DNA of 48,781 nt from Solirubrobacteraceae bacterium (GTDB lineage Bacteria; Actinomycetota; Thermoleophilia; Solirubrobacterales; Solirubrobacteraceae). The notes beneath the pieces are model-generated. The model saw nothing but the letters and a program-made list of their open reading frames with translations, had not been told where the DNA came from and made no database searches. Below are positions 1-48,781 of the stretch, one piece after another. The DNA lies in the NCBI GenBank assembly GCA_017882445.1, contig JADGPK010000017.1:1-48781 (forward strand), written 5' to 3'. The stretch's first letter is position 1. Each line of letters starts with the position of its first letter. A program made the translations under genes and the position numbers.

Positions 1-108
1 TCAGCCGGAGCCGTTCACCGGCCAGACAAACCCCCGCGAGGAGTGTCCGGCCTACCTCCGACGGTCAACCCAACGGGCGACCTACGACATAGGGTCTAGC
101 CCCTGTTC
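1..108. other. Left-edge intergenic segment, no gene seen
   Basis: This short stretch lies downstream of the polyprenyl synthase stop codon. I see no convincing reading frame, no strong hairpin with a T run, and no RNA gene. The cluster on its right may simply end here, or a terminator may lie beyond the window. Confidence 0.4.
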
Positions 109-1152
109 TTAGCGATAGCGCTCGACGACCGCGTCTGCGACGAGGTCCAGCAGCGCCGAGCGCCCATCCGGCAGGACCGCAGGCAGCGCCGCCTTCGCCT
201 CGGCGACCACCGCGAGGGCCAGCTCCCTTGCCTCGTTCAGAGCGCCGGTGGCGGCGATGCGCTCACACAGCTCCTCGGCCTGCCTTGGGCCGTGGAGCGA
301 GGTCATGTCGAACGCCGCGAGCTCAGGCTCACGTTCCCGCGCGAGGATGAACGGGAGCGTGACGGTCCCGTCGAGTAGGTCGGTTCCGCGCGACTTGCCC
401 GTGCGCTCCACCGGACCGGACACGTCGAGCACGTCGTCGAGCATCTGGAAGGCCAGGCCGATGCGGCGGGCAAAGGCACCGAGCGCATCGGCGAGCGCGC
501 TCGACCCCTCCGCGGCCGTGAGCGCACCCAGGCGGCAGGCGGCCTCGAACAGAGCAGCCGTCTTCAGCTCGCAGCGCCTGAGGTAGCGCTCGACGGCCAC
601 GTGCGAGGCGTAGGCGTCCTCGCGCTGCAGCAGCTCGCCTTCGGCCAGCGCCGAGCTCGCCTCCGAGAGCGCGCTGAGCTGGGCGGGATCTTCGTTGCGC
701 GCGAGCTCGGCGAACGCGCGTGAGAACAGCAGGTCTCCGGTCGCCACGGCGACCTGCCGTCCGGCCGTCGCGGCCACCGTCGGGCGGCCACGACGCAGCT
801 GGGCGCCGTCGATCAGGTCGTCGTGGACAAGCGTCGCAGAGTGCACCAGCTCGACCGCGACCGCCGCGCGCACGAGGCGCTCCTCGCCGTCGGGAGTGTT
901 CGGGGGGCCGCCGGCCGACTCGGCGGCCAGCACGACCAGGAGCGGGCGCAGGCGCTTGCCTCCGGCTGTCACCGTGGCGTTGGCGTGCGACGCGAGCGGG
1001 GCGCCGGCCTGGGCGGTGACGCTCTCGAGATGGCGCTCGGTGCGCACCATCCGTTCGCGCAGCTCCTCTCCCCCGAGGCGCATGATCGCATCGAGGCCGT
1101 CCACCTCCTCGGCCGAGCCTCCGGCCGTCGCGCTGTCGAGCGCGCTCGTCAC
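109..1152 (-). CDS. Polyprenyl (probably heptaprenyl-type) diphosphate synthase
   Basis: This is a trans-isoprenyl diphosphate synthase of 347 residues, the usual family length. It should condense isopentenyl diphosphate units onto an allylic primer to make the long tail of menaquinone. Visible motifs are KRLRP at 66-70, the first Asp-rich motif DDLID at 111-115 followed by RRGRPT, and the second Asp-rich motif DDVLD at 239-243, so it should be catalytically complete. I chose the GTG at 1152 because it overlaps the stop of the upstream methyltransferase gene as GTGA. The open frame continues upstream to 1605, but that part lies inside the methyltransferase and reads as arginine-rich nonsense. 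Chain length cannot be fixed from sequence by eye. The coupling to a UbiE-type methyltransferase supports a menaquinone role. Confidence 0.9.
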   Translation of the reverse strand: MTSALDSATAGGSAEEVDGLDAIMRLGGEELRERMVRTERHLESVTAQAGAPLASHANATVTAGGKRLRPLLVVLAAESAGGPPNTPDGEERLVRAAVAVELVHSATLVHDDLIDGAQLRRGRPTVAATAGRQVAVATGDLLFSRAFAELARNEDPAQLSALSEASSALAEGELLQREDAYASHVAVERYLRRCELKTAALFEAACRLGALTAAEGSSALADALGAFARRIGLAFQMLDDVLDVSGPVERTGKSRGTDLLDGTVTLPFILAREREPELAAFDMTSLHGPRQAEELCERIAATGALNEARELALAVVAEAKAALPAVLPDGRSALLDLVADAVVERYR

Positions 1153-1961
1153 GGCCCCTCCGCGGGGACGGTGCCGGCGTGGATGGCCACGATCCCGCCA
1201 GCGGTGATCAGGTAGTTGATCTCGCACAGCCCCGCACGCTCCATCTCGGCGGCCAGCGCCGCCGGGCTCGGGAAGCGCTTGACCGAGTTGGGGAGGTAGG
1301 TGTAGGCGTCGGCGATCGTGGCTTGCGCGGTCGAGCCCCGCAGGCGCGAGGACAGCGTCCCTGCTGCGCCCGCCAGACGGCCGAGCGCGGGGACGGTCCG
1401 GTCGAACCACAGGCGGTAGAACAGCGACAGCGGCGCGCGTGTCGGGTTGGTGATCTCGAGCACGACCACACGGCCTCCCGGGCGCACCACGCGGGCCATC
1501 TCGGCCAGACCGCGTCCGAGATCGTCGAAGTTGCGCGCGCCGAAGCCCACGGTCGCCGCGTCGAAGGAGTTCTCGGCGTAGGGCAGATTCATGGCGTCGG
1601 CCCATTCGAAGCGCGGGCGAGTCGCGGGCCCCCGTGCGCCGGACACCTTGGCGCGGGCACGGTCGAGCATGCCCTCGGCGAAATCGCTGCCCAGCACTTC
1701 TCCCGTGGGTGCGACGCGGCGAGCCAGCTCGATCGCGAGGTCGCCCGTGCCCGTCGCGACGTCGAGCACACGGCTGCCGGGACCGACACCGGCGAGGTCC
1801 GCGGCACGCGCGCGCCAGCGGTGGTGCAGGCCCGCGGTCATCGCGGTGTTCATCAGGTCATAGACGCCCGCAATGCGGTCGAACATCGCGCGCACCTGTC
1901 CCGCCTGAAGCTGACCGGCCTGCGCCCCTCGGGGTGCGCCGGCTCGGTGGCGAGCGGGCAC
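1149..1961 (-). CDS. ubiE: Demethylmenaquinone methyltransferase, UbiE/MenG family
   Basis: This SAM-dependent C-methyltransferase catalyses the last step of menaquinone synthesis, methylating demethylmenaquinone. The family signature MFDRIAGVYDLMN is at 26-38, and the SAM-binding motif I VLDVATGTGDLA is at 65-76. The post-motif stretch MARVVRPGGRVVVLEITNP is near the middle. The GTG start at 1961 lies 7 bases after the stop of the cytochrome b/c gene. The first 22 residues are not conserved in the family, so a start nearer MFDRIAG is possible. The gene is translationally coupled to the polyprenyl diphosphate synthase downstream, so head-group methylation and tail synthesis are co-expressed with the quinol-oxidising bc complex. 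The organism probably uses menaquinone, so a ubiquinone role is unlikely. Confidence 0.9.
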   Translation of the reverse strand: MPARHRAGAPRGAQAGQLQAGQVRAMFDRIAGVYDLMNTAMTAGLHHRWRARAADLAGVGPGSRVLDVATGTGDLAIELARRVAPTGEVLGSDFAEGMLDRARAKVSGARGPATRPRFEWADAMNLPYAENSFDAATVGFGARNFDDLGRGLAEMARVVRPGGRVVVLEITNPTRAPLSLFYRLWFDRTVPALGRLAGAAGTLSSRLRGSTAQATIADAYTYLPNSVKRFPSPAALAAEMERAGLCEINYLITAGGIVAIHAGTVPAEGP

Positions 1962-1968
1962 TGTCTCG

Positions 1969-2703
1969 CTACTTGAGTTGCGAGAGGAAATTGACGATCG
2001 CTGTGAACTTCTGCGGCGGCAGGTTCTTGAACGAGGGCATCGGCGCCGTCGGGTTCACCAGCGTCCGCGCGATCGCCTGGCGATAGAGCCGCGCGCCGAC
2101 GTGGCTCAGGTCGGGCCCGGGCCCCGAGTTGCCGTTCTCGCCGATCTTGTGACACGCCAGACAGCCGGACTGGGCGACCACCTTCTTGCCCGCTTCGTAT
2201 TCGGCGAGCGAGCTGCCACCGGTGTGCGTGACGGTGGACGGCGTGGACATTTCGATCGTGGTCGGCGAGCCCGCGTTGGCGCCCTGGTAGGTGAGGAAGG
2301 CCATCGCCGCGATCACCGCGATCCCCGTCGCTGTCGCGATCGGACGCCGCTCCGGGCGCCGCTCGGGGCCGCGATCGTAGAACGGCAGCAGAAACAGCAG
2401 GATCATGCAGAGCGTCGGGACGCCGATCGTCGCCAGCGGCACCAGGCTGGGCGGCTTGATCACCCTCAGCACCTCGAACAGGAAGAAGAAGTACCACTCG
2501 GGCCGCGGCACGTAGGTGGTGGTGGTCGGGTTTGCCTTGGGGCCGAGCTCGGCGCCCAGCACCAGCGACATCGCGATGATGACCGCCATCACCACGCAGG
2601 CCATCGCCGAGTCCTTGGCCACCGCGTAGGGCCAGAACGGCTTGCCCTGCGTCTTCAGGATCGCGTACTCGCGGAGATACTCCTCCTTCTCGCGCTGGTT
2701 CAT
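1969..2703 (-). CDS. qcrC: Menaquinol:cytochrome c reductase, cytochrome b C-half/cytochrome c fusion (QcrC type)
   Basis: The N-terminal half (about 1-140) is the subunit-IV-like C-terminal part of cytochrome b. It carries the quinol-oxidation-site motif PEWY at 68-71 within PRPEWYFFFLFEVLR, followed by hydrophobic helices near 90-108 and 122-138. The C-terminal part is a class I cytochrome c domain with heme-binding CLACH at 181-185 and a likely axial Met at 222 in APMPSF. The same fusion is known for Bacillus QcrC. It lets the complex hand electrons to a tethered c heme facing outward. The ATG at 2703 overlaps the stop of the cytochrome b gene as ATGA, and I chose it over a longer start inside that gene. 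The length is 244 residues. Confidence 0.92.
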   Translation of the reverse strand: MNQREKEEYLREYAILKTQGKPFWPYAVAKDSAMACVVMAVIIAMSLVLGAELGPKANPTTTTYVPRPEWYFFFLFEVLRVIKPPSLVPLATIGVPTLCMILLFLLPFYDRGPERRPERRPIATATGIAVIAAMAFLTYQGANAGSPTTIEMSTPSTVTHTGGSSLAEYEAGKKVVAQSGCLACHKIGENGNSGPGPDLSHVGARLYRQAIARTLVNPTAPMPSFKNLPPQKFTAIVNFLSQLK

Positions 2704-3512
2704 ACCTCCGCCTCGCGCAACTCGGAGCGCTTCTCCACCTTCTGCCACGGAGGCGCGCTCGTGCCGAGCTTGGCCACCAGGTACAGGTGCGCACCGATCA
2801 GGGCGGCGAGCAGCCCGGGAACGAGCAGCATGTGGATGGCGTAGAAGCGCGACAGCGTCGTCGCTCCGAATTCCGATCCGCCGCGCAGGAAGTCGCTCAG
2901 GTAGGGGCCGATGAGCGGACCCGTCCCGTTGATGTTCACGCCCACGATCGTCGCCCAGTAGGCGCGCTGGTCGAACGGCAGCAGATAGCCCGTGAACGAC
3001 ATCACCATCGTCAGGATCAGCAGCACCACGCCGATCACCCAGTTCAGCTCACGTGGGTACTTGTAGGCGCCGAAGAAGAAAGTTCGACCCATGTGCAGGA
3101 ATACGAGGATCACCATCACGCTCGACCCCCACTTGTGCATGCCGCGAACGAACTGGCCGAGGAAGACGTCGTTGGTGACGTAGCGGATCGATTCGTAGGC
3201 CCCGCCGGCCGGGTCCGGGCGGTAGTACATCGCCAGGAACACGCCGGTGACGGCCTGCGACAGGAAGGCGAACATCGTGGCCGAGCCGAGCGTGTAGAAC
3301 CAGTTGGTGCCCTTGGGCACCTTGCGGAACAGCAGCCAGCGGGTCGCACCGCTCAGCGAGGTGCGTTCATCGACCCAGTCGACGACCGTGATGCCGGCCT
3401 GCTTGGCGTCCTCTAACGGCCCGGATGGGCCCTTCCCCTCGCTGGGGCGCGGAGGCGCTTCCTGCAGGGCAGCGGGGAGCGGGGGGGCGGGGAGCTTGGG
3501 GAGCTTGGGCAC
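2700..3512 (-). CDS. qcrB: Menaquinol:cytochrome c reductase cytochrome b subunit (b6-like N-half)
   Basis: This four-helix cytochrome b6-type subunit carries the two b hemes and the quinone sites of the bc complex in the cytoplasmic membrane. The heme-ligand histidines are H126/H140 (13 residues between) and H227/H242 (14 between). The 13/14 spacing is the b6 pattern rather than the mitochondrial 13/13. The first 40 residues form a Pro-rich extension (MPKLPKLPAPP...) longer than usual. The 270-residue protein contains no cysteine at all, so it lacks the Cys that anchors the extra heme c_i/c_n in b6f and Bacillus-type complexes. The gene lies between the Rieske gene (24-base gap) and the b/c fusion gene (ATGA overlap). 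Confidence 0.93.
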   Translation of the reverse strand: MPKLPKLPAPPLPAALQEAPPRPSEGKGPSGPLEDAKQAGITVVDWVDERTSLSGATRWLLFRKVPKGTNWFYTLGSATMFAFLSQAVTGVFLAMYYRPDPAGGAYESIRYVTNDVFLGQFVRGMHKWGSSVMVILVFLHMGRTFFFGAYKYPRELNWVIGVVLLILTMVMSFTGYLLPFDQRAYWATIVGVNINGTGPLIGPYLSDFLRGGSEFGATTLSRFYAIHMLLVPGLLAALIGAHLYLVAKLGTSAPPWQKVEKRSELREAEV

Positions 3513-3536
3513 TTGAGGTGGTCTGTCGGCCGCGTC

Positions 3537-4208
3537 TTAGAGTTTCTGGGCGCCCGGTCGTGACGGGTAGAGATACTGCCCGACGCCGTCCAGCGGCTGG
3601 CCGGGGTCGCGCGGAGAGAAGCGGCGGAGCTCGCTGTTGACGCTGAAGCGCGGACCGACTTCGACGTCTTCACCCGACACGCGGGTGTAGAAGCGGTCGA
3701 GCGGACGCACCGGGGGTCCGCCCACGCGGCGGCCGAGCAGGTCGTACACGCCGCCGTGACAGGGGCAGATGAAGCGCTCGGCGGCGTCCACCCAGCGCAC
3801 GGGGCAGCCGAGATGCGCGCAGCGACTCGAGATCGCGATGTAGGGCGTTTCGCGGTCGTAGGGGTCGGTGTCGATTTCGGGGTTGAACTTGCGCACGTAC
3901 ACGGTCGTCTTGCCCGCCTCGCCGATGTTCGGGGTGACCGTCATGACCACCGGGATGTAGTTGGTGTCCGAGAACGAGTCGACCGGTCCCACCGATTCCC
4001 AGCGGTGCGGCGTGCTTTTGAAGATCGGGCCGACCGCGAACCCGAGCGCGGGCAGGGTGAAGGCTGTGGCCGCGATCGCGCCCGCGGTGTGGGCGGTCCC
4101 GGTCATGAACGCGCGCCGCGTGACCGTCTCACCCTCGAATGCTCCGGGGATCTGGCGGTCGAGCGTGTACTTGGACTTGGACGTGTGCTTTGCGCGCTTG
4201 TCTGACAC
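3537..4208 (-). CDS. qcrA: Rieske iron-sulfur subunit of the menaquinol:cytochrome c reductase
   Basis: This protein carries the [2Fe-2S] cluster that takes the first electron from menaquinol. A Tat-like signal anchor is present, with TRRAFMTG at about 30-37 followed by a hydrophobic segment to about residue 62. The cluster ligands are in CAHLGC (C130, H132, with C135 for the disulfide) and CPCHGG (C148, H151, with C150 for the disulfide), so all six key residues are present. The length of 223 residues fits a compact bacterial Rieske protein. It is the first of three reductase genes and lies 27 bases after a small gene of unknown function. Confidence 0.93.
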   Translation of the reverse strand: MSDKRAKHTSKSKYTLDRQIPGAFEGETVTRRAFMTGTAHTAGAIAATAFTLPALGFAVGPIFKSTPHRWESVGPVDSFSDTNYIPVVMTVTPNIGEAGKTTVYVRKFNPEIDTDPYDRETPYIAISSRCAHLGCPVRWVDAAERFICPCHGGVYDLLGRRVGGPPVRPLDRFYTRVSGEDVEVGPRFSVNSELRRFSPRDPGQPLDGVGQYLYPSRPGAQKL

Positions 4209-4235
4209 CGGGCGCTAACAATATCGAGGCGCGAT

Positions 4236-4793
4236 TCAGGGCGACGCCGGGATCGCCGCCGCGCTTGTGCGCATCGCCTCGATCCCCTCGGGGGCACCGG
4301 CGCAGACCAGGTCCTTGGCGCGCCTGTGGATCTCGCTCGTGCCCCAGCCGACGGCACGCGCGCCGGCCGCCCATACGGCCTCCGCCAGCGCGTGATCGCC
4401 CGCGCCCTGCGCGAGCGCGCTGAGCGTGATCGTGTCGGCGAGCTCGGCCACCGCGATCGTGTCGCCCAGGGCCACGAGGCGCGCCAGGCCGATCGCGTAG
4501 AGCCGATCGCCGGCGAGCAGACCGAGATCCGCCTCGCCCACGCGCACGACCCGGGGGACTCCGTAGTGCAGCAGGTAGCCCTCGTAGATCGCCTCGACGA
4601 GCAGCTCGTACTCCTCGGCTCTACCGGACACGCGAGGGCCTCCGGCGACGAGGACCGCGGGGCTCGTGCGGGGCTCGTTGCACCCGTCGATCCCCGCGGC
4701 TGCCTCTTCGGGGACCGGTGAGACGAGCGTCGCCATCAGACCTCCCTCGTCGCGGAGCAGGCCTCGGAGTCGCTCCAGCCCGTCGATCCTCAT
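4236..4793 (-). CDS. Small helical protein resembling the middle of an isoprenyl diphosphate synthase, no Asp-rich motifs
   Basis: I do not recognise a named family. The protein has 185 residues, and the start ATG at 4793 overlaps the hemL stop as ATGA. Residues 62-133 are alpha-helical and can be laid without large gaps on the segment after the first Asp-rich motif of the polyprenyl synthase at 109-1152. GLLAGDRLYAIGLARL here matches VATGDLLFSRAFAEL there, and the spacing to ALAQGAGD/ALAEGEL is similar. The catalytic DDxxD motifs and KRLRP are missing, so it is probably not an active synthase. Its place between hemL and the Rieske gene suggests a role in quinone or heme supply, for example as a regulatory or carrier subunit. 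This is inference from context and eye alignment only. Confidence 0.75.
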   Translation of the reverse strand: MRIDGLERLRGLLRDEGGLMATLVSPVPEEAAAGIDGCNEPRTSPAVLVAGGPRVSGRAEEYELLVEAIYEGYLLHYGVPRVVRVGEADLGLLAGDRLYAIGLARLVALGDTIAVAELADTITLSALAQGAGDHALAEAVWAAGARAVGWGTSEIHRRAKDLVCAGAPEGIEAMRTSAAAIPASP

Positions 4794-6097
4794 GGCACCC
4801 CGCTCCGCTCGGCCAGGCTGGCGAATGCGCCGGCGGCGGCGCGCAGGGTGCGCTCGAGGTGCTCCGCGGTGTGCGCAAGCGACGGAAACCAGGCCTCGAA
4901 CTGCGAGGGGGGCGGATAGACGCCGCGACACAACAGCTCGCGGCACCACGCCGCGTGGGCGTCGAGGTCACATTCGCGCGCGTCGTTGAAGCACGCTACC
5001 GGCCTGTCGCTGAAGAAGACCGTCAGCAGGCCGGGAGCGCTCACGACCTGCACCGGGCGGGACGCCGCGGCCGCCGCGGCGCGCAGGCCGTCGGCGAGCT
5101 GCTCTGTGAACGCGGCCAGCCGCCCGTACGCCGCCTCGTCGAGCAGCTCGAGCGTCGCCAGCCCGGCGGCCACGGCCAGCGGGTTGCCCGACAGCGTCCC
5201 CGCCTGGTACACGTCACCGGCTGGAGCGAGCATCTCCATCAGGTGCGCGCTGCCGCCCACCGCGGCGGCCGGCAGGCCTCCGCCGATGACCTTGCCCAGG
5301 ATGACGAGGTCGCCCCGTACTCCCGCAAGCTCCTGCGCTCCTCCGCGGGCGACGCGGAACCCACTGATCACCTCGTCGAGCACGAGCAGCGCCCCGTTTG
5401 CGTCGGCGCGTTCGCGCAGCAGCGCCAGGAACCCCTCGCGCGGCGGAACGACGCCCATGTTGGCGGGCAGCGGCTCGGCGATGATCGCGGCCAGCTCATG
5501 CCGATCGGTGGCAGCGACGAGCGCCTCCGCATCGTTCCACGCCACCACGATCGTGCCCGCGGCCGCGCTGGCCGGCACGCCGGGGCTCGACGGCAGAGCC
5601 TGCGTGGCCAGCCCCGAGCCCGCCTGCGCGAGCAGTCCGTCGACGTGGCCGTGGTAGGCGCCCGCGAACTTGAGCACCGGCTCGCGCGCGGTGGCGGCGC
5701 GCGCGAGGCGCATGGCGGTCATCGTGGCCTCGGTCCCCGAGCAGGTCATGCGCAGCATCTCAACGCCCGGCATCCTGCGGGCGACCTCCTCCGCCAGCTG
5801 CACCTCGCCGGACGTCGGCGCCCCAAAGCTCGTCCCCTTGGCGGCCGCGTCGCCGAGCGCGGCGAGCACGTGTGGGTGGGCGTGCCCGTGGATCAGGGGG
5901 CCCCACGAGCAGACGTAATCCACGTAGCGGTTGCCGTCGACGTCGAGGAGCTCTGCTCCCTCCCCACGGTCGATGAAGATCGGGTCACGTCCGATCGAGC
6001 GCATCGCCCGCACGGGGGAGTTGACCCCGCCGGGGATCCTCTGCAGCGCGCGCCGGTACAGCTCCGCCGAGCGCGTGTCGGTGAGCGACGCCGTCAC
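4790..6097 (-). CDS. hemL: Glutamate-1-semialdehyde 2,1-aminomutase
   Basis: This PLP enzyme converts glutamate-1-semialdehyde to 5-aminolevulinate in the C5 route of heme synthesis, in the cytoplasm. It has 435 residues, normal for the family. Features include GGVNSPVRA near 23-31, the phosphate-binding SGTEATMTAMRLAR at 120-133, the cofactor Asp in LLVLDEVISGFR at 237-248, and the Schiff-base lysine K269 in LGKVIGGGLP. The start is GTG at 6097. The gene lies about 110 bases downstream of hemB and overlaps the next gene by 4 bases. Confidence 0.95.
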   Translation of the reverse strand: MTASLTDTRSAELYRRALQRIPGGVNSPVRAMRSIGRDPIFIDRGEGAELLDVDGNRYVDYVCSWGPLIHGHAHPHVLAALGDAAAKGTSFGAPTSGEVQLAEEVARRMPGVEMLRMTCSGTEATMTAMRLARAATAREPVLKFAGAYHGHVDGLLAQAGSGLATQALPSSPGVPASAAAGTIVVAWNDAEALVAATDRHELAAIIAEPLPANMGVVPPREGFLALLRERADANGALLVLDEVISGFRVARGGAQELAGVRGDLVILGKVIGGGLPAAAVGGSAHLMEMLAPAGDVYQAGTLSGNPLAVAAGLATLELLDEAAYGRLAAFTEQLADGLRAAAAAASRPVQVVSAPGLLTVFFSDRPVACFNDARECDLDAHAAWCRELLCRGVYPPPSQFEAWFPSLAHTAEHLERTLRAAAGAFASLAERSGVP

Positions 6098-6210
6098 GAC
6101 CCCACTATCGCCATCGTTCGCCTCCGTGAGGTCGCCGTTGTGTCGCGAGCCAGTCTATAGCCGATCTCGCGTCACGTGCCAGCGTTCCTGAACGTCTGAG
6201 TCGTGGCTGA

Positions 6211-7206
6211 TCAGGTCTCCTCCGCCAGCCATCGGGCTGCATCCTTTGCGTGGTAGGAGACGATCGTGTCGGCGCCCGCGCGGCGCAGGGAGGTGAGGAT
6301 CTCCAGCACCACGGCCCGCTCGTCGATGTAGCCGGCCGCGGCGGCGGCCTTGACCATCGCATACTCGCCGCTGACGTTGTACGCCGCGACCGGCAGGCCC
6401 GTAGCGGTCTTGACGGCGCGAATCAGATCGCCGTAGGCGAGCGCCGGCTTGACCATCACCATGTCGGCGCCCTCCCGCACGTCGAGCAGCGCCTCGCGCA
6501 CGGCCTCCTCGCCGTTGGCCGGATCCATCTGGTAGCCGCGCCTGTCACCGAAGGCTGGGGTCGAATCCGCGGCCTCGCGGAACGGTCCGTAGAACGCGGA
6601 GGCGAACTTGGCCGAGTACGCGAGGATGGGCGTTTCCGAGAACCCCTCGCCGTCGAGCTCATCGCGGATCGCCCGCACGCGCCCGTCCATCATGTCCGAC
6701 GGCGCCACGAGGTCCGCGCCGGCCCGAGCATGGCTGACGGCCGTCCGCGCGAGCAGCTCGAGCGTGGCGTCGTTGTCGACCCTCCCGTCCTCGCGCAGCA
6801 CGCCGCAGTGCCCATGGTCGGTGTACTCGCACAGGCACACGTCGGTGATCACGAGCAGATCGGGCTGCGCCTGCTTGATCGCGCGCGTGGTCAGCTGCAC
6901 GACCCCTTCCTCGTCCCAGGCGCCGGAGCCCTGCTCGTCCTTGGCCGCGGGCAGCCCGAACAGCATCACCGCGGCGATTCCCAGCGCCGCCGCCTCGCTC
7001 GCCTCGGAGACCGCCGCGGTGAGCGAGAGGCGCTCGACTCCCGGCATCGTGGCGATCGGCTCGCGCTCGCCCGGATGCGCCGCGGAGGGCTCGGCCACGA
7101 ACAGGGGCAGCACAAGCTGCCCGGCGCGGAGATCCGTCTCCCGCACGAGTCCGCGCAGGCCGACCGTGGCCCGCAGTCTGCGCATTCGCGTCTGTGGAAA
7201 GGCCAT
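6211..7206 (-). CDS. hemB: Delta-aminolevulinic acid dehydratase (porphobilinogen synthase)
   Basis: This enzyme joins two 5-aminolevulinate molecules into porphobilinogen. The 331-residue protein shows the two Schiff-base lysines K200 (AYSAKFASAFYGP) and K253 (MVMVKPALAYGD). It also has the Cys triad C124/C126/C134 in DVCLCEYTDHGHCG, which marks the zinc-dependent class rather than the magnesium-only class. It is followed by hemL and then the bc complex genes, so heme supply is co-transcribed with a heme consumer. hemA, hemC and hemD are not in the window. Confidence 0.95.
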   Translation of the reverse strand: MAFPQTRMRRLRATVGLRGLVRETDLRAGQLVLPLFVAEPSAAHPGEREPIATMPGVERLSLTAAVSEASEAAALGIAAVMLFGLPAAKDEQGSGAWDEEGVVQLTTRAIKQAQPDLLVITDVCLCEYTDHGHCGVLREDGRVDNDATLELLARTAVSHARAGADLVAPSDMMDGRVRAIRDELDGEGFSETPILAYSAKFASAFYGPFREAADSTPAFGDRRGYQMDPANGEEAVREALLDVREGADMVMVKPALAYGDLIRAVKTATGLPVAAYNVSGEYAMVKAAAAAGYIDERAVVLEILTSLRRAGADTIVSYHAKDAARWLAEET

Positions 7207-7244
7207 CGCCTTCCCAGGTTAGAGCCTTCCCGGCGGGGCGGCGC

Positions 7245-8576
7245 TCACTCCACGCGTCGCAGGCCAGCTCGCGCGAGCGCGCCAAACAGGATCGCCAGGC
7301 CGGCCAGGTGCACGAGCGACCCGCCGATCGTCGGAGAGGCTCCGTTGACCGCCGCGTCGAGGGCCTGCAGGGAGGCCTTGAAGGGAAACGCGAACGACAC
7401 CGCGCCGATCGCGTCGTAGAAGCCCCTGGACACCGACCCGCCAGGGACGAGCGCGAGGAGTGCAAGCGGGAGCGAGAGCAGGAAGGCCAGCAGCGAGGCG
7501 GCGCGCACCTCGCGGGCGAGCGCGCCGATCGCCACGCCGAGTGCGCCGAAGGCGACTGCACCGAAGGCGAGCGCGAGCAGCCACAGGCCAGCTCGGCCCC
7601 AGTCGAGCGCGACGAACGCGCCGACCCCCGCGAGCATCGCGAGAGCCACGACGAACGAGCAGCCCGCGGCGAGCAGGCCCTTCTCTACGAGCAGCGTCTC
7701 GCGTGAGACCAGCCCGCGCACCAGGCGCCCGAGCGTGCGCTCTTCACGCTCGAGCGCGATGCCGCCGGCGGCGAGCAGAACGCAGACGAACATCAGCGAC
7801 ACGTTCACCGCCACGACGACCGCAAAGGTGTTGAGCGGGGTGCGCCGGCCGTGCAACAGCGTGCTCTTGACGCTGATCGGCTGGCTGATCGTCGAGAGCA
7901 CCTGCTTGCTGAGGGACAGGTTCTGGGCGGCGAAGGAGGCGAACGCCTCGATCCGTTCCAGTTCGACGCGCGCGTGCCCGCGCGGCTGCCGAGCGACTAT
8001 CCCCTGCAGGCTGGACGGGATCTGGCTCAACCCGATCATGTTTTCGGGGGCTCCGAGGATGCCTGAGTTGCCCCCTTGCAGGAGCGCCTGGATGGCCCTG
8101 GCGGCCGCCTGCTGGATCTGTTCGGAGAAGCCGAGGTTCGCGTGGGCGATCGCCGAGTCGATGCTCGACTGCACGAGCGACTGCTCGAGAGCGTCGCCGT
8201 TGTAGAGGACTTCCAGGCTCGCGCGGTCGATCGTCGAGGAGAGGCGGGCGGCGATGTTCGGGGGGATCACCACAGCGGCGATCACGTCGCCCGACTTCAG
8301 CTTCGCGACCGCCTGCGCACGGGAGGACGCGGGCACCGACTGGACCTGGTTGAACAATTCGTCGGCGTAGCGACTCACGCTGACGCGCTGGCTGCCGACC
8401 TTGACGGTTTCCCCGGGCGGGGTTTCATCGACGATCGCCACGCGCGGCCGCGACGGGCTGCGGGAGATCGCGAGCCCGATCAGCAGGGCGATCGCAACGG
8501 GGTAGACGATCAGCAGCGCCACGAGCAGGCGCGAGCGGCCCAGGATCAGGAGGTCCTTGCGCAGGAGCCGTTTCAC
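7245..8576 (-). CDS. ABC-2 type exporter permease
   Basis: This is the membrane subunit of an ABC exporter, 443 residues. There is one N-terminal membrane helix (about 17-37), then a large extracytoplasmic region of about 200 residues beginning RPRVAIVDE. A cluster of about five hydrophobic helices fills the C-terminal half, typical of ABC-2 permeases. The GTG start at 8576 overlaps the ATPase stop as GTGA, so the two subunits are coupled. The substrate is unknown. Its place upstream of hemB may reflect co-regulation only, and it does not look like the cytochrome c maturation permease CcmB. Confidence 0.85.
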   Translation of the reverse strand: MKRLLRKDLLILGRSRLLVALLIVYPVAIALLIGLAISRSPSRPRVAIVDETPPGETVKVGSQRVSVSRYADELFNQVQSVPASSRAQAVAKLKSGDVIAAVVIPPNIAARLSSTIDRASLEVLYNGDALEQSLVQSSIDSAIAHANLGFSEQIQQAAARAIQALLQGGNSGILGAPENMIGLSQIPSSLQGIVARQPRGHARVELERIEAFASFAAQNLSLSKQVLSTISQPISVKSTLLHGRRTPLNTFAVVVAVNVSLMFVCVLLAAGGIALEREERTLGRLVRGLVSRETLLVEKGLLAAGCSFVVALAMLAGVGAFVALDWGRAGLWLLALAFGAVAFGALGVAIGALAREVRAASLLAFLLSLPLALLALVPGGSVSRGFYDAIGAVSFAFPFKASLQALDAAVNGASPTIGGSLVHLAGLAILFGALARAGLRRVE

Positions 8577-9298
8577 GCCGGGCCACGCTTGGAGGTCGGT
8601 GCATGGGTCTCGAGAAAGCTCACGAGCGCCCGCTCGAGGTCATCGCCTCCGCTCTCTCCCGCATCCCGCAGGAGCGTCACCGGCGCGCCGTCGAACAGCA
8701 GATGCCCCTCGGCCAGCACGAGCACACGATCGGCAAAGCGCTGCGCCTCGTTGACGTTGTGGGTCGAGAACACCACCGCCGTGCCGCCCCGCGCGAGTCC
8801 CCCGACGAACTCCCACAGCCGCCCGCGCTGGGCCGGATCGAGAGATGCGGAGGGCTCATCCAGAGCGAGCACCGGCGGATCGGCGATCAACCCCAGGGCG
8901 ACGTTCACGCGCTGGCGGTTGCCGCCCGACAGGCGCGCGACGGGTTCCCGCGCGCGATCGGCCAAACCGGTCTGCTCGAGCATCCGTGCGACCGCGGCGC
9001 GCGGCTCGGCCACCTTCTCCAGGCGGGCGAACAGCTCGAGGTTCTCGGCGACCGAGAGCTTTGAGTAGAGCGCCGGCTGCTGGGGCGCCCATCCGACCTC
9101 GTTCGCGCTGCGACTGACCGTGCCCGCGGTCGGCGGTTGGATCCCGGCGATGATCGAGAGCAGCGTGGTCTTGCCGGCCCCGTTGGGTCCGATCACCGCT
9201 ACCAGTTCCCCGGCGCGGACCTGGAAGCTCACGTCGTGCAGGGCCTCCAGCTCGCCGTAGCGCTTCGCGAGGGCGCTCACGCTGAGGACGGCGCTCAC
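8573..9298 (-). CDS. ABC transporter ATP-binding protein
   Basis: This is the nucleotide-binding subunit paired with the permease that follows. Its 241 residues show Walker A GPNGAGKTT, the Q-loop region near APQQPALYS, signature LSGGNRQR, Walker B VLALDEPSASLD and the switch histidine in STHNVNEA. The GTG start at 9298 overlaps the stop of the AI-2E family gene as GTGA. The open frame extends 83 codons upstream into that gene, but the extension has no family similarity. The family drives ABC-2 type export of lipids, drugs or sugars. The sequence does not tell which. Confidence 0.9.
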   Translation of the reverse strand: MSAVLSVSALAKRYGELEALHDVSFQVRAGELVAVIGPNGAGKTTLLSIIAGIQPPTAGTVSRSANEVGWAPQQPALYSKLSVAENLELFARLEKVAEPRAAVARMLEQTGLADRAREPVARLSGGNRQRVNVALGLIADPPVLALDEPSASLDPAQRGRLWEFVGGLARGGTAVVFSTHNVNEAQRFADRVLVLAEGHLLFDGAPVTLLRDAGESGGDDLERALVSFLETHAPTSKRGPA

Positions 9299-10389
9299 AG
9301 CAGCCCGCGTGGCGGCTGATCCCACGATTCGAACGTGATGTGACGGTTCAGGTAGAGGGCGGTCTCGCGCAGGATCGAGAGGATCGGCAGGGCGATCAGC
9401 GCGCCGATCACGCCGTGGAGCTGCAGGCCCAGGAGCAGCGCGAAGATGACCAGCAGCGGATTGATCCGCAGCGTGTGGCCGAAGATCTGCGGGGCCACGA
9501 TGTGACCCTCGAGCTGCTGCAGTGCGACGAACAACAGCGCGACCCACAACGCCGAGATGGGGTTGTTGAACAGCGCGACCAGCACGGCCGGAAGGGCGCC
9601 CACGATCGGCCCGATGTAGGGAACCAGCTCCATCAGCCCGTAGATGACAGCGAAGACGACCGCATATTTGCGCCCGTCCGGGAACAGGCCGAGCACGCCG
9701 AACAGATACAGGGCGATCCCGGCTGTGGCGCCCATGATCAGGCTGAACAGCAGCTGGCCGCCGACGTAGCGTGCGACCGCGCTCTGCACGAGCGTCGGGT
9801 AGTCGTCGGCGGGCGTGCCGTCGCCGTCGGGCATGTACCTGCGGATGAGCCCGCCGATGCGCTGGCCGTACAGGAGCATGTAGACGGACAGCACGAACAC
9901 CAGCAGCACGTCGAACCCGGTTCGCGCCACTTCGGTCAGCAGCCCGCCGCCGAACGAGACGATCGAGCTCGAACCCTTGACGACTTTGTCACCAAGGGTC
10001 TGTAGCGCGGTCTCGCCCTGCTTGATGAACTGGATGTGCACGCCGTTGCTGTTGAGCGTGCTCTGTAGTTCGGCGAGCGTTTTGTTCGCCTGCTTGACCA
10101 GGTGGGGCACGTTGCGGCTGAACGAGGCGACCTGGTTGGAGATAGGGTTCGCGAGCAGTACGCCGATTCCGCTCAGCGTGAGGAAGAACGCGAGGTACAC
10201 GGCCAGCACAGCCAGACCGCGTGGAAGCTTCCCGCGTTGGACGAACGCAACGGCCGGGTTGAGGATGAGCGCGATGACCGCCGCGACGATGAAGATCACC
10301 AGCACTTTCCCCGCGGCTTTCGCCACCGCCCACAACGCCAGCAGCGACAGCGGCAGGAGCACCAGCTGGACCCAGCGCGGCACCACCAC
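9295..10389 (-). CDS. AI-2E family transporter (PerM/TqsA type) membrane protein
   Basis: This polytopic protein has two N-terminal helices, a soluble segment (about 90-160) and a C-terminal set of helices. It contains the family stretch YGLMELVPYIGPIVGALPAVLVAL and the C-terminal GALIALPILSILRE. Members export autoinducer-2 or act as ion antiporters, and the role here is unknown. I chose the GTG at 10389, preceded by an AGAGG sequence. An in-frame ATG at 10473 would give 392 residues but would overlap the start of the divergent phosphoesterase gene by 40 bases. It is the first gene of the long leftward run. Confidence 0.85.
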   Translation of the reverse strand: MVVPRWVQLVLLPLSLLALWAVAKAAGKVLVIFIVAAVIALILNPAVAFVQRGKLPRGLAVLAVYLAFFLTLSGIGVLLANPISNQVASFSRNVPHLVKQANKTLAELQSTLNSNGVHIQFIKQGETALQTLGDKVVKGSSSIVSFGGGLLTEVARTGFDVLLVFVLSVYMLLYGQRIGGLIRRYMPDGDGTPADDYPTLVQSAVARYVGGQLLFSLIMGATAGIALYLFGVLGLFPDGRKYAVVFAVIYGLMELVPYIGPIVGALPAVLVALFNNPISALWVALLFVALQQLEGHIVAPQIFGHTLRINPLLVIFALLLGLQLHGVIGALIALPILSILRETALYLNRHITFESWDQPPRGLL

Positions 10390-10433
10390 CCGAAGCGGCT
10401 CGCCTCTCAATTGCCTCCCACCATTCCCAGAGT

Positions 10434-11312
10434 ATGGCTGAGCGCGAGGCGGCGGAAAGGGGGCGGCCCGCACCCGCCGCGGGCGGGCAGGAGGCGTCCT
10501 TCAGGGGCTCGGGCGCGCCGAGCATCCTGTTCATCGGCGACATCGTCGGCGGACTCGGCCGGCGTACGCTGCTCGACTGCCTGCCGATCCTGCGCGAGCG
10601 CCACGCACCGACGTTCGTGGTCGTCAACGGTGAGAACGCGGCGGGCGGCCTGGGCATCACCCCGAAGATCGCCGACGAGATGTTCGCAGCGGGTGTCGAT
10701 GCGATCACGCTCGGGAATCACACCTATCACCGGCGCGAGATCTACCCCTATCTGGGGAGCAACAAGCGGATCGTGCGACCCGCCAACTACCTGCGCAGCC
10801 AGCCCGGGCGGGGGGTCTGCGTGGTGGAGAGCGACGGGATCCGGCTGGGCGTGGTCAACCTCAGCGGGAATCTCTACCTGCGCGCCGGCCGCTCGGCGTT
10901 CACCGAGATCGAGGTCGCGCTCGGAGAGCTCACGGACGTCGAGCACATCCTCGTCGACGTGCACGCCGAGGCGACCTCCGAGAAGGTCGCCATGGGCTGG
11001 CACCTCGACGGCCGCGTGACCGCTGTGGTGGGCACCCATACGCACGTGCCCACAGCCGATGCGCGCGTGCTGCCCGGTGGCACCGCCTACATCACGGACG
11101 TCGGCATGACGGGACCCCGCGGCGGCGTGATCGGCGTCAAGCGCGAGCAGGCGATCGAGTCGCTGCTCACACAGATGCCCGTCCGCTTCGAAACCTCCGA
11201 GGTGGACCCCTGGCTGATGGGAGTGTTGATCAGGTGCTCGGGATCGCTGCGGGCGGAGTCGATCGAGCAGCTGATGATGCCACGCCCGGCGGGGAGCTCG
11301 CCGGATCGCTGA
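10434..11312 (+). CDS. YmdB/TIGR00282-type metallophosphoesterase
   Basis: This is a binuclear-metal phosphoesterase related to Bacillus YmdB, which hydrolyses 2',3'-cyclic nucleotides. Metal-site motifs follow in order: GDIVG near the N-terminus, NGENAAGG, GNHTYHRRE, DVHAEATSEK and GTHTHVPTAD, then the family MTGP stretch. Its 292 residues exceed the usual ~265 because of an N-terminal low-complexity extension and a short tail. No other start codon is close to the first conserved motif, so I kept ATG 10434. Its last 83 bases overlap the 3' end of the convergent membrane-protein gene. Confidence 0.9.
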   Translation: MAEREAAERGRPAPAAGGQEASFRGSGAPSILFIGDIVGGLGRRTLLDCLPILRERHAPTFVVVNGENAAGGLGITPKIADEMFAAGVDAITLGNHTYHRREIYPYLGSNKRIVRPANYLRSQPGRGVCVVESDGIRLGVVNLSGNLYLRAGRSAFTEIEVALGELTDVEHILVDVHAEATSEKVAMGWHLDGRVTAVVGTHTHVPTADARVLPGGTAYITDVGMTGPRGGVIGVKREQAIESLLTQMPVRFETSEVDPWLMGVLIRCSGSLRAESIEQLMMPRPAGSSPDR

Positions 11313-13032
11313 AACGCCCGAGCAGCGCGAGCATCACGAGGGGAAAGAACCAGGGTATGTACAGGTAGAACCAGTGTTCGACCCCAAGCTGCGTCGCGAT
11401 GATCGCCGCCGCGCATGCCGCCGCCAGGCCGACGAGATCAGTGCGGCGCGGCACGATCGCGAGCAACAGCGCCAGCGCCAGCGCGGCGATCTCCACGACC
11501 TGCTGGATTCCGTGGAGTCCGTACAGGCCCCAGACCGAGAAGGGCGAGCCGCGGTTGGCCTGATAGACGATCGTCCGCTCGTAGATCGTGCGCAGCGAAT
11601 CGTGGCGGAGCGCCGGTATGAAGACGAGCGCGACCGTGCCCAGGAACGCGGCCAGGTACAGCGCGAGCGAGCGCGGACGCCGCGACGGGGCGAGCGCGGT
11701 GAGACCATGGGTGCCCAGCAGCGGAACGATCGCCAGAGGCGCGAACTTCGTCAGGCCCGCGAGCGCCGCCAATCCGCCGCGCGCTGCGGGGGCCAGCTTC
11801 GATCGATAGCTCGCCGCCAGCAGCGCGGCGATCACGAGCGTCGCGAGCAGGATGTCGTTCGAGTTGCTCTCCAGCGCGAACAGCGTGAACGGGTATGAGA
11901 CCCACGCGTAGGCGAGGGCGACGCCGAGCGTGGGACCGCGCATGCGTCGGCCCAACAGGAACAGCAGCGCGACGGCGAGCAGGTCGAAGAAGATCGCCGC
12001 GGCATGGGCCGCGGGCAGATCGTCCCACGCGCCGTTCCAGCCGAAGATCTGCTGGAAGGGCACGTAGGCCTCGTAGTTGAACGGGCCATAGGTGTCGCCA
12101 TGTTCGTTGTCCGCCGGATAGGAGCCGTAGAGAGGTTCATCGCGGGCGATCCGCTGAGCGCCGATCACACCCGCGTAGCCGACGTCGATGACGTTCGAGT
12201 CGGCGACGTTCAAGCCGATCCGGAAGCCGAGCAGGAAGACCACCCCGATCGCCAGCCACGGAGTCGGGAGCAGCAGGCGCAGCGGGGCGGATCGACGCTC
12301 GCCGTCGGTGCCGTCCCGGCGGCCGCGGCGGAGCAGCGCGAGCATCCGTGCGAGCAGGTAGAGGAGCGGAGGGTAGGCGAGCGGTACGGAGGCGTAGATG
12401 TGAGCGTGGTTGAAGAAGGCCAGCGACACCGAGAAGGACAGGAGCACCAGCAGGTCCAGGTGCAGCAGTGCGAACGGTCGGCGGAAGTCGAGGAAGGGCA
12501 GGAGGAACAGGACGCACAGCGGCAGCCAGATGTACAACGCGTTGACGTGCCTGCCGAACGCCCCGTTGTAGCCACGCGCCATGGTCCAGGCGACCTGGAA
12601 GCCGGTCCACTGTTCGAGCACGCGGCCGGAGAGGTCGCTGATGAACACCTGGCCGATCTCCCTCTTGCCGTCGCGGGAGAAGTAGCTCACCTGCCAGCGA
12701 AACGGCTGCTTGAGGTAGGCGCCTCCGTAGGAGCCGGGGTATTTCGCGCGCACGGCGCGCATCTCGGGAAGGACGCTCGCGATCGCGAGAACCCTGTTGG
12801 CGGACAGGCTGCGCCCGGCCGGTGGGATGTTCGAGGGCGCCACGGGGATCGGCGCTTCGGGGTTGGTCGAGCCGGTCGAGGAGGCGGCGTGCGCAGCGCC
12901 CGTGCCCGAGCGAGCCGCGGCAACGGCCGACGACGCTCGTGCGACGCCCGAGGGGAGACCCGAGCCAGCCGCGGCGTTGGGCGCCACGGCACACCCGAGC
13001 GCACAGACGGCGGCGGCCAGCAGGCGGGCCAT
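11230..13032 (-). CDS. Membrane protein: signal peptide, PepSY-like domain, then GT-C-like multi-helix region
   Basis: This 600-residue protein starts with a signal peptide (MARLLAAAVCALGCAVAPNA). An extracytoplasmic segment of about 130 residues follows, whose WQVSYFSRDGK...VFISDLSGRVLEQWTG part looks like a PepSY domain. About eleven hydrophobic helices come next. The loop after the first helices of the second half carries ADSNVIDVGYAG and DTYGPFNYEAYVPF, similar to GT87/GT-C glycosyltransferases that use polyprenyl-phosphate sugars. ATG 13032 shares one base with the stop of the upstream phosphatase-family gene (TGATG), so the pair is probably coupled. The function is likely envelope glycan or lipid modification, which is inference. 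The 3' end overlaps the phosphoesterase gene on the other strand. Confidence 0.75.
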   Translation of the reverse strand: MARLLAAAVCALGCAVAPNAAAGSGLPSGVARASSAVAAARSGTGAAHAASSTGSTNPEAPIPVAPSNIPPAGRSLSANRVLAIASVLPEMRAVRAKYPGSYGGAYLKQPFRWQVSYFSRDGKREIGQVFISDLSGRVLEQWTGFQVAWTMARGYNGAFGRHVNALYIWLPLCVLFLLPFLDFRRPFALLHLDLLVLLSFSVSLAFFNHAHIYASVPLAYPPLLYLLARMLALLRRGRRDGTDGERRSAPLRLLLPTPWLAIGVVFLLGFRIGLNVADSNVIDVGYAGVIGAQRIARDEPLYGSYPADNEHGDTYGPFNYEAYVPFQQIFGWNGAWDDLPAAHAAAIFFDLLAVALLFLLGRRMRGPTLGVALAYAWVSYPFTLFALESNSNDILLATLVIAALLAASYRSKLAPAARGGLAALAGLTKFAPLAIVPLLGTHGLTALAPSRRPRSLALYLAAFLGTVALVFIPALRHDSLRTIYERTIVYQANRGSPFSVWGLYGLHGIQQVVEIAALALALLLAIVPRRTDLVGLAAACAAAIIATQLGVEHWFYLYIPWFFPLVMLALLGRFSDPASSPPGVASSAARSTPPAAIPST

Positions 13033-14525
13033 CACGGGAGGCCGAAGTGACGTAGAACCAGCGGGGCGATGTCCCGGATCGCCCATTGGGCGGGCTCGAC
13101 CTCGGGGAGCTCTATCCCGCTGAGGATCAGCGCCCCGAGCGAGTCTGAGGCGTGCAGCGAGCCGTGACTGCCTCCGCCAACGTGGGCCTGGCGACCCCAA
13201 TCCATGAACTCCTGTCCGGGCGCGGCCGACAGCAGAACGTCGCCGGAGGTCGGGCATGTGAGCGCCGCCCAGGCGCGGGCGAGCGCGTCGGGGTAGGCGG
13301 GCGTGAAGAGCCGCCCGTCCTTTACGGTCGCGTCGATCGCGTCCAGGGCGCCTTCGACGCTCCAGTGGACTCCGCGCGGATCGACGACCGAGCCGCCGGG
13401 AGCGAAGCGCAGCTCGCCGTGGAGCGGGCTCGAGATGACACCCTCGCGGGGCGCCTCGTGCGCGTCGCGCTCGAGCCACAGGACCAGGTCGATTCCGTCG
13501 ATGGTGAGGGCACGCGCGACGACCGAGGCACGCATGGCGTCTCGCTCGGACGCATGCAGCGCGTAGACCATGGCCGCGCGCTGGGAGGGGCACACGGCGA
13601 TCCGGGCATCGTTGTCGCGGGAGCCTGCCGAGGAGCGAGCCGGTCCGAGGACCCCCAGCTCGGCGAGCTCGTCCTGGAGCGCGATCGCGCCGACGACGGC
13701 GGCCTGCGAGTGATCGGCCATCGCGATGACCGCGTACTCCGCCAGGAACTCCTCGACGCCGCCGGCGGCGTTCATGACCCGGGCGAGCTGGAGATCGGCC
13801 TGCGCGAGCGACTGGATCTGCGCCTCGGGTCCGTGCTTGTGCGAGTACCAGTCGTTGTCGGGGAGCGACAGCAGGAGGAAGTCGAACAGATCGTGCTCGA
13901 CAAGATGAGCGGAGACGCAGCCGGAGTGACGGTCTCGCACTCCCGGCATGCCCAGTGCCGAGCGGCAGGGGGTGCGGCGGGACGCGAAGACGTCCGCGTA
14001 GAAGAGCTCGCGCGGCCCCATGACCGGGTGGCGCATGAGTGTCGAGGCGACCCTCGTCAGCGCGGTGTCGCGCTGGGGCTCGTGACGGTGGCGTCCCCGA
14101 TACATCAGGTAGGTGGTGCCGGCCGTGCGCACGTCGGCGTCGTCGAGCGCCTCGAAAACGGTCAACGTCTGCGGCGAGAGGTGCACGCGGTTCATGTTGT
14201 AGACCGTGTCGGTGAGCTGGCGGGCGATGCCGAAGCGCTGGGCGGAGCGGAAGCTGGAGCCGTATTCGACGTAGCGCTCCTCCTCTCGGTGAAACCAGTT
14301 CATCGCGGGAATCAGATGCGCGTCCTGTGCTTGGCCCGTGACGATCGAGGCGGCGCAGACGGGCGTCACGGACGGGAAGGCGGCGACGCAATCGGGCACA
14401 TAGACGCCCCGCTCGATCAGCGTCTCGAGCACAGGCGCCGCGCCGGCCGCGATCGCTCGCTCGAGCATCTCCGGCGCCATCGCGTCGATGACGCACAGCA
14501 CCAGCTTCGGGGGCGTCGAGCTCAC
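13032..14525 (-). CDS. Alkaline-phosphatase superfamily phosphodiesterase/pyrophosphatase
   Basis: This 497-residue member of the nucleotide pyrophosphatase/phosphodiesterase branch shows metal and catalytic positions in CVIDAMAP (Asp), SVTPVCAAS (Thr nucleophile), LPDNDWYSHKHGPE (Asp and His), MADHSQ (Asp-His) and GGGSHGSLHASD (His). There is no signal peptide at the chosen GTG start (14525), so it is probably cytoplasmic. The downstream GT-C-like membrane protein starts on its stop codon. A likely role is hydrolysis of a phosphodiester or nucleotide-sugar linked to that membrane enzyme. The substrate is not determinable by eye. Confidence 0.85.
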   Translation of the reverse strand: MSSTPPKLVLCVIDAMAPEMLERAIAAGAAPVLETLIERGVYVPDCVAAFPSVTPVCAASIVTGQAQDAHLIPAMNWFHREEERYVEYGSSFRSAQRFGIARQLTDTVYNMNRVHLSPQTLTVFEALDDADVRTAGTTYLMYRGRHRHEPQRDTALTRVASTLMRHPVMGPRELFYADVFASRRTPCRSALGMPGVRDRHSGCVSAHLVEHDLFDFLLLSLPDNDWYSHKHGPEAQIQSLAQADLQLARVMNAAGGVEEFLAEYAVIAMADHSQAAVVGAIALQDELAELGVLGPARSSAGSRDNDARIAVCPSQRAAMVYALHASERDAMRASVVARALTIDGIDLVLWLERDAHEAPREGVISSPLHGELRFAPGGSVVDPRGVHWSVEGALDAIDATVKDGRLFTPAYPDALARAWAALTCPTSGDVLLSAAPGQEFMDWGRQAHVGGGSHGSLHASDSLGALILSGIELPEVEPAQWAIRDIAPLVLRHFGLP

Positions 14526-14538
14526 GATGGGAAGCGCA

Positions 14539-15165
14539 TCAGCGGCGCAGGATGCGCAGACCGGCGTACTTCTCGCCGGCGCGTGCGCGGGCGCGGACGA
14601 GCAGCCATGCGAGCAGTCCGAGCAGGACGTAGCCGAGCGGGTGCAGGACAGTGACGAGCGCGGCGAAGAGGAGGGAGGCGGCGTCGAGGTACAGCGTGAG
14701 CGCCTCGCGGGCCGCGCGATCAGGCAGGCGCTTGCGGGCGCGCGCGATCACCGGACCGGCCGCTCGCTGGGCGAGCCACACGGCGAGCAGGCCCCCGAGC
14801 AGGCCTGGCCACCACGCGTCGTTGTGCGCCGCGAGCGTGCCGGCGAACAGAAGCGCACCGGTTCCGTAGGCGATGCCCGCGAGAGCAGCCGCGAGCGGAT
14901 CCGAGCGCGTGCGCTCGGCGCTCGGATCGAGCGTCGGGACGAGGCCGAGCAGCAGCTGTAGCGCGTAGGCCGCCGCGAACGCGCCGGTGACGGCGAGCAG
15001 CCACCAGCCGGACTGAAGGAAACGGTAGGGATCGTGGCCGAAGCCGACGCCGAGCGCGCTCGCGGACCCCAGCGCGCCGGCGAGCAGGACGGGCAGGAAG
15101 GGGCGCAGCCCGCACGCGGCCGCCAGGCCGGCGCCGAGACCGATGTAGAAGAAGATGCCGTGCAT
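14539..15165 (-). CDS. DUF4126-like integral membrane protein
   Basis: This 208-residue protein has five or six hydrophobic helices. The N-terminus MHGIFFYIGLGAGLAAACGL followed by RPFLP resembles DUF4126 proteins, which have no known function. I chose ATG 15165 because the hydrophobic protein begins there. A longer frame to 15303 would add a segment without membrane character and run into the promoter region of the divergent aminotransferase gene. It lies 13 bases upstream of the phosphatase-family gene on the same strand. Confidence 0.75.
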   Translation of the reverse strand: MHGIFFYIGLGAGLAAACGLRPFLPVLLAGALGSASALGVGFGHDPYRFLQSGWWLLAVTGAFAAAYALQLLLGLVPTLDPSAERTRSDPLAAALAGIAYGTGALLFAGTLAAHNDAWWPGLLGGLLAVWLAQRAAGPVIARARKRLPDRAAREALTLYLDAASLLFAALVTVLHPLGYVLLGLLAWLLVRARARAGEKYAGLRILRR

Positions 15166-15307
15166 GCGGAGAGCCTGTGGAGGTGCGATACCGTGCGGGT
15201 GCTGGCGGATCTCAGATCGGTGAGCACCATAGACGACCCGTGCGGCGGCCACGCAGATCGCCGCACCAGGGTCGGTGACGGCGACGGCGAATAGAGAAGA
15301 CACGAAA

Positions 15308-16783
15308 ATGGAGCGATCGAAGAGCGCAGGAGGCGACGGGCGTCGCGCGCGGCCGACAGCGCACGAGCTCGCGCGCTACGAGGCGCTGTTCGCGACGCGC
15401 ACGCGCGGGATGAAAAGCTCGGCGATGCGCGAGATGATGGCGCTGACCGAGCGCCCCGACGTGATCTCGCTGGCCGGAGGCCTACCGGACACCACCACGT
15501 TCGCGCCGGAGCTCTACGCGGAGCTGATGGCCAACGTCGCCGCGGAGTCGACCGCGCGGGCGCTGCAGTACGGGCCGACCGAAGGGATGGCCGCGACGGT
15601 ACGGTGCATAGTCGAGGTGATGGCCGCCGAGGGCACGCTCGTGCACCCCTCCGAGGTGATCGTGACGACCGGCGGGCAGCAGGTGATCGACCTCGTGTGC
15701 AAGACGCTGATCGACCCGGGCGACGTGATCGTCGCCGAGGCACCGACCTACCCCGGCGCCGTGCCGACGTTCAGCGCCTACGAGGCAGACGTCGAGCAGA
15801 TCGAGATGGACGCCGACGGCATGCCGATCGACGCGCTCGAGAGCACCCTCGACCGTCTGCAGGCCGAGGGGCGCAGGCCAAAGTTCATCTACACGATCCC
15901 CAACTTCCAGAACCCGGGCGGCGTGACCATGTCGCTCGCGCGCCGCCGCCGGCTCGTCGAGGTGGCACGTGAGCGCGAGCTGCTCGTGCTCGAGGACAAC
16001 CCCTACGGCCTGCTGCGCTACGAGGGCGAGGCGCTGCCTACGCTGTACTCGCTCGATGGAGAAGCGGTCGGCCGCGGGGGGGCCTCAGACCTGGTGATCT
16101 ACCTGGGCACGTTCTCGAAGATCCTCTCGCCGGGATTGCGCCTGGGATGGGCGGTGGCCCCGAGACCGGTGCTCGAGAAGCTGAACCTCGGCAAACAGGG
16201 CGCCGACCTGTGCTCCTCGTCGGTCACCCAGATGTTCGTGGCGGCCTACTTCGCCGAGCGCGACGCACACGGGGGAGCCGCCTGGCGCGAGTACGTCGAG
16301 ACGCTCAAGAACCTGTACCGCCGCCGCCGTGACGTCATGCTCGAGGCGCTCGCGGAGCACTTCGGCGAGGGAGCGCAGTGGACGCTCCCCCAGGGCGGGC
16401 TGTTCATCTGGGCGACGCTCGATGAGCGGATCGACACGACCGACCTGCTGGCGCTGGCGCGCAAGAGCGAGGGTGTCGCGTTCGTGCCGGGACGCGCCGC
16501 CTACACGGACGGTCGCAGCGGCTCCTCCTCGATGCGCCTGAACTTTGCCGGCGTGCCCGACGATGACATTCGCGAGGGCATCCGACGGATCGGCAAGGCG
16601 GTGCGCGAGCAGCTCGGTCTGCTCGGCTCGCTCACCGGGTCCTCGGCAGCGGCGGCCGGAAAACGGTCGCAGGCGAAGGATGAGCCCGTGGGGGGCAGCG
16701 AGGGCAGTCCGCACCTGGCAGATGTCGTCGCTCTGCCGCGCCGCGACGGGGCGGCGTCGGCGCGCCGGCGCCGCGATCGATGA
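15308..16783 (+). CDS. PLP-dependent class I/II aminotransferase (2-aminoadipate/MocR-like fold)
   Basis: This fold-type I aminotransferase has 491 residues from ATG 15308. Features are SLAGGLPDTTTF in the substrate-binding N-arm, YGPTEG, the NFQNPGG substrate/cofactor Asn, the cofactor Asp and Tyr in LEDNPYGLL, and the Schiff-base lysine K271 in LGTFSKILSPGLRLGW. The last 65 residues form a low-complexity tail not seen in the core family. The stop overlaps the ddl start as ATGA. This arrangement suggests an amino-acid donor reaction linked to D-alanine or cell-wall metabolism, but the substrate is not fixed by sequence. A GTG at 15275 in frame is a less likely start. Confidence 0.88.
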   Translation: MERSKSAGGDGRRARPTAHELARYEALFATRTRGMKSSAMREMMALTERPDVISLAGGLPDTTTFAPELYAELMANVAAESTARALQYGPTEGMAATVRCIVEVMAAEGTLVHPSEVIVTTGGQQVIDLVCKTLIDPGDVIVAEAPTYPGAVPTFSAYEADVEQIEMDADGMPIDALESTLDRLQAEGRRPKFIYTIPNFQNPGGVTMSLARRRRLVEVARERELLVLEDNPYGLLRYEGEALPTLYSLDGEAVGRGGASDLVIYLGTFSKILSPGLRLGWAVAPRPVLEKLNLGKQGADLCSSSVTQMFVAAYFAERDAHGGAAWREYVETLKNLYRRRRDVMLEALAEHFGEGAQWTLPQGGLFIWATLDERIDTTDLLALARKSEGVAFVPGRAAYTDGRSGSSSMRLNFAGVPDDDIREGIRRIGKAVREQLGLLGSLTGSSAAAAGKRSQAKDEPVGGSEGSPHLADVVALPRRDGAASARRRRDR

Positions 16784-17763
16784 GCGAGGCTAAGAGGGTC
16801 GCTGTCCTGAAGGGCGGCCGCTCGCTCGAGCGCGCCGTGTCGCTGCGCTCCGGCGCCCAGGTGCAGGACGGCCTGCAGCGGCTGGGTCACGAGGTGATCG
16901 CGATCGACGTCGGCCCGGAGCTCGTGGGAGAACTGCTCGCGAGCGAAGCTGACGTGGCGTTCATCGCGCTGCACGGGCGCGACGGCGAGGACGGCACGGT
17001 GCAGGGGTTGTTGGAGGCGATCGGGCTGCCCTACACGGGGTCGGGCGCCGCGGCATGCATGCGCGCTACGAACAAGGTGCTCGCGAAGCACCTGATGCGC
17101 GAGGCGGGCATCCCCACACCGGGCTTCCACTCTCTGCGTGAGACGTCGATCAAGGAGCTGGGCGCCGCCGCGGCGCTCGCGCCCATGGAGAGAGGGCTCG
17201 GCTTCCCGCTGGTGGTCAAGCCCGCCAAAGGAGGATCGGCGCTGGGCGTCAAGTTCGCGCGCACGAGCAAGGAGCTCCCCGGCTCGCTGGTGGGCGCCTT
17301 CTCCTACGACCACACCATCCTGCTCGAGCGCTACGTGCGGGGACGCGACCTCGCCGTGTCGATCCTCGACACCGAGGGCCGTCCGTCGAGGAGCGCACCC
17401 GCGGATGAGCGGGCTGCGGCGCTGCCGGTGGTCGAGGCGGTTCCGCGCGAGGAGGACTTCTTCGACTACGAGTCCCGGTATGAGATCGGGATGACCACCT
17501 TCGTGTGCCCGGCCGAGCTCCCGCCCGAGACGACCGCCCGCGCACAGGAGCTGGCGGTGGAGGTGTACGAGCTGCTCGGGTGCCACGGCGTGGCACGCGT
17601 CGATCTGATGCTCGAGCACGACAGCGACGAGCTGTGGGTGCTCGAGACCAACGTTGTACCCGGACTGACCGAGACCAGCCTCCTGCCCCAGGCCGCCGAC
17701 GCGGCGGGGGTCGGGTTCGACGAGCTGCTGGAGAGGATCCTGGCCAGCGCCTGGACGCGCTAG
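16780..17763 (+). CDS. ddl: D-alanine--D-alanine ligase
   Basis: This ATP-grasp ligase makes the D-Ala-D-Ala dipeptide for peptidoglycan precursors. The 327-residue protein shows LKGGRSLERAVSLRSG at the N-terminus (the usual G-G-x-S-x-E substrate loop), VFIALHGRDGEDGTVQG-like residues near 65-82, YTGSG, the ATP-binding VVKPAKGGSALGV, and the metal-binding end RVDLMLEH...ETNVVPGLTETS. The usual E-(I/V)-N-T-x-P-G is here ETNVVPG, a mild variant. It is coupled to the aminotransferase upstream (ATGA). Its TAG stop forms CTAG with the stop of the convergent gene, so no terminator separates the two. Confidence 0.9.
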   Translation: MSEAKRVAVLKGGRSLERAVSLRSGAQVQDGLQRLGHEVIAIDVGPELVGELLASEADVAFIALHGRDGEDGTVQGLLEAIGLPYTGSGAAACMRATNKVLAKHLMREAGIPTPGFHSLRETSIKELGAAAALAPMERGLGFPLVVKPAKGGSALGVKFARTSKELPGSLVGAFSYDHTILLERYVRGRDLAVSILDTEGRPSRSAPADERAAALPVVEAVPREEDFFDYESRYEIGMTTFVCPAELPPETTARAQELAVEVYELLGCHGVARVDLMLEHDSDELWVLETNVVPGLTETSLLPQAADAAGVGFDELLERILASAWTR

Positions 17764-18251
17764 CTTTCGCCCGCGGCGAAGTCCTCCGGCGATACCTGGT
17801 CGAGGAACTCCTTGAACTTCTCGACCACGTCGTCGGACTCCTCGACGTCGTGCTCGAACTCGATGGCCGACTCGGAGATGACCTCCTCGGCGGCGTAGAT
17901 GGGCGCGCCCGAGCGTACCGCCAGTGCGATGGCGTCACTGGGACGAGAGTCGATTTCAAGCTCGCGGCCCCCGACGCTGAGGGTTATGGAGGCGAAGAAG
18001 GTGTTCTCGCGCAACTCCGTCACCGAGACCTGGGTGCACTTGACGTCGAGCTCGCCGAGGATGTCGCACAGCAGATCGTGGGTCATCGGGCGCGGGGTGC
18101 CTGCGCCCTGCAGCTTCATCAGGATGGACGCGGCCTCGGGGTGCCCGATCCAGATCGGCAGGAACTTGTTGCCGTCGACCGTCTTCAGGAGCACGATCGG
18201 CTGCTTGCCAACCATGTCGAAGCTGACGCCATAGATCACCATCTCCTGCAC
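17760..18251 (-). CDS. Bifunctional nuclease family protein (DUF151)
   Basis: This 163-residue protein is typical of the BFN/DUF151 family. It shows MVIYGVSFD, LLKTVDGNKFLPIWIGHPEA, PMTHDLLCDIL, FFASITLSVGGRELEIDSRPSDAIALAVR and the acidic C-terminal tail. Plant homologues cut DNA and RNA, and the bacterial function is unsettled. The GTG start at 18251 is preceded by a strong GGAGG with 7-base spacing. A TATACT -10-like hexamer lies just upstream (complement of 18280-18285), but there is no clear -35. Confidence 0.9.
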   Translation of the reverse strand: MQEMVIYGVSFDMVGKQPIVLLKTVDGNKFLPIWIGHPEAASILMKLQGAGTPRPMTHDLLCDILGELDVKCTQVSVTELRENTFFASITLSVGGRELEIDSRPSDAIALAVRSGAPIYAAEEVISESAIEFEHDVEESDDVVEKFKEFLDQVSPEDFAAGES

Positions 18252-18351
18252 AAAGATCCTCCGAACGGGGGGAAGTCAGAGTATAGGTACCGGCTTGGGC
18301 TCCCGGCCAGCCCGCCAGGCGGCCTTCCGCCGGCTCAGCGGGTCCGGGAAG

Positions 18352-18804
18352 TCAAGCCGTCGCCCGGAAGCTCCAGAGCTTGTTGCCCAGGAAGTTAAGG
18401 GGCGTCGAGGCGGCGACGGCGAGCGCCTGGGCGGGCACCTTGGCGACACCGGCGCTCTCCACCAGCAGCGTGAGCAGCAGCAGACTGAACCCGAACGCGA
18501 CGACGCTGACCGCAAGGAAGCGGATCGCCTGAAAGCGGACCTGTCCATCGCGCGCGTCGAACGTCCAATGGCGGTTGAGCGCGAAGTTGTTGAGCACCGC
18601 GACCAGCCACGCTGCGACCGCCGCGACATGGTAGTCGGCGCCGATTGGGTGCACGAACAGCGCGTACACGGCGAGGTTGACCACGAACCCGATGCCGCCG
18701 ACGAGACCGAAGCGGACGAGCTGCAGCCAGTTCGCCGGCTTGCGCATGCCGTGAAGTAGGCGTAGGTGCGGTCGGATCTCGACTGCGGTGGCCTCCTCGG
18801 GCAT
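18352..18804 (-). CDS. GtrA family membrane protein
   Basis: This small four-helix membrane protein has 150 residues. The family pattern is present: LVRFGLVGGIGFVVNLAVYALF, then NNFALNRHWTF, and the C-terminal STPLNFLGNKLWSF. GtrA proteins are thought to move polyprenyl-phosphate-linked sugars across the membrane for cell-surface polysaccharide or teichoic-type modification. No dedicated glycosyltransferase is adjacent, although the GT-C-like protein at 11230-13032 could be a partner. The 100 bases between it and the DUF151 gene hold GC-rich inverted repeats but no clear terminator. Confidence 0.88.
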   Translation of the reverse strand: MPEEATAVEIRPHLRLLHGMRKPANWLQLVRFGLVGGIGFVVNLAVYALFVHPIGADYHVAAVAAWLVAVLNNFALNRHWTFDARDGQVRFQAIRFLAVSVVAFGFSLLLLTLLVESAGVAKVPAQALAVAASTPLNFLGNKLWSFRATA

Positions 18805-18855
18805 CTCGTCAGGGTAGCGACACTTCCAGGCGGACGCTGTCGCTAGCCTAGAAGG

Positions 18856-19653
18856 ATGGACTCGAGGCGGAAGGTGATCACGGCGCTCGGAGGGATGGTG
18901 GCCGCCGCCGCCCTGGCCGCGTGCGGAGAAGCACCGGTGGGGTCCGTGGCGAACGTCTCAAAGACGCATGCGCAGGGCGGGGCTCCCGGGGGGCCGCTCA
19001 CCGCGGGCACCGGGGGCGCCGCGGGCGCTGCCAAGGAGGTTTCAGACCCCCAGGAAGCCAGCAGCTTCCCGGTTCCCGCATCGGTCCATCACGCCGCAGC
19101 GGCCTCGCCGGCGACGGCAGGGGCGGAGGTGATTGCGGCCGGGGCGCCCTCGGACGCCGAAGTGCGGCGGGAGCTCTCACAGATGCAGGCGCTGGAACGC
19201 AGCGCAAAGCAGGCGCAGCAGCAGCGGCTGACGCCGGTGCCAGGCGGCGAGTCGATCGGCGGCAACGGAACGCTCCCGATCACCCAGGGCATTCCCGAAG
19301 TGATCCAGAAGGTGATCGCCGGGGCGAACGAGATCGCGGACTTTCCGTACGTGTTCGGCGGTGGACACGTCTCCTTCGTGGACAACGCCTATGACTGCTC
19401 CGGGTCGGTGAGCTACGCGCTCGCCGCCGGTGGCCTGTTGAGCTCACCGGAGACCTCGGGAGAACTCGAGAGCTGGGGCGCGCCCGGTCCTGGGCGCTAC
19501 ATCACCGTGTATGCGAACGCCGGCCACACCTACATGTACGTCGACGGGATCCTGTACGACACGGCGGGGCGCAGCGGCGTATACGCGTCCCGCTGGCAGG
19601 TCAGCTCGGTGAACAACTCCGGGTTCGTGGCCCGCCACTGGCCAGGGCTGTAG
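18856..19653 (+). CDS. NlpC/P60-like (C40) peptidase lipoprotein
   Basis: This is a predicted lipoprotein of 265 residues, with signal sequence and lipobox ALAAC (Cys 23). Residues 25-150 are a low-complexity Ala/Gly/Pro linker with a short helical stretch. The C-terminal domain carries the catalytic cysteine C181 in YDCSGSVSYAL, preceded by PYVFGGGH, and a histidine H224 in NAGHTYMYVDG, matching C40 peptidoglycan endopeptidases. The third polar residue is not obvious to me. It probably acts on the outer face of the membrane in cell-wall turnover. The M23-like protein nearby is on the opposite strand. Confidence 0.85.
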   Translation: MDSRRKVITALGGMVAAAALAACGEAPVGSVANVSKTHAQGGAPGGPLTAGTGGAAGAAKEVSDPQEASSFPVPASVHHAAAASPATAGAEVIAAGAPSDAEVRRELSQMQALERSAKQAQQQRLTPVPGGESIGGNGTLPITQGIPEVIQKVIAGANEIADFPYVFGGGHVSFVDNAYDCSGSVSYALAAGGLLSSPETSGELESWGAPGPGRYITVYANAGHTYMYVDGILYDTAGRSGVYASRWQVSSVNNSGFVARHWPGL

Positions 19654-19708
19654 CGATGGCTGGCGGCGCGAGCTGGCAGCGCGGCACGCCGCACACAGGA
19701 GCCCGGCG

Positions 19709-19915
19709 ATGACCGCGGTCGTTGCGGCCCTCTTGAGCGGCCTCATCCCGCTCGCGCTCGACGGGGAATCGGCCGCGGAATCGGGTGGCCACGGCAATGC
19801 CATCGCAGTCGTCTCGATCGTGTCGATCGCCGGCGGCTACCTGTTGCTGTTCGTGCTGTGGCGCTACGTGTTCAGCGCGAAGGCACGGGCCAGGCGCGGA
19901 GAGCCGCCCGACTGA
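19709..19915 (+). CDS. Small single-span membrane protein
   Basis: This 68-residue protein is preceded by AGGAG with 9-base spacing before ATG 19709. The N-terminus is mildly hydrophobic and is followed by one clear membrane helix (about 32-56, AIAVVSIVSIAGGYLLLFVL). The cytoplasmic tail is basic, KARARRGEPPD. I do not recognise a family. It lies 55 bases after the C40 peptidase lipoprotein and may be co-transcribed with it. Confidence 0.6.
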   Translation: MTAVVAALLSGLIPLALDGESAAESGGHGNAIAVVSIVSIAGGYLLLFVLWRYVFSAKARARRGEPPD

Positions 19916-19951
19916 GCGGCGAGAAGGACACGGCCGCGAGCCGGGTCGTGG

Positions 19952-20689
19952 CTAGTGGCTGCGGGTGCCGCGGCGGCGCGCCCTGGCGGCCGCGGCGCGC
20001 CGGGCGACATAGGCGACGGCGGTCCTGTGGGCGGAGGTCAGGTCGTGGAGCACTTCCTGCGAGGTTTCGCCGCGCGCGGGCAGCTCTTCGGGGTTGCTCG
20101 CGCCGGACGGAAGCATCCCGATCTCCAGGTGCGGGGCCGAGGAGATGCCGACGGTCCCGCAGCCGACGTCGGCGATCGGCTGCCCGGCGCTGACGTGAGC
20201 GCCGACCGGCTCGAGGGCCGGGGCGGCGTGGCCGTAATAGATGTAGCGGCCCTGATCGGGCCCGCTGTCGAGCAGCAGCACGGGCGCTGAGGGCCCGAAC
20301 CCGTCGAGGCCCTCCTGGACGATCGTGCCGCTCCCCACCGCGAGCTCGCGCAGGTGGGAGCCGCACTGGTTGGCGTTGCCGCCGAGGTCGACTCCCTGGT
20401 CGAGCGACCACCAGCCCCGAGGGGCGACGCGAGAGAGCGGGTAGAGCGGAAACACCCAGCCGGTCGGACCGGGCGGATAGGGGCTGCCCGCGAAGACCGG
20501 CGCCGATGCGACCGTCGTGCCCCCCGTCGCGCTGGGAGTCATCGCGGGCGCGGGAGCGGGCGTTGCGGGCGATGCGGCCGCCTGCGTGCCGCCGGTGGTG
20601 GCTGCGAGGGCCTCGTGCGCGGCCGCCGGGAGCGCCAGGAGCAACACGAGCACGGCTGTGAGCGTATGCGTCAGTGGGCGCCGTCGCAA
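19952..20689 (-). CDS. Secreted M23-like (LytM fold) protein, DQGVD variant
   Basis: This 245-residue secreted protein has a signal peptide ([20 protein letters not shown]), a Pro/Ala/Thr linker to about residue 75 and an M23-type domain. The classical zinc ligands are changed. The HxGxD motif reads DQGVD (97-101), so the His is Asp. The terminal HxH reads HLE (187-189), so the last His is Glu. H154 in YYGHAAP is kept. The protein is probably a binding or regulatory relative of lytic peptidases, or a variant enzyme. The start is TTG 20689, with GAGAGG about five bases before it. A c-di-AMP riboswitch precedes it. The C-terminus is a highly basic tail. Confidence 0.82.
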
Positions 20690-20702
20690 AGTTGCCTCTC
20701 TT

Positions 20703-20829
20703 CGTCGGCCGACGGGGTTAGCTGACGGGCTAGCGACCTGCGCCTCCCGCGGATTACCGCGGAACTCGCCCCAACAACTCGGTTCCCCCGCTCCCGGACA
20801 CGTGTCAGGGATTAGGCGGGCGCAAGACT
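20703..20829 (-). ncRNA. c-di-AMP riboswitch (ydaO-yuaA class) in the M23-like gene leader
   Basis: Read on the minus strand, the leader contains the conserved blocks of this class in the right order: CGCCTAATCC, GGAGCGGGGGAACCGAG, TTGGGGCGAGTT, a GC stem-loop, then CCCGTCAGCTAACCCCGTC. The block ends about 13 bases before the TTG start and its GAGAGG ribosome site, so ligand binding could affect termination or ribosome access. In actinobacteria this class usually controls cell-wall hydrolases, which fits the gene downstream. The boundaries are approximate. Confidence 0.88.
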
Positions 20830-20994
20830 AGCGCAAGCCGAGGGCAGATCTCGCCCAGAAGTAAAGGTGGCGGTCCTTTTGTTCCGAAACAGCGGCATCG
20901 CACAACATCCGTCCAGGGGCACGCAAACTTCGACAGATTCGTGCTCCGAGTCCCGATTTGGCCGGCGACCAGCCGCACATCAATGAGAGATCGT

Positions 20995-23424
20995 ATGTCT
21001 ACAACCGAGAACAGCCGCTCCCCCAGGGCCACTGCAACCGAACCGGTGCCCCGCACCGGCGGAGCACGGCGCCGGGGGCCTCTCGCCCACGGGCGCAGTG
21101 GGGTGGGCGTGGGCGTGGCCGTGCTGGTGATGCTCGCGGGACTGCTCGCGGCGGTGCTCGGCGCGCAAGCGGTGGCTCGCTCGGATGCCGACAAAGCACA
21201 GCTCACCTTCCACCTGTCCGCGGCGGAGATCGCCTCGACGCTGAAGCTCTCGATCCAGCACGAGGAAGACCTGGTGGTCGGCGCAAGCGCATACATCGTC
21301 GGTAATCCCAACGCGTCCGCCGCCGACTTCGACCGCTGGGCGGAATCGGTGCACGCGATGCAACGCTATCCCGAGCTGGAGAACATAGGCCTCGTGAAGT
21401 TGGTGCCCGCGGCCCATCTCGCGGCCTTCCAGGCGCGCATGGCCGCCAACCCCCTGCGACCGTTCGGGCCGAACTCGTCGGGACCGATCGAAGGCGGCGA
21501 AGTCCTCCCTCCGGGGAGCCGGCCGTTCTACTGCCTCGCGGTGGCTGGCATAGCACGGAACTTCGAACGTTATGTGCCCGCCGGGCTGGACTACTGCTCA
21601 CTGGCCCCGACGCTGATGACGGCTCGAAACTCGGGTGTGCCCAGCTACGGCCCCTTCGTGGAGGCGGGCAACACGACCCTGGGCGTCGAGACCCCGGTGT
21701 ACATCGGAGGGGTGGTCTCGCCGACGGTGAAGGGCCGTCGTCGGGCCTTCTGGGGATGGCTCGGCGAGCTGCTGGTGCCCGAAGTCGCACTGTCCAGAGC
21801 GCTGGTGGGTCATCCCAACTTCGCCGTCAAGTTCACCTACGACTCGATCTACTCGCACGTCGTCTTCGACAGCGGGCACGCCGGGCCCGGGGCGCAGCGC
21901 TCGAAGATCGACCTCCACAACGGATGGACGGTCGAGAGCTACGGCCCAGCCGCTGCGAGCGGAGTACTCGCCGACACGCACTCGCTGACCCTGCTGATCG
22001 GCGGAACCCTCCTCAGCGTCGTGGTGAGTCTGCTCCTGCTCGTGCTCGGCACGGGACGCAGGCGGGCGCTGTCGCTCGTACGCCAGAAGACCCGCGAGCT
22101 GTCCCATCAGGCTCTCCACGACACGCTCACGGGGCTGCCGAACCGCGCGCTCGTGCTCGACCGCGCCGAGCAGATGCTCGCTCGAACGGCCCGCCAGCCG
22201 GGCGTGTTGGCGGGTGCGCTGTTCATCGACATCGACGGCTTCAAGCATGTCAACGACAACCTCGGGCACGCGGCCGGAGATCAGCTCCTGAAGACCGTCG
22301 GCGAACGACTCCAGGGCGTGGTACGCGACGAGGACACCGTCGGTCGTCTCGGCGGGGACGAGTTCGTCGTCCTGGTCGATTCGAGCACGGCCGAGGCGAC
22401 GATCGATCTACTCGCCGACCGGCTGACCGAAGTCCTGCGCGAGCCGGTTGAGCTCGACGACGGCCGCAAGATCTTCTCCGTGACCGTGAGCATCGGGGTG
22501 GCCGTCGGACAGTACGCGACCCCCGACACCCTGTTGCGCGACGCGGACCTGGCCCTGTATGCGGCCAAGGCCGCCGGGAAGGACCGCTACGCGCTGTTCG
22601 ACTCGAGCATGAACGCCGGCACCGAAGGACGTCGGGAGCTCGAGGCCGATCTCGGCGTGGCGATGCAGCAGGAGCAGTTCTTCCTGCTCTACCAGCCGAT
22701 CTTTGATCTGACCAGCCGCGAGGTCGTCGGCGTCGAGGCGCTCATCCGCTGGCAGCACCCGGTGCGCGGGATCGTGGCACCCGACAGCTTCATCCCCCTG
22801 GCCGAGGAGAGCGGCATGATCGTGCCGATCGGGCGCTGGGTTCTCCAGGAGGCCTGCCGTCAAGCGGCGGTATGGGCTCGCGCGGGCCTGGGGATCGGTA
22901 TGGCGGTGAATGTCTCCGCCTATCAACTCGAGCGCAGCGGCTTCGCCGACGACGTCAGGCGTGCGCTGCAGGACTCGGGAATCGAGTCTTCGCTTCTGAT
23001 GCTCGAGATCACGGAGACGACACTCATGCGCGATGTCGCCGCGGCGTGCGATCACCTCAAGGAGATCAAGGCTCTAGGCGTACGAGTCGCAATCGACGAT
23101 TTCGGCACCGGATACGCCTCGCTCTCCCACCTGCAGCGCATGCCGGTGGACATCCTCAAGATCGACAGGAGCTTCATCGCGGCGTTGACCGACGGCGGCC
23201 AGGCCCGCGAGCTGCTCGAGGCCATCCTCGGCGTCGGGCAGGCGCTCTCGCTGTCCGTGGTCGCCGAGGGGATCGAGGAGCACAGCCAGATGAACACGCT
23301 CCGGGAGATGGGCTGCGAGATGGCGCAGGGCTTCCTGATGGGCAGGCCCAGTGCGGGTGAGGTGATCGAGGGCCTGCTCGGTCCTCGTGCCGCCCAACGG
23401 ACCGTCGGTTCCCCCTCGAGCTGA
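20995..23424 (+). CDS. CHASE-GGDEF-EAL membrane protein, c-di-GMP synthesis and breakdown
   Basis: This is a membrane-bound c-di-GMP turnover protein of 809 residues. A first membrane helix at about 36-60 is followed by a CHASE-like extracytoplasmic sensor (about 75-325). A second helix sits near 333-355, then the GGDEF and EAL domains. The cyclase motif GGDEF is intact at 453-457, with the inhibitory I-site RDED at 444-447 exactly five residues before it. The phosphodiesterase EAL motif at 581-583 and the later NVSAYQLE, EITETTLM, DDFGTGYASL and AEGIEEHSQ motifs are also intact. Both activities are therefore possible. I chose ATG 20995. An upstream ATG at 20983 and a GTG at 20941 are also in frame. 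A binding-protein fragment follows its stop in the same frame. Confidence 0.92.
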   Translation: MSTTENSRSPRATATEPVPRTGGARRRGPLAHGRSGVGVGVAVLVMLAGLLAAVLGAQAVARSDADKAQLTFHLSAAEIASTLKLSIQHEEDLVVGASAYIVGNPNASAADFDRWAESVHAMQRYPELENIGLVKLVPAAHLAAFQARMAANPLRPFGPNSSGPIEGGEVLPPGSRPFYCLAVAGIARNFERYVPAGLDYCSLAPTLMTARNSGVPSYGPFVEAGNTTLGVETPVYIGGVVSPTVKGRRRAFWGWLGELLVPEVALSRALVGHPNFAVKFTYDSIYSHVVFDSGHAGPGAQRSKIDLHNGWTVESYGPAAASGVLADTHSLTLLIGGTLLSVVVSLLLLVLGTGRRRALSLVRQKTRELSHQALHDTLTGLPNRALVLDRAEQMLARTARQPGVLAGALFIDIDGFKHVNDNLGHAAGDQLLKTVGERLQGVVRDEDTVGRLGGDEFVVLVDSSTAEATIDLLADRLTEVLREPVELDDGRKIFSVTVSIGVAVGQYATPDTLLRDADLALYAAKAAGKDRYALFDSSMNAGTEGRRELEADLGVAMQQEQFFLLYQPIFDLTSREVVGVEALIRWQHPVRGIVAPDSFIPLAEESGMIVPIGRWVLQEACRQAAVWARAGLGIGMAVNVSAYQLERSGFADDVRRALQDSGIESSLLMLEITETTLMRDVAAACDHLKEIKALGVRVAIDDFGTGYASLSHLQRMPVDILKIDRSFIAALTDGGQARELLEAILGVGQALSLSVVAEGIEEHSQMNTLREMGCEMAQGFLMGRPSAGEVIEGLLGPRAAQRTVGSPSS

Positions 23425-23802
23425 CGCGTCCTTCGGCACGCCGAGTACGCGGTCCGTCGCCGCGCGTCGCGTCGCGAGAAGGCCGTCACCGTGCTCACCT
23501 ACAACGACCAGAACGGCGCCAACCTCGCGATCTCCAGTGGCCGCGCCGAACTCGGCATGGCCGACTCGCCGATCGCCGCCTACCAGGTCAAACAGTCCAA
23601 TGGCGGTTTCAAGATCATCGGGCAGACCTACGGCACGGCGCCATACGGCCTGGCGATCCCGAAGCACAGCGGCATGACCACACCGGTTCTGGCTGGTATC
23701 AAGGCGCTGATCGCAGATGGCACCTATCTGCAGATCCTCAACCAGTGGGGCGTGCAGGCCGGCGCGATCACCACGCCGAAGATCAACGGCGCCACGGGCT
23801 GA
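23425..23802 (+). pseudogene. Truncated amino-acid ABC transporter substrate-binding protein (C-terminal part only)
   Basis: The frame after the GGDEF-EAL stop reads directly into the last ~100 residues of a family 3 solute-binding protein: NDQNGANLAISSGRAELGMA, DSPIAAY, TYGTAPYGLAIPKHSGM, ADGTYLQILNQWGV. The signal peptide and the first lobe, roughly 150-200 residues, are missing. A GTG at 23491 with GAAGG 8 bases before it could still start a 103-residue product, but this cannot form a two-lobed binding protein. The fragment stops 12 bases before the permease gene. This looks like a deletion that fused the flank of the c-di-GMP gene to the transporter operon. Confidence 0.8.
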
Positions 23803-23814
23803 TCAGAGGCGCGG

Positions 23815-24747
23815 GTGTCCTCCACCGAGGTCACCAGCGGGGCGGGGCGGCCCGATGACATAAGGGCCGTCCCCGTCCGTCGGCCGGGACGTTGGATCGC
23901 CGCCGCGATCGTGCTCGTGATCGCGGCGGCTGTCGTCCGCTCGGTCGCGACGAACCCGCGCTTCGAATGGAGCGTCGTCGGGAACTTCCTGTTCGACGCA
24001 CGCATCCTGCATGGGCTCGTGGTCACGCTCGAGCTGACGGTGATCGCGATGGCGATCGGGATCGCGCTGGGCGTGATCCTCGCCGTGATGCGCCTGTCGC
24101 CCAACCCGCTCGTGTCCAGCGCGAGCTCTTTCTACATCTGGTTCTTCCGTGGCACGCCTGTGCTGGTGCAGCTGCTCTTCTGGTACAACATCGCCGCCCT
24201 CTATCCCAAGATCGCACTGGGGATTCCGTTTGGACCGGCGTTTGTGCACGCCGACGCGAACACGCTGATCACGTCGTTCGTGGCGGCGATCCTCGGCCTG
24301 GGACTCAACGAGGGCGCCTACATGGCGGAGATCGTGCGTGCAGGGATCATCTCGGTCGAGGAGGGCCAAGTCGATGCGGCACAGTCGCTGGGCATGACAC
24401 GCCTGCAGACGATGCGCCGGATCGTGCTGCCGCAGGCGATGCGGGTGATCATCCCGCCGACGGGCAATGAGACGATCTCGATGCTGAAGACCTCCTCACT
24501 CGCGAGCGTGATCGTCGTCACCGAGCTGCTGCGGGCGGCCGAATCGATCTACGATGTGAACTACAAGACGATCCAGCTGCTGATCGTCGCGAGCGTGTGG
24601 TACGCCGCATGCACGAGCGTGCTCTACGTCGGGCAGTATTACCTGGAGCGCTACTACGGGCGCGGTGCCTCACGCGAGCTGCCCCCCACTGCGCTGCAGC
24701 GGCTCCGCATGCTCTCGCTGCGCTCACCTCGGAGCGGGGGCGTGTGA
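23815..24747 (+). CDS. Polar amino-acid ABC transporter permease (GlnP/HisM family)
   Basis: This 310-residue membrane subunit of an amino-acid importer has a hydrophobic helix at about 27-45, then the family core [51 protein letters not shown] and the EAA loop [19 protein letters not shown] that contacts the ATPase. [20 protein letters not shown] follows. The start is GTG 23815. Its binding protein is truncated immediately upstream, so import would need a binding protein encoded elsewhere. The stop overlaps the ATPase GTG start. Confidence 0.92.
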
Positions 24748-25508
24748 GCGAGCCGATGGTCAAGGCCGAGGGAGTGCGCAAGCGCTTCGGGCGCCTGGAG
24801 GTGCTGAAGGGAATCTCCCTGGAGGTCGAGCCGGGCGAGGTGATGTGCCTGCTCGGCCCGTCGGGCTCGGGCAAGTCAACGTTCCTGCGCTGCATCAACC
24901 ACCTCGAGCGAATAAACGCGGGCCTCCTGTCGGTCGACGGAGAGCTCGTCGGTTACCGCCCGGTCGGCGACAAGCTGCACGAGCTGCGCGAGTCGGAGAT
25001 CGCGCGCAAGCGAGCCGAGATTGGCATGGTCTTCCAGCATTTCAATCTGTTCCCCCACATGACGGCGCTCGAGAACGTCACGTGCGCGCCCATGAGGGTG
25101 AAGAAGCTGCCCCGCGAGCAGACGCGCCGGCGCGCGTGCGAGCTGCTCGACCGGGTCGGCCTGGCCGACAAGCACGACGCCTACCCCACACAGCTCTCGG
25201 GCGGTCAGCAGCAGCGCGTGGCGATCGCCCGGGCACTCGCGATGGAACCGAAGCTGATGCTGTTCGACGAGCCGACCTCGGCATTGGATCCGGAGCTCGT
25301 CGGCGAGGTGCTAGGGGTCATGAAGCAGCTTGGTGGCGAGGGGATGACGATGATCGTGGTGACGCACGAGATCGGCTTCGCCCGCGAGGTCGCCAACACG
25401 GTCGTGTTCATGGACGCCGGGGTCGTGGTCGAGTCTGGCGCGCCCGCCGACGTGCTGGGCTCTCCGCGGCACGAGCGCACGAGGGAGTTCCTCTCGAAGG
25501 TGCTGTAG
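24744..25508 (+). CDS. Polar amino-acid ABC transporter ATP-binding protein (GlnQ family)
   Basis: This ATPase subunit has 254 residues. It shows Walker [11 protein letters not shown]-loop [13 protein letters not shown], signature LSGGQQQR, Walker [15 protein letters not shown] and switch His in VVTHEIGFA. An insertion near 65-85 ([20 protein letters not shown]) is common in this branch. The GTG start overlaps the permease stop as GTGA and has GGAG upstream, and an ATG at 24756 is an alternative. Together with the permease it forms an importer for a polar or basic amino acid that cannot be named from sequence. Confidence 0.93.
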
Positions 25509-25551
25509 GCGCGAGCTCCGCCAGCCCTCGAGACAACCGCCTACGCGGACA

Positions 25552-25593
25552 GGCGCCGGGGCGCATCTGATCAAAGACGAACGCCCCGGTGCC
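25552..25593 (+). terminator. Possible terminator hairpin after the ABC transporter
   Basis: The arms GGCGCCGGGGCG and CGCCCCGGTGCC pair over 12 bp with one mismatch around an 18-base loop, 44 bases after the ATPase stop. There is no T run after it, so it would be a GC-only terminator of the kind common in high-GC actinobacteria. Confidence 0.4.
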
Positions 25594-25846
25594 GACCATC
25601 ACTCCAAAGGCCGGCAGAGCCGGCGACGCGGAACATACCAAACGCGCGGACCGAATAGGGGCCACAGTCCCCGCCGCTTCTTGCGCGGGTCTCGAACCAC
25701 CGTGTGCAGGCAACTGTCATCACGGCCTGAAGCCACAGGCCGTCGCTGGCCGGCGAGTGAGAGACACAAACTCCTTCTTACACGCCGACTCTTGGCGGGC
25801 TGAACCGCCTTTCTGCGGGAGTCAGAGACATTCCCCTACCTACGTC

Positions 25847-25875
25847 TTGACAGCGTTGTAGCCCTCTGCAAGATT
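25847..25875 (+). promoter_or_regulatory. Sigma70-like promoter for the secreted-protein operon
   Basis: A perfect -35 TTGACA (25847-25852) is followed after exactly 17 bases by AAGATT (25870-25875). Transcription would start near 25882, leaving a leader of roughly 130 bases before the likely start codon at 26011. Confidence 0.55.
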
Positions 25876-26006
25876 CGGCTATGCCGGATCCCCGGTGGGT
25901 AGTCCGCCGGCGTAGCAGCGGCAAGCGCGCGGGGCTGGCTTCGGCTCGTTTTTGGGCCCTGGGACGAATCACGGACAGCGATCATGAGGCCGACCGACCG
26001 AGAGGG

Positions 26007-26060
26007 AGAGATGAGGCGGAATGCGAGCAATAGAGAGATGAGGCGGAATGCGAGCGAGAG
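26007..26060 (+). repeat. Two tandem copies of a 27-bp unit at the start of the secreted-protein gene
   Basis: The unit AGAGATGAGGCGGAATGCGA plus 7 bases is repeated with a 27-bp (nine-codon) period, giving MRRNAS twice and duplicating a GAGAG-ATG start signal. The copies differ only at their ends. It may be a replication-slippage duplication of the translation start. Confidence 0.7.
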
Positions 26061-28281
26061 GATGAGCGGCGTTCGTGCCCGCATCGCGCGTGCGGTGTTG
26101 CTGGGGAGCGTGGTGGTCGCGGTGTCGGCTCCGATCCCAGTCGTTGCCGGCGCCGCCGGCTGCCCCAATGAACCGAGCCGGCAGGGTTTGTCGGCCAGAC
26201 TGCCCGACTGTCGCGCCTACGAGCAGCTCACGCCTGTCGACAAGGCGGGGGCCGAAGACATGTTTGGCAACACCGGGGGGATCGGCGGTGCGACCTCCGA
26301 CGTTGGGTATCCGTCGAACGATGGCAGCGCGTTTCTGATCGACACGACGGCCTCGTTCGGTGCGGGCGGCGTCTCGGGCGAGAACTCATACCTCTTCTCA
26401 CGTGGCACCGGCGGCTGGGCGCCTACGTCGCTCGCGGTGCCTGAGCTCGGTGTCCAGAGTCTTGCGCCCGAAGTCTACGATCCGTCCGGTTTCTCCGAGG
26501 TGGGCATCTCGGACCGGATCGGATCGCTCGCCGACGCTTCATCCGAAGAAAAGGCGAACGTGATCGGCCCGCCGGGCGGTCCCTACACGATCATATATTC
26601 AGCCCCCCCGTCCGAACAGGCAGAAATGGTGGGGGCGTCGGCCGACCTCGGTCATGTGGTGCTGGAAAGCGAAGACCACCTGCTCGCGCCTGGAGACACC
26701 GGTCAGGGCGAAGGGACGAGAGCCCTGTACGAGTGGACCAGCGGGCGACTGCGCCTGGTCAATGTCAATACAGACGGCTCGTTGACCAGCCTCTGCGGCG
26801 CGACACTCGGCCAGAATCAGGGCTTCGCGGGCGGCTCCCACAATGCGGTGTCGAGCGATGGGACGAAGATCTTCTTCACCGCTCCCGAGCCACGGGCCAG
26901 CGGCGTGGGCTGCTGGGACGGGGCACTGAGCAACCCCCCACAGCTGTACATGCGATCGGACGGAACAACAACGGTCGCTCTGTCGGCGCCGGAACCCGGG
27001 GTCCACGATCCCAACGGTCTCCAGCCGGCTGTCTATGTCGGCGCGTCTGCGGACGGCTCCAAGGTGTTCTTTATGACCCAGACCGAGCTGACCGCCGACG
27101 ACACCACCCACGATCCCGAGCTGTACGAGTACAACACACAGGCGCCCAGCAAACCGCTGACGCGCGTCTCTCGCGGAGTTTCCGGCACCGCCGACGGAGA
27201 TGTCGCGTTTGTGCCGGCGATCTCGAGCGACGGATCGACGGTTTACTTCACGGCCCAAGGACGGCTGGCACCCGGAGCACCGCCCGTCAGCGAAGAACGG
27301 GTCAACCTCTACCGCTACGACACGAATGCCGAAACCACCACCTATATAACGACGGTCAGTCGGCGGGATTACCCGAGCACAGCCCCGGTGAAATGGTATC
27401 CGGAAGCGTTCCAAGACGAGGTTGGCCTGGCCGTGAACGCCGACTGGTACTCGACCGCTAACGGCCGCTTTCTGGTGTTCGCGACGGAAGAAGCCGTGAC
27501 GGGCTTCGACAACACAGCCGCGAGCGGGGCGAATTGTGAAAACTTCAATGGCGGCAGCGGTGGATCCGGCCGGTGCTATGAGGTCTACCGCTACGACTCC
27601 ACCGCAAAGACCATAACCTGCGTCTCGTGTGACCCCAGCGGCGCGGCGCCGATCTCAAACGCGCGCTTCGCCCGTTCGGCGCTCCGCGCCGACAATCCAG
27701 CTGGAGCTCCGCCGCGGCCGGTGTCTGAAGACGGCAGCTATGTCTTCTTCGACTCGGCCGATGCGCTCGTGCCACAGTCGGGCAATGGCGCTATCCACGT
27801 GTACGAGTGGCACGATGGCGTGACCTCGCTGATCGGGGCGGCCGGAGCTCCGAGCGACTCGTTCTTCCTCGGTGCGAGTGAAGATGGCAGCAACGTGTTT
27901 ATCGGCACCCATGCACAGTTGGTGCCCCAGGACACCGACACTTCCGGAGACCTGTACGACGCCCGCATCGATGGAGGCTTTGGCCAGGAAGCCGCGTCAT
28001 CCTGTTCGGGCAGCGGCTGCCGGAGTGCGGTTGGGGCGCAGCCCAGTTTCGCGGTGCCCGCGAGCCTGACGTTCAACGGCCTCGGCAATTTCGCCCCCCC
28101 GCCCGTGGGGCCCACGAAGGCCAAGTCGAGGCCGCTGTCGCGAGCGCAGAGGCTTGCGAAGGCGCTGAGGGCGTGCCGGGCGCACCCCAAAGCGCACAAG
28201 CGAAAGACGTGCGAAGCGAGGGCCAACAGACGATATGGCGCGACATCGACGGCCAGAACGACGATGAAGAGGGGAAGCTGA
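26011..28281 (+). CDS. Large secreted beta-propeller-like (TolB/PD40 repeat) protein
   Basis: This secreted protein of about 756 residues has a signal peptide beginning at MSGVRARIARAVLL and a cleavage region near PVVAGAAG. The body has repeated units of the type SSDGTKIFFTA, SADGSKVFFMTQ, SSDGSTVYFTAQ, SEDGSYVFFDSADALVP and SEDGSNVFIGTHAQLVP, typical of WD40-like PD40 propeller blades. At least six are visible. The C-terminal tail RPLSRAQRLAKALRAC plus Arg/Lys-rich residues resembles a basic tail I associate with Thermoleophilia exported proteins. ATG 26011 has the best ribosome site (GAGGGAG). Other in-frame ATGs at 25984, 26038 and 26062 are possible. The function is unknown and probably at the cell surface. 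The next gene starts on its stop (TGATG). Confidence 0.78.
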   Translation: MRRNASNREMRRNASERMSGVRARIARAVLLGSVVVAVSAPIPVVAGAAGCPNEPSRQGLSARLPDCRAYEQLTPVDKAGAEDMFGNTGGIGGATSDVGYPSNDGSAFLIDTTASFGAGGVSGENSYLFSRGTGGWAPTSLAVPELGVQSLAPEVYDPSGFSEVGISDRIGSLADASSEEKANVIGPPGGPYTIIYSAPPSEQAEMVGASADLGHVVLESEDHLLAPGDTGQGEGTRALYEWTSGRLRLVNVNTDGSLTSLCGATLGQNQGFAGGSHNAVSSDGTKIFFTAPEPRASGVGCWDGALSNPPQLYMRSDGTTTVALSAPEPGVHDPNGLQPAVYVGASADGSKVFFMTQTELTADDTTHDPELYEYNTQAPSKPLTRVSRGVSGTADGDVAFVPAISSDGSTVYFTAQGRLAPGAPPVSEERVNLYRYDTNAETTTYITTVSRRDYPSTAPVKWYPEAFQDEVGLAVNADWYSTANGRFLVFATEEAVTGFDNTAASGANCENFNGGSGGSGRCYEVYRYDSTAKTITCVSCDPSGAAPISNARFARSALRADNPAGAPPRPVSEDGSYVFFDSADALVPQSGNGAIHVYEWHDGVTSLIGAAGAPSDSFFLGASEDGSNVFIGTHAQLVPQDTDTSGDLYDARIDGGFGQEAASSCSGSGCRSAVGAQPSFAVPASLTFNGLGNFAPPPVGPTKAKSRPLSRAQRLAKALRACRAHPKAHKRKTCEARANRRYGATSTARTTMKRGS

Positions 28282-31200
28282 TGCGTTTGTCTGATCGTTT
28301 GCCTGGCCGACTCGCGGCCGCGTTCGCCACGCTCGCGTTCCTGGCTCTCGCCCCGGCGCCTGCTGTGGCAGTCACACAGAGTCCGCAGTGGACCGTGACG
28401 GCAATTTCGGGTCCGACGAACTTCGAACGCGGCGCGAGTGGGATCTACACGGTGACCGTGATGAACACCGGCGGGGCGCCGAGCAACGGTGAACCGGTCA
28501 CCGTCACGGACACGTTGCCCAGCGAATTCACCCTTGGTGGCGCCGAAGCCTCGGGCCAGGATCACCTATCGGGTGGCTCGCTGAGCTGTGTCGCCCTGAC
28601 GTGCACATACGCGGGACCCGTTGTGCCCGACGATAGCCTTGAACTCACGATTCCCGTCGCGATTGGGTCTGGAGCGTCGTCCACCGAAACCAACAACGTA
28701 ACGGCTTCCGGCGGTGGTGCACCGGTGGCATCGCTGAGCACGCCCACCACAGTCAGCTCGACTCCGGCGGGCTTTGGGCTCTCACCGGGCTCGGAGATCA
28801 CGGCACTGTCGAGCATGCAGGCGGGCGCTCATGCTGACCTGACCACGACCCTCGCGTTCAACACCGATGGGGTCGGCGTTCTTGCGGCTGACCCGAAGAC
28901 CACCGTCGATGATCTTCCCCCGGGCTTCGCCGGTGACTTGGCCGACACGCCCACGTGCCCCGTGGCGGACTTCTCGAAAGAGTCGGGGTTCTTCGCCCCG
29001 CAAACCTGTCCGCTCAGCACGCAGATCGGAACTACCGCCTTGACTCTGAACCTTGGTTTCAAAGTCGACCACACCACGATACCGATCTACAATCTGACAC
29101 CCAACCCCGGCGAAGTGGCGAAGCTCGGCTTCTTCGCGGTTCAGTTTGGCGTCCAGGGCGAGGTTTCGGTGCGGCCAGGTGATTATGGCGTGCGCACGGT
29201 CTTTCGTAACATCGATGAGACGCCCGCCGAGGTCGACAGTGCGTCGTTGTCGATCTGGGGCGTGCCGTCCGATCACAGCCATGACGCGATGCGTGGCCTG
29301 CTCTGCACCAAGGCCGGGCGATGTCAGTACTGCAACACGACCGCGTGTGTGCCTGGGGGCGAATTGAGCGGCCAGTCATTGACGAGCTCCGCGATCCCCT
29401 ACCTGACGAATCCCACCGAGTGCTCGACCGAGCCGCTGCACGCGACGCTCTCGGCCACCTCGTGGCAGCAGCCCGATGAAGCGGTGACCAGCAGATCGAA
29501 TGTCGGCTTGCTTACCGGATGTAACCTGCTCGAATTCAGTCCGTGGATTGAAGAAGCTTCGCCGGACGTTTCGAGCGCCGACAGTCCGGCGGGCTTGGCC
29601 TTCGACCTGAAGGTGCCGCAGGAAGGGCTCACAACCCCTGAAGGGCTCTCAACGGCTGACGTCAAGAACACGATGGTGGGTTTGCCGGCGGGTCTCGTGA
29701 TCAACCCCGGTCGCGCCGCGGGTCTTCAGGCGTGCCAGTTCTCTGAAGATGGCGTGGGCCGCGATGGTCCCGCGTCCTGCCCACCCGCCTCGCAAGTCGG
29801 CACGGATGAAGTCAAAACGCCGCTGCTCAAGCAGAGCCTCGACGGCAGCGTGTATGTGCTTCAGTCCAATCCTCCCGATGTGAAGGTGCTCGTCACGGCG
29901 TCTGCGCCCGTGTACGGCATATACGTCAAGCTCATCGGCGACGTGCGTCTGGACCCAGAGACGGGCCAGGTGACGACGAGGTTCTCGGAGGCACCCGAGC
30001 TGCCGTTCAGTGATTTCAAGCTGTTCTTCACAGGAGGTGCGCAGGGGGCGCTGGCCACCCCGACCGTGTGCGGTGTCTATGCGATCGACGCGGACTTCAC
30101 TCCGTGGACCGCGCCCGCCGGCCAAGACGCCCTGGCGACCCGCGGCTTCACGATCAACAGCGGTCCAGACGGATCGGGGTGCCCCTCCGCACTGCCATTT
30201 GCCCCGGCTCTGGTCGCGGGTGCAACAAGCGACCAGGCGGGCGGCTTCACGGACTTCTCGCTGTTGTTGCAGCGGGCGGACGGTCAGCAGCGCATATCGA
30301 CTCTGCAGGTTGAGACGCCCGAGGGACTGCTGGGGATGATCAGCAAGGTCCCCCTGTGTGACGAGCCGCAGGCCGCACACGGCACGTGCTCGTCGTCTTC
30401 GCAGATCGGCCACGTCGTCGTCGAGGCCGGTCCCGGACGGAACCCGCTTGTGGTGCCCCAGCCCGGCGCTCCACAGGCGCCGATCTACCTGACCGGCGCC
30501 TACAGGGGCGCTCCCTACGGACTGTCGACCGCGGTGCCGGTAGTCGCCGGCCCGTTTGACTTGGGCACTGTTGTCGTGCGCTCAAAGATCGAAGTGGACC
30601 CCCATACCTCCCGGCTGACGATCACGACCGACCCGCTGCCGTCGATCCTCGACGGGGTGCCAACGGATCTGCGGACGATCGACGCGGTAATCGACAGGGA
30701 AGGATTCATGTTCAACCCGACCGACTGCAACCCGCAGTCAATCTCGGGCACCACCACGAGCACCGAAGGCGCCGCGGCCGCGATCTCAAGCCCGTTCCGG
30801 ATCGGTTCGTGTCAAAGCCTCCCGTTCAAGCCGAGGCTCACAGCGCTCACCCGGGCCAAGACGAGCAAAGCCGCCGGCGCCTCACTGCACGTGAAGGTCG
30901 TCTCGGGGCCGGGGCAGGCGAACATCGCCAAAGTCGAGGTCAACCTGCCCAAGCAGCTGCCGTCGAGGCTGACGACGTTGCAACAAGCCTGCCCGGACGC
31001 AACATTCAACGCCGATCCCGCTTCATGCCCGGCGGGCTCGCTGGTGGGGACAGCCATGGCGGTGACGGCCGTGCTCAGGAATCCGCTCAGCGGCCCGGCC
31101 TACCTGGTGTCCCACGCCGGGGCGTCGTTCCCCAACCTCGTGATCGTCCTCCAGGGCGAAGGGATCACGCTCGAGGAGATCGGCACCACGGACATCAAAA

Positions 31201-31547
31201 GGGGGATAACGACCTCCACGTTCAACTCGGTGCCCGACGCGCCGATCTCGACGTTCGACCTCGTGCTGCCCGAGGGGCCGCATTCGGCCCTCGCTGCCTA
31301 CGGCGATCTCTGCAGGTCGAAGCTGAACATGCCCACCGCGATCACGGGCCAAAACGGCGCGGTCATCAAGCAGAGCACCAAGATCGCCGTCGCGGGCTGC
31401 CGGAGGCACGGTAGGGCCCGCAGAGCCAAAGCACACGGGAACGCGAGGCGCGCAACGAGATGGCGCGCCCAGACACCTGAGCGTGGCCTCCCGTCCGGTC
31501 ACCTCAGCACGGCCCCAGGCGGGACTCCCTCCTCGCCCTTGTTGTAG
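28281..31547 (+). CDS. Very large secreted beta-sandwich repeat protein (DUF11-like N-terminus)
   Basis: This 1088-residue secreted protein starts at ATG 28281, which shares a base with the previous stop. AGGGG lies before it, so translation is probably coupled. The signal peptide LAAAFATLAFLALAPAPAVA is followed by a DUF11/CARDB-like beta-sandwich (about 40-140, YTVTVMNTGGAP...VTVTDTLPSEFTLGG). Long repeating modules come next, each with LP-G...CP...SQIGT/SLVGT...NPL-G-P signatures: CPLSTQIGTTALTL, CPPASQVGTDEVKTPLL, CSSSSQIGHVVVEAG, CPAGSLVGTAMAVTAVLRNP. The many cysteines are spaced one or two per module. The tail is basic. I know no function. It looks like a surface or extracellular matrix component made with its neighbour. 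Confidence 0.8.
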   Translation: MRLSDRLPGRLAAAFATLAFLALAPAPAVAVTQSPQWTVTAISGPTNFERGASGIYTVTVMNTGGAPSNGEPVTVTDTLPSEFTLGGAEASGQDHLSGGSLSCVALTCTYAGPVVPDDSLELTIPVAIGSGASSTETNNVTASGGGAPVASLSTPTTVSSTPAGFGLSPGSEITALSSMQAGAHADLTTTLAFNTDGVGVLAADPKTTVDDLPPGFAGDLADTPTCPVADFSKESGFFAPQTCPLSTQIGTTALTLNLGFKVDHTTIPIYNLTPNPGEVAKLGFFAVQFGVQGEVSVRPGDYGVRTVFRNIDETPAEVDSASLSIWGVPSDHSHDAMRGLLCTKAGRCQYCNTTACVPGGELSGQSLTSSAIPYLTNPTECSTEPLHATLSATSWQQPDEAVTSRSNVGLLTGCNLLEFSPWIEEASPDVSSADSPAGLAFDLKVPQEGLTTPEGLSTADVKNTMVGLPAGLVINPGRAAGLQACQFSEDGVGRDGPASCPPASQVGTDEVKTPLLKQSLDGSVYVLQSNPPDVKVLVTASAPVYGIYVKLIGDVRLDPETGQVTTRFSEAPELPFSDFKLFFTGGAQGALATPTVCGVYAIDADFTPWTAPAGQDALATRGFTINSGPDGSGCPSALPFAPALVAGATSDQAGGFTDFSLLLQRADGQQRISTLQVETPEGLLGMISKVPLCDEPQAAHGTCSSSSQIGHVVVEAGPGRNPLVVPQPGAPQAPIYLTGAYRGAPYGLSTAVPVVAGPFDLGTVVVRSKIEVDPHTSRLTITTDPLPSILDGVPTDLRTIDAVIDREGFMFNPTDCNPQSISGTTTSTEGAAAAISSPFRIGSCQSLPFKPRLTALTRAKTSKAAGASLHVKVVSGPGQANIAKVEVNLPKQLPSRLTTLQQACPDATFNADPASCPAGSLVGTAMAVTAVLRNPLSGPAYLVSHAGASFPNLVIVLQGEGITLEEIGTTDIKRGITTSTFNSVPDAPISTFDLVLPEGPHSALAAYGDLCRSKLNMPTAITGQNGAVIKQSTKIAVAGCRRHGRARRAKAHGNARRATRWRAQTPERGLPSGHLSTAPGGTPSSPLL

Positions 31548-31561
31548 GGGCCGACGCGATC

Positions 31562-31594
31562 GGGCGCCGCGGCCTGCTCCTGGCCGCGGCGCCC
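31562..31594. terminator. Bidirectional GC hairpin between convergent genes
   Basis: The perfect 13-bp arms GGGCGCCGCGGCC and GGCCGCGGCGCCC flank a 7-base loop, in the 61-base gap between the secreted-protein operon and the convergent aminotransferase gene. No T run is present, but position and symmetry fit a shared terminator. Confidence 0.65.
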
Positions 31595-31608
31595 ATGAGC
31601 AGCGAGCG

Positions 31609-32712
31609 TCAGCCCAGGTGCCGGTCCAGGCGCTCGATCGCCTGCGGAAGGTTCGCGCGCCCGAAGCCGAGACGGACGTGTCGGGGCTGACCGTAGACGG
31701 CGCCGGGGAGCAGCAGCACATCGGCCATCTCGGCAGTCTGTTCGCACCACTTCTGCACGTCGTGCTGCCCGGCCACGCGCGGGAACCCGATCGGGCCCGC
31801 GGTCGGTCGCACCCACGCGAACAGCTCGGAGCGACGCTCGAGGAAGTCCTCGACGAGTGGGAGGTTGGCGAGCACGAGCGCCCTGTTGCGCCCCACCAGT
31901 CGATCACCGTGACGCAGCGCCAGCGCGAGGAGCAGTTCGCTCGGGGCGCTCGAGCAGATCGTGGTGTAGAGCTTCAGATCCCTGATGCGCGCCAGCACTG
32001 TGGGGTCGCGGCTCGCCAGCCAGCCGATCCGCAGTCCCGGCAGCCCGTAGGCCTTGGAGACGGTGCCCAGCGAGATCGCCCCGGCGTACAGATCGCAGGC
32101 GGCGGGCAGCCTGTCCGCGGGGTCGTGCTCCAGGCCCCGGTACACCTCATCGCTGAAGAGCACCATCGAGCGCTCGCGCGCGATCTCCACCAGGCGTTCG
32201 AACGTCGCGACGCCCATCTGCGTCCCCGTGGGGTTGTGCGGGCTGTTGACGTAGATGAGCTTGGTGTCCGCTCGCAGCAGCCGCTCGAGTGCGTCGAGGT
32301 CGTGCGCCCAGCCGTCCTCGTATCGGCGCTGCCACAGACTCACCTCGGCGCCGGTGCTGCGAGCGACCTCGATCGCCGCTCCGTAGCACGGCGCCTCGAC
32401 CACCACGTGATCGCCGTGGCCCAGGAGCGCGTGGTAGGCGATGAAGATCCCCTCCTCGGCCGCCGCCAGGGTGAGCACGTCCTCGGGCTCGATGCGCTCG
32501 TAGCGCTGCGCGACCGCCTCGCGCAGCTCGAGCGAGCCGGGAACCTCGGTGTAGCCGAGGCCGAGGCCGAGCAGGCGTTCCGTGGCGTCGGACTCGAGCG
32601 CCATCAGATCGGCGACGGCCAGCGACTCGCAGTCGCTGCTCGAGAGCATCAGCTCCGCGCGAAACTCCCACCGCTCGTAGAAGCGCTCGAGCTCGAATGG
32701 CCTTATCTGCAT
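31609..32712 (-). CDS. PLP-dependent class I/II aminotransferase
   Basis: This fold-type I aminotransferase of 367 residues shows GYTEVPGSLELREAVA, the cofactor-stacking region EAPCYGAAIEVAR, SPHNPTGT (substrate/cofactor Asn), the Asp in LFSDEVYRGLE and the Schiff-base lysine K220 in SLGTVSKAYGLPGLRIGWL. The closing LRLGFGRANL-type arginine region is also present (HVRLGFGR). It is shorter than the aminotransferase at 15308 and belongs to a different branch, near the capreomycidine-synthase/aspartate-aminotransferase-like group. No pathway partners are adjacent. Confidence 0.88.
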   Translation of the reverse strand: MQIRPFELERFYERWEFRAELMLSSSDCESLAVADLMALESDATERLLGLGLGYTEVPGSLELREAVAQRYERIEPEDVLTLAAAEEGIFIAYHALLGHGDHVVVEAPCYGAAIEVARSTGAEVSLWQRRYEDGWAHDLDALERLLRADTKLIYVNSPHNPTGTQMGVATFERLVEIARERSMVLFSDEVYRGLEHDPADRLPAACDLYAGAISLGTVSKAYGLPGLRIGWLASRDPTVLARIRDLKLYTTICSSAPSELLLALALRHGDRLVGRNRALVLANLPLVEDFLERRSELFAWVRPTAGPIGFPRVAGQHDVQKWCEQTAEMADVLLLPGAVYGQPRHVRLGFGRANLPQAIERLDRHLG

Positions 32713-32867
32713 GGCAAGAGGCTATGGGCCCGGAGCGGTTGACGGCTGCCGATCGTGCGGGCGGCCGTGCAGAGGTCGCGATCCCGTCGGGGGTGGCCGA
32801 TAGCGTCCCGTCCGGTCCACCCGGGACGGACGCAGGTCAATATCCCCATAAGAATCAGGAGGCCGCG

Positions 32868-33425
32868 ATGCGGTTGTTGTCGGTGATGCTGGTCGTGTTG
32901 GCTCTGGCCCTCGTCGGTTGCGGTTCAAGCTCCAAGAGCTCGAGCAGCTCGACTGCCGCAAAGACGGCGGCCGTCTCGAGCACGAGCACGGCGGGCGGCG
33001 GCGCGGCGGCCCAGTTCGCGGCCCACGCGGGGATCGCGTTCGGCGTCTTCCACCACTACATCTACGGGCCACTGCTGGCCGGACAAATCCAAGCCCTGCT
33101 GAAGAACAAGGCCGCTGTCGCCAAGGCGACCACCGCCGCCCTGCTCGTGGTGGGCGAGATCAAGCTGGCCACAGCGGCTGCAAACAGCAGCGCGTCGCTG
33201 AAGAAGCTGGTCACGCCGCTGACCGTGTTGAGCAACGGATTCATCTCGGCGCTCACACGTCTGAAGATCGGGAAGTTCAAGATCGCGGAAATCCAGTCTG
33301 CGAACATCGCCATCGGATCGATCGAGGGCACGGCGGCCTCCGCCGGAGCGTCGATCGTCGAGCGCACACCGCCCCTTCCGGCCGGCGTAGGGTCGCTCGC
33401 CGGACACTCGCCTGCAGGTCCCTGA
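32868..33425 (+). CDS. Small lipoprotein of unknown function
   Basis: This 185-residue predicted lipoprotein starts at ATG 32868, after a strong AGGAGG with 6-base spacing. Signal sequence MRLLSVMLVVLALALVGC ends in a lipobox with the lipid-bearing Cys at 18, followed by a Ser-rich linker. The rest is mostly helical and Ala/Lys-rich (AVAKATTAALLVVGEIKLAT, LTPLTVLSNGFISALTRLKIG). I do not recognise a family. The upstream in-frame extension to 32697 overlaps the divergent aminotransferase promoter region and lacks a ribosome site. Confidence 0.75.
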   Translation: MRLLSVMLVVLALALVGCGSSSKSSSSSTAAKTAAVSSTSTAGGGAAAQFAAHAGIAFGVFHHYIYGPLLAGQIQALLKNKAAVAKATTAALLVVGEIKLATAAANSSASLKKLVTPLTVLSNGFISALTRLKIGKFKIAEIQSANIAIGSIEGTAASAGASIVERTPPLPAGVGSLAGHSPAGP

Positions 33426-33472
33426 GCCGCCGCGGGGTGTTGACGACCTCGCGGGGAGGGGAAGACCCGGCT

Positions 33473-33504
33473 GTGAGCCGCACTGCGCACGCAGTGCGGC
33501 TCAC
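33473..33504. terminator. Bidirectional hairpin overlapping the SDR stop codon
   Basis: The perfect arms GTGAGCCGCACTGC and GCAGTGCGGCTCAC enclose a 4-base loop between two convergent genes. The minus-strand SDR stop codon (33501-33503) lies inside the right arm, so the stop and the terminator share bases. Confidence 0.6.
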
Positions 33505-34364
33505 GCGGCCGTGGGTTGATCGCCCTCGGCTCGCCCGTCGATCTCCCGCAGGATCCGCTGGGTGTTCTCGTCGCGCTCGATCCTCGCGTCGGTGAGGGGG
33601 TTGAGGATGCCGCGCAGGACCGACATGACCGTCCAACGGCGTGGCCGGATGATGCGCGGCAGGCGGCGCTCGATCCCCGTGACGATCGCCTCGCCTGCGA
33701 CCGCCGGCGCCACGCGCTTGCGCAGGGGCCTGGGTAAGGCCCCGAGCATCGCGTTGGCGAGCGGATCGGCGTCGATCGCGCGGTGAATCATGTCGGTGTC
33801 GACGAAGCCGAAGTAGGCCACGCTCGCCCCGGCGCCATGCTGGAGGAGCTCCGCGCGCAGAGCGCGGCCGAACTGCTCCACCGCTGCCTTGCTCATCGCG
33901 TAGGCCACCGTGCCGATGCCGTTGGTGAACGCATAGATCGAGGAGACGACCACGACGTGACCGCGACGCCGGATGATCTCCGGCAGCGCCGCGTCGACCG
34001 TCCGACAGACACCCATCAGGTTGACGTCGAGGACGCGCTCGAAGGTCTCGGTGGGTGTCGCGCGAAAGGTGGCCACGCGGGAGGCGATCCCTGCGTTGGC
34101 CACCACGACGTCAAGCCCTCCGAACCGCTCGACCGCCGCCGCGACGACGCGCTGCATGGCGCCTCTGTCCGTGACGTCCCCGACGAGTCCGAGCGCCCTG
34201 GAGTCGTGGACCTGCGCCGCGGCGCGCGCCGGCGCGCAGGCCTCCAGGTCGACGATCACCACCGAGGCTCCGCGCGCGATCAGCGCCTGAGCTGTGGCCA
34301 GGCCGATCCCGCGGGCGCCGCCGGTCACCAGAGCCACCTTGCCGCTGAGGTCGTAGCGCTCCAT
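33501..34364 (-). CDS. Short-chain dehydrogenase/reductase
   Basis: This classical SDR of 287 residues has the cofactor loop TGGARGIG at 14-21, VVVANAG at 86-92 and the catalytic Ser at 141/142 (VVVVSSIYAF), with Tyr 155 and Lys 159 in YAMSKAA. D39 (VDL) after the second strand favours NAD(H) over NADP(H). A C-terminal segment of about 60 residues (RKRVAPAVAGEAIVTGIERR) extends past the core, as in SDR subfamilies acting on lipids or steroids. The ATG at 34364 shares one base with the threonine ammonia-lyase stop. The substrate is unknown. Confidence 0.88.
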   Translation of the reverse strand: MERYDLSGKVALVTGGARGIGLATAQALIARGASVVIVDLEACAPARAAAQVHDSRALGLVGDVTDRGAMQRVVAAAVERFGGLDVVVANAGIASRVATFRATPTETFERVLDVNLMGVCRTVDAALPEIIRRRGHVVVVSSIYAFTNGIGTVAYAMSKAAVEQFGRALRAELLQHGAGASVAYFGFVDTDMIHRAIDADPLANAMLGALPRPLRKRVAPAVAGEAIVTGIERRLPRIIRPRRWTVMSVLRGILNPLTDARIERDENTQRILREIDGRAEGDQPTAA

Positions 34365-35605
34365 CAGTACACGACCGCGTCGTAGCCCGCGCGCTCCAGC
34401 ACGACGACGAGCTCCTCGGTATGGCCCGGACCGCGGGTCTCGAGCGTCAGCTCGACCCCCGTCTCGCGGGCGTGCAGAGGAACCGCCTCGCGGACGTGCT
34501 CGAGGCTCACCAGGTTGGCGCGAACGCTGGCGATGAGGTTGAGCAGCTCGGCGAGCGCGCCGGGGCGATCGGCGACGCGGGTGAAGATTCGCACCCGCCG
34601 GCCCTCCTCGGTTTCGCGCCGGCGCAGCAGTCCGGCGAGCAACCCGCAGTCGACGTTGCCGCCGGACACGATCGCCACGGTCGTCCCGCGGACGGGCGTG
34701 AGACGGCCGCTCAACAGAGCCGCCACCGCCACCGCACCCGCACCCTCGGCGACCAGCTTGGCGCGGTCGGCGAGGAACACCATCGCGTCCGCGATCTCGT
34801 CCTCGGTGACGGTTTCCACGCTGTGCAGGAGCTCGCGCAGCAGCGGCAGGGTGAGCGTGCCGGGACGCTTGATCGCGATGCCGTCGGCGATCGTGGCTCC
34901 GCCGGCCAGCTCGGCCTCGGCCGGCGCCCCCTGTCGCTTGAACGCCTGCACGAAGGGCGCGCACGCTCTCGCCTGCACACCCACCAGCTCGACATTCCCG
35001 CGCGCACGGCGCAACGCTATCCCCACGCCGCTCGCCAGGCCGCCGCCGCCGACCGGCACCACCACGCGAGCCAGGTCGGGGACATCCTCGAGCAGCTCGA
35101 GCGCGAGCGTGCCCTGCCCGGCGATCACGTCGAGGTCGTCGAAGGGGTGCACGAGCGCAGGCCCGGCACCCTTGGCGAACTCGGCGGCCAGCTCGAGGGC
35201 CTCCTCCACCGATCCGCCTCCCAGGTGAACCCTCGCATCGAGCCGCTCCACGGCGGCCACCTTGGATACGGGGGCGTCGCGCGGCATGAAGACCTCGCAG
35301 CTGATACCCCTGATGCGCGCTGCCTGAGCGACCGCTCGCCCGTGGTTGCCGGCGCTGGCCGTGACGAGGCCGGCGGCGGCGGCCTCGCCCAGCGCCGCCA
35401 CCTTGTGCAACGCACCACGCAACTTGAACGAGCCGGTCCTCTGCAGGCACTCGGCCTTCAGGGCGACCGATCCCCCTGCGGGCTCGGTCAGATCGTCACA
35501 GGCGATCGTGGGGGTTCGCACCGCGACGCCTGCGATCGAACGCCGCGCAGCGTCCAAATCGACGCGGGCGATCAGCTCGGCGGCGGCGGGCGGCAGTTCG
35601 TTCAC
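34364..35605 (-). CDS. ilvA: Threonine ammonia-lyase with C-terminal ACT domain
   Basis: This fold-type II PLP enzyme deaminates threonine to 2-oxobutanoate. It has 413 residues. The lysine is K61 in RTGSFKLRGA, with SAGNHGRAVAQAA, the phosphate-binding PVGGGGLASG and the C-terminal catalytic SGGNVD. An ACT-like domain follows (about 330-413, RIFTRVADRPGALAELLNLI), so it may respond to an amino acid. The GTG at 35605 was chosen because family similarity begins with the AAELIARVDLDAARRSIAGV region. The open frame runs on to 36100 but is antisense to the glycosyltransferase. A catabolic TdcB-like role is the main alternative to isoleucine synthesis. Confidence 0.88.
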   Translation of the reverse strand: MNELPPAAAELIARVDLDAARRSIAGVAVRTPTIACDDLTEPAGGSVALKAECLQRTGSFKLRGALHKVAALGEAAAAGLVTASAGNHGRAVAQAARIRGISCEVFMPRDAPVSKVAAVERLDARVHLGGGSVEEALELAAEFAKGAGPALVHPFDDLDVIAGQGTLALELLEDVPDLARVVVPVGGGGLASGVGIALRRARGNVELVGVQARACAPFVQAFKRQGAPAEAELAGGATIADGIAIKRPGTLTLPLLRELLHSVETVTEDEIADAMVFLADRAKLVAEGAGAVAVAALLSGRLTPVRGTTVAIVSGGNVDCGLLAGLLRRRETEEGRRVRIFTRVADRPGALAELLNLIASVRANLVSLEHVREAVPLHARETGVELTLETRGPGHTEELVVVLERAGYDAVVY

Positions 35606-35775
35606 CGCGTCACCCGGCTCGCTGTTCGGTCCTCGCGGCTCATCTGTGTTGACGGTATACGCTGCGCGCCCTTTCGGGCAACCATGGCTCGGTGCGGTGC
35701 GGGAGTAGGGTGCTGGCCCATGAGCACTCGAGACCGCCCTCGGCTGACACGAAGTTGACATCGGGGACGCCGACG

Positions 35776-36984
35776 GTGGCGGTCGTCCACCTGTCATCGG
35801 GGGGGCACGTCCGACCGCTGCTGCCGCTCGTGGCCGCCCTGCGGGATCGCGGGGCGCGGACGGTGCAGTGGGCGCTCCCGCGATGGGAGGCGGAGTGCGC
35901 GACGGTCGGCGGCGAGTTCCGCGCGCTGCCCGACGTTGGCATCGACCTGGAACAGCCTCCGGCGAACCTGATCGGCATGGCCGAGCACATCGCGCGGGTG
36001 ACCGAGCGGGTGACCCCGTGGATGATCGAGCAGCTACGCGACAGCGGTGCTGAGGTCGTCCTGCGCGACACGCTCGCCCTGTACGCCCGCTATGCGGCAT
36101 ACGAGACCGGGCTGCCGCAGGTGGCGTTCAGCGCGGCGATGGCCTTCCCCAGCGGCATCCTGCCGGCGCTGCAGAGCGTGCCGGCGTTGCGGAGCGTCCC
36201 GGGCGCGCTCGCCCAGCTCGTCGTCGGGGCCCCCGACGGCGTGCGGCTGCGGCTCGTCTCGCGGCGGCTCGAGCAGCTCTACGGCGAGCCCATCGGGCGC
36301 TCGCTGGAGGTGCTGGGCGGACGATACGGGTGCACGACGCTCGTCGGGACGTCGCGCCAACTGCAGGTCCGTCCCCATAGCTTCGCCGGCGAGGACGTGC
36401 GGTACGTCGGGCCGCTACGCGCGGCCAGCGCACCCGACGACGGCGAGGAGCCGGCGCTCGCCGCGCTCGGGGAGCAGGAGGAGCTCGTGTACGTCTCACT
36501 CGGCACCCTGTTCGAGGACAGGCCCGCGTTCTTCCGCGCCGCCGCGCACTCGCTCGCGCGACCAGGGCGCCGCGTGGTGCTCTCGGTCGGAAGGATCGCC
36601 CCGCAGGCCTTGGGGACGCTGCCCGCTGGCGTCACCGCGCACGCCCACGTCGACCAGCTCGCCGTGCTCCGCCGCGCCGACCTCTTCGTGACCCACGGCG
36701 GGTTCAACAGCGTGCAGGAGGGACTGGTCGCCGGTGTGCCGCTGCTCGTCTTCCCCCAGATGCAGGAGCAGGTCCTCAACGCCGACCGCGTGGCCGAGCT
36801 CGGCGCCGGGCTGCGCCTGCGTCGACCGACCGCCGCACGGATCGGCGCCCACGCGGATCGGATTCTCGGCGAGCCGCGCTTTCGGGCCGCCGCCGGACGC
36901 ACCGGCGCGGAGCTGCGCGCGGCGGTGGACGTCGACGGCGCGGTGGACGCCGTGCTCGACGCAGTCGCGGTGGGGGTCTCCTGA
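35776..36984 (+). CDS. MGT/UGT-type glycosyltransferase (GT1 family)
   Basis: This 402-residue GT-B glycosyltransferase has the N-terminal acceptor domain VAVVHLSSGGHVRPLLPLVAAL. Its C-terminal nucleotide-sugar site is VYVSLGTLFEDRP, then HVDQLAVLRRADLFVTHGGFNSVQEGLVAGVPLLVFPQMQEQ, with the UGT signature HGGFNS. Related enzymes glycosylate macrolides and other small lipophilic molecules. I chose GTG 35776 because GGGGA lies 8 bases before it and the beta-strand of the first domain begins there. An in-frame GTG at 35710 would add a tail of no family character. No biosynthetic cluster is adjacent. Confidence 0.85.
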   Translation: MAVVHLSSGGHVRPLLPLVAALRDRGARTVQWALPRWEAECATVGGEFRALPDVGIDLEQPPANLIGMAEHIARVTERVTPWMIEQLRDSGAEVVLRDTLALYARYAAYETGLPQVAFSAAMAFPSGILPALQSVPALRSVPGALAQLVVGAPDGVRLRLVSRRLEQLYGEPIGRSLEVLGGRYGCTTLVGTSRQLQVRPHSFAGEDVRYVGPLRAASAPDDGEEPALAALGEQEELVYVSLGTLFEDRPAFFRAAAHSLARPGRRVVLSVGRIAPQALGTLPAGVTAHAHVDQLAVLRRADLFVTHGGFNSVQEGLVAGVPLLVFPQMQEQVLNADRVAELGAGLRLRRPTAARIGAHADRILGEPRFRAAAGRTGAELRAAVDVDGAVDAVLDAVAVGVS

Positions 36985-37163
36985 GGATCACAGGAACGTT
37001 GTTTTACGCACCCGCGATTCGGGTACAGCCGCCCAACAACACGAGAAGACGCACGGCCACCAGCTACGACCTGCGCGCGCTCTCGAAACCGTCGACGCCC
37101 GAAGACTTCTCAAGGCGCCCGTCCCTCTCCCTGGTGCTCCGGCGTGCGCGGGGATTCGTCCGA

Positions 37164-37237
<74 letters not shown>

Positions 37238-37452
37238 TTTTGGCTTTGCAGTGCGGTTTCTGCCAAGCTTTGACCCAAACTGGATGTAGCCGCAAGGCAC
37301 ATCTGGGGCACATCGCAAGGCGGAGCCGTTCTGCATCGCACCGCCATGTTATCGGCAGCGTGCTCACCGAATACGCCTCAGATCGCCCACCGTGTCCAAG
37401 TCACGGGGTTCGCCCGCCACCGCAGATCGCAGAGCGTCAGCCGCATCGCTAA

Positions 37453-38730
37453 TCAACGGCGCAGGATCGCTTTGCAGCACTCCGCGCGCTCGGACACGAG
37501 GTCGAGAAGCCGAGCCGGTAGAGGGCGATTGAGCGCGGCAACCTCTGGTGTAGCGACAGCCTCGGCAAATGCGTCAGGCGCTCGCTCTGCGAGTGCGAGT
37601 ACGCGGTCGAGCGCTGCGTCGGGGTCGACACCAAGATCCTGCGCAGCGCCCTCCCAGGTGTTGTGGTACGGGTAGACGCGGTAGTCGCCGCCGATCTTCA
37701 TGGCGAAGCGCAGCTTCCTTTCGTGGGCGCCATACGGCAAGGCGGACGCAACGTCGTATAGGGGCGCGAGACGCACGTCCCGGCCGGCGAGCAGAAGGGA
37801 GTAGTTCTTGGCGTGGGCGTCGGTCCCAGCGATCAGCCAGTTCCATGCCAGCGCGTCGAAGAATCGCCAGACGGCCTCGTCCGCCACGCTCGGAGGCATC
37901 ACGTCGCGAAGCAAACGCGCAAGCTCTCGTGGGCCGGGGCCTCCTTCGTTCTGGTACTTGCGGGATGGGTGGACGCCCAGCGCCTGAGCTAGATCCTCCT
38001 GGTGGATGCGAACAAGCCGATCCCCCACTCGGCGCCGGTCGTAGCGATCAACGACGATCGCGCTCTCGTCGCCGAACCGAGCCACCCGTGTCCGGGCGAC
38101 GACAAGACCGGCACGACCAGCAGCGTCGAGGCAGAGATGCTCGTTGAGATCGTGGTCGTCCAGGCCGGCCACGGCGGGCTTGAGGATGTGGCTGGTGGCG
38201 GCCGACCCCGAAGGCACGCCCCAACTTCCGTCCTCATGAAGCAACGCTGTCTTGGCCTGGGCGCCCGCAAGGCTGAACTGGCCGGTGAACTCACGACCAA
38301 GCCATGCAGTGGTGTCCTCGCGCAACTCTCGAAGGCGCTGCGCGACCTCCCCATCTGTGAGCCAGGTGACAGTCTCCGGCTTCTCGACGATTTCGTCGAC
38401 CGCCTCCGGAACGGCGAAACGAACCGCTCCCGCACAGTCATGGCCGATCGGAGTAGAAAGCAAAGAGAAAGGCGAAGACGCCGACGCGTGGAAGTCGCGC
38501 GCCCACCGCTCGAGAACAGCTTGGTTGTCTGGAAGCAGGCCCCAGAGCCAGGGGCTGATTTGCCCGTCGGGATGGGAGCGCACCGCTGTCGGCATTGAGA
38601 CCGACAGGGGAGTAGCGGTTCGGGTGTCGCGGTACGCGTCGTCGTAGTCGAACCGCAGCCGACCGCTGGGTAGCCGGGTGAGCGTGCCTGCGATCGTGTC
38701 GTCGAGGACGACGACTAGGCTGTCGGTCAT
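37453..38730 (-). CDS. hipA: HipA-family serine/threonine kinase toxin
   Basis: This is the toxin kinase of a type II toxin-antitoxin module. In the best known member it phosphorylates glutamyl-tRNA synthetase and triggers persistence. The 425-residue protein has an N-terminal HipA_N-like domain (about 5-105) and kinase motifs FSLAGAQAKTALL (ATP loop). It also has TSHILKP, IVVDRYDRR, RIHQEDLAQALG, the catalytic loop WNWLIAGTDAHAKNYSLL near residue 305 and LAPLYDVASALP (metal-binding Asp). Full length and intact motifs suggest it is active. The start overlaps the antitoxin stop as ATGA. Base composition is visibly less GC-rich than in parB beside it. Confidence 0.93.
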   Translation of the reverse strand: MTDSLVVVLDDTIAGTLTRLPSGRLRFDYDDAYRDTRTATPLSVSMPTAVRSHPDGQISPWLWGLLPDNQAVLERWARDFHASASSPFSLLSTPIGHDCAGAVRFAVPEAVDEIVEKPETVTWLTDGEVAQRLRELREDTTAWLGREFTGQFSLAGAQAKTALLHEDGSWGVPSGSAATSHILKPAVAGLDDHDLNEHLCLDAAGRAGLVVARTRVARFGDESAIVVDRYDRRRVGDRLVRIHQEDLAQALGVHPSRKYQNEGGPGPRELARLLRDVMPPSVADEAVWRFFDALAWNWLIAGTDAHAKNYSLLLAGRDVRLAPLYDVASALPYGAHERKLRFAMKIGGDYRVYPYHNTWEGAAQDLGVDPDAALDRVLALAERAPDAFAEAVATPEVAALNRPLPARLLDLVSERAECCKAILRR

Positions 38731-39008
38731 CGGCCGCGATGCTCATCTATGAGCGCGTCAAGGTCCACCGTCTCTCCCCCGCCCGAAGCGCGCGTGTCAT
38801 CGCTCGGCGCTAGTTCCAGAGCAAGGCCGAGCGCGTCAAGGACCCGCAGGAGCAGGCCAAACTCGGCCGTGGACTTTCCGGCCTCGAACTCGTAGATCCA
38901 CTTCCGGGACACTCCGGCGCGCGACGCAAGGTCTGCCTGGCTCATGCCCAGGTCGATGCGCCGGCCGCGTACGGCTGCCGCCAGGTCTCGGATGGAGCGG
39001 GCTGTCAT
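38727..39008 (-). CDS. hipB: HipB-family XRE antitoxin/repressor
   Basis: This 93-residue antitoxin has a helix-turn-helix domain (about 5-62, with MSQADLASRAGVSRKWIYEF as the DNA-binding core). A C-terminal acidic tail (TVDLDALIDEHRGR) probably contacts HipA. ATG 39008 is preceded by AGGGG. A longer frame to 39065 would include the operator and the promoter -10, so it is unlikely. The gene should repress its own promoter through the inverted repeats directly upstream. Confidence 0.92.
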   Translation of the reverse strand: MTARSIRDLAAAVRGRRIDLGMSQADLASRAGVSRKWIYEFEAGKSTAEFGLLLRVLDALGLALELAPSDDTRASGGGETVDLDALIDEHRGR

Positions 39009-39020
39009 GGGATCCCCTTT

Positions 39021-39036
39021 GCCACCGTTAGGTAGC
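39021..39036. promoter_or_regulatory. hipBA operator site 1
   Basis: This is an imperfect 16-bp palindrome, GCCACC-GTTA-GGTAGC, which fits the two-fold symmetry of a HipB dimer site. It covers the predicted transcription start, between the -10 box and the ribosome site. Confidence 0.7.
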
Positions 39037-39037
39037 A

Positions 39038-39065
39038 AGTATATCATGCCACTGCTCGGGAGCAA
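39038..39065 (-). promoter_or_regulatory. hipBA promoter
   Basis: On the minus strand a -35 TTGCTC (complement of 39060-39065) and a -10 TATACT (complement of 39038-39043) are separated by 16 bases, with an extended -10 TG at the right distance. Transcription would start near 39031, about 23 bases before the hipB ATG. Confidence 0.65.
39048..39063. promoter_or_regulatory. hipBA operator site 2 (degenerate, middle)
   Basis: GCCACT-GCTC-GGGAGC matches site 3 at 13 of 16 positions. It starts exactly 27 bp after site 1 and overlaps the -35 box, so binding here would block RNA polymerase directly. Confidence 0.55.
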
Positions 39066-39074
39066 ACGACGTAA

Positions 39075-39090
39075 GCCACCGTTCGGTAGC
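39075..39090. promoter_or_regulatory. hipBA operator site 3
   Basis: GCCACC-GTTC-GGTAGC differs from site 1 at one spacer base only. It starts 27 bp after site 2, immediately outside the 3' end of parB. Confidence 0.7.
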
Positions 39091-39096
39091 CCGCAG

Positions 39097-40002
39097 CTAG
39101 GCGACCGCGCCAGGCCTTATCCGCCGCGCCAGCTCAATGGCCTCCTGTGGGCTTGAGAAGGACAGCTCGGCGCGGTATCCGCCGCCGCGCGCCGGCCTCA
39201 CGCGCACCTCCGCGCCGAGCGCGCCGCCCAGCGCCACGGCGATGTCCCGCGACGCCTGCTCCTGGTCGGGATGAGGCTCTCGGGCGCTCACGCCACGGCG
39301 GCGGGACGCGTTGGGGCCGGAGGTCTCCCCGTTGCTCTCCCGCGCGTGCTCTTCCACCACCCTCACCGACCAGCCCTGCTCGACCGCGGTGCGCGCCAGG
39401 TCCGCGCGGACGGAGTGGTCGTCGGCCAGCAGCAGCGCTCGCCCGTGGCCCTCGCTGAGAGCGCCCCGCTCCAGCAGCTCGATCGCCGCGTCGGGCAGGT
39501 CGAGGAGACGAACGAGGTTGCTGACCGCCACGCGGCCGCGGCCGACCCGCCTCCCGACGTCCTCGCGTGTCAGGCCCAACTCCTCCACCAGGGCCGCGCA
39601 CGCGCGCGCCTCGTCGATCGGGTTGAGATCCTCGCGCGCCATGTTCTCGATCAGCGCCACTTCCAGCGCGGCGACGTCCTCGCGGTTGCGCACGAGCGCC
39701 GGGATCGTCTCCAGGCCCGCTATCCGCGCGGCCCGCCAGCGCCGCTCGCCGGCGACTAGCTCGTAGGTGCCACCCGGCTTGGGGCGCACGAGCACCGGCT
39801 GAAGCACACCCTGCTCGCCCAGCGACCCGGCCAGGGCCTCAAGGGCATCCCGATCAAAGCCTCTCCGCGGCTGCTTCGGGTTCGGGACGATCAGCTCCAC
39901 GGGGAGCTCCCGCAGCTGCTCCTCGCTGCTCTGCTGGCCCTCTGCGGACACCGACAGGATCGCGCTCAGTCCCCTTCCCATCCCCGGCCTCGGCTTAGCC
40001 AC
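39097..40002 (-). CDS. parB: Chromosome partitioning protein ParB
   Basis: This CTP-dependent centromere clamp binds parS and loads condensin. It has 301 residues: N-terminal MGRGLSAIL box, the CTP-binding domain with PNPKQPR and GERRWRAARIAGL at 85-97, ALIENMAREDLNPIDEARA, and the helix-turn-helix LTREDVGRRVGRGRVAVSNL with LLDLP after it. A linker and the C-terminal dimerisation domain (EVRVRPARGGGYRAELSF) close the protein. GTG 40002 is supported by a perfect AAGGAGGT 8 bases upstream. The start overlaps the parA stop by 8 bases. Confidence 0.95.
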   Translation of the reverse strand: MAKPRPGMGRGLSAILSVSAEGQQSSEEQLRELPVELIVPNPKQPRRGFDRDALEALAGSLGEQGVLQPVLVRPKPGGTYELVAGERRWRAARIAGLETIPALVRNREDVAALEVALIENMAREDLNPIDEARACAALVEELGLTREDVGRRVGRGRVAVSNLVRLLDLPDAAIELLERGALSEGHGRALLLADDHSVRADLARTAVEQGWSVRVVEEHARESNGETSGPNASRRRGVSAREPHPDQEQASRDIAVALGGALGAEVRVRPARGGGYRAELSFSSPQEAIELARRIRPGAVA

Positions 40003-40753
40003 GCGCTGCAACCTCCTTAGCGAGTTCGAAATACGCCGCCGCCCCGGCGCTGTGCGGATCGTGATGGGTGACCGGCAGACCGTAGCTCGGCGCCTCTCCC
40101 ACCCTGACATTACGGGGGATCACGGTGTCGAAGACCAGGTCGGGGAAGTGCGCGCGCACCTCCCGCTCCACGTCCTGCCCGAGCCGCGTGCGGCTGTCGT
40201 GCATCGTCAGCAGCATCCCCGCGACGGTGAGGCGCGGGTTCAGGTCGCGCTGCACCAGCGCCAGTGTCTCCAGCAGCCCCGCCAGACCCTCGAGGGCGAA
40301 GTACTCGGTCTGCACGGGCACTATCACCCGATCCGCCGCCGCCAGCGCGCAGACCGTCAGCGGGCCCAACGATGGAGGGCAGTCGAGCAGCATGTATTCG
40401 AAGCTTTCCCTCAGCGGCGCCAGACACTCGCGCAGGCGGTACTCGAAGCCCTCGATGCGGGGAAGCTCGACGTTCGCTCCCGCCAGGCCGGCTCCGGCCG
40501 GCAGCGCGCGCAATCCTTTCACCGCAGAGTCCGTGAGGGCTTCCACGGCTGTCGCCTCTCCGGTGAGGACCTCGTAGAGGCCCGGGGCCTGGGTGCGCGG
40601 GATGCCCAAGCCGACCGTCGCGTTGGCCTGCGGGTCCGCGTCCACCAGGAGCGTCGTGTATCCCGCCTCTGCGATACACGCGGCGACGTTGACCGCAGTG
40701 GTCGTCTTGCCCACGCCGCCCTTCTGGTTGGCGACCGCATAGACAGTGCCCAT
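39995..40753 (-). CDS. parA: Chromosome partitioning ATPase ParA (Soj)
   Basis: This deviant-Walker ATPase drives origin segregation with ParB. It has 252 residues. The signature KGGVGKTT is at 11-18, with LLVDADPQANAT, LLDCPPSLGPLT and VPVQTEYFALEGLAGL, then the C-terminal TVIPRNVRVGEAPSYGLPV typical of chromosomal Soj proteins. ATG 40753 was chosen since family similarity starts at MGTVYAVANQKGG. An in-frame ATG at 40795 would add 14 residues. No strong ribosome site is visible before either. Confidence 0.94.
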   Translation of the reverse strand: MGTVYAVANQKGGVGKTTTAVNVAACIAEAGYTTLLVDADPQANATVGLGIPRTQAPGLYEVLTGEATAVEALTDSAVKGLRALPAGAGLAGANVELPRIEGFEYRLRECLAPLRESFEYMLLDCPPSLGPLTVCALAAADRVIVPVQTEYFALEGLAGLLETLALVQRDLNPRLTVAGMLLTMHDSRTRLGQDVEREVRAHFPDLVFDTVIPRNVRVGEAPSYGLPVTHHDPHSAGAAAYFELAKEVAARG

Positions 40754-40836
40754 GCGCTGCAAGCTAGCGCCGATCGCCCGAGCGCGGGTGCTCATCGCCG
40801 GCAAAGTGGGGGAATCTCCGCCTCGCAGGGCTCCGC

Positions 40837-41544
40837 TCAGCGCCCGAGCGGGCGCTTGCGCGCCATTCCCGCCCGTCTCGGGAAGCGCGCGGGCGTCTCT
40901 TCAAGCTTCACGAAGACGTGCAGATGGCGGTCCCTGGCCCCCGCAAACGGGGTGACCCTGCGGACCTCCGTCCGGCGCAGGCCCAGTATCGCCGCTGCCC
41001 GATCGGCCGCCTCCTCGTCCTCTGGCGCGCGGCCTGCACGCCAATCGACGACGGTGCCGCCCACGCGCAGGACGGGCGCCGCGTACTCCAGCACCACGGG
41101 CTGCGCCGCAAGCGCGCGGGCCAGCACCACATCGTTGCGCGACACACCCATGCGCCACTCCTCGGCGCGAGCGCAGATGACGGTCGCGTTCTCGAGCCCC
41201 GCGGCAGCGCACAGCCTCTTCAGGAACTCGCACTTGCGGCGGGCGCTGTCGAGGAGGCAGACCTCGGTGGCGGGGAGCGCCACCGCGAGCGCCACGCCCG
41301 GAAAGCCGGCGCCGCTGCCGATGTCGGCGATTCGCCCGGCCGTCCGCACCGCCTCGATCTCCAGCGCAGACAGCGAGTCCGCCAGGTGCACCTGCGCCGC
41401 CCGCTCACGCTCGCGCACCGCCGTCGGCGCATGCTCATCGGCCTCGAGCAGCTCGAGCACGGCCACGAGCTGCCGCCGCTGGGCGGCGGTCAGCTCGCCA
41501 GGGAGGTCCAAGCGCTCTCCGGCCAGACGCCGCTCACCGCTCAT
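40837..41544 (-). CDS. rsmG: 16S rRNA (guanine-527-N7) methyltransferase
   Basis: This SAM methyltransferase modifies G527 of 16S rRNA. Loss of it gives low-level streptomycin resistance in other bacteria. It has 235 residues, with HLADSLSAL upstream of the SAM motif RIADIGSGAGFPGVALAVA, LLDSARRKCEFLKRL, and VLARALAAQPVVLEYAAPVL with the usual acidic and basic positions. The C-terminus carries a basic tail. It overlaps the 3' end of the LAGLIDADG-like gene by 11 bases. Its position between khpB and parA is the usual one near the chromosome origin. Confidence 0.93.
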   Translation of the reverse strand: MSGERRLAGERLDLPGELTAAQRRQLVAVLELLEADEHAPTAVRERERAAQVHLADSLSALEIEAVRTAGRIADIGSGAGFPGVALAVALPATEVCLLDSARRKCEFLKRLCAAAGLENATVICARAEEWRMGVSRNDVVLARALAAQPVVLEYAAPVLRVGGTVVDWRAGRAPEDEEAADRAAAILGLRRTEVRRVTPFAGARDRHLHVFVKLEETPARFPRRAGMARKRPLGR

Positions 41545-41899
41545 AGCGCCCGAAGAAATCGGCGTACTTGAGCCGCATGTCGCGTATCCGACCGACTACG
41601 TGGGGGTCGATCTCGTCCGTCAGCACGGCTTCGACCACTGGGAGAACGTCCTCCGCGAGGGCGTCGCCGCGGGCCATCCACTGGTAGTAGCGACGGCCAC
41701 CGTGGTTGTATGGACCGTACAGCCGCGTCCGTGGGAAGCGCCCCTGTAGCCATAGGAACAGCGCCTCGTGGCGCACGTGCATCCGCAGCGTTATCTGCGG
41801 ATACTTGCCGTCGCCTCCGAAGTGGCCCTCTCCGATCAGGACGCCCACGACGATCCCGCGCTCCAGGTCGCTGAGCTCCGTGTGACGCAGGCCGGACAT
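41534..41899 (-). CDS. Stand-alone LAGLIDADG-like protein between khpB and rsmG
   Basis: This 121-residue protein resembles a single LAGLIDADG homing-endonuclease domain. The helix motif IVVGVLIGEGHFGGDG (about 16-31) matches the G-x-(I/L)-x-G-E-G-x-(F/V) pattern with E24 as the candidate metal ligand. It is followed by beta-strand stretches PQITLRM, ALFLWLQGRFP and YYQWMARG, and a helical C-terminus. One motif per chain would mean a homodimer if active. It is not inside an intron or intein and sits in-line in a core operon, so it may be domesticated. The ATG has no clear ribosome site, and the first parS-like repeat lies 8 bases upstream of it. Confidence 0.78.
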   Translation of the reverse strand: MSGLRHTELSDLERGIVVGVLIGEGHFGGDGKYPQITLRMHVRHEALFLWLQGRFPRTRLYGPYNHGGRRYYQWMARGDALAEDVLPVVEAVLTDEIDPHVVGRIRDMRLKYADFFGRYER

Positions 41900-41906
41900 C
41901 GCCGTA

Positions 41907-41937
41907 TTGTTTCACCGTCAAGAAAAACGTGAAACGC
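41907..41937. repeat. Split parS-like repeat, copy 1
   Basis: This 31-bp sequence carries GTTTCAC (41909-41915) and GTGAAAC (41929-41935), the two halves of bacterial parS, separated by the 13 bases CGTCAAGAAAAAC. The halves are inverted repeats and could also form a 7-bp hairpin. Confidence 0.85.
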
Positions 41938-41978
41938 CGTGGCCGCGGCGGCCTCGGTCACGGGCGCACCCTCCGAAC

Positions 41979-42009
41979 TTGTTTCACCGTCAAGAAAAAC
42001 GTGAAACGC
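41979..42009. repeat. Split parS-like repeat, copy 2
   Basis: This is identical over all 31 bases to copy 1 and offset by exactly 72 bp. Half-sites are GTTTCAC (41981-41987) and GTGAAAC (42001-42007). It ends 3 bases from the khpB stop codon. The 41 bases between the copies are GC-rich and unrelated. Confidence 0.85.
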
Positions 42010-42012
42010 GCG

Positions 42013-42516
42013 CTAAGCGTCCGGCAACGGGGAGATGACCAGATGCCGCTCCGGCTCGTCGCCCTCGCTGTGCGTTTCGACATCCTCACGCTCGCGCAGA
42101 TACTCATGCACGACCCGTCGCTCAAACGGAGGCAGCGGATCGAGCTCCACCGGTTCGCCCGAGCTGATCGCGTCATCGGCGGCGTCATCGGCCATCCCTC
42201 TCAGCGCCGCGGCGCGACGGTCGCGATACCCGTTCGCGTCGATCACCACCCGCACGGAGGACGGTCCGTCCGGGAAGACGATGCGCTGGGCCAGGTGCTG
42301 GACCGCGTCGATCGTCTGCCCGTGACGGCCGATGAACAGGCCCACGTCATCTCCCTCCAGACGTCCCGTCAGTACGCGCTCGTCCTCGGCGACCTCTATC
42401 TCGACATCGAGCCCCAGCGCGTCGGCGATCTCCTCGAGCAGCTCTTCGAGCGCCTCGGGTGGCTCGAGATCCTCGCCGCGCGCCTCTCCGTCCCGACCCT
42501 CCTCGCGCTCGGTCAT
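42013..42516 (-). CDS. khpB: RNA-binding protein KhpB (Jag), KH and R3H domains
   Basis: This 167-residue RNA chaperone-like protein is normally encoded after yidC. A short acidic N-terminus and Jag-like helix (EALEELLEEIADALGLDVE) lead to the KH motif GLFIGRHGQTIDAVQHL. A C-terminal R3H domain (PFERRVVHEYLRERED...HLVISP) follows. Related proteins bind many mRNAs and small RNAs and affect cell division and elongation. The ATG overlaps the yidC stop as ATGA. Confidence 0.92.
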   Translation of the reverse strand: MTEREEGRDGEARGEDLEPPEALEELLEEIADALGLDVEIEVAEDERVLTGRLEGDDVGLFIGRHGQTIDAVQHLAQRIVFPDGPSSVRVVIDANGYRDRRAAALRGMADDAADDAISSGEPVELDPLPPFERRVVHEYLREREDVETHSEGDEPERHLVISPLPDA

Positions 42517-43481
42517 CGTCGCCTACCAGAGCGCTTCTTCTTCTTGCGCGGCGGGCGTGGCGGAGTGCTCGGCGTGGGCGCAGCGACGGCCGCGCCATCA
42601 GCCTGCCCTCCCGTCACGCCGGCGGTAGCTCCGGCGAGGGCCGCTCGCAGGGATCGAACGGGCTTGCCGTTCGGCGCCCCGGCCGCGACATCCGGTTTCG
42701 GCGGTGGCGGCATGTGCCGGCGAATGAGGTACTGCTGGCCGATCGTCCAAACGTTCGTTGTGATCCAGTACACGAGCAATCCTGCCGGGTAGCGATACAG
42801 GATCACGACGAACACCACGGGCAGGAGCAGCATCAGACGGCGCTGATTGGGGTCTGCGGTGGCGGTCGCGATCAGCGTCGAAGCCAGCTGCGACCCCACG
42901 TAGAGCACGATCAGCACGATCAGCGCCACCCCGGTCGCCTTGTTCGTGATGTCCGGCAGGAACAGGAACTTTGCCGAGTGCGTCGCCACCTGCTCGCAGC
43001 CGATCTTTTCTAGACCCTTCGCCGGGATCTGGCTGTTGTGGAGGATGTGGTGCCCAAGCGTTCTCGAGAAGTGGCTGCGAAGCTGCGGGCCACAGATGTC
43101 GAGCTTCAGGTCCGTTCTCAGCATGTAGAACAGCGAGACGAACACCGGCAGCTGCATCAGCAGCGGCAGACACGATGCCAATGGATTGATCTTGTTCTCC
43201 TGATAGAACTTCATCAGCTCCTGCTGCTGGCGTTGTTTGTCCTCCTTGTACTTCTCTTTGAGCGCGTTGATCTGGGGCGCGAGGCGCTGCATCTCCTGCA
43301 TCGACTTCAGCTGCTTGAACGTCACAGGAACGAGAACAGCCCGGATCAGCACGGTCAGCCCGACGATCGCCAGTCCCCAGCTGCCGCCCACGAGATGGGC
43401 ATGGATGAACACCATGACCGACTCGAACAGGCTGATCAGCGGCGAGAACGCGTCCTGGATCACGTTGGCGAGGATTGGCAT
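42513..43481 (-). CDS. yidC: Membrane protein insertase YidC/Oxa1
   Basis: This insertase places proteins in the cytoplasmic membrane, alone or with SecYEG. The 322-residue protein has no large periplasmic domain. The core is present: ...WGLAIVGLTVLIRAVLVPVT with the conserved Arg in the groove, the cytoplasmic helical hairpin QLKSMQEMQRLAPQINALKE, NPLASCLPLLMQLPVFVSLF, and the last helices ending in YWITTNVWTIGQQYLIRR. An insert with three cysteines near 129-165 (DICGPQ...KIGCEQ) sits in the extracytoplasmic loop. The C-terminus is a Pro/Lys/Arg-rich tail typical of actinobacterial YidC, probably contacting ribosomes. Confidence 0.94.
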   Translation of the reverse strand: MPILANVIQDAFSPLISLFESVMVFIHAHLVGGSWGLAIVGLTVLIRAVLVPVTFKQLKSMQEMQRLAPQINALKEKYKEDKQRQQQELMKFYQENKINPLASCLPLLMQLPVFVSLFYMLRTDLKLDICGPQLRSHFSRTLGHHILHNSQIPAKGLEKIGCEQVATHSAKFLFLPDITNKATGVALIVLIVLYVGSQLASTLIATATADPNQRRLMLLLPVVFVVILYRYPAGLLVYWITTNVWTIGQQYLIRRHMPPPPKPDVAAGAPNGKPVRSLRAALAGATAGVTGGQADGAAVAAPTPSTPPRPPRKKKKRSGRRR

Positions 43482-43577
43482 GCTCTAGGGGATCTCGGCA
43501 GTCGTGGTCGTCGTCAGTTGGCTGGTGCGCTGCTGCTTCGTTCTACGGACGGCGGGCTCCCCGCCCGACACCGCCAC

Positions 43578-43883
43578 TCAGCCGCCAGTATCCGAACCGA
43601 TCCTGAACACCCGCTGGGCCTCCACCGGATCGTATCCGCCGTGGCTCCACGGGTTGCACCTGAGCAGACGCCAACCGGCGAGCACCAGGCCCCTAAGTAT
43701 GCCGTACTCGCGGATCGCGCCCACGGCGTAACGGGAGCACGTCGGCTCGTACTTGCAGCGCCGGGGGATCGCCGGCGAGATCAAGCGCTGGTAGAGGATG
43801 ATCGGGGCACTCACGAGCCCGCGAACGAATCGCGCTGCCGGCCGCGCCCTCGCGGGCTCCTGTGCGTGCGCCGAGCGGCTCAT
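43578..43883 (-). CDS. yidD: Membrane protein insertion efficiency factor YidD
   Basis: This 101-residue member of the YidD/DUF37 family shows YQRLISPAIPRRCKYEPTCS, then YAVGAIREYG, WRLLRCNPWSHGGYDPV. The conserved cysteines and the HGGYDPV end are all present. It sits in its usual place between rnpA (4-base overlap) and yidC (96-base gap). Confidence 0.94.
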   Translation of the reverse strand: MSRSAHAQEPARARPAARFVRGLVSAPIILYQRLISPAIPRRCKYEPTCSRYAVGAIREYGILRGLVLAGWRLLRCNPWSHGGYDPVEAQRVFRIGSDTGG

Positions 43884-44287
43884 ATCCGCTCCGCCGACGC
43901 CGTCTCGGAAGACTCGGCCGGCTGCGCTCTGAGTCCCGCCTTGGTGAGCAGCTCGGCCAGCGACGCGTCGAGCCCCGCCAGACCCTCTCGCTCGGCCAGC
44001 TCTCGCGCCGGCGGGCGGGCCACCACGACGAGGTCGTGCCCGGGCGTCAACCCGCCCTCGGCCCGCGCGAACGCCTCACGCAGCAGACGCTTGACCTTGT
44101 TGCGCTCCACGGCCCCACCGACCTTGCGCGAGACCGACAGCCCGAGCCGAGGCCTCTCAGACGAAGCGTTCGGGAAGGCGTACAGAACCAGGTTCCGGTT
44201 GGCGATCGAGCGCCCCTGACGGTAGACCCGCTCGAACTCCGCGCTGCGCGACAGCCGCGAGCCCCGACCAGACGTCCGCGGCCTCAT
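43880..44287 (-). CDS. rnpA: Ribonuclease P protein component
   Basis: This 135-residue basic protein helps the RNase P RNA process tRNA 5' ends. Typical features are RLSRSAEFERVYRQGRS near the N-terminus, RLGLSVSRKVGGAVERNKVK (the RNR-type motif) and LLREAFARAE, then HDLVVVARPPA. The C-terminal 25 residues are non-conserved. The gene lies 40 bases after rpmH and overlaps yidD. Confidence 0.94.
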   Translation of the reverse strand: MRPRTSGRGSRLSRSAEFERVYRQGRSIANRNLVLYAFPNASSERPRLGLSVSRKVGGAVERNKVKRLLREAFARAEGGLTPGHDLVVVARPPARELAEREGLAGLDASLAELLTKAGLRAQPAESSETASAERI

Positions 44288-44327
44288 CCCGTGTCCGTCG
44301 TCCGCCGCGTCCGCGCCACCAGAGCCC

Positions 44328-44462
44328 TCAGGTCGACAGGCGCTTGCGTCCCTTGTCGCGCCGGCGCTTCAGCGTCAGGCGCCCTGCGCGGGTGCTCATG
44401 CGCGCCCGGAACCCGTGGGCGCGAGCCCGCTTGCGTTTCTTTGGCTGGTAGGTGCGCTTCAT
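44328..44462 (-). CDS. rpmH: 50S ribosomal protein L34
   Basis: This 44-residue, highly basic protein begins [20 protein letters not shown] and ends [11 protein letters not shown], an almost perfect L34 (RMSTRAGR in the middle). A TATACT -10-like box (complement of 44471-44476) lies only 8 bases before the ATG, and GAGG lies 4 bases before it. The transcript could therefore be leaderless or have an extremely short leader. The gene is the first of the leftward rpmH-rnpA-yidD-yidC-khpB run and diverges from dnaA. Confidence 0.96.
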
Positions 44463-44635
44463 CGTGCCTCAGTATAGGCGGGGCGTCAGCCCGGCGATTT
44501 TTCTCGCCAATTGCGAGCACCGGACGAGCCCGTCTCGGGGCGTTAGATATAGTCGCTGAACCGGGCCTCCGCAGGGCCCTCCTTCGAATAGTTCCGATCG
44601 CCTGCTTCTGGGAGAAGGGGCCTATCAACGCTGCC
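44463..44635. other. rpmH-dnaA divergent intergenic region
   Basis: This holds the divergent promoters of rpmH and dnaA and a small hairpin GGCGA-TTTTTC-TCGCC near 44492-44507. I see no sequence close to the DnaA box consensus TTATCCACA here, so there is no direct sign that it is the replication origin. Confidence 0.5.
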
Positions 44636-46045
44636 GTGAGCCACGAGCTCGAGCACATATGGTCGCGGGTGCAAGCCCAGCTCGCCCTCGCGGTCGACGA
44701 GCCCACCTATAGCATCTGGCTGGCGCCCCTGCGCGCGCTCGAGCTCTCCGGTGACCGTCTCCTGGTCGAGTCCCCTCCGCACGCGCAGCGCTGGATCCAA
44801 GCGCGCTTCGGCAGGATAATCCAGGCGAGCGCGCAGCTCGTCCTGGGGGCTGGGGCCGTCGTCGAGCTCGTCGGCGCGTCCGCGTCCTCTCCCGACCCCC
44901 GCACGATCACCTCTCCCGGCCACGCTCGTCGCTCGCCCGCTGCGGCGCATGCAGAGCAGCCTGAGCCGAGTGGCCCGGCCGCGCACATGCCCGCGCACGT
45001 TGGGCCACTGGGCAACCCCAAGCTCACGTTCGATCAGTTCGTCATCGGTGACTCCAACCGACTCGCCCACGCCGCCGCCCTGACGGTCGCCGAGATGCCC
45101 GCTCAGGCCTACAACCCGCTCTTCATCTGCGGGCCCCCAGGCGTCGGTAAGACCCATCTACTCAGCTCGATAGCGAACCTCCTCTTCTCTCACAATCCGG
45201 AGCTCACCGTACGTTGCACGACGGGCGAGGCCTTCACGAACGAGTTCCTCGGATCCCTCGGCGATCGAAACACCGACCACTTCAAGGCGCGCTTCCGGCA
45301 CATCGACGTGCTCCTGATCGACGACGTGCAGTTCCTCGAGCGCAAGACCAAGACCGAGGAGGAGTTCTTCCACACCTTCAATGCCCTGCACGACGGCGGC
45401 AGGCAGATCGTCCTCACCTCCGACCGTCCACCGCACGATCTACGCGCGCTCGAGGATCGCCTGCGCGAGCGCTTCCAGGCAGGCCTGGTCGCTGACATCG
45501 CCCCTCCCGATCTCCCCACGCGGCTGGCGATCCTGCGAAAGCGCGCAAGTCACGATCACATCGAGCTCGCCGACGACAGGGCCCTCCACGTGATTGCAGA
45601 GCGCGTCGAGGGCAACGTGCGCTCCCTGGAGGGGGCGCTCATCCGCGTCGTCGCCTTCAGCTCACTCACCGGGCGAGCGCTCACGAGCGAGCTCGCAAGC
45701 GAGGTGCTCTCAAGCCTGTATCCCCGCTCGGCCTCTCCCGGCCGGCGGGTTCGCACCGTCAGCGAGATTCAGCTTGCCACCTGCGAGCACTTCGGTCTGT
45801 CCACCGAGGAGCTTCTCTCCTCCGCCCGCACCCAGCGGATCGCGTGGCCGCGACAACTCGCCATGTATCTCGCCCGCGAGCTCACAGGGGAGTCGCTTCC
45901 CGCGATCGGCAGGGACTTCGGCGGTCGGGACCACACGACCGTCCTGCACGCCTGCAGGCGCACGTCGGCGCGCATCGTCTCCGACGACGCCTCACGCGAG
46001 GCTGTGCAGAAGCTGTGTCGAGCGTTGGGCTGTGATCAGCCATGA
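44636..46045 (+). CDS. dnaA: Chromosomal replication initiator DnaA
   Basis: This protein initiates replication by binding DnaA boxes and opening oriC. It has 469 residues from GTG 44636. Domain I (about 1-80, LEHIWSRVQAQLA) and a Pro/Ala/His linker (85-125) lead to the AAA+ domain with Walker A GPPGVGKTH at 167-175 and Walker B VLLIDDVQFL near 225. The DnaA sequence RDHTTVLHACRR is in domain IV near the C-terminus. The open frame extends far upstream across rpmH and rnpA but without similarity. The ribosome site is weak. It is followed by dnaN and recF, as in most bacterial origins. Confidence 0.95.
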   Translation: MSHELEHIWSRVQAQLALAVDEPTYSIWLAPLRALELSGDRLLVESPPHAQRWIQARFGRIIQASAQLVLGAGAVVELVGASASSPDPRTITSPGHARRSPAAAHAEQPEPSGPAAHMPAHVGPLGNPKLTFDQFVIGDSNRLAHAAALTVAEMPAQAYNPLFICGPPGVGKTHLLSSIANLLFSHNPELTVRCTTGEAFTNEFLGSLGDRNTDHFKARFRHIDVLLIDDVQFLERKTKTEEEFFHTFNALHDGGRQIVLTSDRPPHDLRALEDRLRERFQAGLVADIAPPDLPTRLAILRKRASHDHIELADDRALHVIAERVEGNVRSLEGALIRVVAFSSLTGRALTSELASEVLSSLYPRSASPGRRVRTVSEIQLATCEHFGLSTEELLSSARTQRIAWPRQLAMYLARELTGESLPAIGRDFGGRDHTTVLHACRRTSARIVSDDASREAVQKLCRALGCDQP

Positions 46046-46200
46046 GCGTCGGCATCGCCCACGACCGCAGTAGCTGAGACACTTTCCCGCATCTATCCAC
46101 AGCTCCACCCACAGCTCCACCGCAACGATCACCAGTACTCGCCCCGAATGCACAACCTCACAGCCTCTACTACCTCCTATCTCTTTCCAGCAACGGAGTC
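46046..46200. other. dnaA-dnaN intergenic region, candidate origin-associated sequence
   Basis: This is where oriC or part of it often lies. I find one near-consensus DnaA box, CTATCCACA (46093-46101, one mismatch from TTATCCACA), directly followed by two tandem copies of a 12-bp unit ACAGCTCCACCC/G (46099-46122). Much of the strand is C-rich and G-poor, and there is no clear AT-rich unwinding stretch. At 155 bases it is short for an actinobacterial oriC. Confidence 0.4.
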
Positions 46201-47313
46201 ATGAAGCTTTCCCTCTCCTGCACCCACCTGCTCGCCCAGCTCCAAACAGCCGCTCGCGTCGCCTCGACACGCACCGCCATACAGGCCTTGTCGGGCATCA
46301 TGATCTCCGCCGAACCCGATGCGTCGCCGGTATTGCTCGCGACGGACATGGAGATGGGCCTACGTGTACCGCTCGAAGCAGAGGTCGCTCGTCCGGGCAC
46401 GGTTGTTCTTCCTGCACGCCTCCTACTCGACGTCGCGCGCTCGCTTCCAGCCGAGCAGGTCACGATGGAGCTCCGCGCCGCCGAGCAGGACGTCGAGCTG
46501 ATCTGCGGGCCCACCACCTTTCACCTGCGCACGCTGCGTGCGGAGGACTTTCCCACGCTGCCCGACCCAGCGCCGGACACTCGCGTCACGCTGCCCATGG
46601 ATGCCTTCGTCCAGACGGTCTCGCGCGTCGCGCGCTCGGCCTCTCGCGACGAGACGCGTCCGGTTCTCACGGGCATCCTCATGTCCGCCGCCGGCCAGGA
46701 GTTGCGGATGGTGGCCACAGACTCCTACAGGCTCAGCGTCAAGCAGACCGCGCTTGAGTCCTCGCTGCAGGGGAGCCTCGAGGCGAACGTTCCCGCGCGA
46801 GCCCTCCAAGAGCTGGTGCGCATCGCCCAGCAGGCGCCGGGGGACTCCGTCGCCGTGAGCGTCGGGCAGAACCAGGTGATCTTCGAGCTCGGCGACATCG
46901 TGCTGTCCTCGCGACTGATCGATGGACAGTTCCCCAACTACCGGCAGCTGCTTCCCGAGTCCGTCGAGCACGAACTGCGCCTCTCGAGCGCCGAGCTCAC
47001 CGACGTGGTGCGTCGCATCAGCCTGCTCGCCCAGAAGAACGCCCCCCTTCGCCTGAGCTTCACCGAGGGCACCCTCACGGTCTCGGCCCAGACCCCCGAC
47101 GTCGGCGAGGCCAGCGAGGCGATCCCTGTGGCCTTCCACGGCGAGCCCTTCGAGATCGGCTTCAACCCGGAGTTCCTGAGAGACGGCCTGGAGAGCATCG
47201 ATTCCGAGGAGCTCATCCTGAAGCTGATCAGCCCACTGCGCCCCGGGCTCATCCAATCACCGGACAACGGAGACTTCGTCTATCTCATCATGCCGATCAG
47301 GCTTAACGTGTAG
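46201..47313 (+). CDS. dnaN: DNA polymerase III beta sliding clamp
   Basis: This 370-residue processivity clamp has the three-fold repeated fold: domain 1 starts MKLSLSCTHLLAQL, domain 2 begins near 125 (VTLPMDAFVQTVSRVARSAS) and carries MVATDSYRLSV. Domain 3 begins near 250 and ends FVYLIMPIRLNV, a typical clamp C-terminus (the P-M-R-L region binds client peptides). It has a GGAG ribosome site before ATG 46201. Confidence 0.96.
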   Translation: MKLSLSCTHLLAQLQTAARVASTRTAIQALSGIMISAEPDASPVLLATDMEMGLRVPLEAEVARPGTVVLPARLLLDVARSLPAEQVTMELRAAEQDVELICGPTTFHLRTLRAEDFPTLPDPAPDTRVTLPMDAFVQTVSRVARSASRDETRPVLTGILMSAAGQELRMVATDSYRLSVKQTALESSLQGSLEANVPARALQELVRIAQQAPGDSVAVSVGQNQVIFELGDIVLSSRLIDGQFPNYRQLLPESVEHELRLSSAELTDVVRRISLLAQKNAPLRLSFTEGTLTVSAQTPDVGEASEAIPVAFHGEPFEIGFNPEFLRDGLESIDSEELILKLISPLRPGLIQSPDNGDFVYLIMPIRLNV

Positions 47314-47322
47314 GTAGCTTCC

Positions 47323-48441
47323 GTGCGCGTCGTCAGCGTCGAGATGCGCGACTTCCGAACCTATACGCGCGCAGAGGCACGGATAGGCGAGGGGCTAACC
47401 GTCGTATACGGACCGAACGGGGCCGGGAAGTCCAATCTGCTGGAGGCGCTCTTCTTCGGCTGTACCGGGCGCTCGCCGCGCACACGCAACGAACGCGAGC
47501 TGATCCGCTTCGGCGCCCAGGCGACCCGCGTCACCGTGCAGCTGCGCGACGGCTCCGAAGCACACGAGCTCGGCGTGGGGTACGGGATGGTGTCCGGGGG
47601 ACCGCAGGCGGCCAAGCGAATGACCTCCGACGGAGCCGAGGTGGAGCGGCTGCTCGATGTACCCGGCAGACCGCTGGTGAGCGTGTTCCTACCCGACCGC
47701 CTGGAGCTGCTCAAGGGACCCCCGACGCTGCGCCGCGCCCACCTCGACCAGGTCGTCGCCGCCATCTGGCCCCTACGCGCGGAGGCGCGTCGCGAGTACT
47801 CTCGGGTGCTCGCCCAGCGCAACGCCCTGCTGGCACGCATCCGCTCGGGCCGCGCCTCGCACGCCTCGCTTTCGACCTGGGACCGCGAGCTCGCCGGCAA
47901 GGCGCTCACACTCCGCGCCCATCGCAGCGAGGCCGTCGCCCTGCTCAGCGATCCGTTCGCCGAGCGCGTCAACCAGCTCGGCTGCGCCGGCGAGCCGACG
48001 CTCGAATACCGTCCTCGCTCGCGCGCCGTCGACGAGGACGAGTTCGTCGCCGAGCTGCAGGAGCGGCTCGCCGGCGACCTGGAGCGGGGCTTCTCCGGCC
48101 ACGGCCCTCATCGCGACGAGCTGGTGATCGCGCGCGACGGCCGCGAGCTGCGCGTGTATGGCTCCCAGGGCGAGCAGCGCCTGGCCCTGCTCGCGCTGCT
48201 GCTCGCCGAGCGGGAGGTGCTCGCCCGCGAACGTGGCCGCACCCCGCTGATGCTGCTCGACGACGTGATGAGCGAGCTGGACGGCGATCGCCGCGAACTG
48301 CTCGCCCGTGACCTCGCCGCCGCCGGCCAGAGCGTGATCGCCACCACAGACCTCTCGCACGTTCCCGGCGCCACCGACACTCGCGTCACGCGCCTGCGCA
48401 TTTCCCCTGGAGCGATCCTGCAGGAGGCGCTCGCCGCATGA
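47323..48441 (+). CDS. recF: DNA replication and repair protein RecF
   Basis: This SMC-like ATPase loads RecA at gaps with RecO and RecR. It has 372 residues. Features are the N-terminal VEMRDFRTY, Walker A GPNGAGKSN at 30-38, FLPDRLELLKGPP, the ABC-type signature GSQGEQRLALLALLLAE and Walker B LMLLDDVMSELD near 310, followed by TTDLSHVP. The GTG start lies 9 bases after dnaN. It overlaps the next gene as ATGA. Confidence 0.95.
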   Translation: MRVVSVEMRDFRTYTRAEARIGEGLTVVYGPNGAGKSNLLEALFFGCTGRSPRTRNERELIRFGAQATRVTVQLRDGSEAHELGVGYGMVSGGPQAAKRMTSDGAEVERLLDVPGRPLVSVFLPDRLELLKGPPTLRRAHLDQVVAAIWPLRAEARREYSRVLAQRNALLARIRSGRASHASLSTWDRELAGKALTLRAHRSEAVALLSDPFAERVNQLGCAGEPTLEYRPRSRAVDEDEFVAELQERLAGDLERGFSGHGPHRDELVIARDGRELRVYGSQGEQRLALLALLLAEREVLARERGRTPLMLLDDVMSELDGDRRELLARDLAAAGQSVIATTDLSHVPGATDTRVTRLRISPGAILQEALAA

Positions 48442-48728
48442 GCAGGGCGGCACCCAGGATGCTCTCGAGCGCCCTTCAGAACTTCACCGCGGCGATCGCT
48501 CCGGCTACGACGCTCGCCCGCGTGCAGGGCGTATGGGCCGCCGCCGCCGGGGACGCGATCGCCGCCGCCGCCCGCCCCACCGCCGAGCGCGACGGCGTGC
48601 TCACGGTCACCTGCAGCGCAGCCGTGTGGGCGCAGGAGCTCGACCTGATGGCCTCCGAGCTCATCCCTCGCATCAACGCCGCTCTCGGCGGCCAGCACAT
48701 CCGCGAGCTGCGCTGTCGAACGGGTTGA
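48438..48728 (+). CDS. dciA: DciA family protein (DUF721), probable replicative helicase loader/operator
   Basis: This 96-residue protein with the DUF721 fold (LARVQGVWAAAAGDAIAAAARPTAERDG and VTCSAAVWAQELDLMASELIPRIN) matches the C-terminal helicase-interacting half of DciA proteins. These help DnaB in bacteria lacking DnaC or DnaI. It follows recF by a 4-base overlap, its usual actinobacterial position before gyrB. The function is inferred from family. Confidence 0.85.
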   Translation: MSRAAPRMLSSALQNFTAAIAPATTLARVQGVWAAAAGDAIAAAARPTAERDGVLTVTCSAAVWAQELDLMASELIPRINAALGGQHIRELRCRTG

Positions 48729-48781
48729 TCGCGAGCGCTCGACGACCCGCGCCACCGCAGCCGCGGATGACCCCATTTCCC

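What the first reader, a model, noticed from the sequence alone, without database searches (positions are those of the whole stretch)
41907..42009. Two identical repeats carrying parS half-sites split by a fixed 13-bp spacer
Seen: two 31-bp copies, identical in every base, start 72 bp apart. Each has GTTTCAC and GTGAAAC, which joined directly make the core of the nearly universal ParB site (TGTTTCACGTGAAACA). Here the halves are 13 bp apart in both copies with the same spacer. No uninterrupted parS is visible in the window although parA and parB are about 2 kb away. Known: one ParB dimer contacts both halves of an intact parS, and a 13-bp insertion (about 1.25 helical turns) should break this geometry. 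Inference: this is either a lineage-specific centromere with a new ParB geometry, a site for another half-site reader, or a decayed and duplicated parS.
Basis: partly seen in the sequence, partly recalled or inferred. Interest (0 to 1): 0.78.

Follow-up and report, generated by a model that had tools for sequence, protein, structure and literature searches.

The report
Split centromere tied to LAGLIDADG-like gene
Beside the chromosome-segregation genes of this bacterium, the usual landing site of the ParB protein is pulled apart into two exact halves 13 bases apart, and in the relatives examined this split form goes together with a small neighbouring gene that resembles a homing endonuclease, which points to a new kind of bacterial centromere.

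Summary
Two identical split parS sites (GTTTCAC-N13-GTGAAAC) lie between jag and rsmG, where relatives keep contiguous parS. Of 52 ORF-bearing genomes (399 sampled in the class), 48 carry the exact split site and 4 a 13-of-14 match; 50 show no exact contiguous parS. None of 57 family genomes judged to lack the ORF has an exact split site; 18 of 19 ORF-minus loci inspected, from genomes without exact parS, keep a contiguous near-parS there. ORF and site form changed together about 17 times (at least 11 on supported branches). The pair recurs in records named as Acidimicrobiales, Acidobacteriota, Gemmatimonadota, Deltaproteobacteria and Chthonomonadaceae, with spacer 13 in 78 of 80 fetched loci. 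There the spacer holds a third, imperfect parS half. ParB's parS-contact residues are unchanged. Best reading: a working centromere read by ParB together with the LAGLIDADG-like protein, which probably descends from a homing endonuclease that attacks ordinary parS. The genetic coupling is shown; mechanism, fold and cross-phylum transfer are inferred. My searches found no report of it.

The parts
41908..41935 (-). Split parS element, copy 1 (nearest the ORF). Read on the minus strand: A half 41935-41929 GTTTCAC; degenerate inner half B' 41928-41922 GTTTTTC; linker 41921-41916 TTGACG; C half 41915-41909 GTGAAAC, followed by conserved A at 41908
   Evidence: position-by-position conservation in 54 loci; three-half-site reading from 44 sites in other lineages
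41980..42007 (-). Split parS element, copy 2, identical over 31 bp (41979-42009) to copy 1
41534..41899 (-). ORF of 121 aa, single-motif LAGLIDADG-like protein (motif VVGVLIGEGHF, acid E24 in that register)
   Evidence: one match per genome in 52 of 399 class genomes, G330 dropped; no Pfam or NCBIfam hit over threshold, best LAGLIDADG_3 E 0.013 among 64 homologues
40837..41544 (-). rsmG (gidB), marks one side of the parS locus
   Evidence: Pfam GidB E 6e-33
42013..42516 (-). jag (khpB), marks the other side of the parS locus
   Evidence: Pfam R3H and KH_KhpA-B
39995..40804 (-). parA
   Evidence: Pfam AAA_31 E 3.5e-52
39097..40110 (-). parB (start not settled), retains residues that contact parS in Caulobacter ParB

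Best explanation
The element is this chromosome's working centromere in a split form, and it forms an obligate pair with the adjacent LAGLIDADG-like protein. ParB still reads TGTTTCAC half-sites, but the two perfect ones (A and C) are 20 bp apart centre to centre, with a degenerate inner half (B') between them. I infer that a dimer of the LAGLIDADG-like protein binds the same element and shapes it (or ParB) so that ParB can nucleate and close its clamp there. I further infer that the protein descends from a free-standing homing endonuclease whose target was ordinary contiguous parS, and that the split form is the allele it cannot cut. Shown: site anatomy, synteny with contiguous parS, co-occurrence and joint change, conserved ParB contact residues, selection on the ORF, wide taxonomic spread. 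Inferred: binding by either protein, dependence of ParB on the protein, nuclease origin, fold.
For: The same locus (jag-rsmG) holds contiguous parS in ORF-minus relatives and split parS plus ORF in ORF-plus relatives. 48 of 52 ORF-plus genomes have the exact N13 pair and the other 4 match 13 of 14; 0 of 57 f1 genomes judged ORF-minus have it. About 17 joint changes on a 91-row tree, at least 11 on supported branches. 50 of 52 ORF-plus class genomes and 22 of 22 named genomes show no exact contiguous parS, among them single-contig assemblies G179, G196, G230, G284, G378 (contig counts). 78 of 80 named loci have the N13 site; the other two have at most 43 bases before the ORF. Inner half never perfect: 0 of 62 and 0 of 44 sites. 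ParB contact residues alike in ORF-plus and ORF-minus genomes. ORF under purifying selection, pN/pS 0.12-0.40 in 11 pairs, and 0.17-0.29 in 4 pairs from lineages where the motif acid is lost. One exception, G018, has lost ORF and C half together. The ParB-like clamp ParT binds a parS with +10 bp normally but fails to accumulate (PMC12260392, section 11 read), so a spaced parS would be expected to need help.
Against: No binding data for either protein. LAGLIDADG membership rests on a motif and sub-threshold Pfam matches (where unrelated families score about as weakly as LAGLIDADG_2); no PDB relative; hhalign against 9 intein LAGLIDADG domains found nothing; the structure prediction did not finish. 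If the motif register is wrong, the invariant D30 could be the acid and the 'acid-less' lineages would not be nuclease-dead. Cross-phylum transfer is not proven: the AU test does not reject one actinomycetal clade for the protein (p 0.71). The site nearly always lies 5' of the ORF, even where the ORF is flipped against rsmG/jag, which an operator would also explain. Two ORF-plus genomes have one exact contiguous parS each, on a phage-terminase contig and inside a methyltransferase ORF. Many genomes are incomplete MAGs. One ORF-minus genome outside f1 (G155) has an exact N13 pair, far from any of these genes and beside a contiguous parS elsewhere in its genome; it looks like chance, and the class-wide list was cut off.
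Confidence: 0.45

Rival explanations
1. Centromere drive without partnership. The ORF is a selfish free-standing homing endonuclease that cuts contiguous parS. The split form is a cut-resistant parS that ParB can use by itself, and the two are inherited together only because the ORF converts or kills chromosomes with contiguous parS.
For: Exact contiguous parS is not found in 50 of 52 ORF-plus class genomes and 22 of 22 named ones; the inner half is never a perfect parS half; motif acid kept in 77 of 80 named loci; free-standing endonucleases of phage T4 sit in intergenic regions and spread by double-strand-break repair (PMC2988022, passages); protein identity between groups 58-62% against 51-52% for ParA, but lower than ParA within Solirubrobacterales.
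Against: No f1 genome keeps an exact split site without the ORF (0 of 57), which would be expected if ParB used it alone. Seven of 54 loci have Q, A or S at the motif acid, yet the gene stays under selection in the 4 such pairs tested. No copy found in 72,556 plasmid and 50,697 phage records (window protein as query) or in IMG/VR. In T4 the cleavage sites of free-standing enzymes lie hundreds or thousands of bases from the gene, unlike here.
Confidence: 0.27
2. Operator. The LAGLIDADG-like protein represses its own gene through the A-N13-C inverted repeat; ParB uses the A plus degenerate B' part or sites not recognisable as parS.
For: 58 of 62 sites begin 27-187 bp 5' of the ORF match, and the site stays 5' where the ORF is flipped against rsmG/jag. 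G018 kept A plus B' after losing C and the ORF.
Against: The outer halves equal parS half-sites including the flanking A and usual T or C; extra copies lie downstream and inverted in G034, G378, G343, and orientation is flipped in G279, G199, G404; it does not explain why exact contiguous parS goes missing genome-wide with the ORF.
Confidence: 0.16
3. Decayed and duplicated parS without function.
For: The inner half is degenerate.
Against: Spacer of exactly 13 and near-perfect outer halves in 78 of 80 named loci from several phyla, while flanking bases are close to random.
Confidence: 0.03
4. The inverted repeat works as an RNA hairpin (terminator or regulator).
For: The 31-nt unit folds at -9.8 kcal/mol, z -2.7; one weak terminator-like site overlaps copy 2.
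Against: 13 of 43 near sites outside Solirubrobacterales have C in place of T at the fourth A-half base while the C side stays GTGAAAC, so the pair breaks without compensation; the 121-nt stretch with both copies folds no better than shuffles, z -0.4; no Rfam match; some copies are inverted or beyond the ORF.
Confidence: 0.02

Closest known systems
Chromosomal ParABS with contiguous parS (TGTTTCACGTGAAACA) and ParB CTPase clamp
   Same: Locus beside parAB and the origin genes, half-site sequence, ParB domains and parS-contact residues.
   Different: Half-sites separated by 13 bp with a degenerate third half between them; exact contiguous parS missing from 50 of 52 class carriers; an extra gene beside the site in the loci examined.
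ParT-parS of plasmid SCP2 and its artificial parS+10 (PMC12260392)
   Same: The one test of parS half-sites moved apart that I came across: binding kept, accumulation lost (section 11 read).
   Different: There the spacer was put in by hand and the natural site is an 18-bp inverted repeat; here a 13-bp spacer is natural and conserved.
Free-standing homing endonucleases and intronless homing (T4 seg/mob; PMC2988022, passages)
   Same: Small nuclease-like gene in an intergenic region, with a nearby site that differs between carriers and non-carriers.
   Different: Here a LAGLIDADG-like chromosomal gene at the centromere, one copy per genome, under selection, with the altered site within about 200 bp; T4 examples are GIY-YIG and HNH and cut farther away. 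Cleavage not shown here.
WhiA
   Same: A LAGLIDADG-related protein kept by bacteria as a DNA-binding protein after losing catalytic residues (PMC3781837, passages).
   Different: WhiA has a C-terminal HTH that binds DNA; this protein is one short domain in which Pfam finds no HTH.
ParB2 half-site binding in the Vibrio cholerae 39-mer (PMC3688505)
   Same: A ParB reading a half-site within a longer element (passages).
   Different: That site was tested there and is not a centromere; no partner gene of this kind is mentioned in the passages I saw.

Membership tests
Canonical parS | Contiguous 14-16 bp palindrome GTTTCACGTGAAAC | tested here: not met
Canonical parS | Position beside parAB and oriC genes, where relatives have parS | tested here: met
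Canonical parS | Bound by ParB and nucleates CTP-dependent clamps | not testable with these tools
   only conserved ParB contact residues
ParB (not Noc) | Arg and Gly at Caulobacter positions 173 and 201, with conserved 170, 178 and 204 | tested here: met
   residue roles from PMC7383237, passages
LAGLIDADG endonuclease family | LAGLIDADG motif ending an N-terminal helix | tested here: inconclusive
   motif visible and conserved; E to Q/A/S in 7 of 54 loci; register not confirmed by structure
LAGLIDADG endonuclease family | Match over a curated family threshold | tested here: not met
   best LAGLIDADG_3 E 0.013 and LAGLIDADG_2 E 0.12 among 64 homologues, window protein none; hhalign negative
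LAGLIDADG endonuclease family | Saddle-shaped beta fold, dimer, DNA cleavage | not tested
   structure job accepted but not finished; cleavage needs the bench
Free-standing homing endonuclease (intronless homing) | Carriers and non-carriers differ at the presumed target next to the gene | tested here: met
Free-standing homing endonuclease (intronless homing) | Horizontal mobility | tested here: inconclusive
   identity pattern suggestive, topology test not, no clear recent transfer within the family, no phage or plasmid copies
WhiA | C-terminal HTH domain | tested here: not met
   no HTH match by Pfam

The most novel reading that the evidence does not exclude
A homing endonuclease has made the bacterial centromere its home. 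It attacks ordinary parS, carries its own cut-proof split parS, and has spread over several phyla; in some lineages it has lost its catalytic acid and become a required centromere protein that lets ParB load on half-sites two helical turns apart. This would be a bacterial centromere drive with a domesticated end state.
Probability: 0.33. Interest if true: 0.94.

Novelty: new variant of a known kind. Interest (0 to 1): 0.86.

Why it matters
[quoted passage not shown] A natural split parS, found in several phyla and tied to one small gene, gives a direct test of why half-site spacing matters for ParB loading. It also raises the question whether a selfish nuclease can take over a bacterial centromere. 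A named type strain carries it (Conexibacter arvalis DSM 23288; to my recall a harmless soil bacterium), so both can be tested.

Tried and rejected
RNA hairpin: rejected for lack of compensation. Sigma-70 promoter within the element (a TTGACG in the linker): the scan of 41400-42600 found one promoter-like site, on the plus strand at 42077 and outside the element, and one terminator-like site that overlaps copy 2; a looser TTGAC...TANNNT search found nothing in the window. Chance: rejected. ParB covariation: the alignment columns that differ most between ORF-plus and ORF-minus genomes are outside the listed DNA-contact residues, and none separates the groups cleanly. G330's hit to the ORF (E 5e-4, 57 aa within a 620-aa frame) was dropped as not orthologous and G330 counted as ORF-minus. 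Two contigs with exact parS in ORF-plus genomes were left out of the tree: G259's encodes a phage terminase, G404's parS lies in a methyltransferase ORF. Four further rows lacked genes and were skipped from the trees (G343, G337, G032, G263), and G173, G214 and G025 were left out of the careful tree. Recent transfer within the family: protein and flank identity correlate at r 0.49, largest residual 3.0 sd, so no clear case. Topology test for cross-phylum transfer: negative. Profile comparison with 9 intein LAGLIDADG domains: negative. A search of seven ORF-minus genomes with the protein profile found nothing, but had no positive control. The permutation test on inner halves gives P 0.0006 for all 44 sites but only 0.06 for the 21 distinct variants. 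The paired test uses site labels transcribed, with G018 dropped, so it only restates that the two traits do not differ in those rows. PHROGs gave two weak hits to an HNH endonuclease family (E 0.27 and 0.37), not used.

Full report
Observation. The two 31-bp copies are identical and lie 72 bp apart, start to start. They are the only exact hits of GTTTCAC-N{0,30}-GTGAAAC in the window, where shuffles give none, and in the whole 3.27-Mb assembly. Contiguous parS is absent from the window at up to 3 mismatches; the assembly has one contiguous match with 3 mismatches and none better. The neighbourhood looks like an origin region: parB, parA, rsmG, [ORF 41534-41899], the two sites, jag (Pfam), then yidC, rnpA, dnaA, dnaN and recF, these last five recognised by eye from the translations.

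Relatives. Among the window's genome and 60 relatives, many same-genus and same-family genomes have the pair with a 13-bp spacer, while others have contiguous GTTTCACGTGAAAC. Reading the loci showed one rule: where the site is split, the small ORF lies beside it; where parS is contiguous, the ORF is missing from the same stretch. In 399 genomes of the class the ORF was found in 53, of which I drop G330; 50 of the remaining 52 belong to the window's family f1, out of 106 f1 genomes sampled (hand count). Of these 52, 48 have the exact split pair (35, 13), and G028, G279, G347 and G259 have it with one mismatch. Fifty of 52 show no exact contiguous parS; G259 and G404 have one each, on contigs without the neighbouring par-locus genes. 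Five carriers are single-contig assemblies (G179, G196, G230, G284, G378); many others are incomplete.

Non-carriers. Of 57 f1 genomes judged to lack the ORF (56, leaving out G025, which has an apparently frameshifted ORF, plus G330), none has an exact split pair and 23 have exact contiguous parS. For genomes without an exact hit I looked at the locus through yidC: 25 searched, 23 found. Of 19 genomes with both jag and rsmG on the stretch, 18 hold a contiguous site with one or two mismatches in that place and none shows the ORF. The exception, G018, has TGTTTCACGTTTTACA there: the A half and inner half of a split site, with the C half and the ORF gone. It looks like a relic of the split state. 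In the class-wide pattern search, whose list was cut off, one ORF-minus genome of another family (G155) has an exact N13 pair; its surroundings hold none of these genes and the genome has a contiguous parS elsewhere, so I take it as chance.

Joint change. On a tree of jag, rsmG, yidC and parA proteins with 91 rows (49 with the ORF, 42 without), presence of the ORF needs 17 changes, 16-18 over bootstrap trees and at least 11 on supported branches (its bootstrap had not fully settled). A quick tree of 94 rows gave 18 and 12. In the rows of these trees the site form follows the ORF; only G018 could not be scored (labels taken).

Wider spread. A scan of GTDB genomes found 227 relatives of the protein; the best 80 were fetched. 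They include Conexibacter (C. arvalis DSM 23288; strains DBS9H8 and S30A1 with complete genomes) and records named as Acidimicrobiales, Acidobacteriota, Gemmatimonadota, Deltaproteobacteria (Myxococcota in NCBI ranks), Proteobacteria and Chthonomonadaceae. 78 of 80 loci have at least one site with spacer 13 (12 or more of 14 bases); L253 and L311 have at most 43 bases before the ORF. Other spacers were scanned only for exact halves, apart from spacer 0. Of these genomes 22 were searched whole: 20 had exact split pairs and none had exact contiguous parS (their completeness is not told). No copy was found on plasmids, phages or IMG/VR contigs.

Anatomy. On the ORF strand, 54 loci of the class give (C/T)-GTTTCAC-GTTTTTC-nnnn-CG-GTGAAAC-A with sharp edges. 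In 25 loci of other groups, 44 sites read T-GTT(T/C)CAC-G(T/G)GnnAC-(C/A)T(G/T)ACG-GTGAAAC-A. So the spacer is an inner, imperfect parS half (7 bp) plus 6 bp, and the element is a three-half-site parS. The inner half is perfect in 0 of 44 and 0 of 62 sites. Shuffling columns gives P 0.0006 for this over all 44 sites and 0.06 over the 21 distinct variants. In 18 of the 25 loci two copies lie 33-131 bp apart within 400 bp of the ORF. The site is usually 5' of the ORF; in the class loci 4 of 62 lie downstream (one each in G034 and G378, two in G343), and 3 upstream ones are flipped.

The proteins. ParB residues that contact parS in Caulobacter (numbering from PMC7383237, passages) are alike with and without the ORF. 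In other groups R173, N178, G201 and R204 are also nearly constant. The ORF protein is about 110-120 aa with the motif (L/V)VGLLIGEG(S/H)F. It has no match over threshold in Pfam (64 homologues), NCBIfam (3 proteins), PHROGs or PADLOC, and none in PDB sequences. The nearest are LAGLIDADG_3 at E 0.013 and LAGLIDADG_2 at E 0.12; unrelated families also reach about 0.11. I call it LAGLIDADG-like for that reason. The motif acid is E in 77 of 80 named loci and Q in 3; it is Q, A or S in 7 of 54 class loci. In four pairs from such lineages pN/pS is 0.17-0.29, as in 11 other pairs (0.12-0.40), so selection goes on without the acid, if the register is right. A structure prediction did not finish, so the fold is untested.

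Mobility. Protein identity is 68% within Solirubrobacterales-type loci against 75% for ParA, but 58-62% between groups against 51-52% for ParA (groups assigned by me from record titles). This suggests transfer, but saturation could mimic it, and an AU test does not reject one actinomycetal clade (p 0.71). Repeated change within f1 is supported; its direction is not known.

Mechanism. Two facts need explaining together: within f1 the exact split site is not seen without the ORF, and in the loci examined the ORF is not seen with a perfect contiguous parS beside it. A nuclease that cuts contiguous parS explains the second; a need of the split site for the protein explains the first. Spacing work on ParT gives a physical reason for the need: with half-sites moved 10 bp apart it still binds but no longer accumulates (PMC12260392, section 11 read), and a ParB2 half-site element in Vibrio was tested and is not a centromere (PMC3688505, passages). 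I therefore favour a partnership with a nuclease ancestry at 0.45, pure drive at 0.27 and an operator at 0.16.

Literature. Searches for LAGLIDADG with parS (20 of 108 listed, matching 'pars' at word starts), homing endonuclease with parS and ParB (2 papers), LAGLIDADG with chromosome segregation (10 of 11 listed), parS and ParB with Conexibacter (2 papers) and homing endonuclease with bacterial centromere (none) showed no title or abstract start describing this. Only open-licence PMC papers were searched.

Noticed in passing
window 37453-39065 (-): A HipA-like kinase ORF and an HTH ORF in hipBA arrangement sit directly downstream of parB.
   Followed up: partly
L322:3283-3296 (G018): Relic of a split parS without C half and without the ORF, in a genome with no contiguous parS at up to 2 mismatches although parAB are present; what its ParB uses is open.
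   Followed up: partly
L216-L239 (ORF-minus f1 genomes): 18 ORF-minus genomes show only parS variants with 1-2 mismatches (such as GTTTCACGTGGAAC); possibly escape from a nuclease, not tested.
   Followed up: no
L211:3576-3589 (binned in G259): Exact parS core on a contig encoding a phage terminase large subunit.
   Followed up: partly
L213:3562-3608 (G025): Composite site with an extra half (GTTTCACGTGTTTCACCCCGGTGAAAC and a further GTGAAAC 20 bp before it) beside an apparently frameshifted copy of the ORF with Q at the motif acid.
   Followed up: no
window 37164-37237 (-): tRNA-Ile (gat) gene.
   Followed up: no
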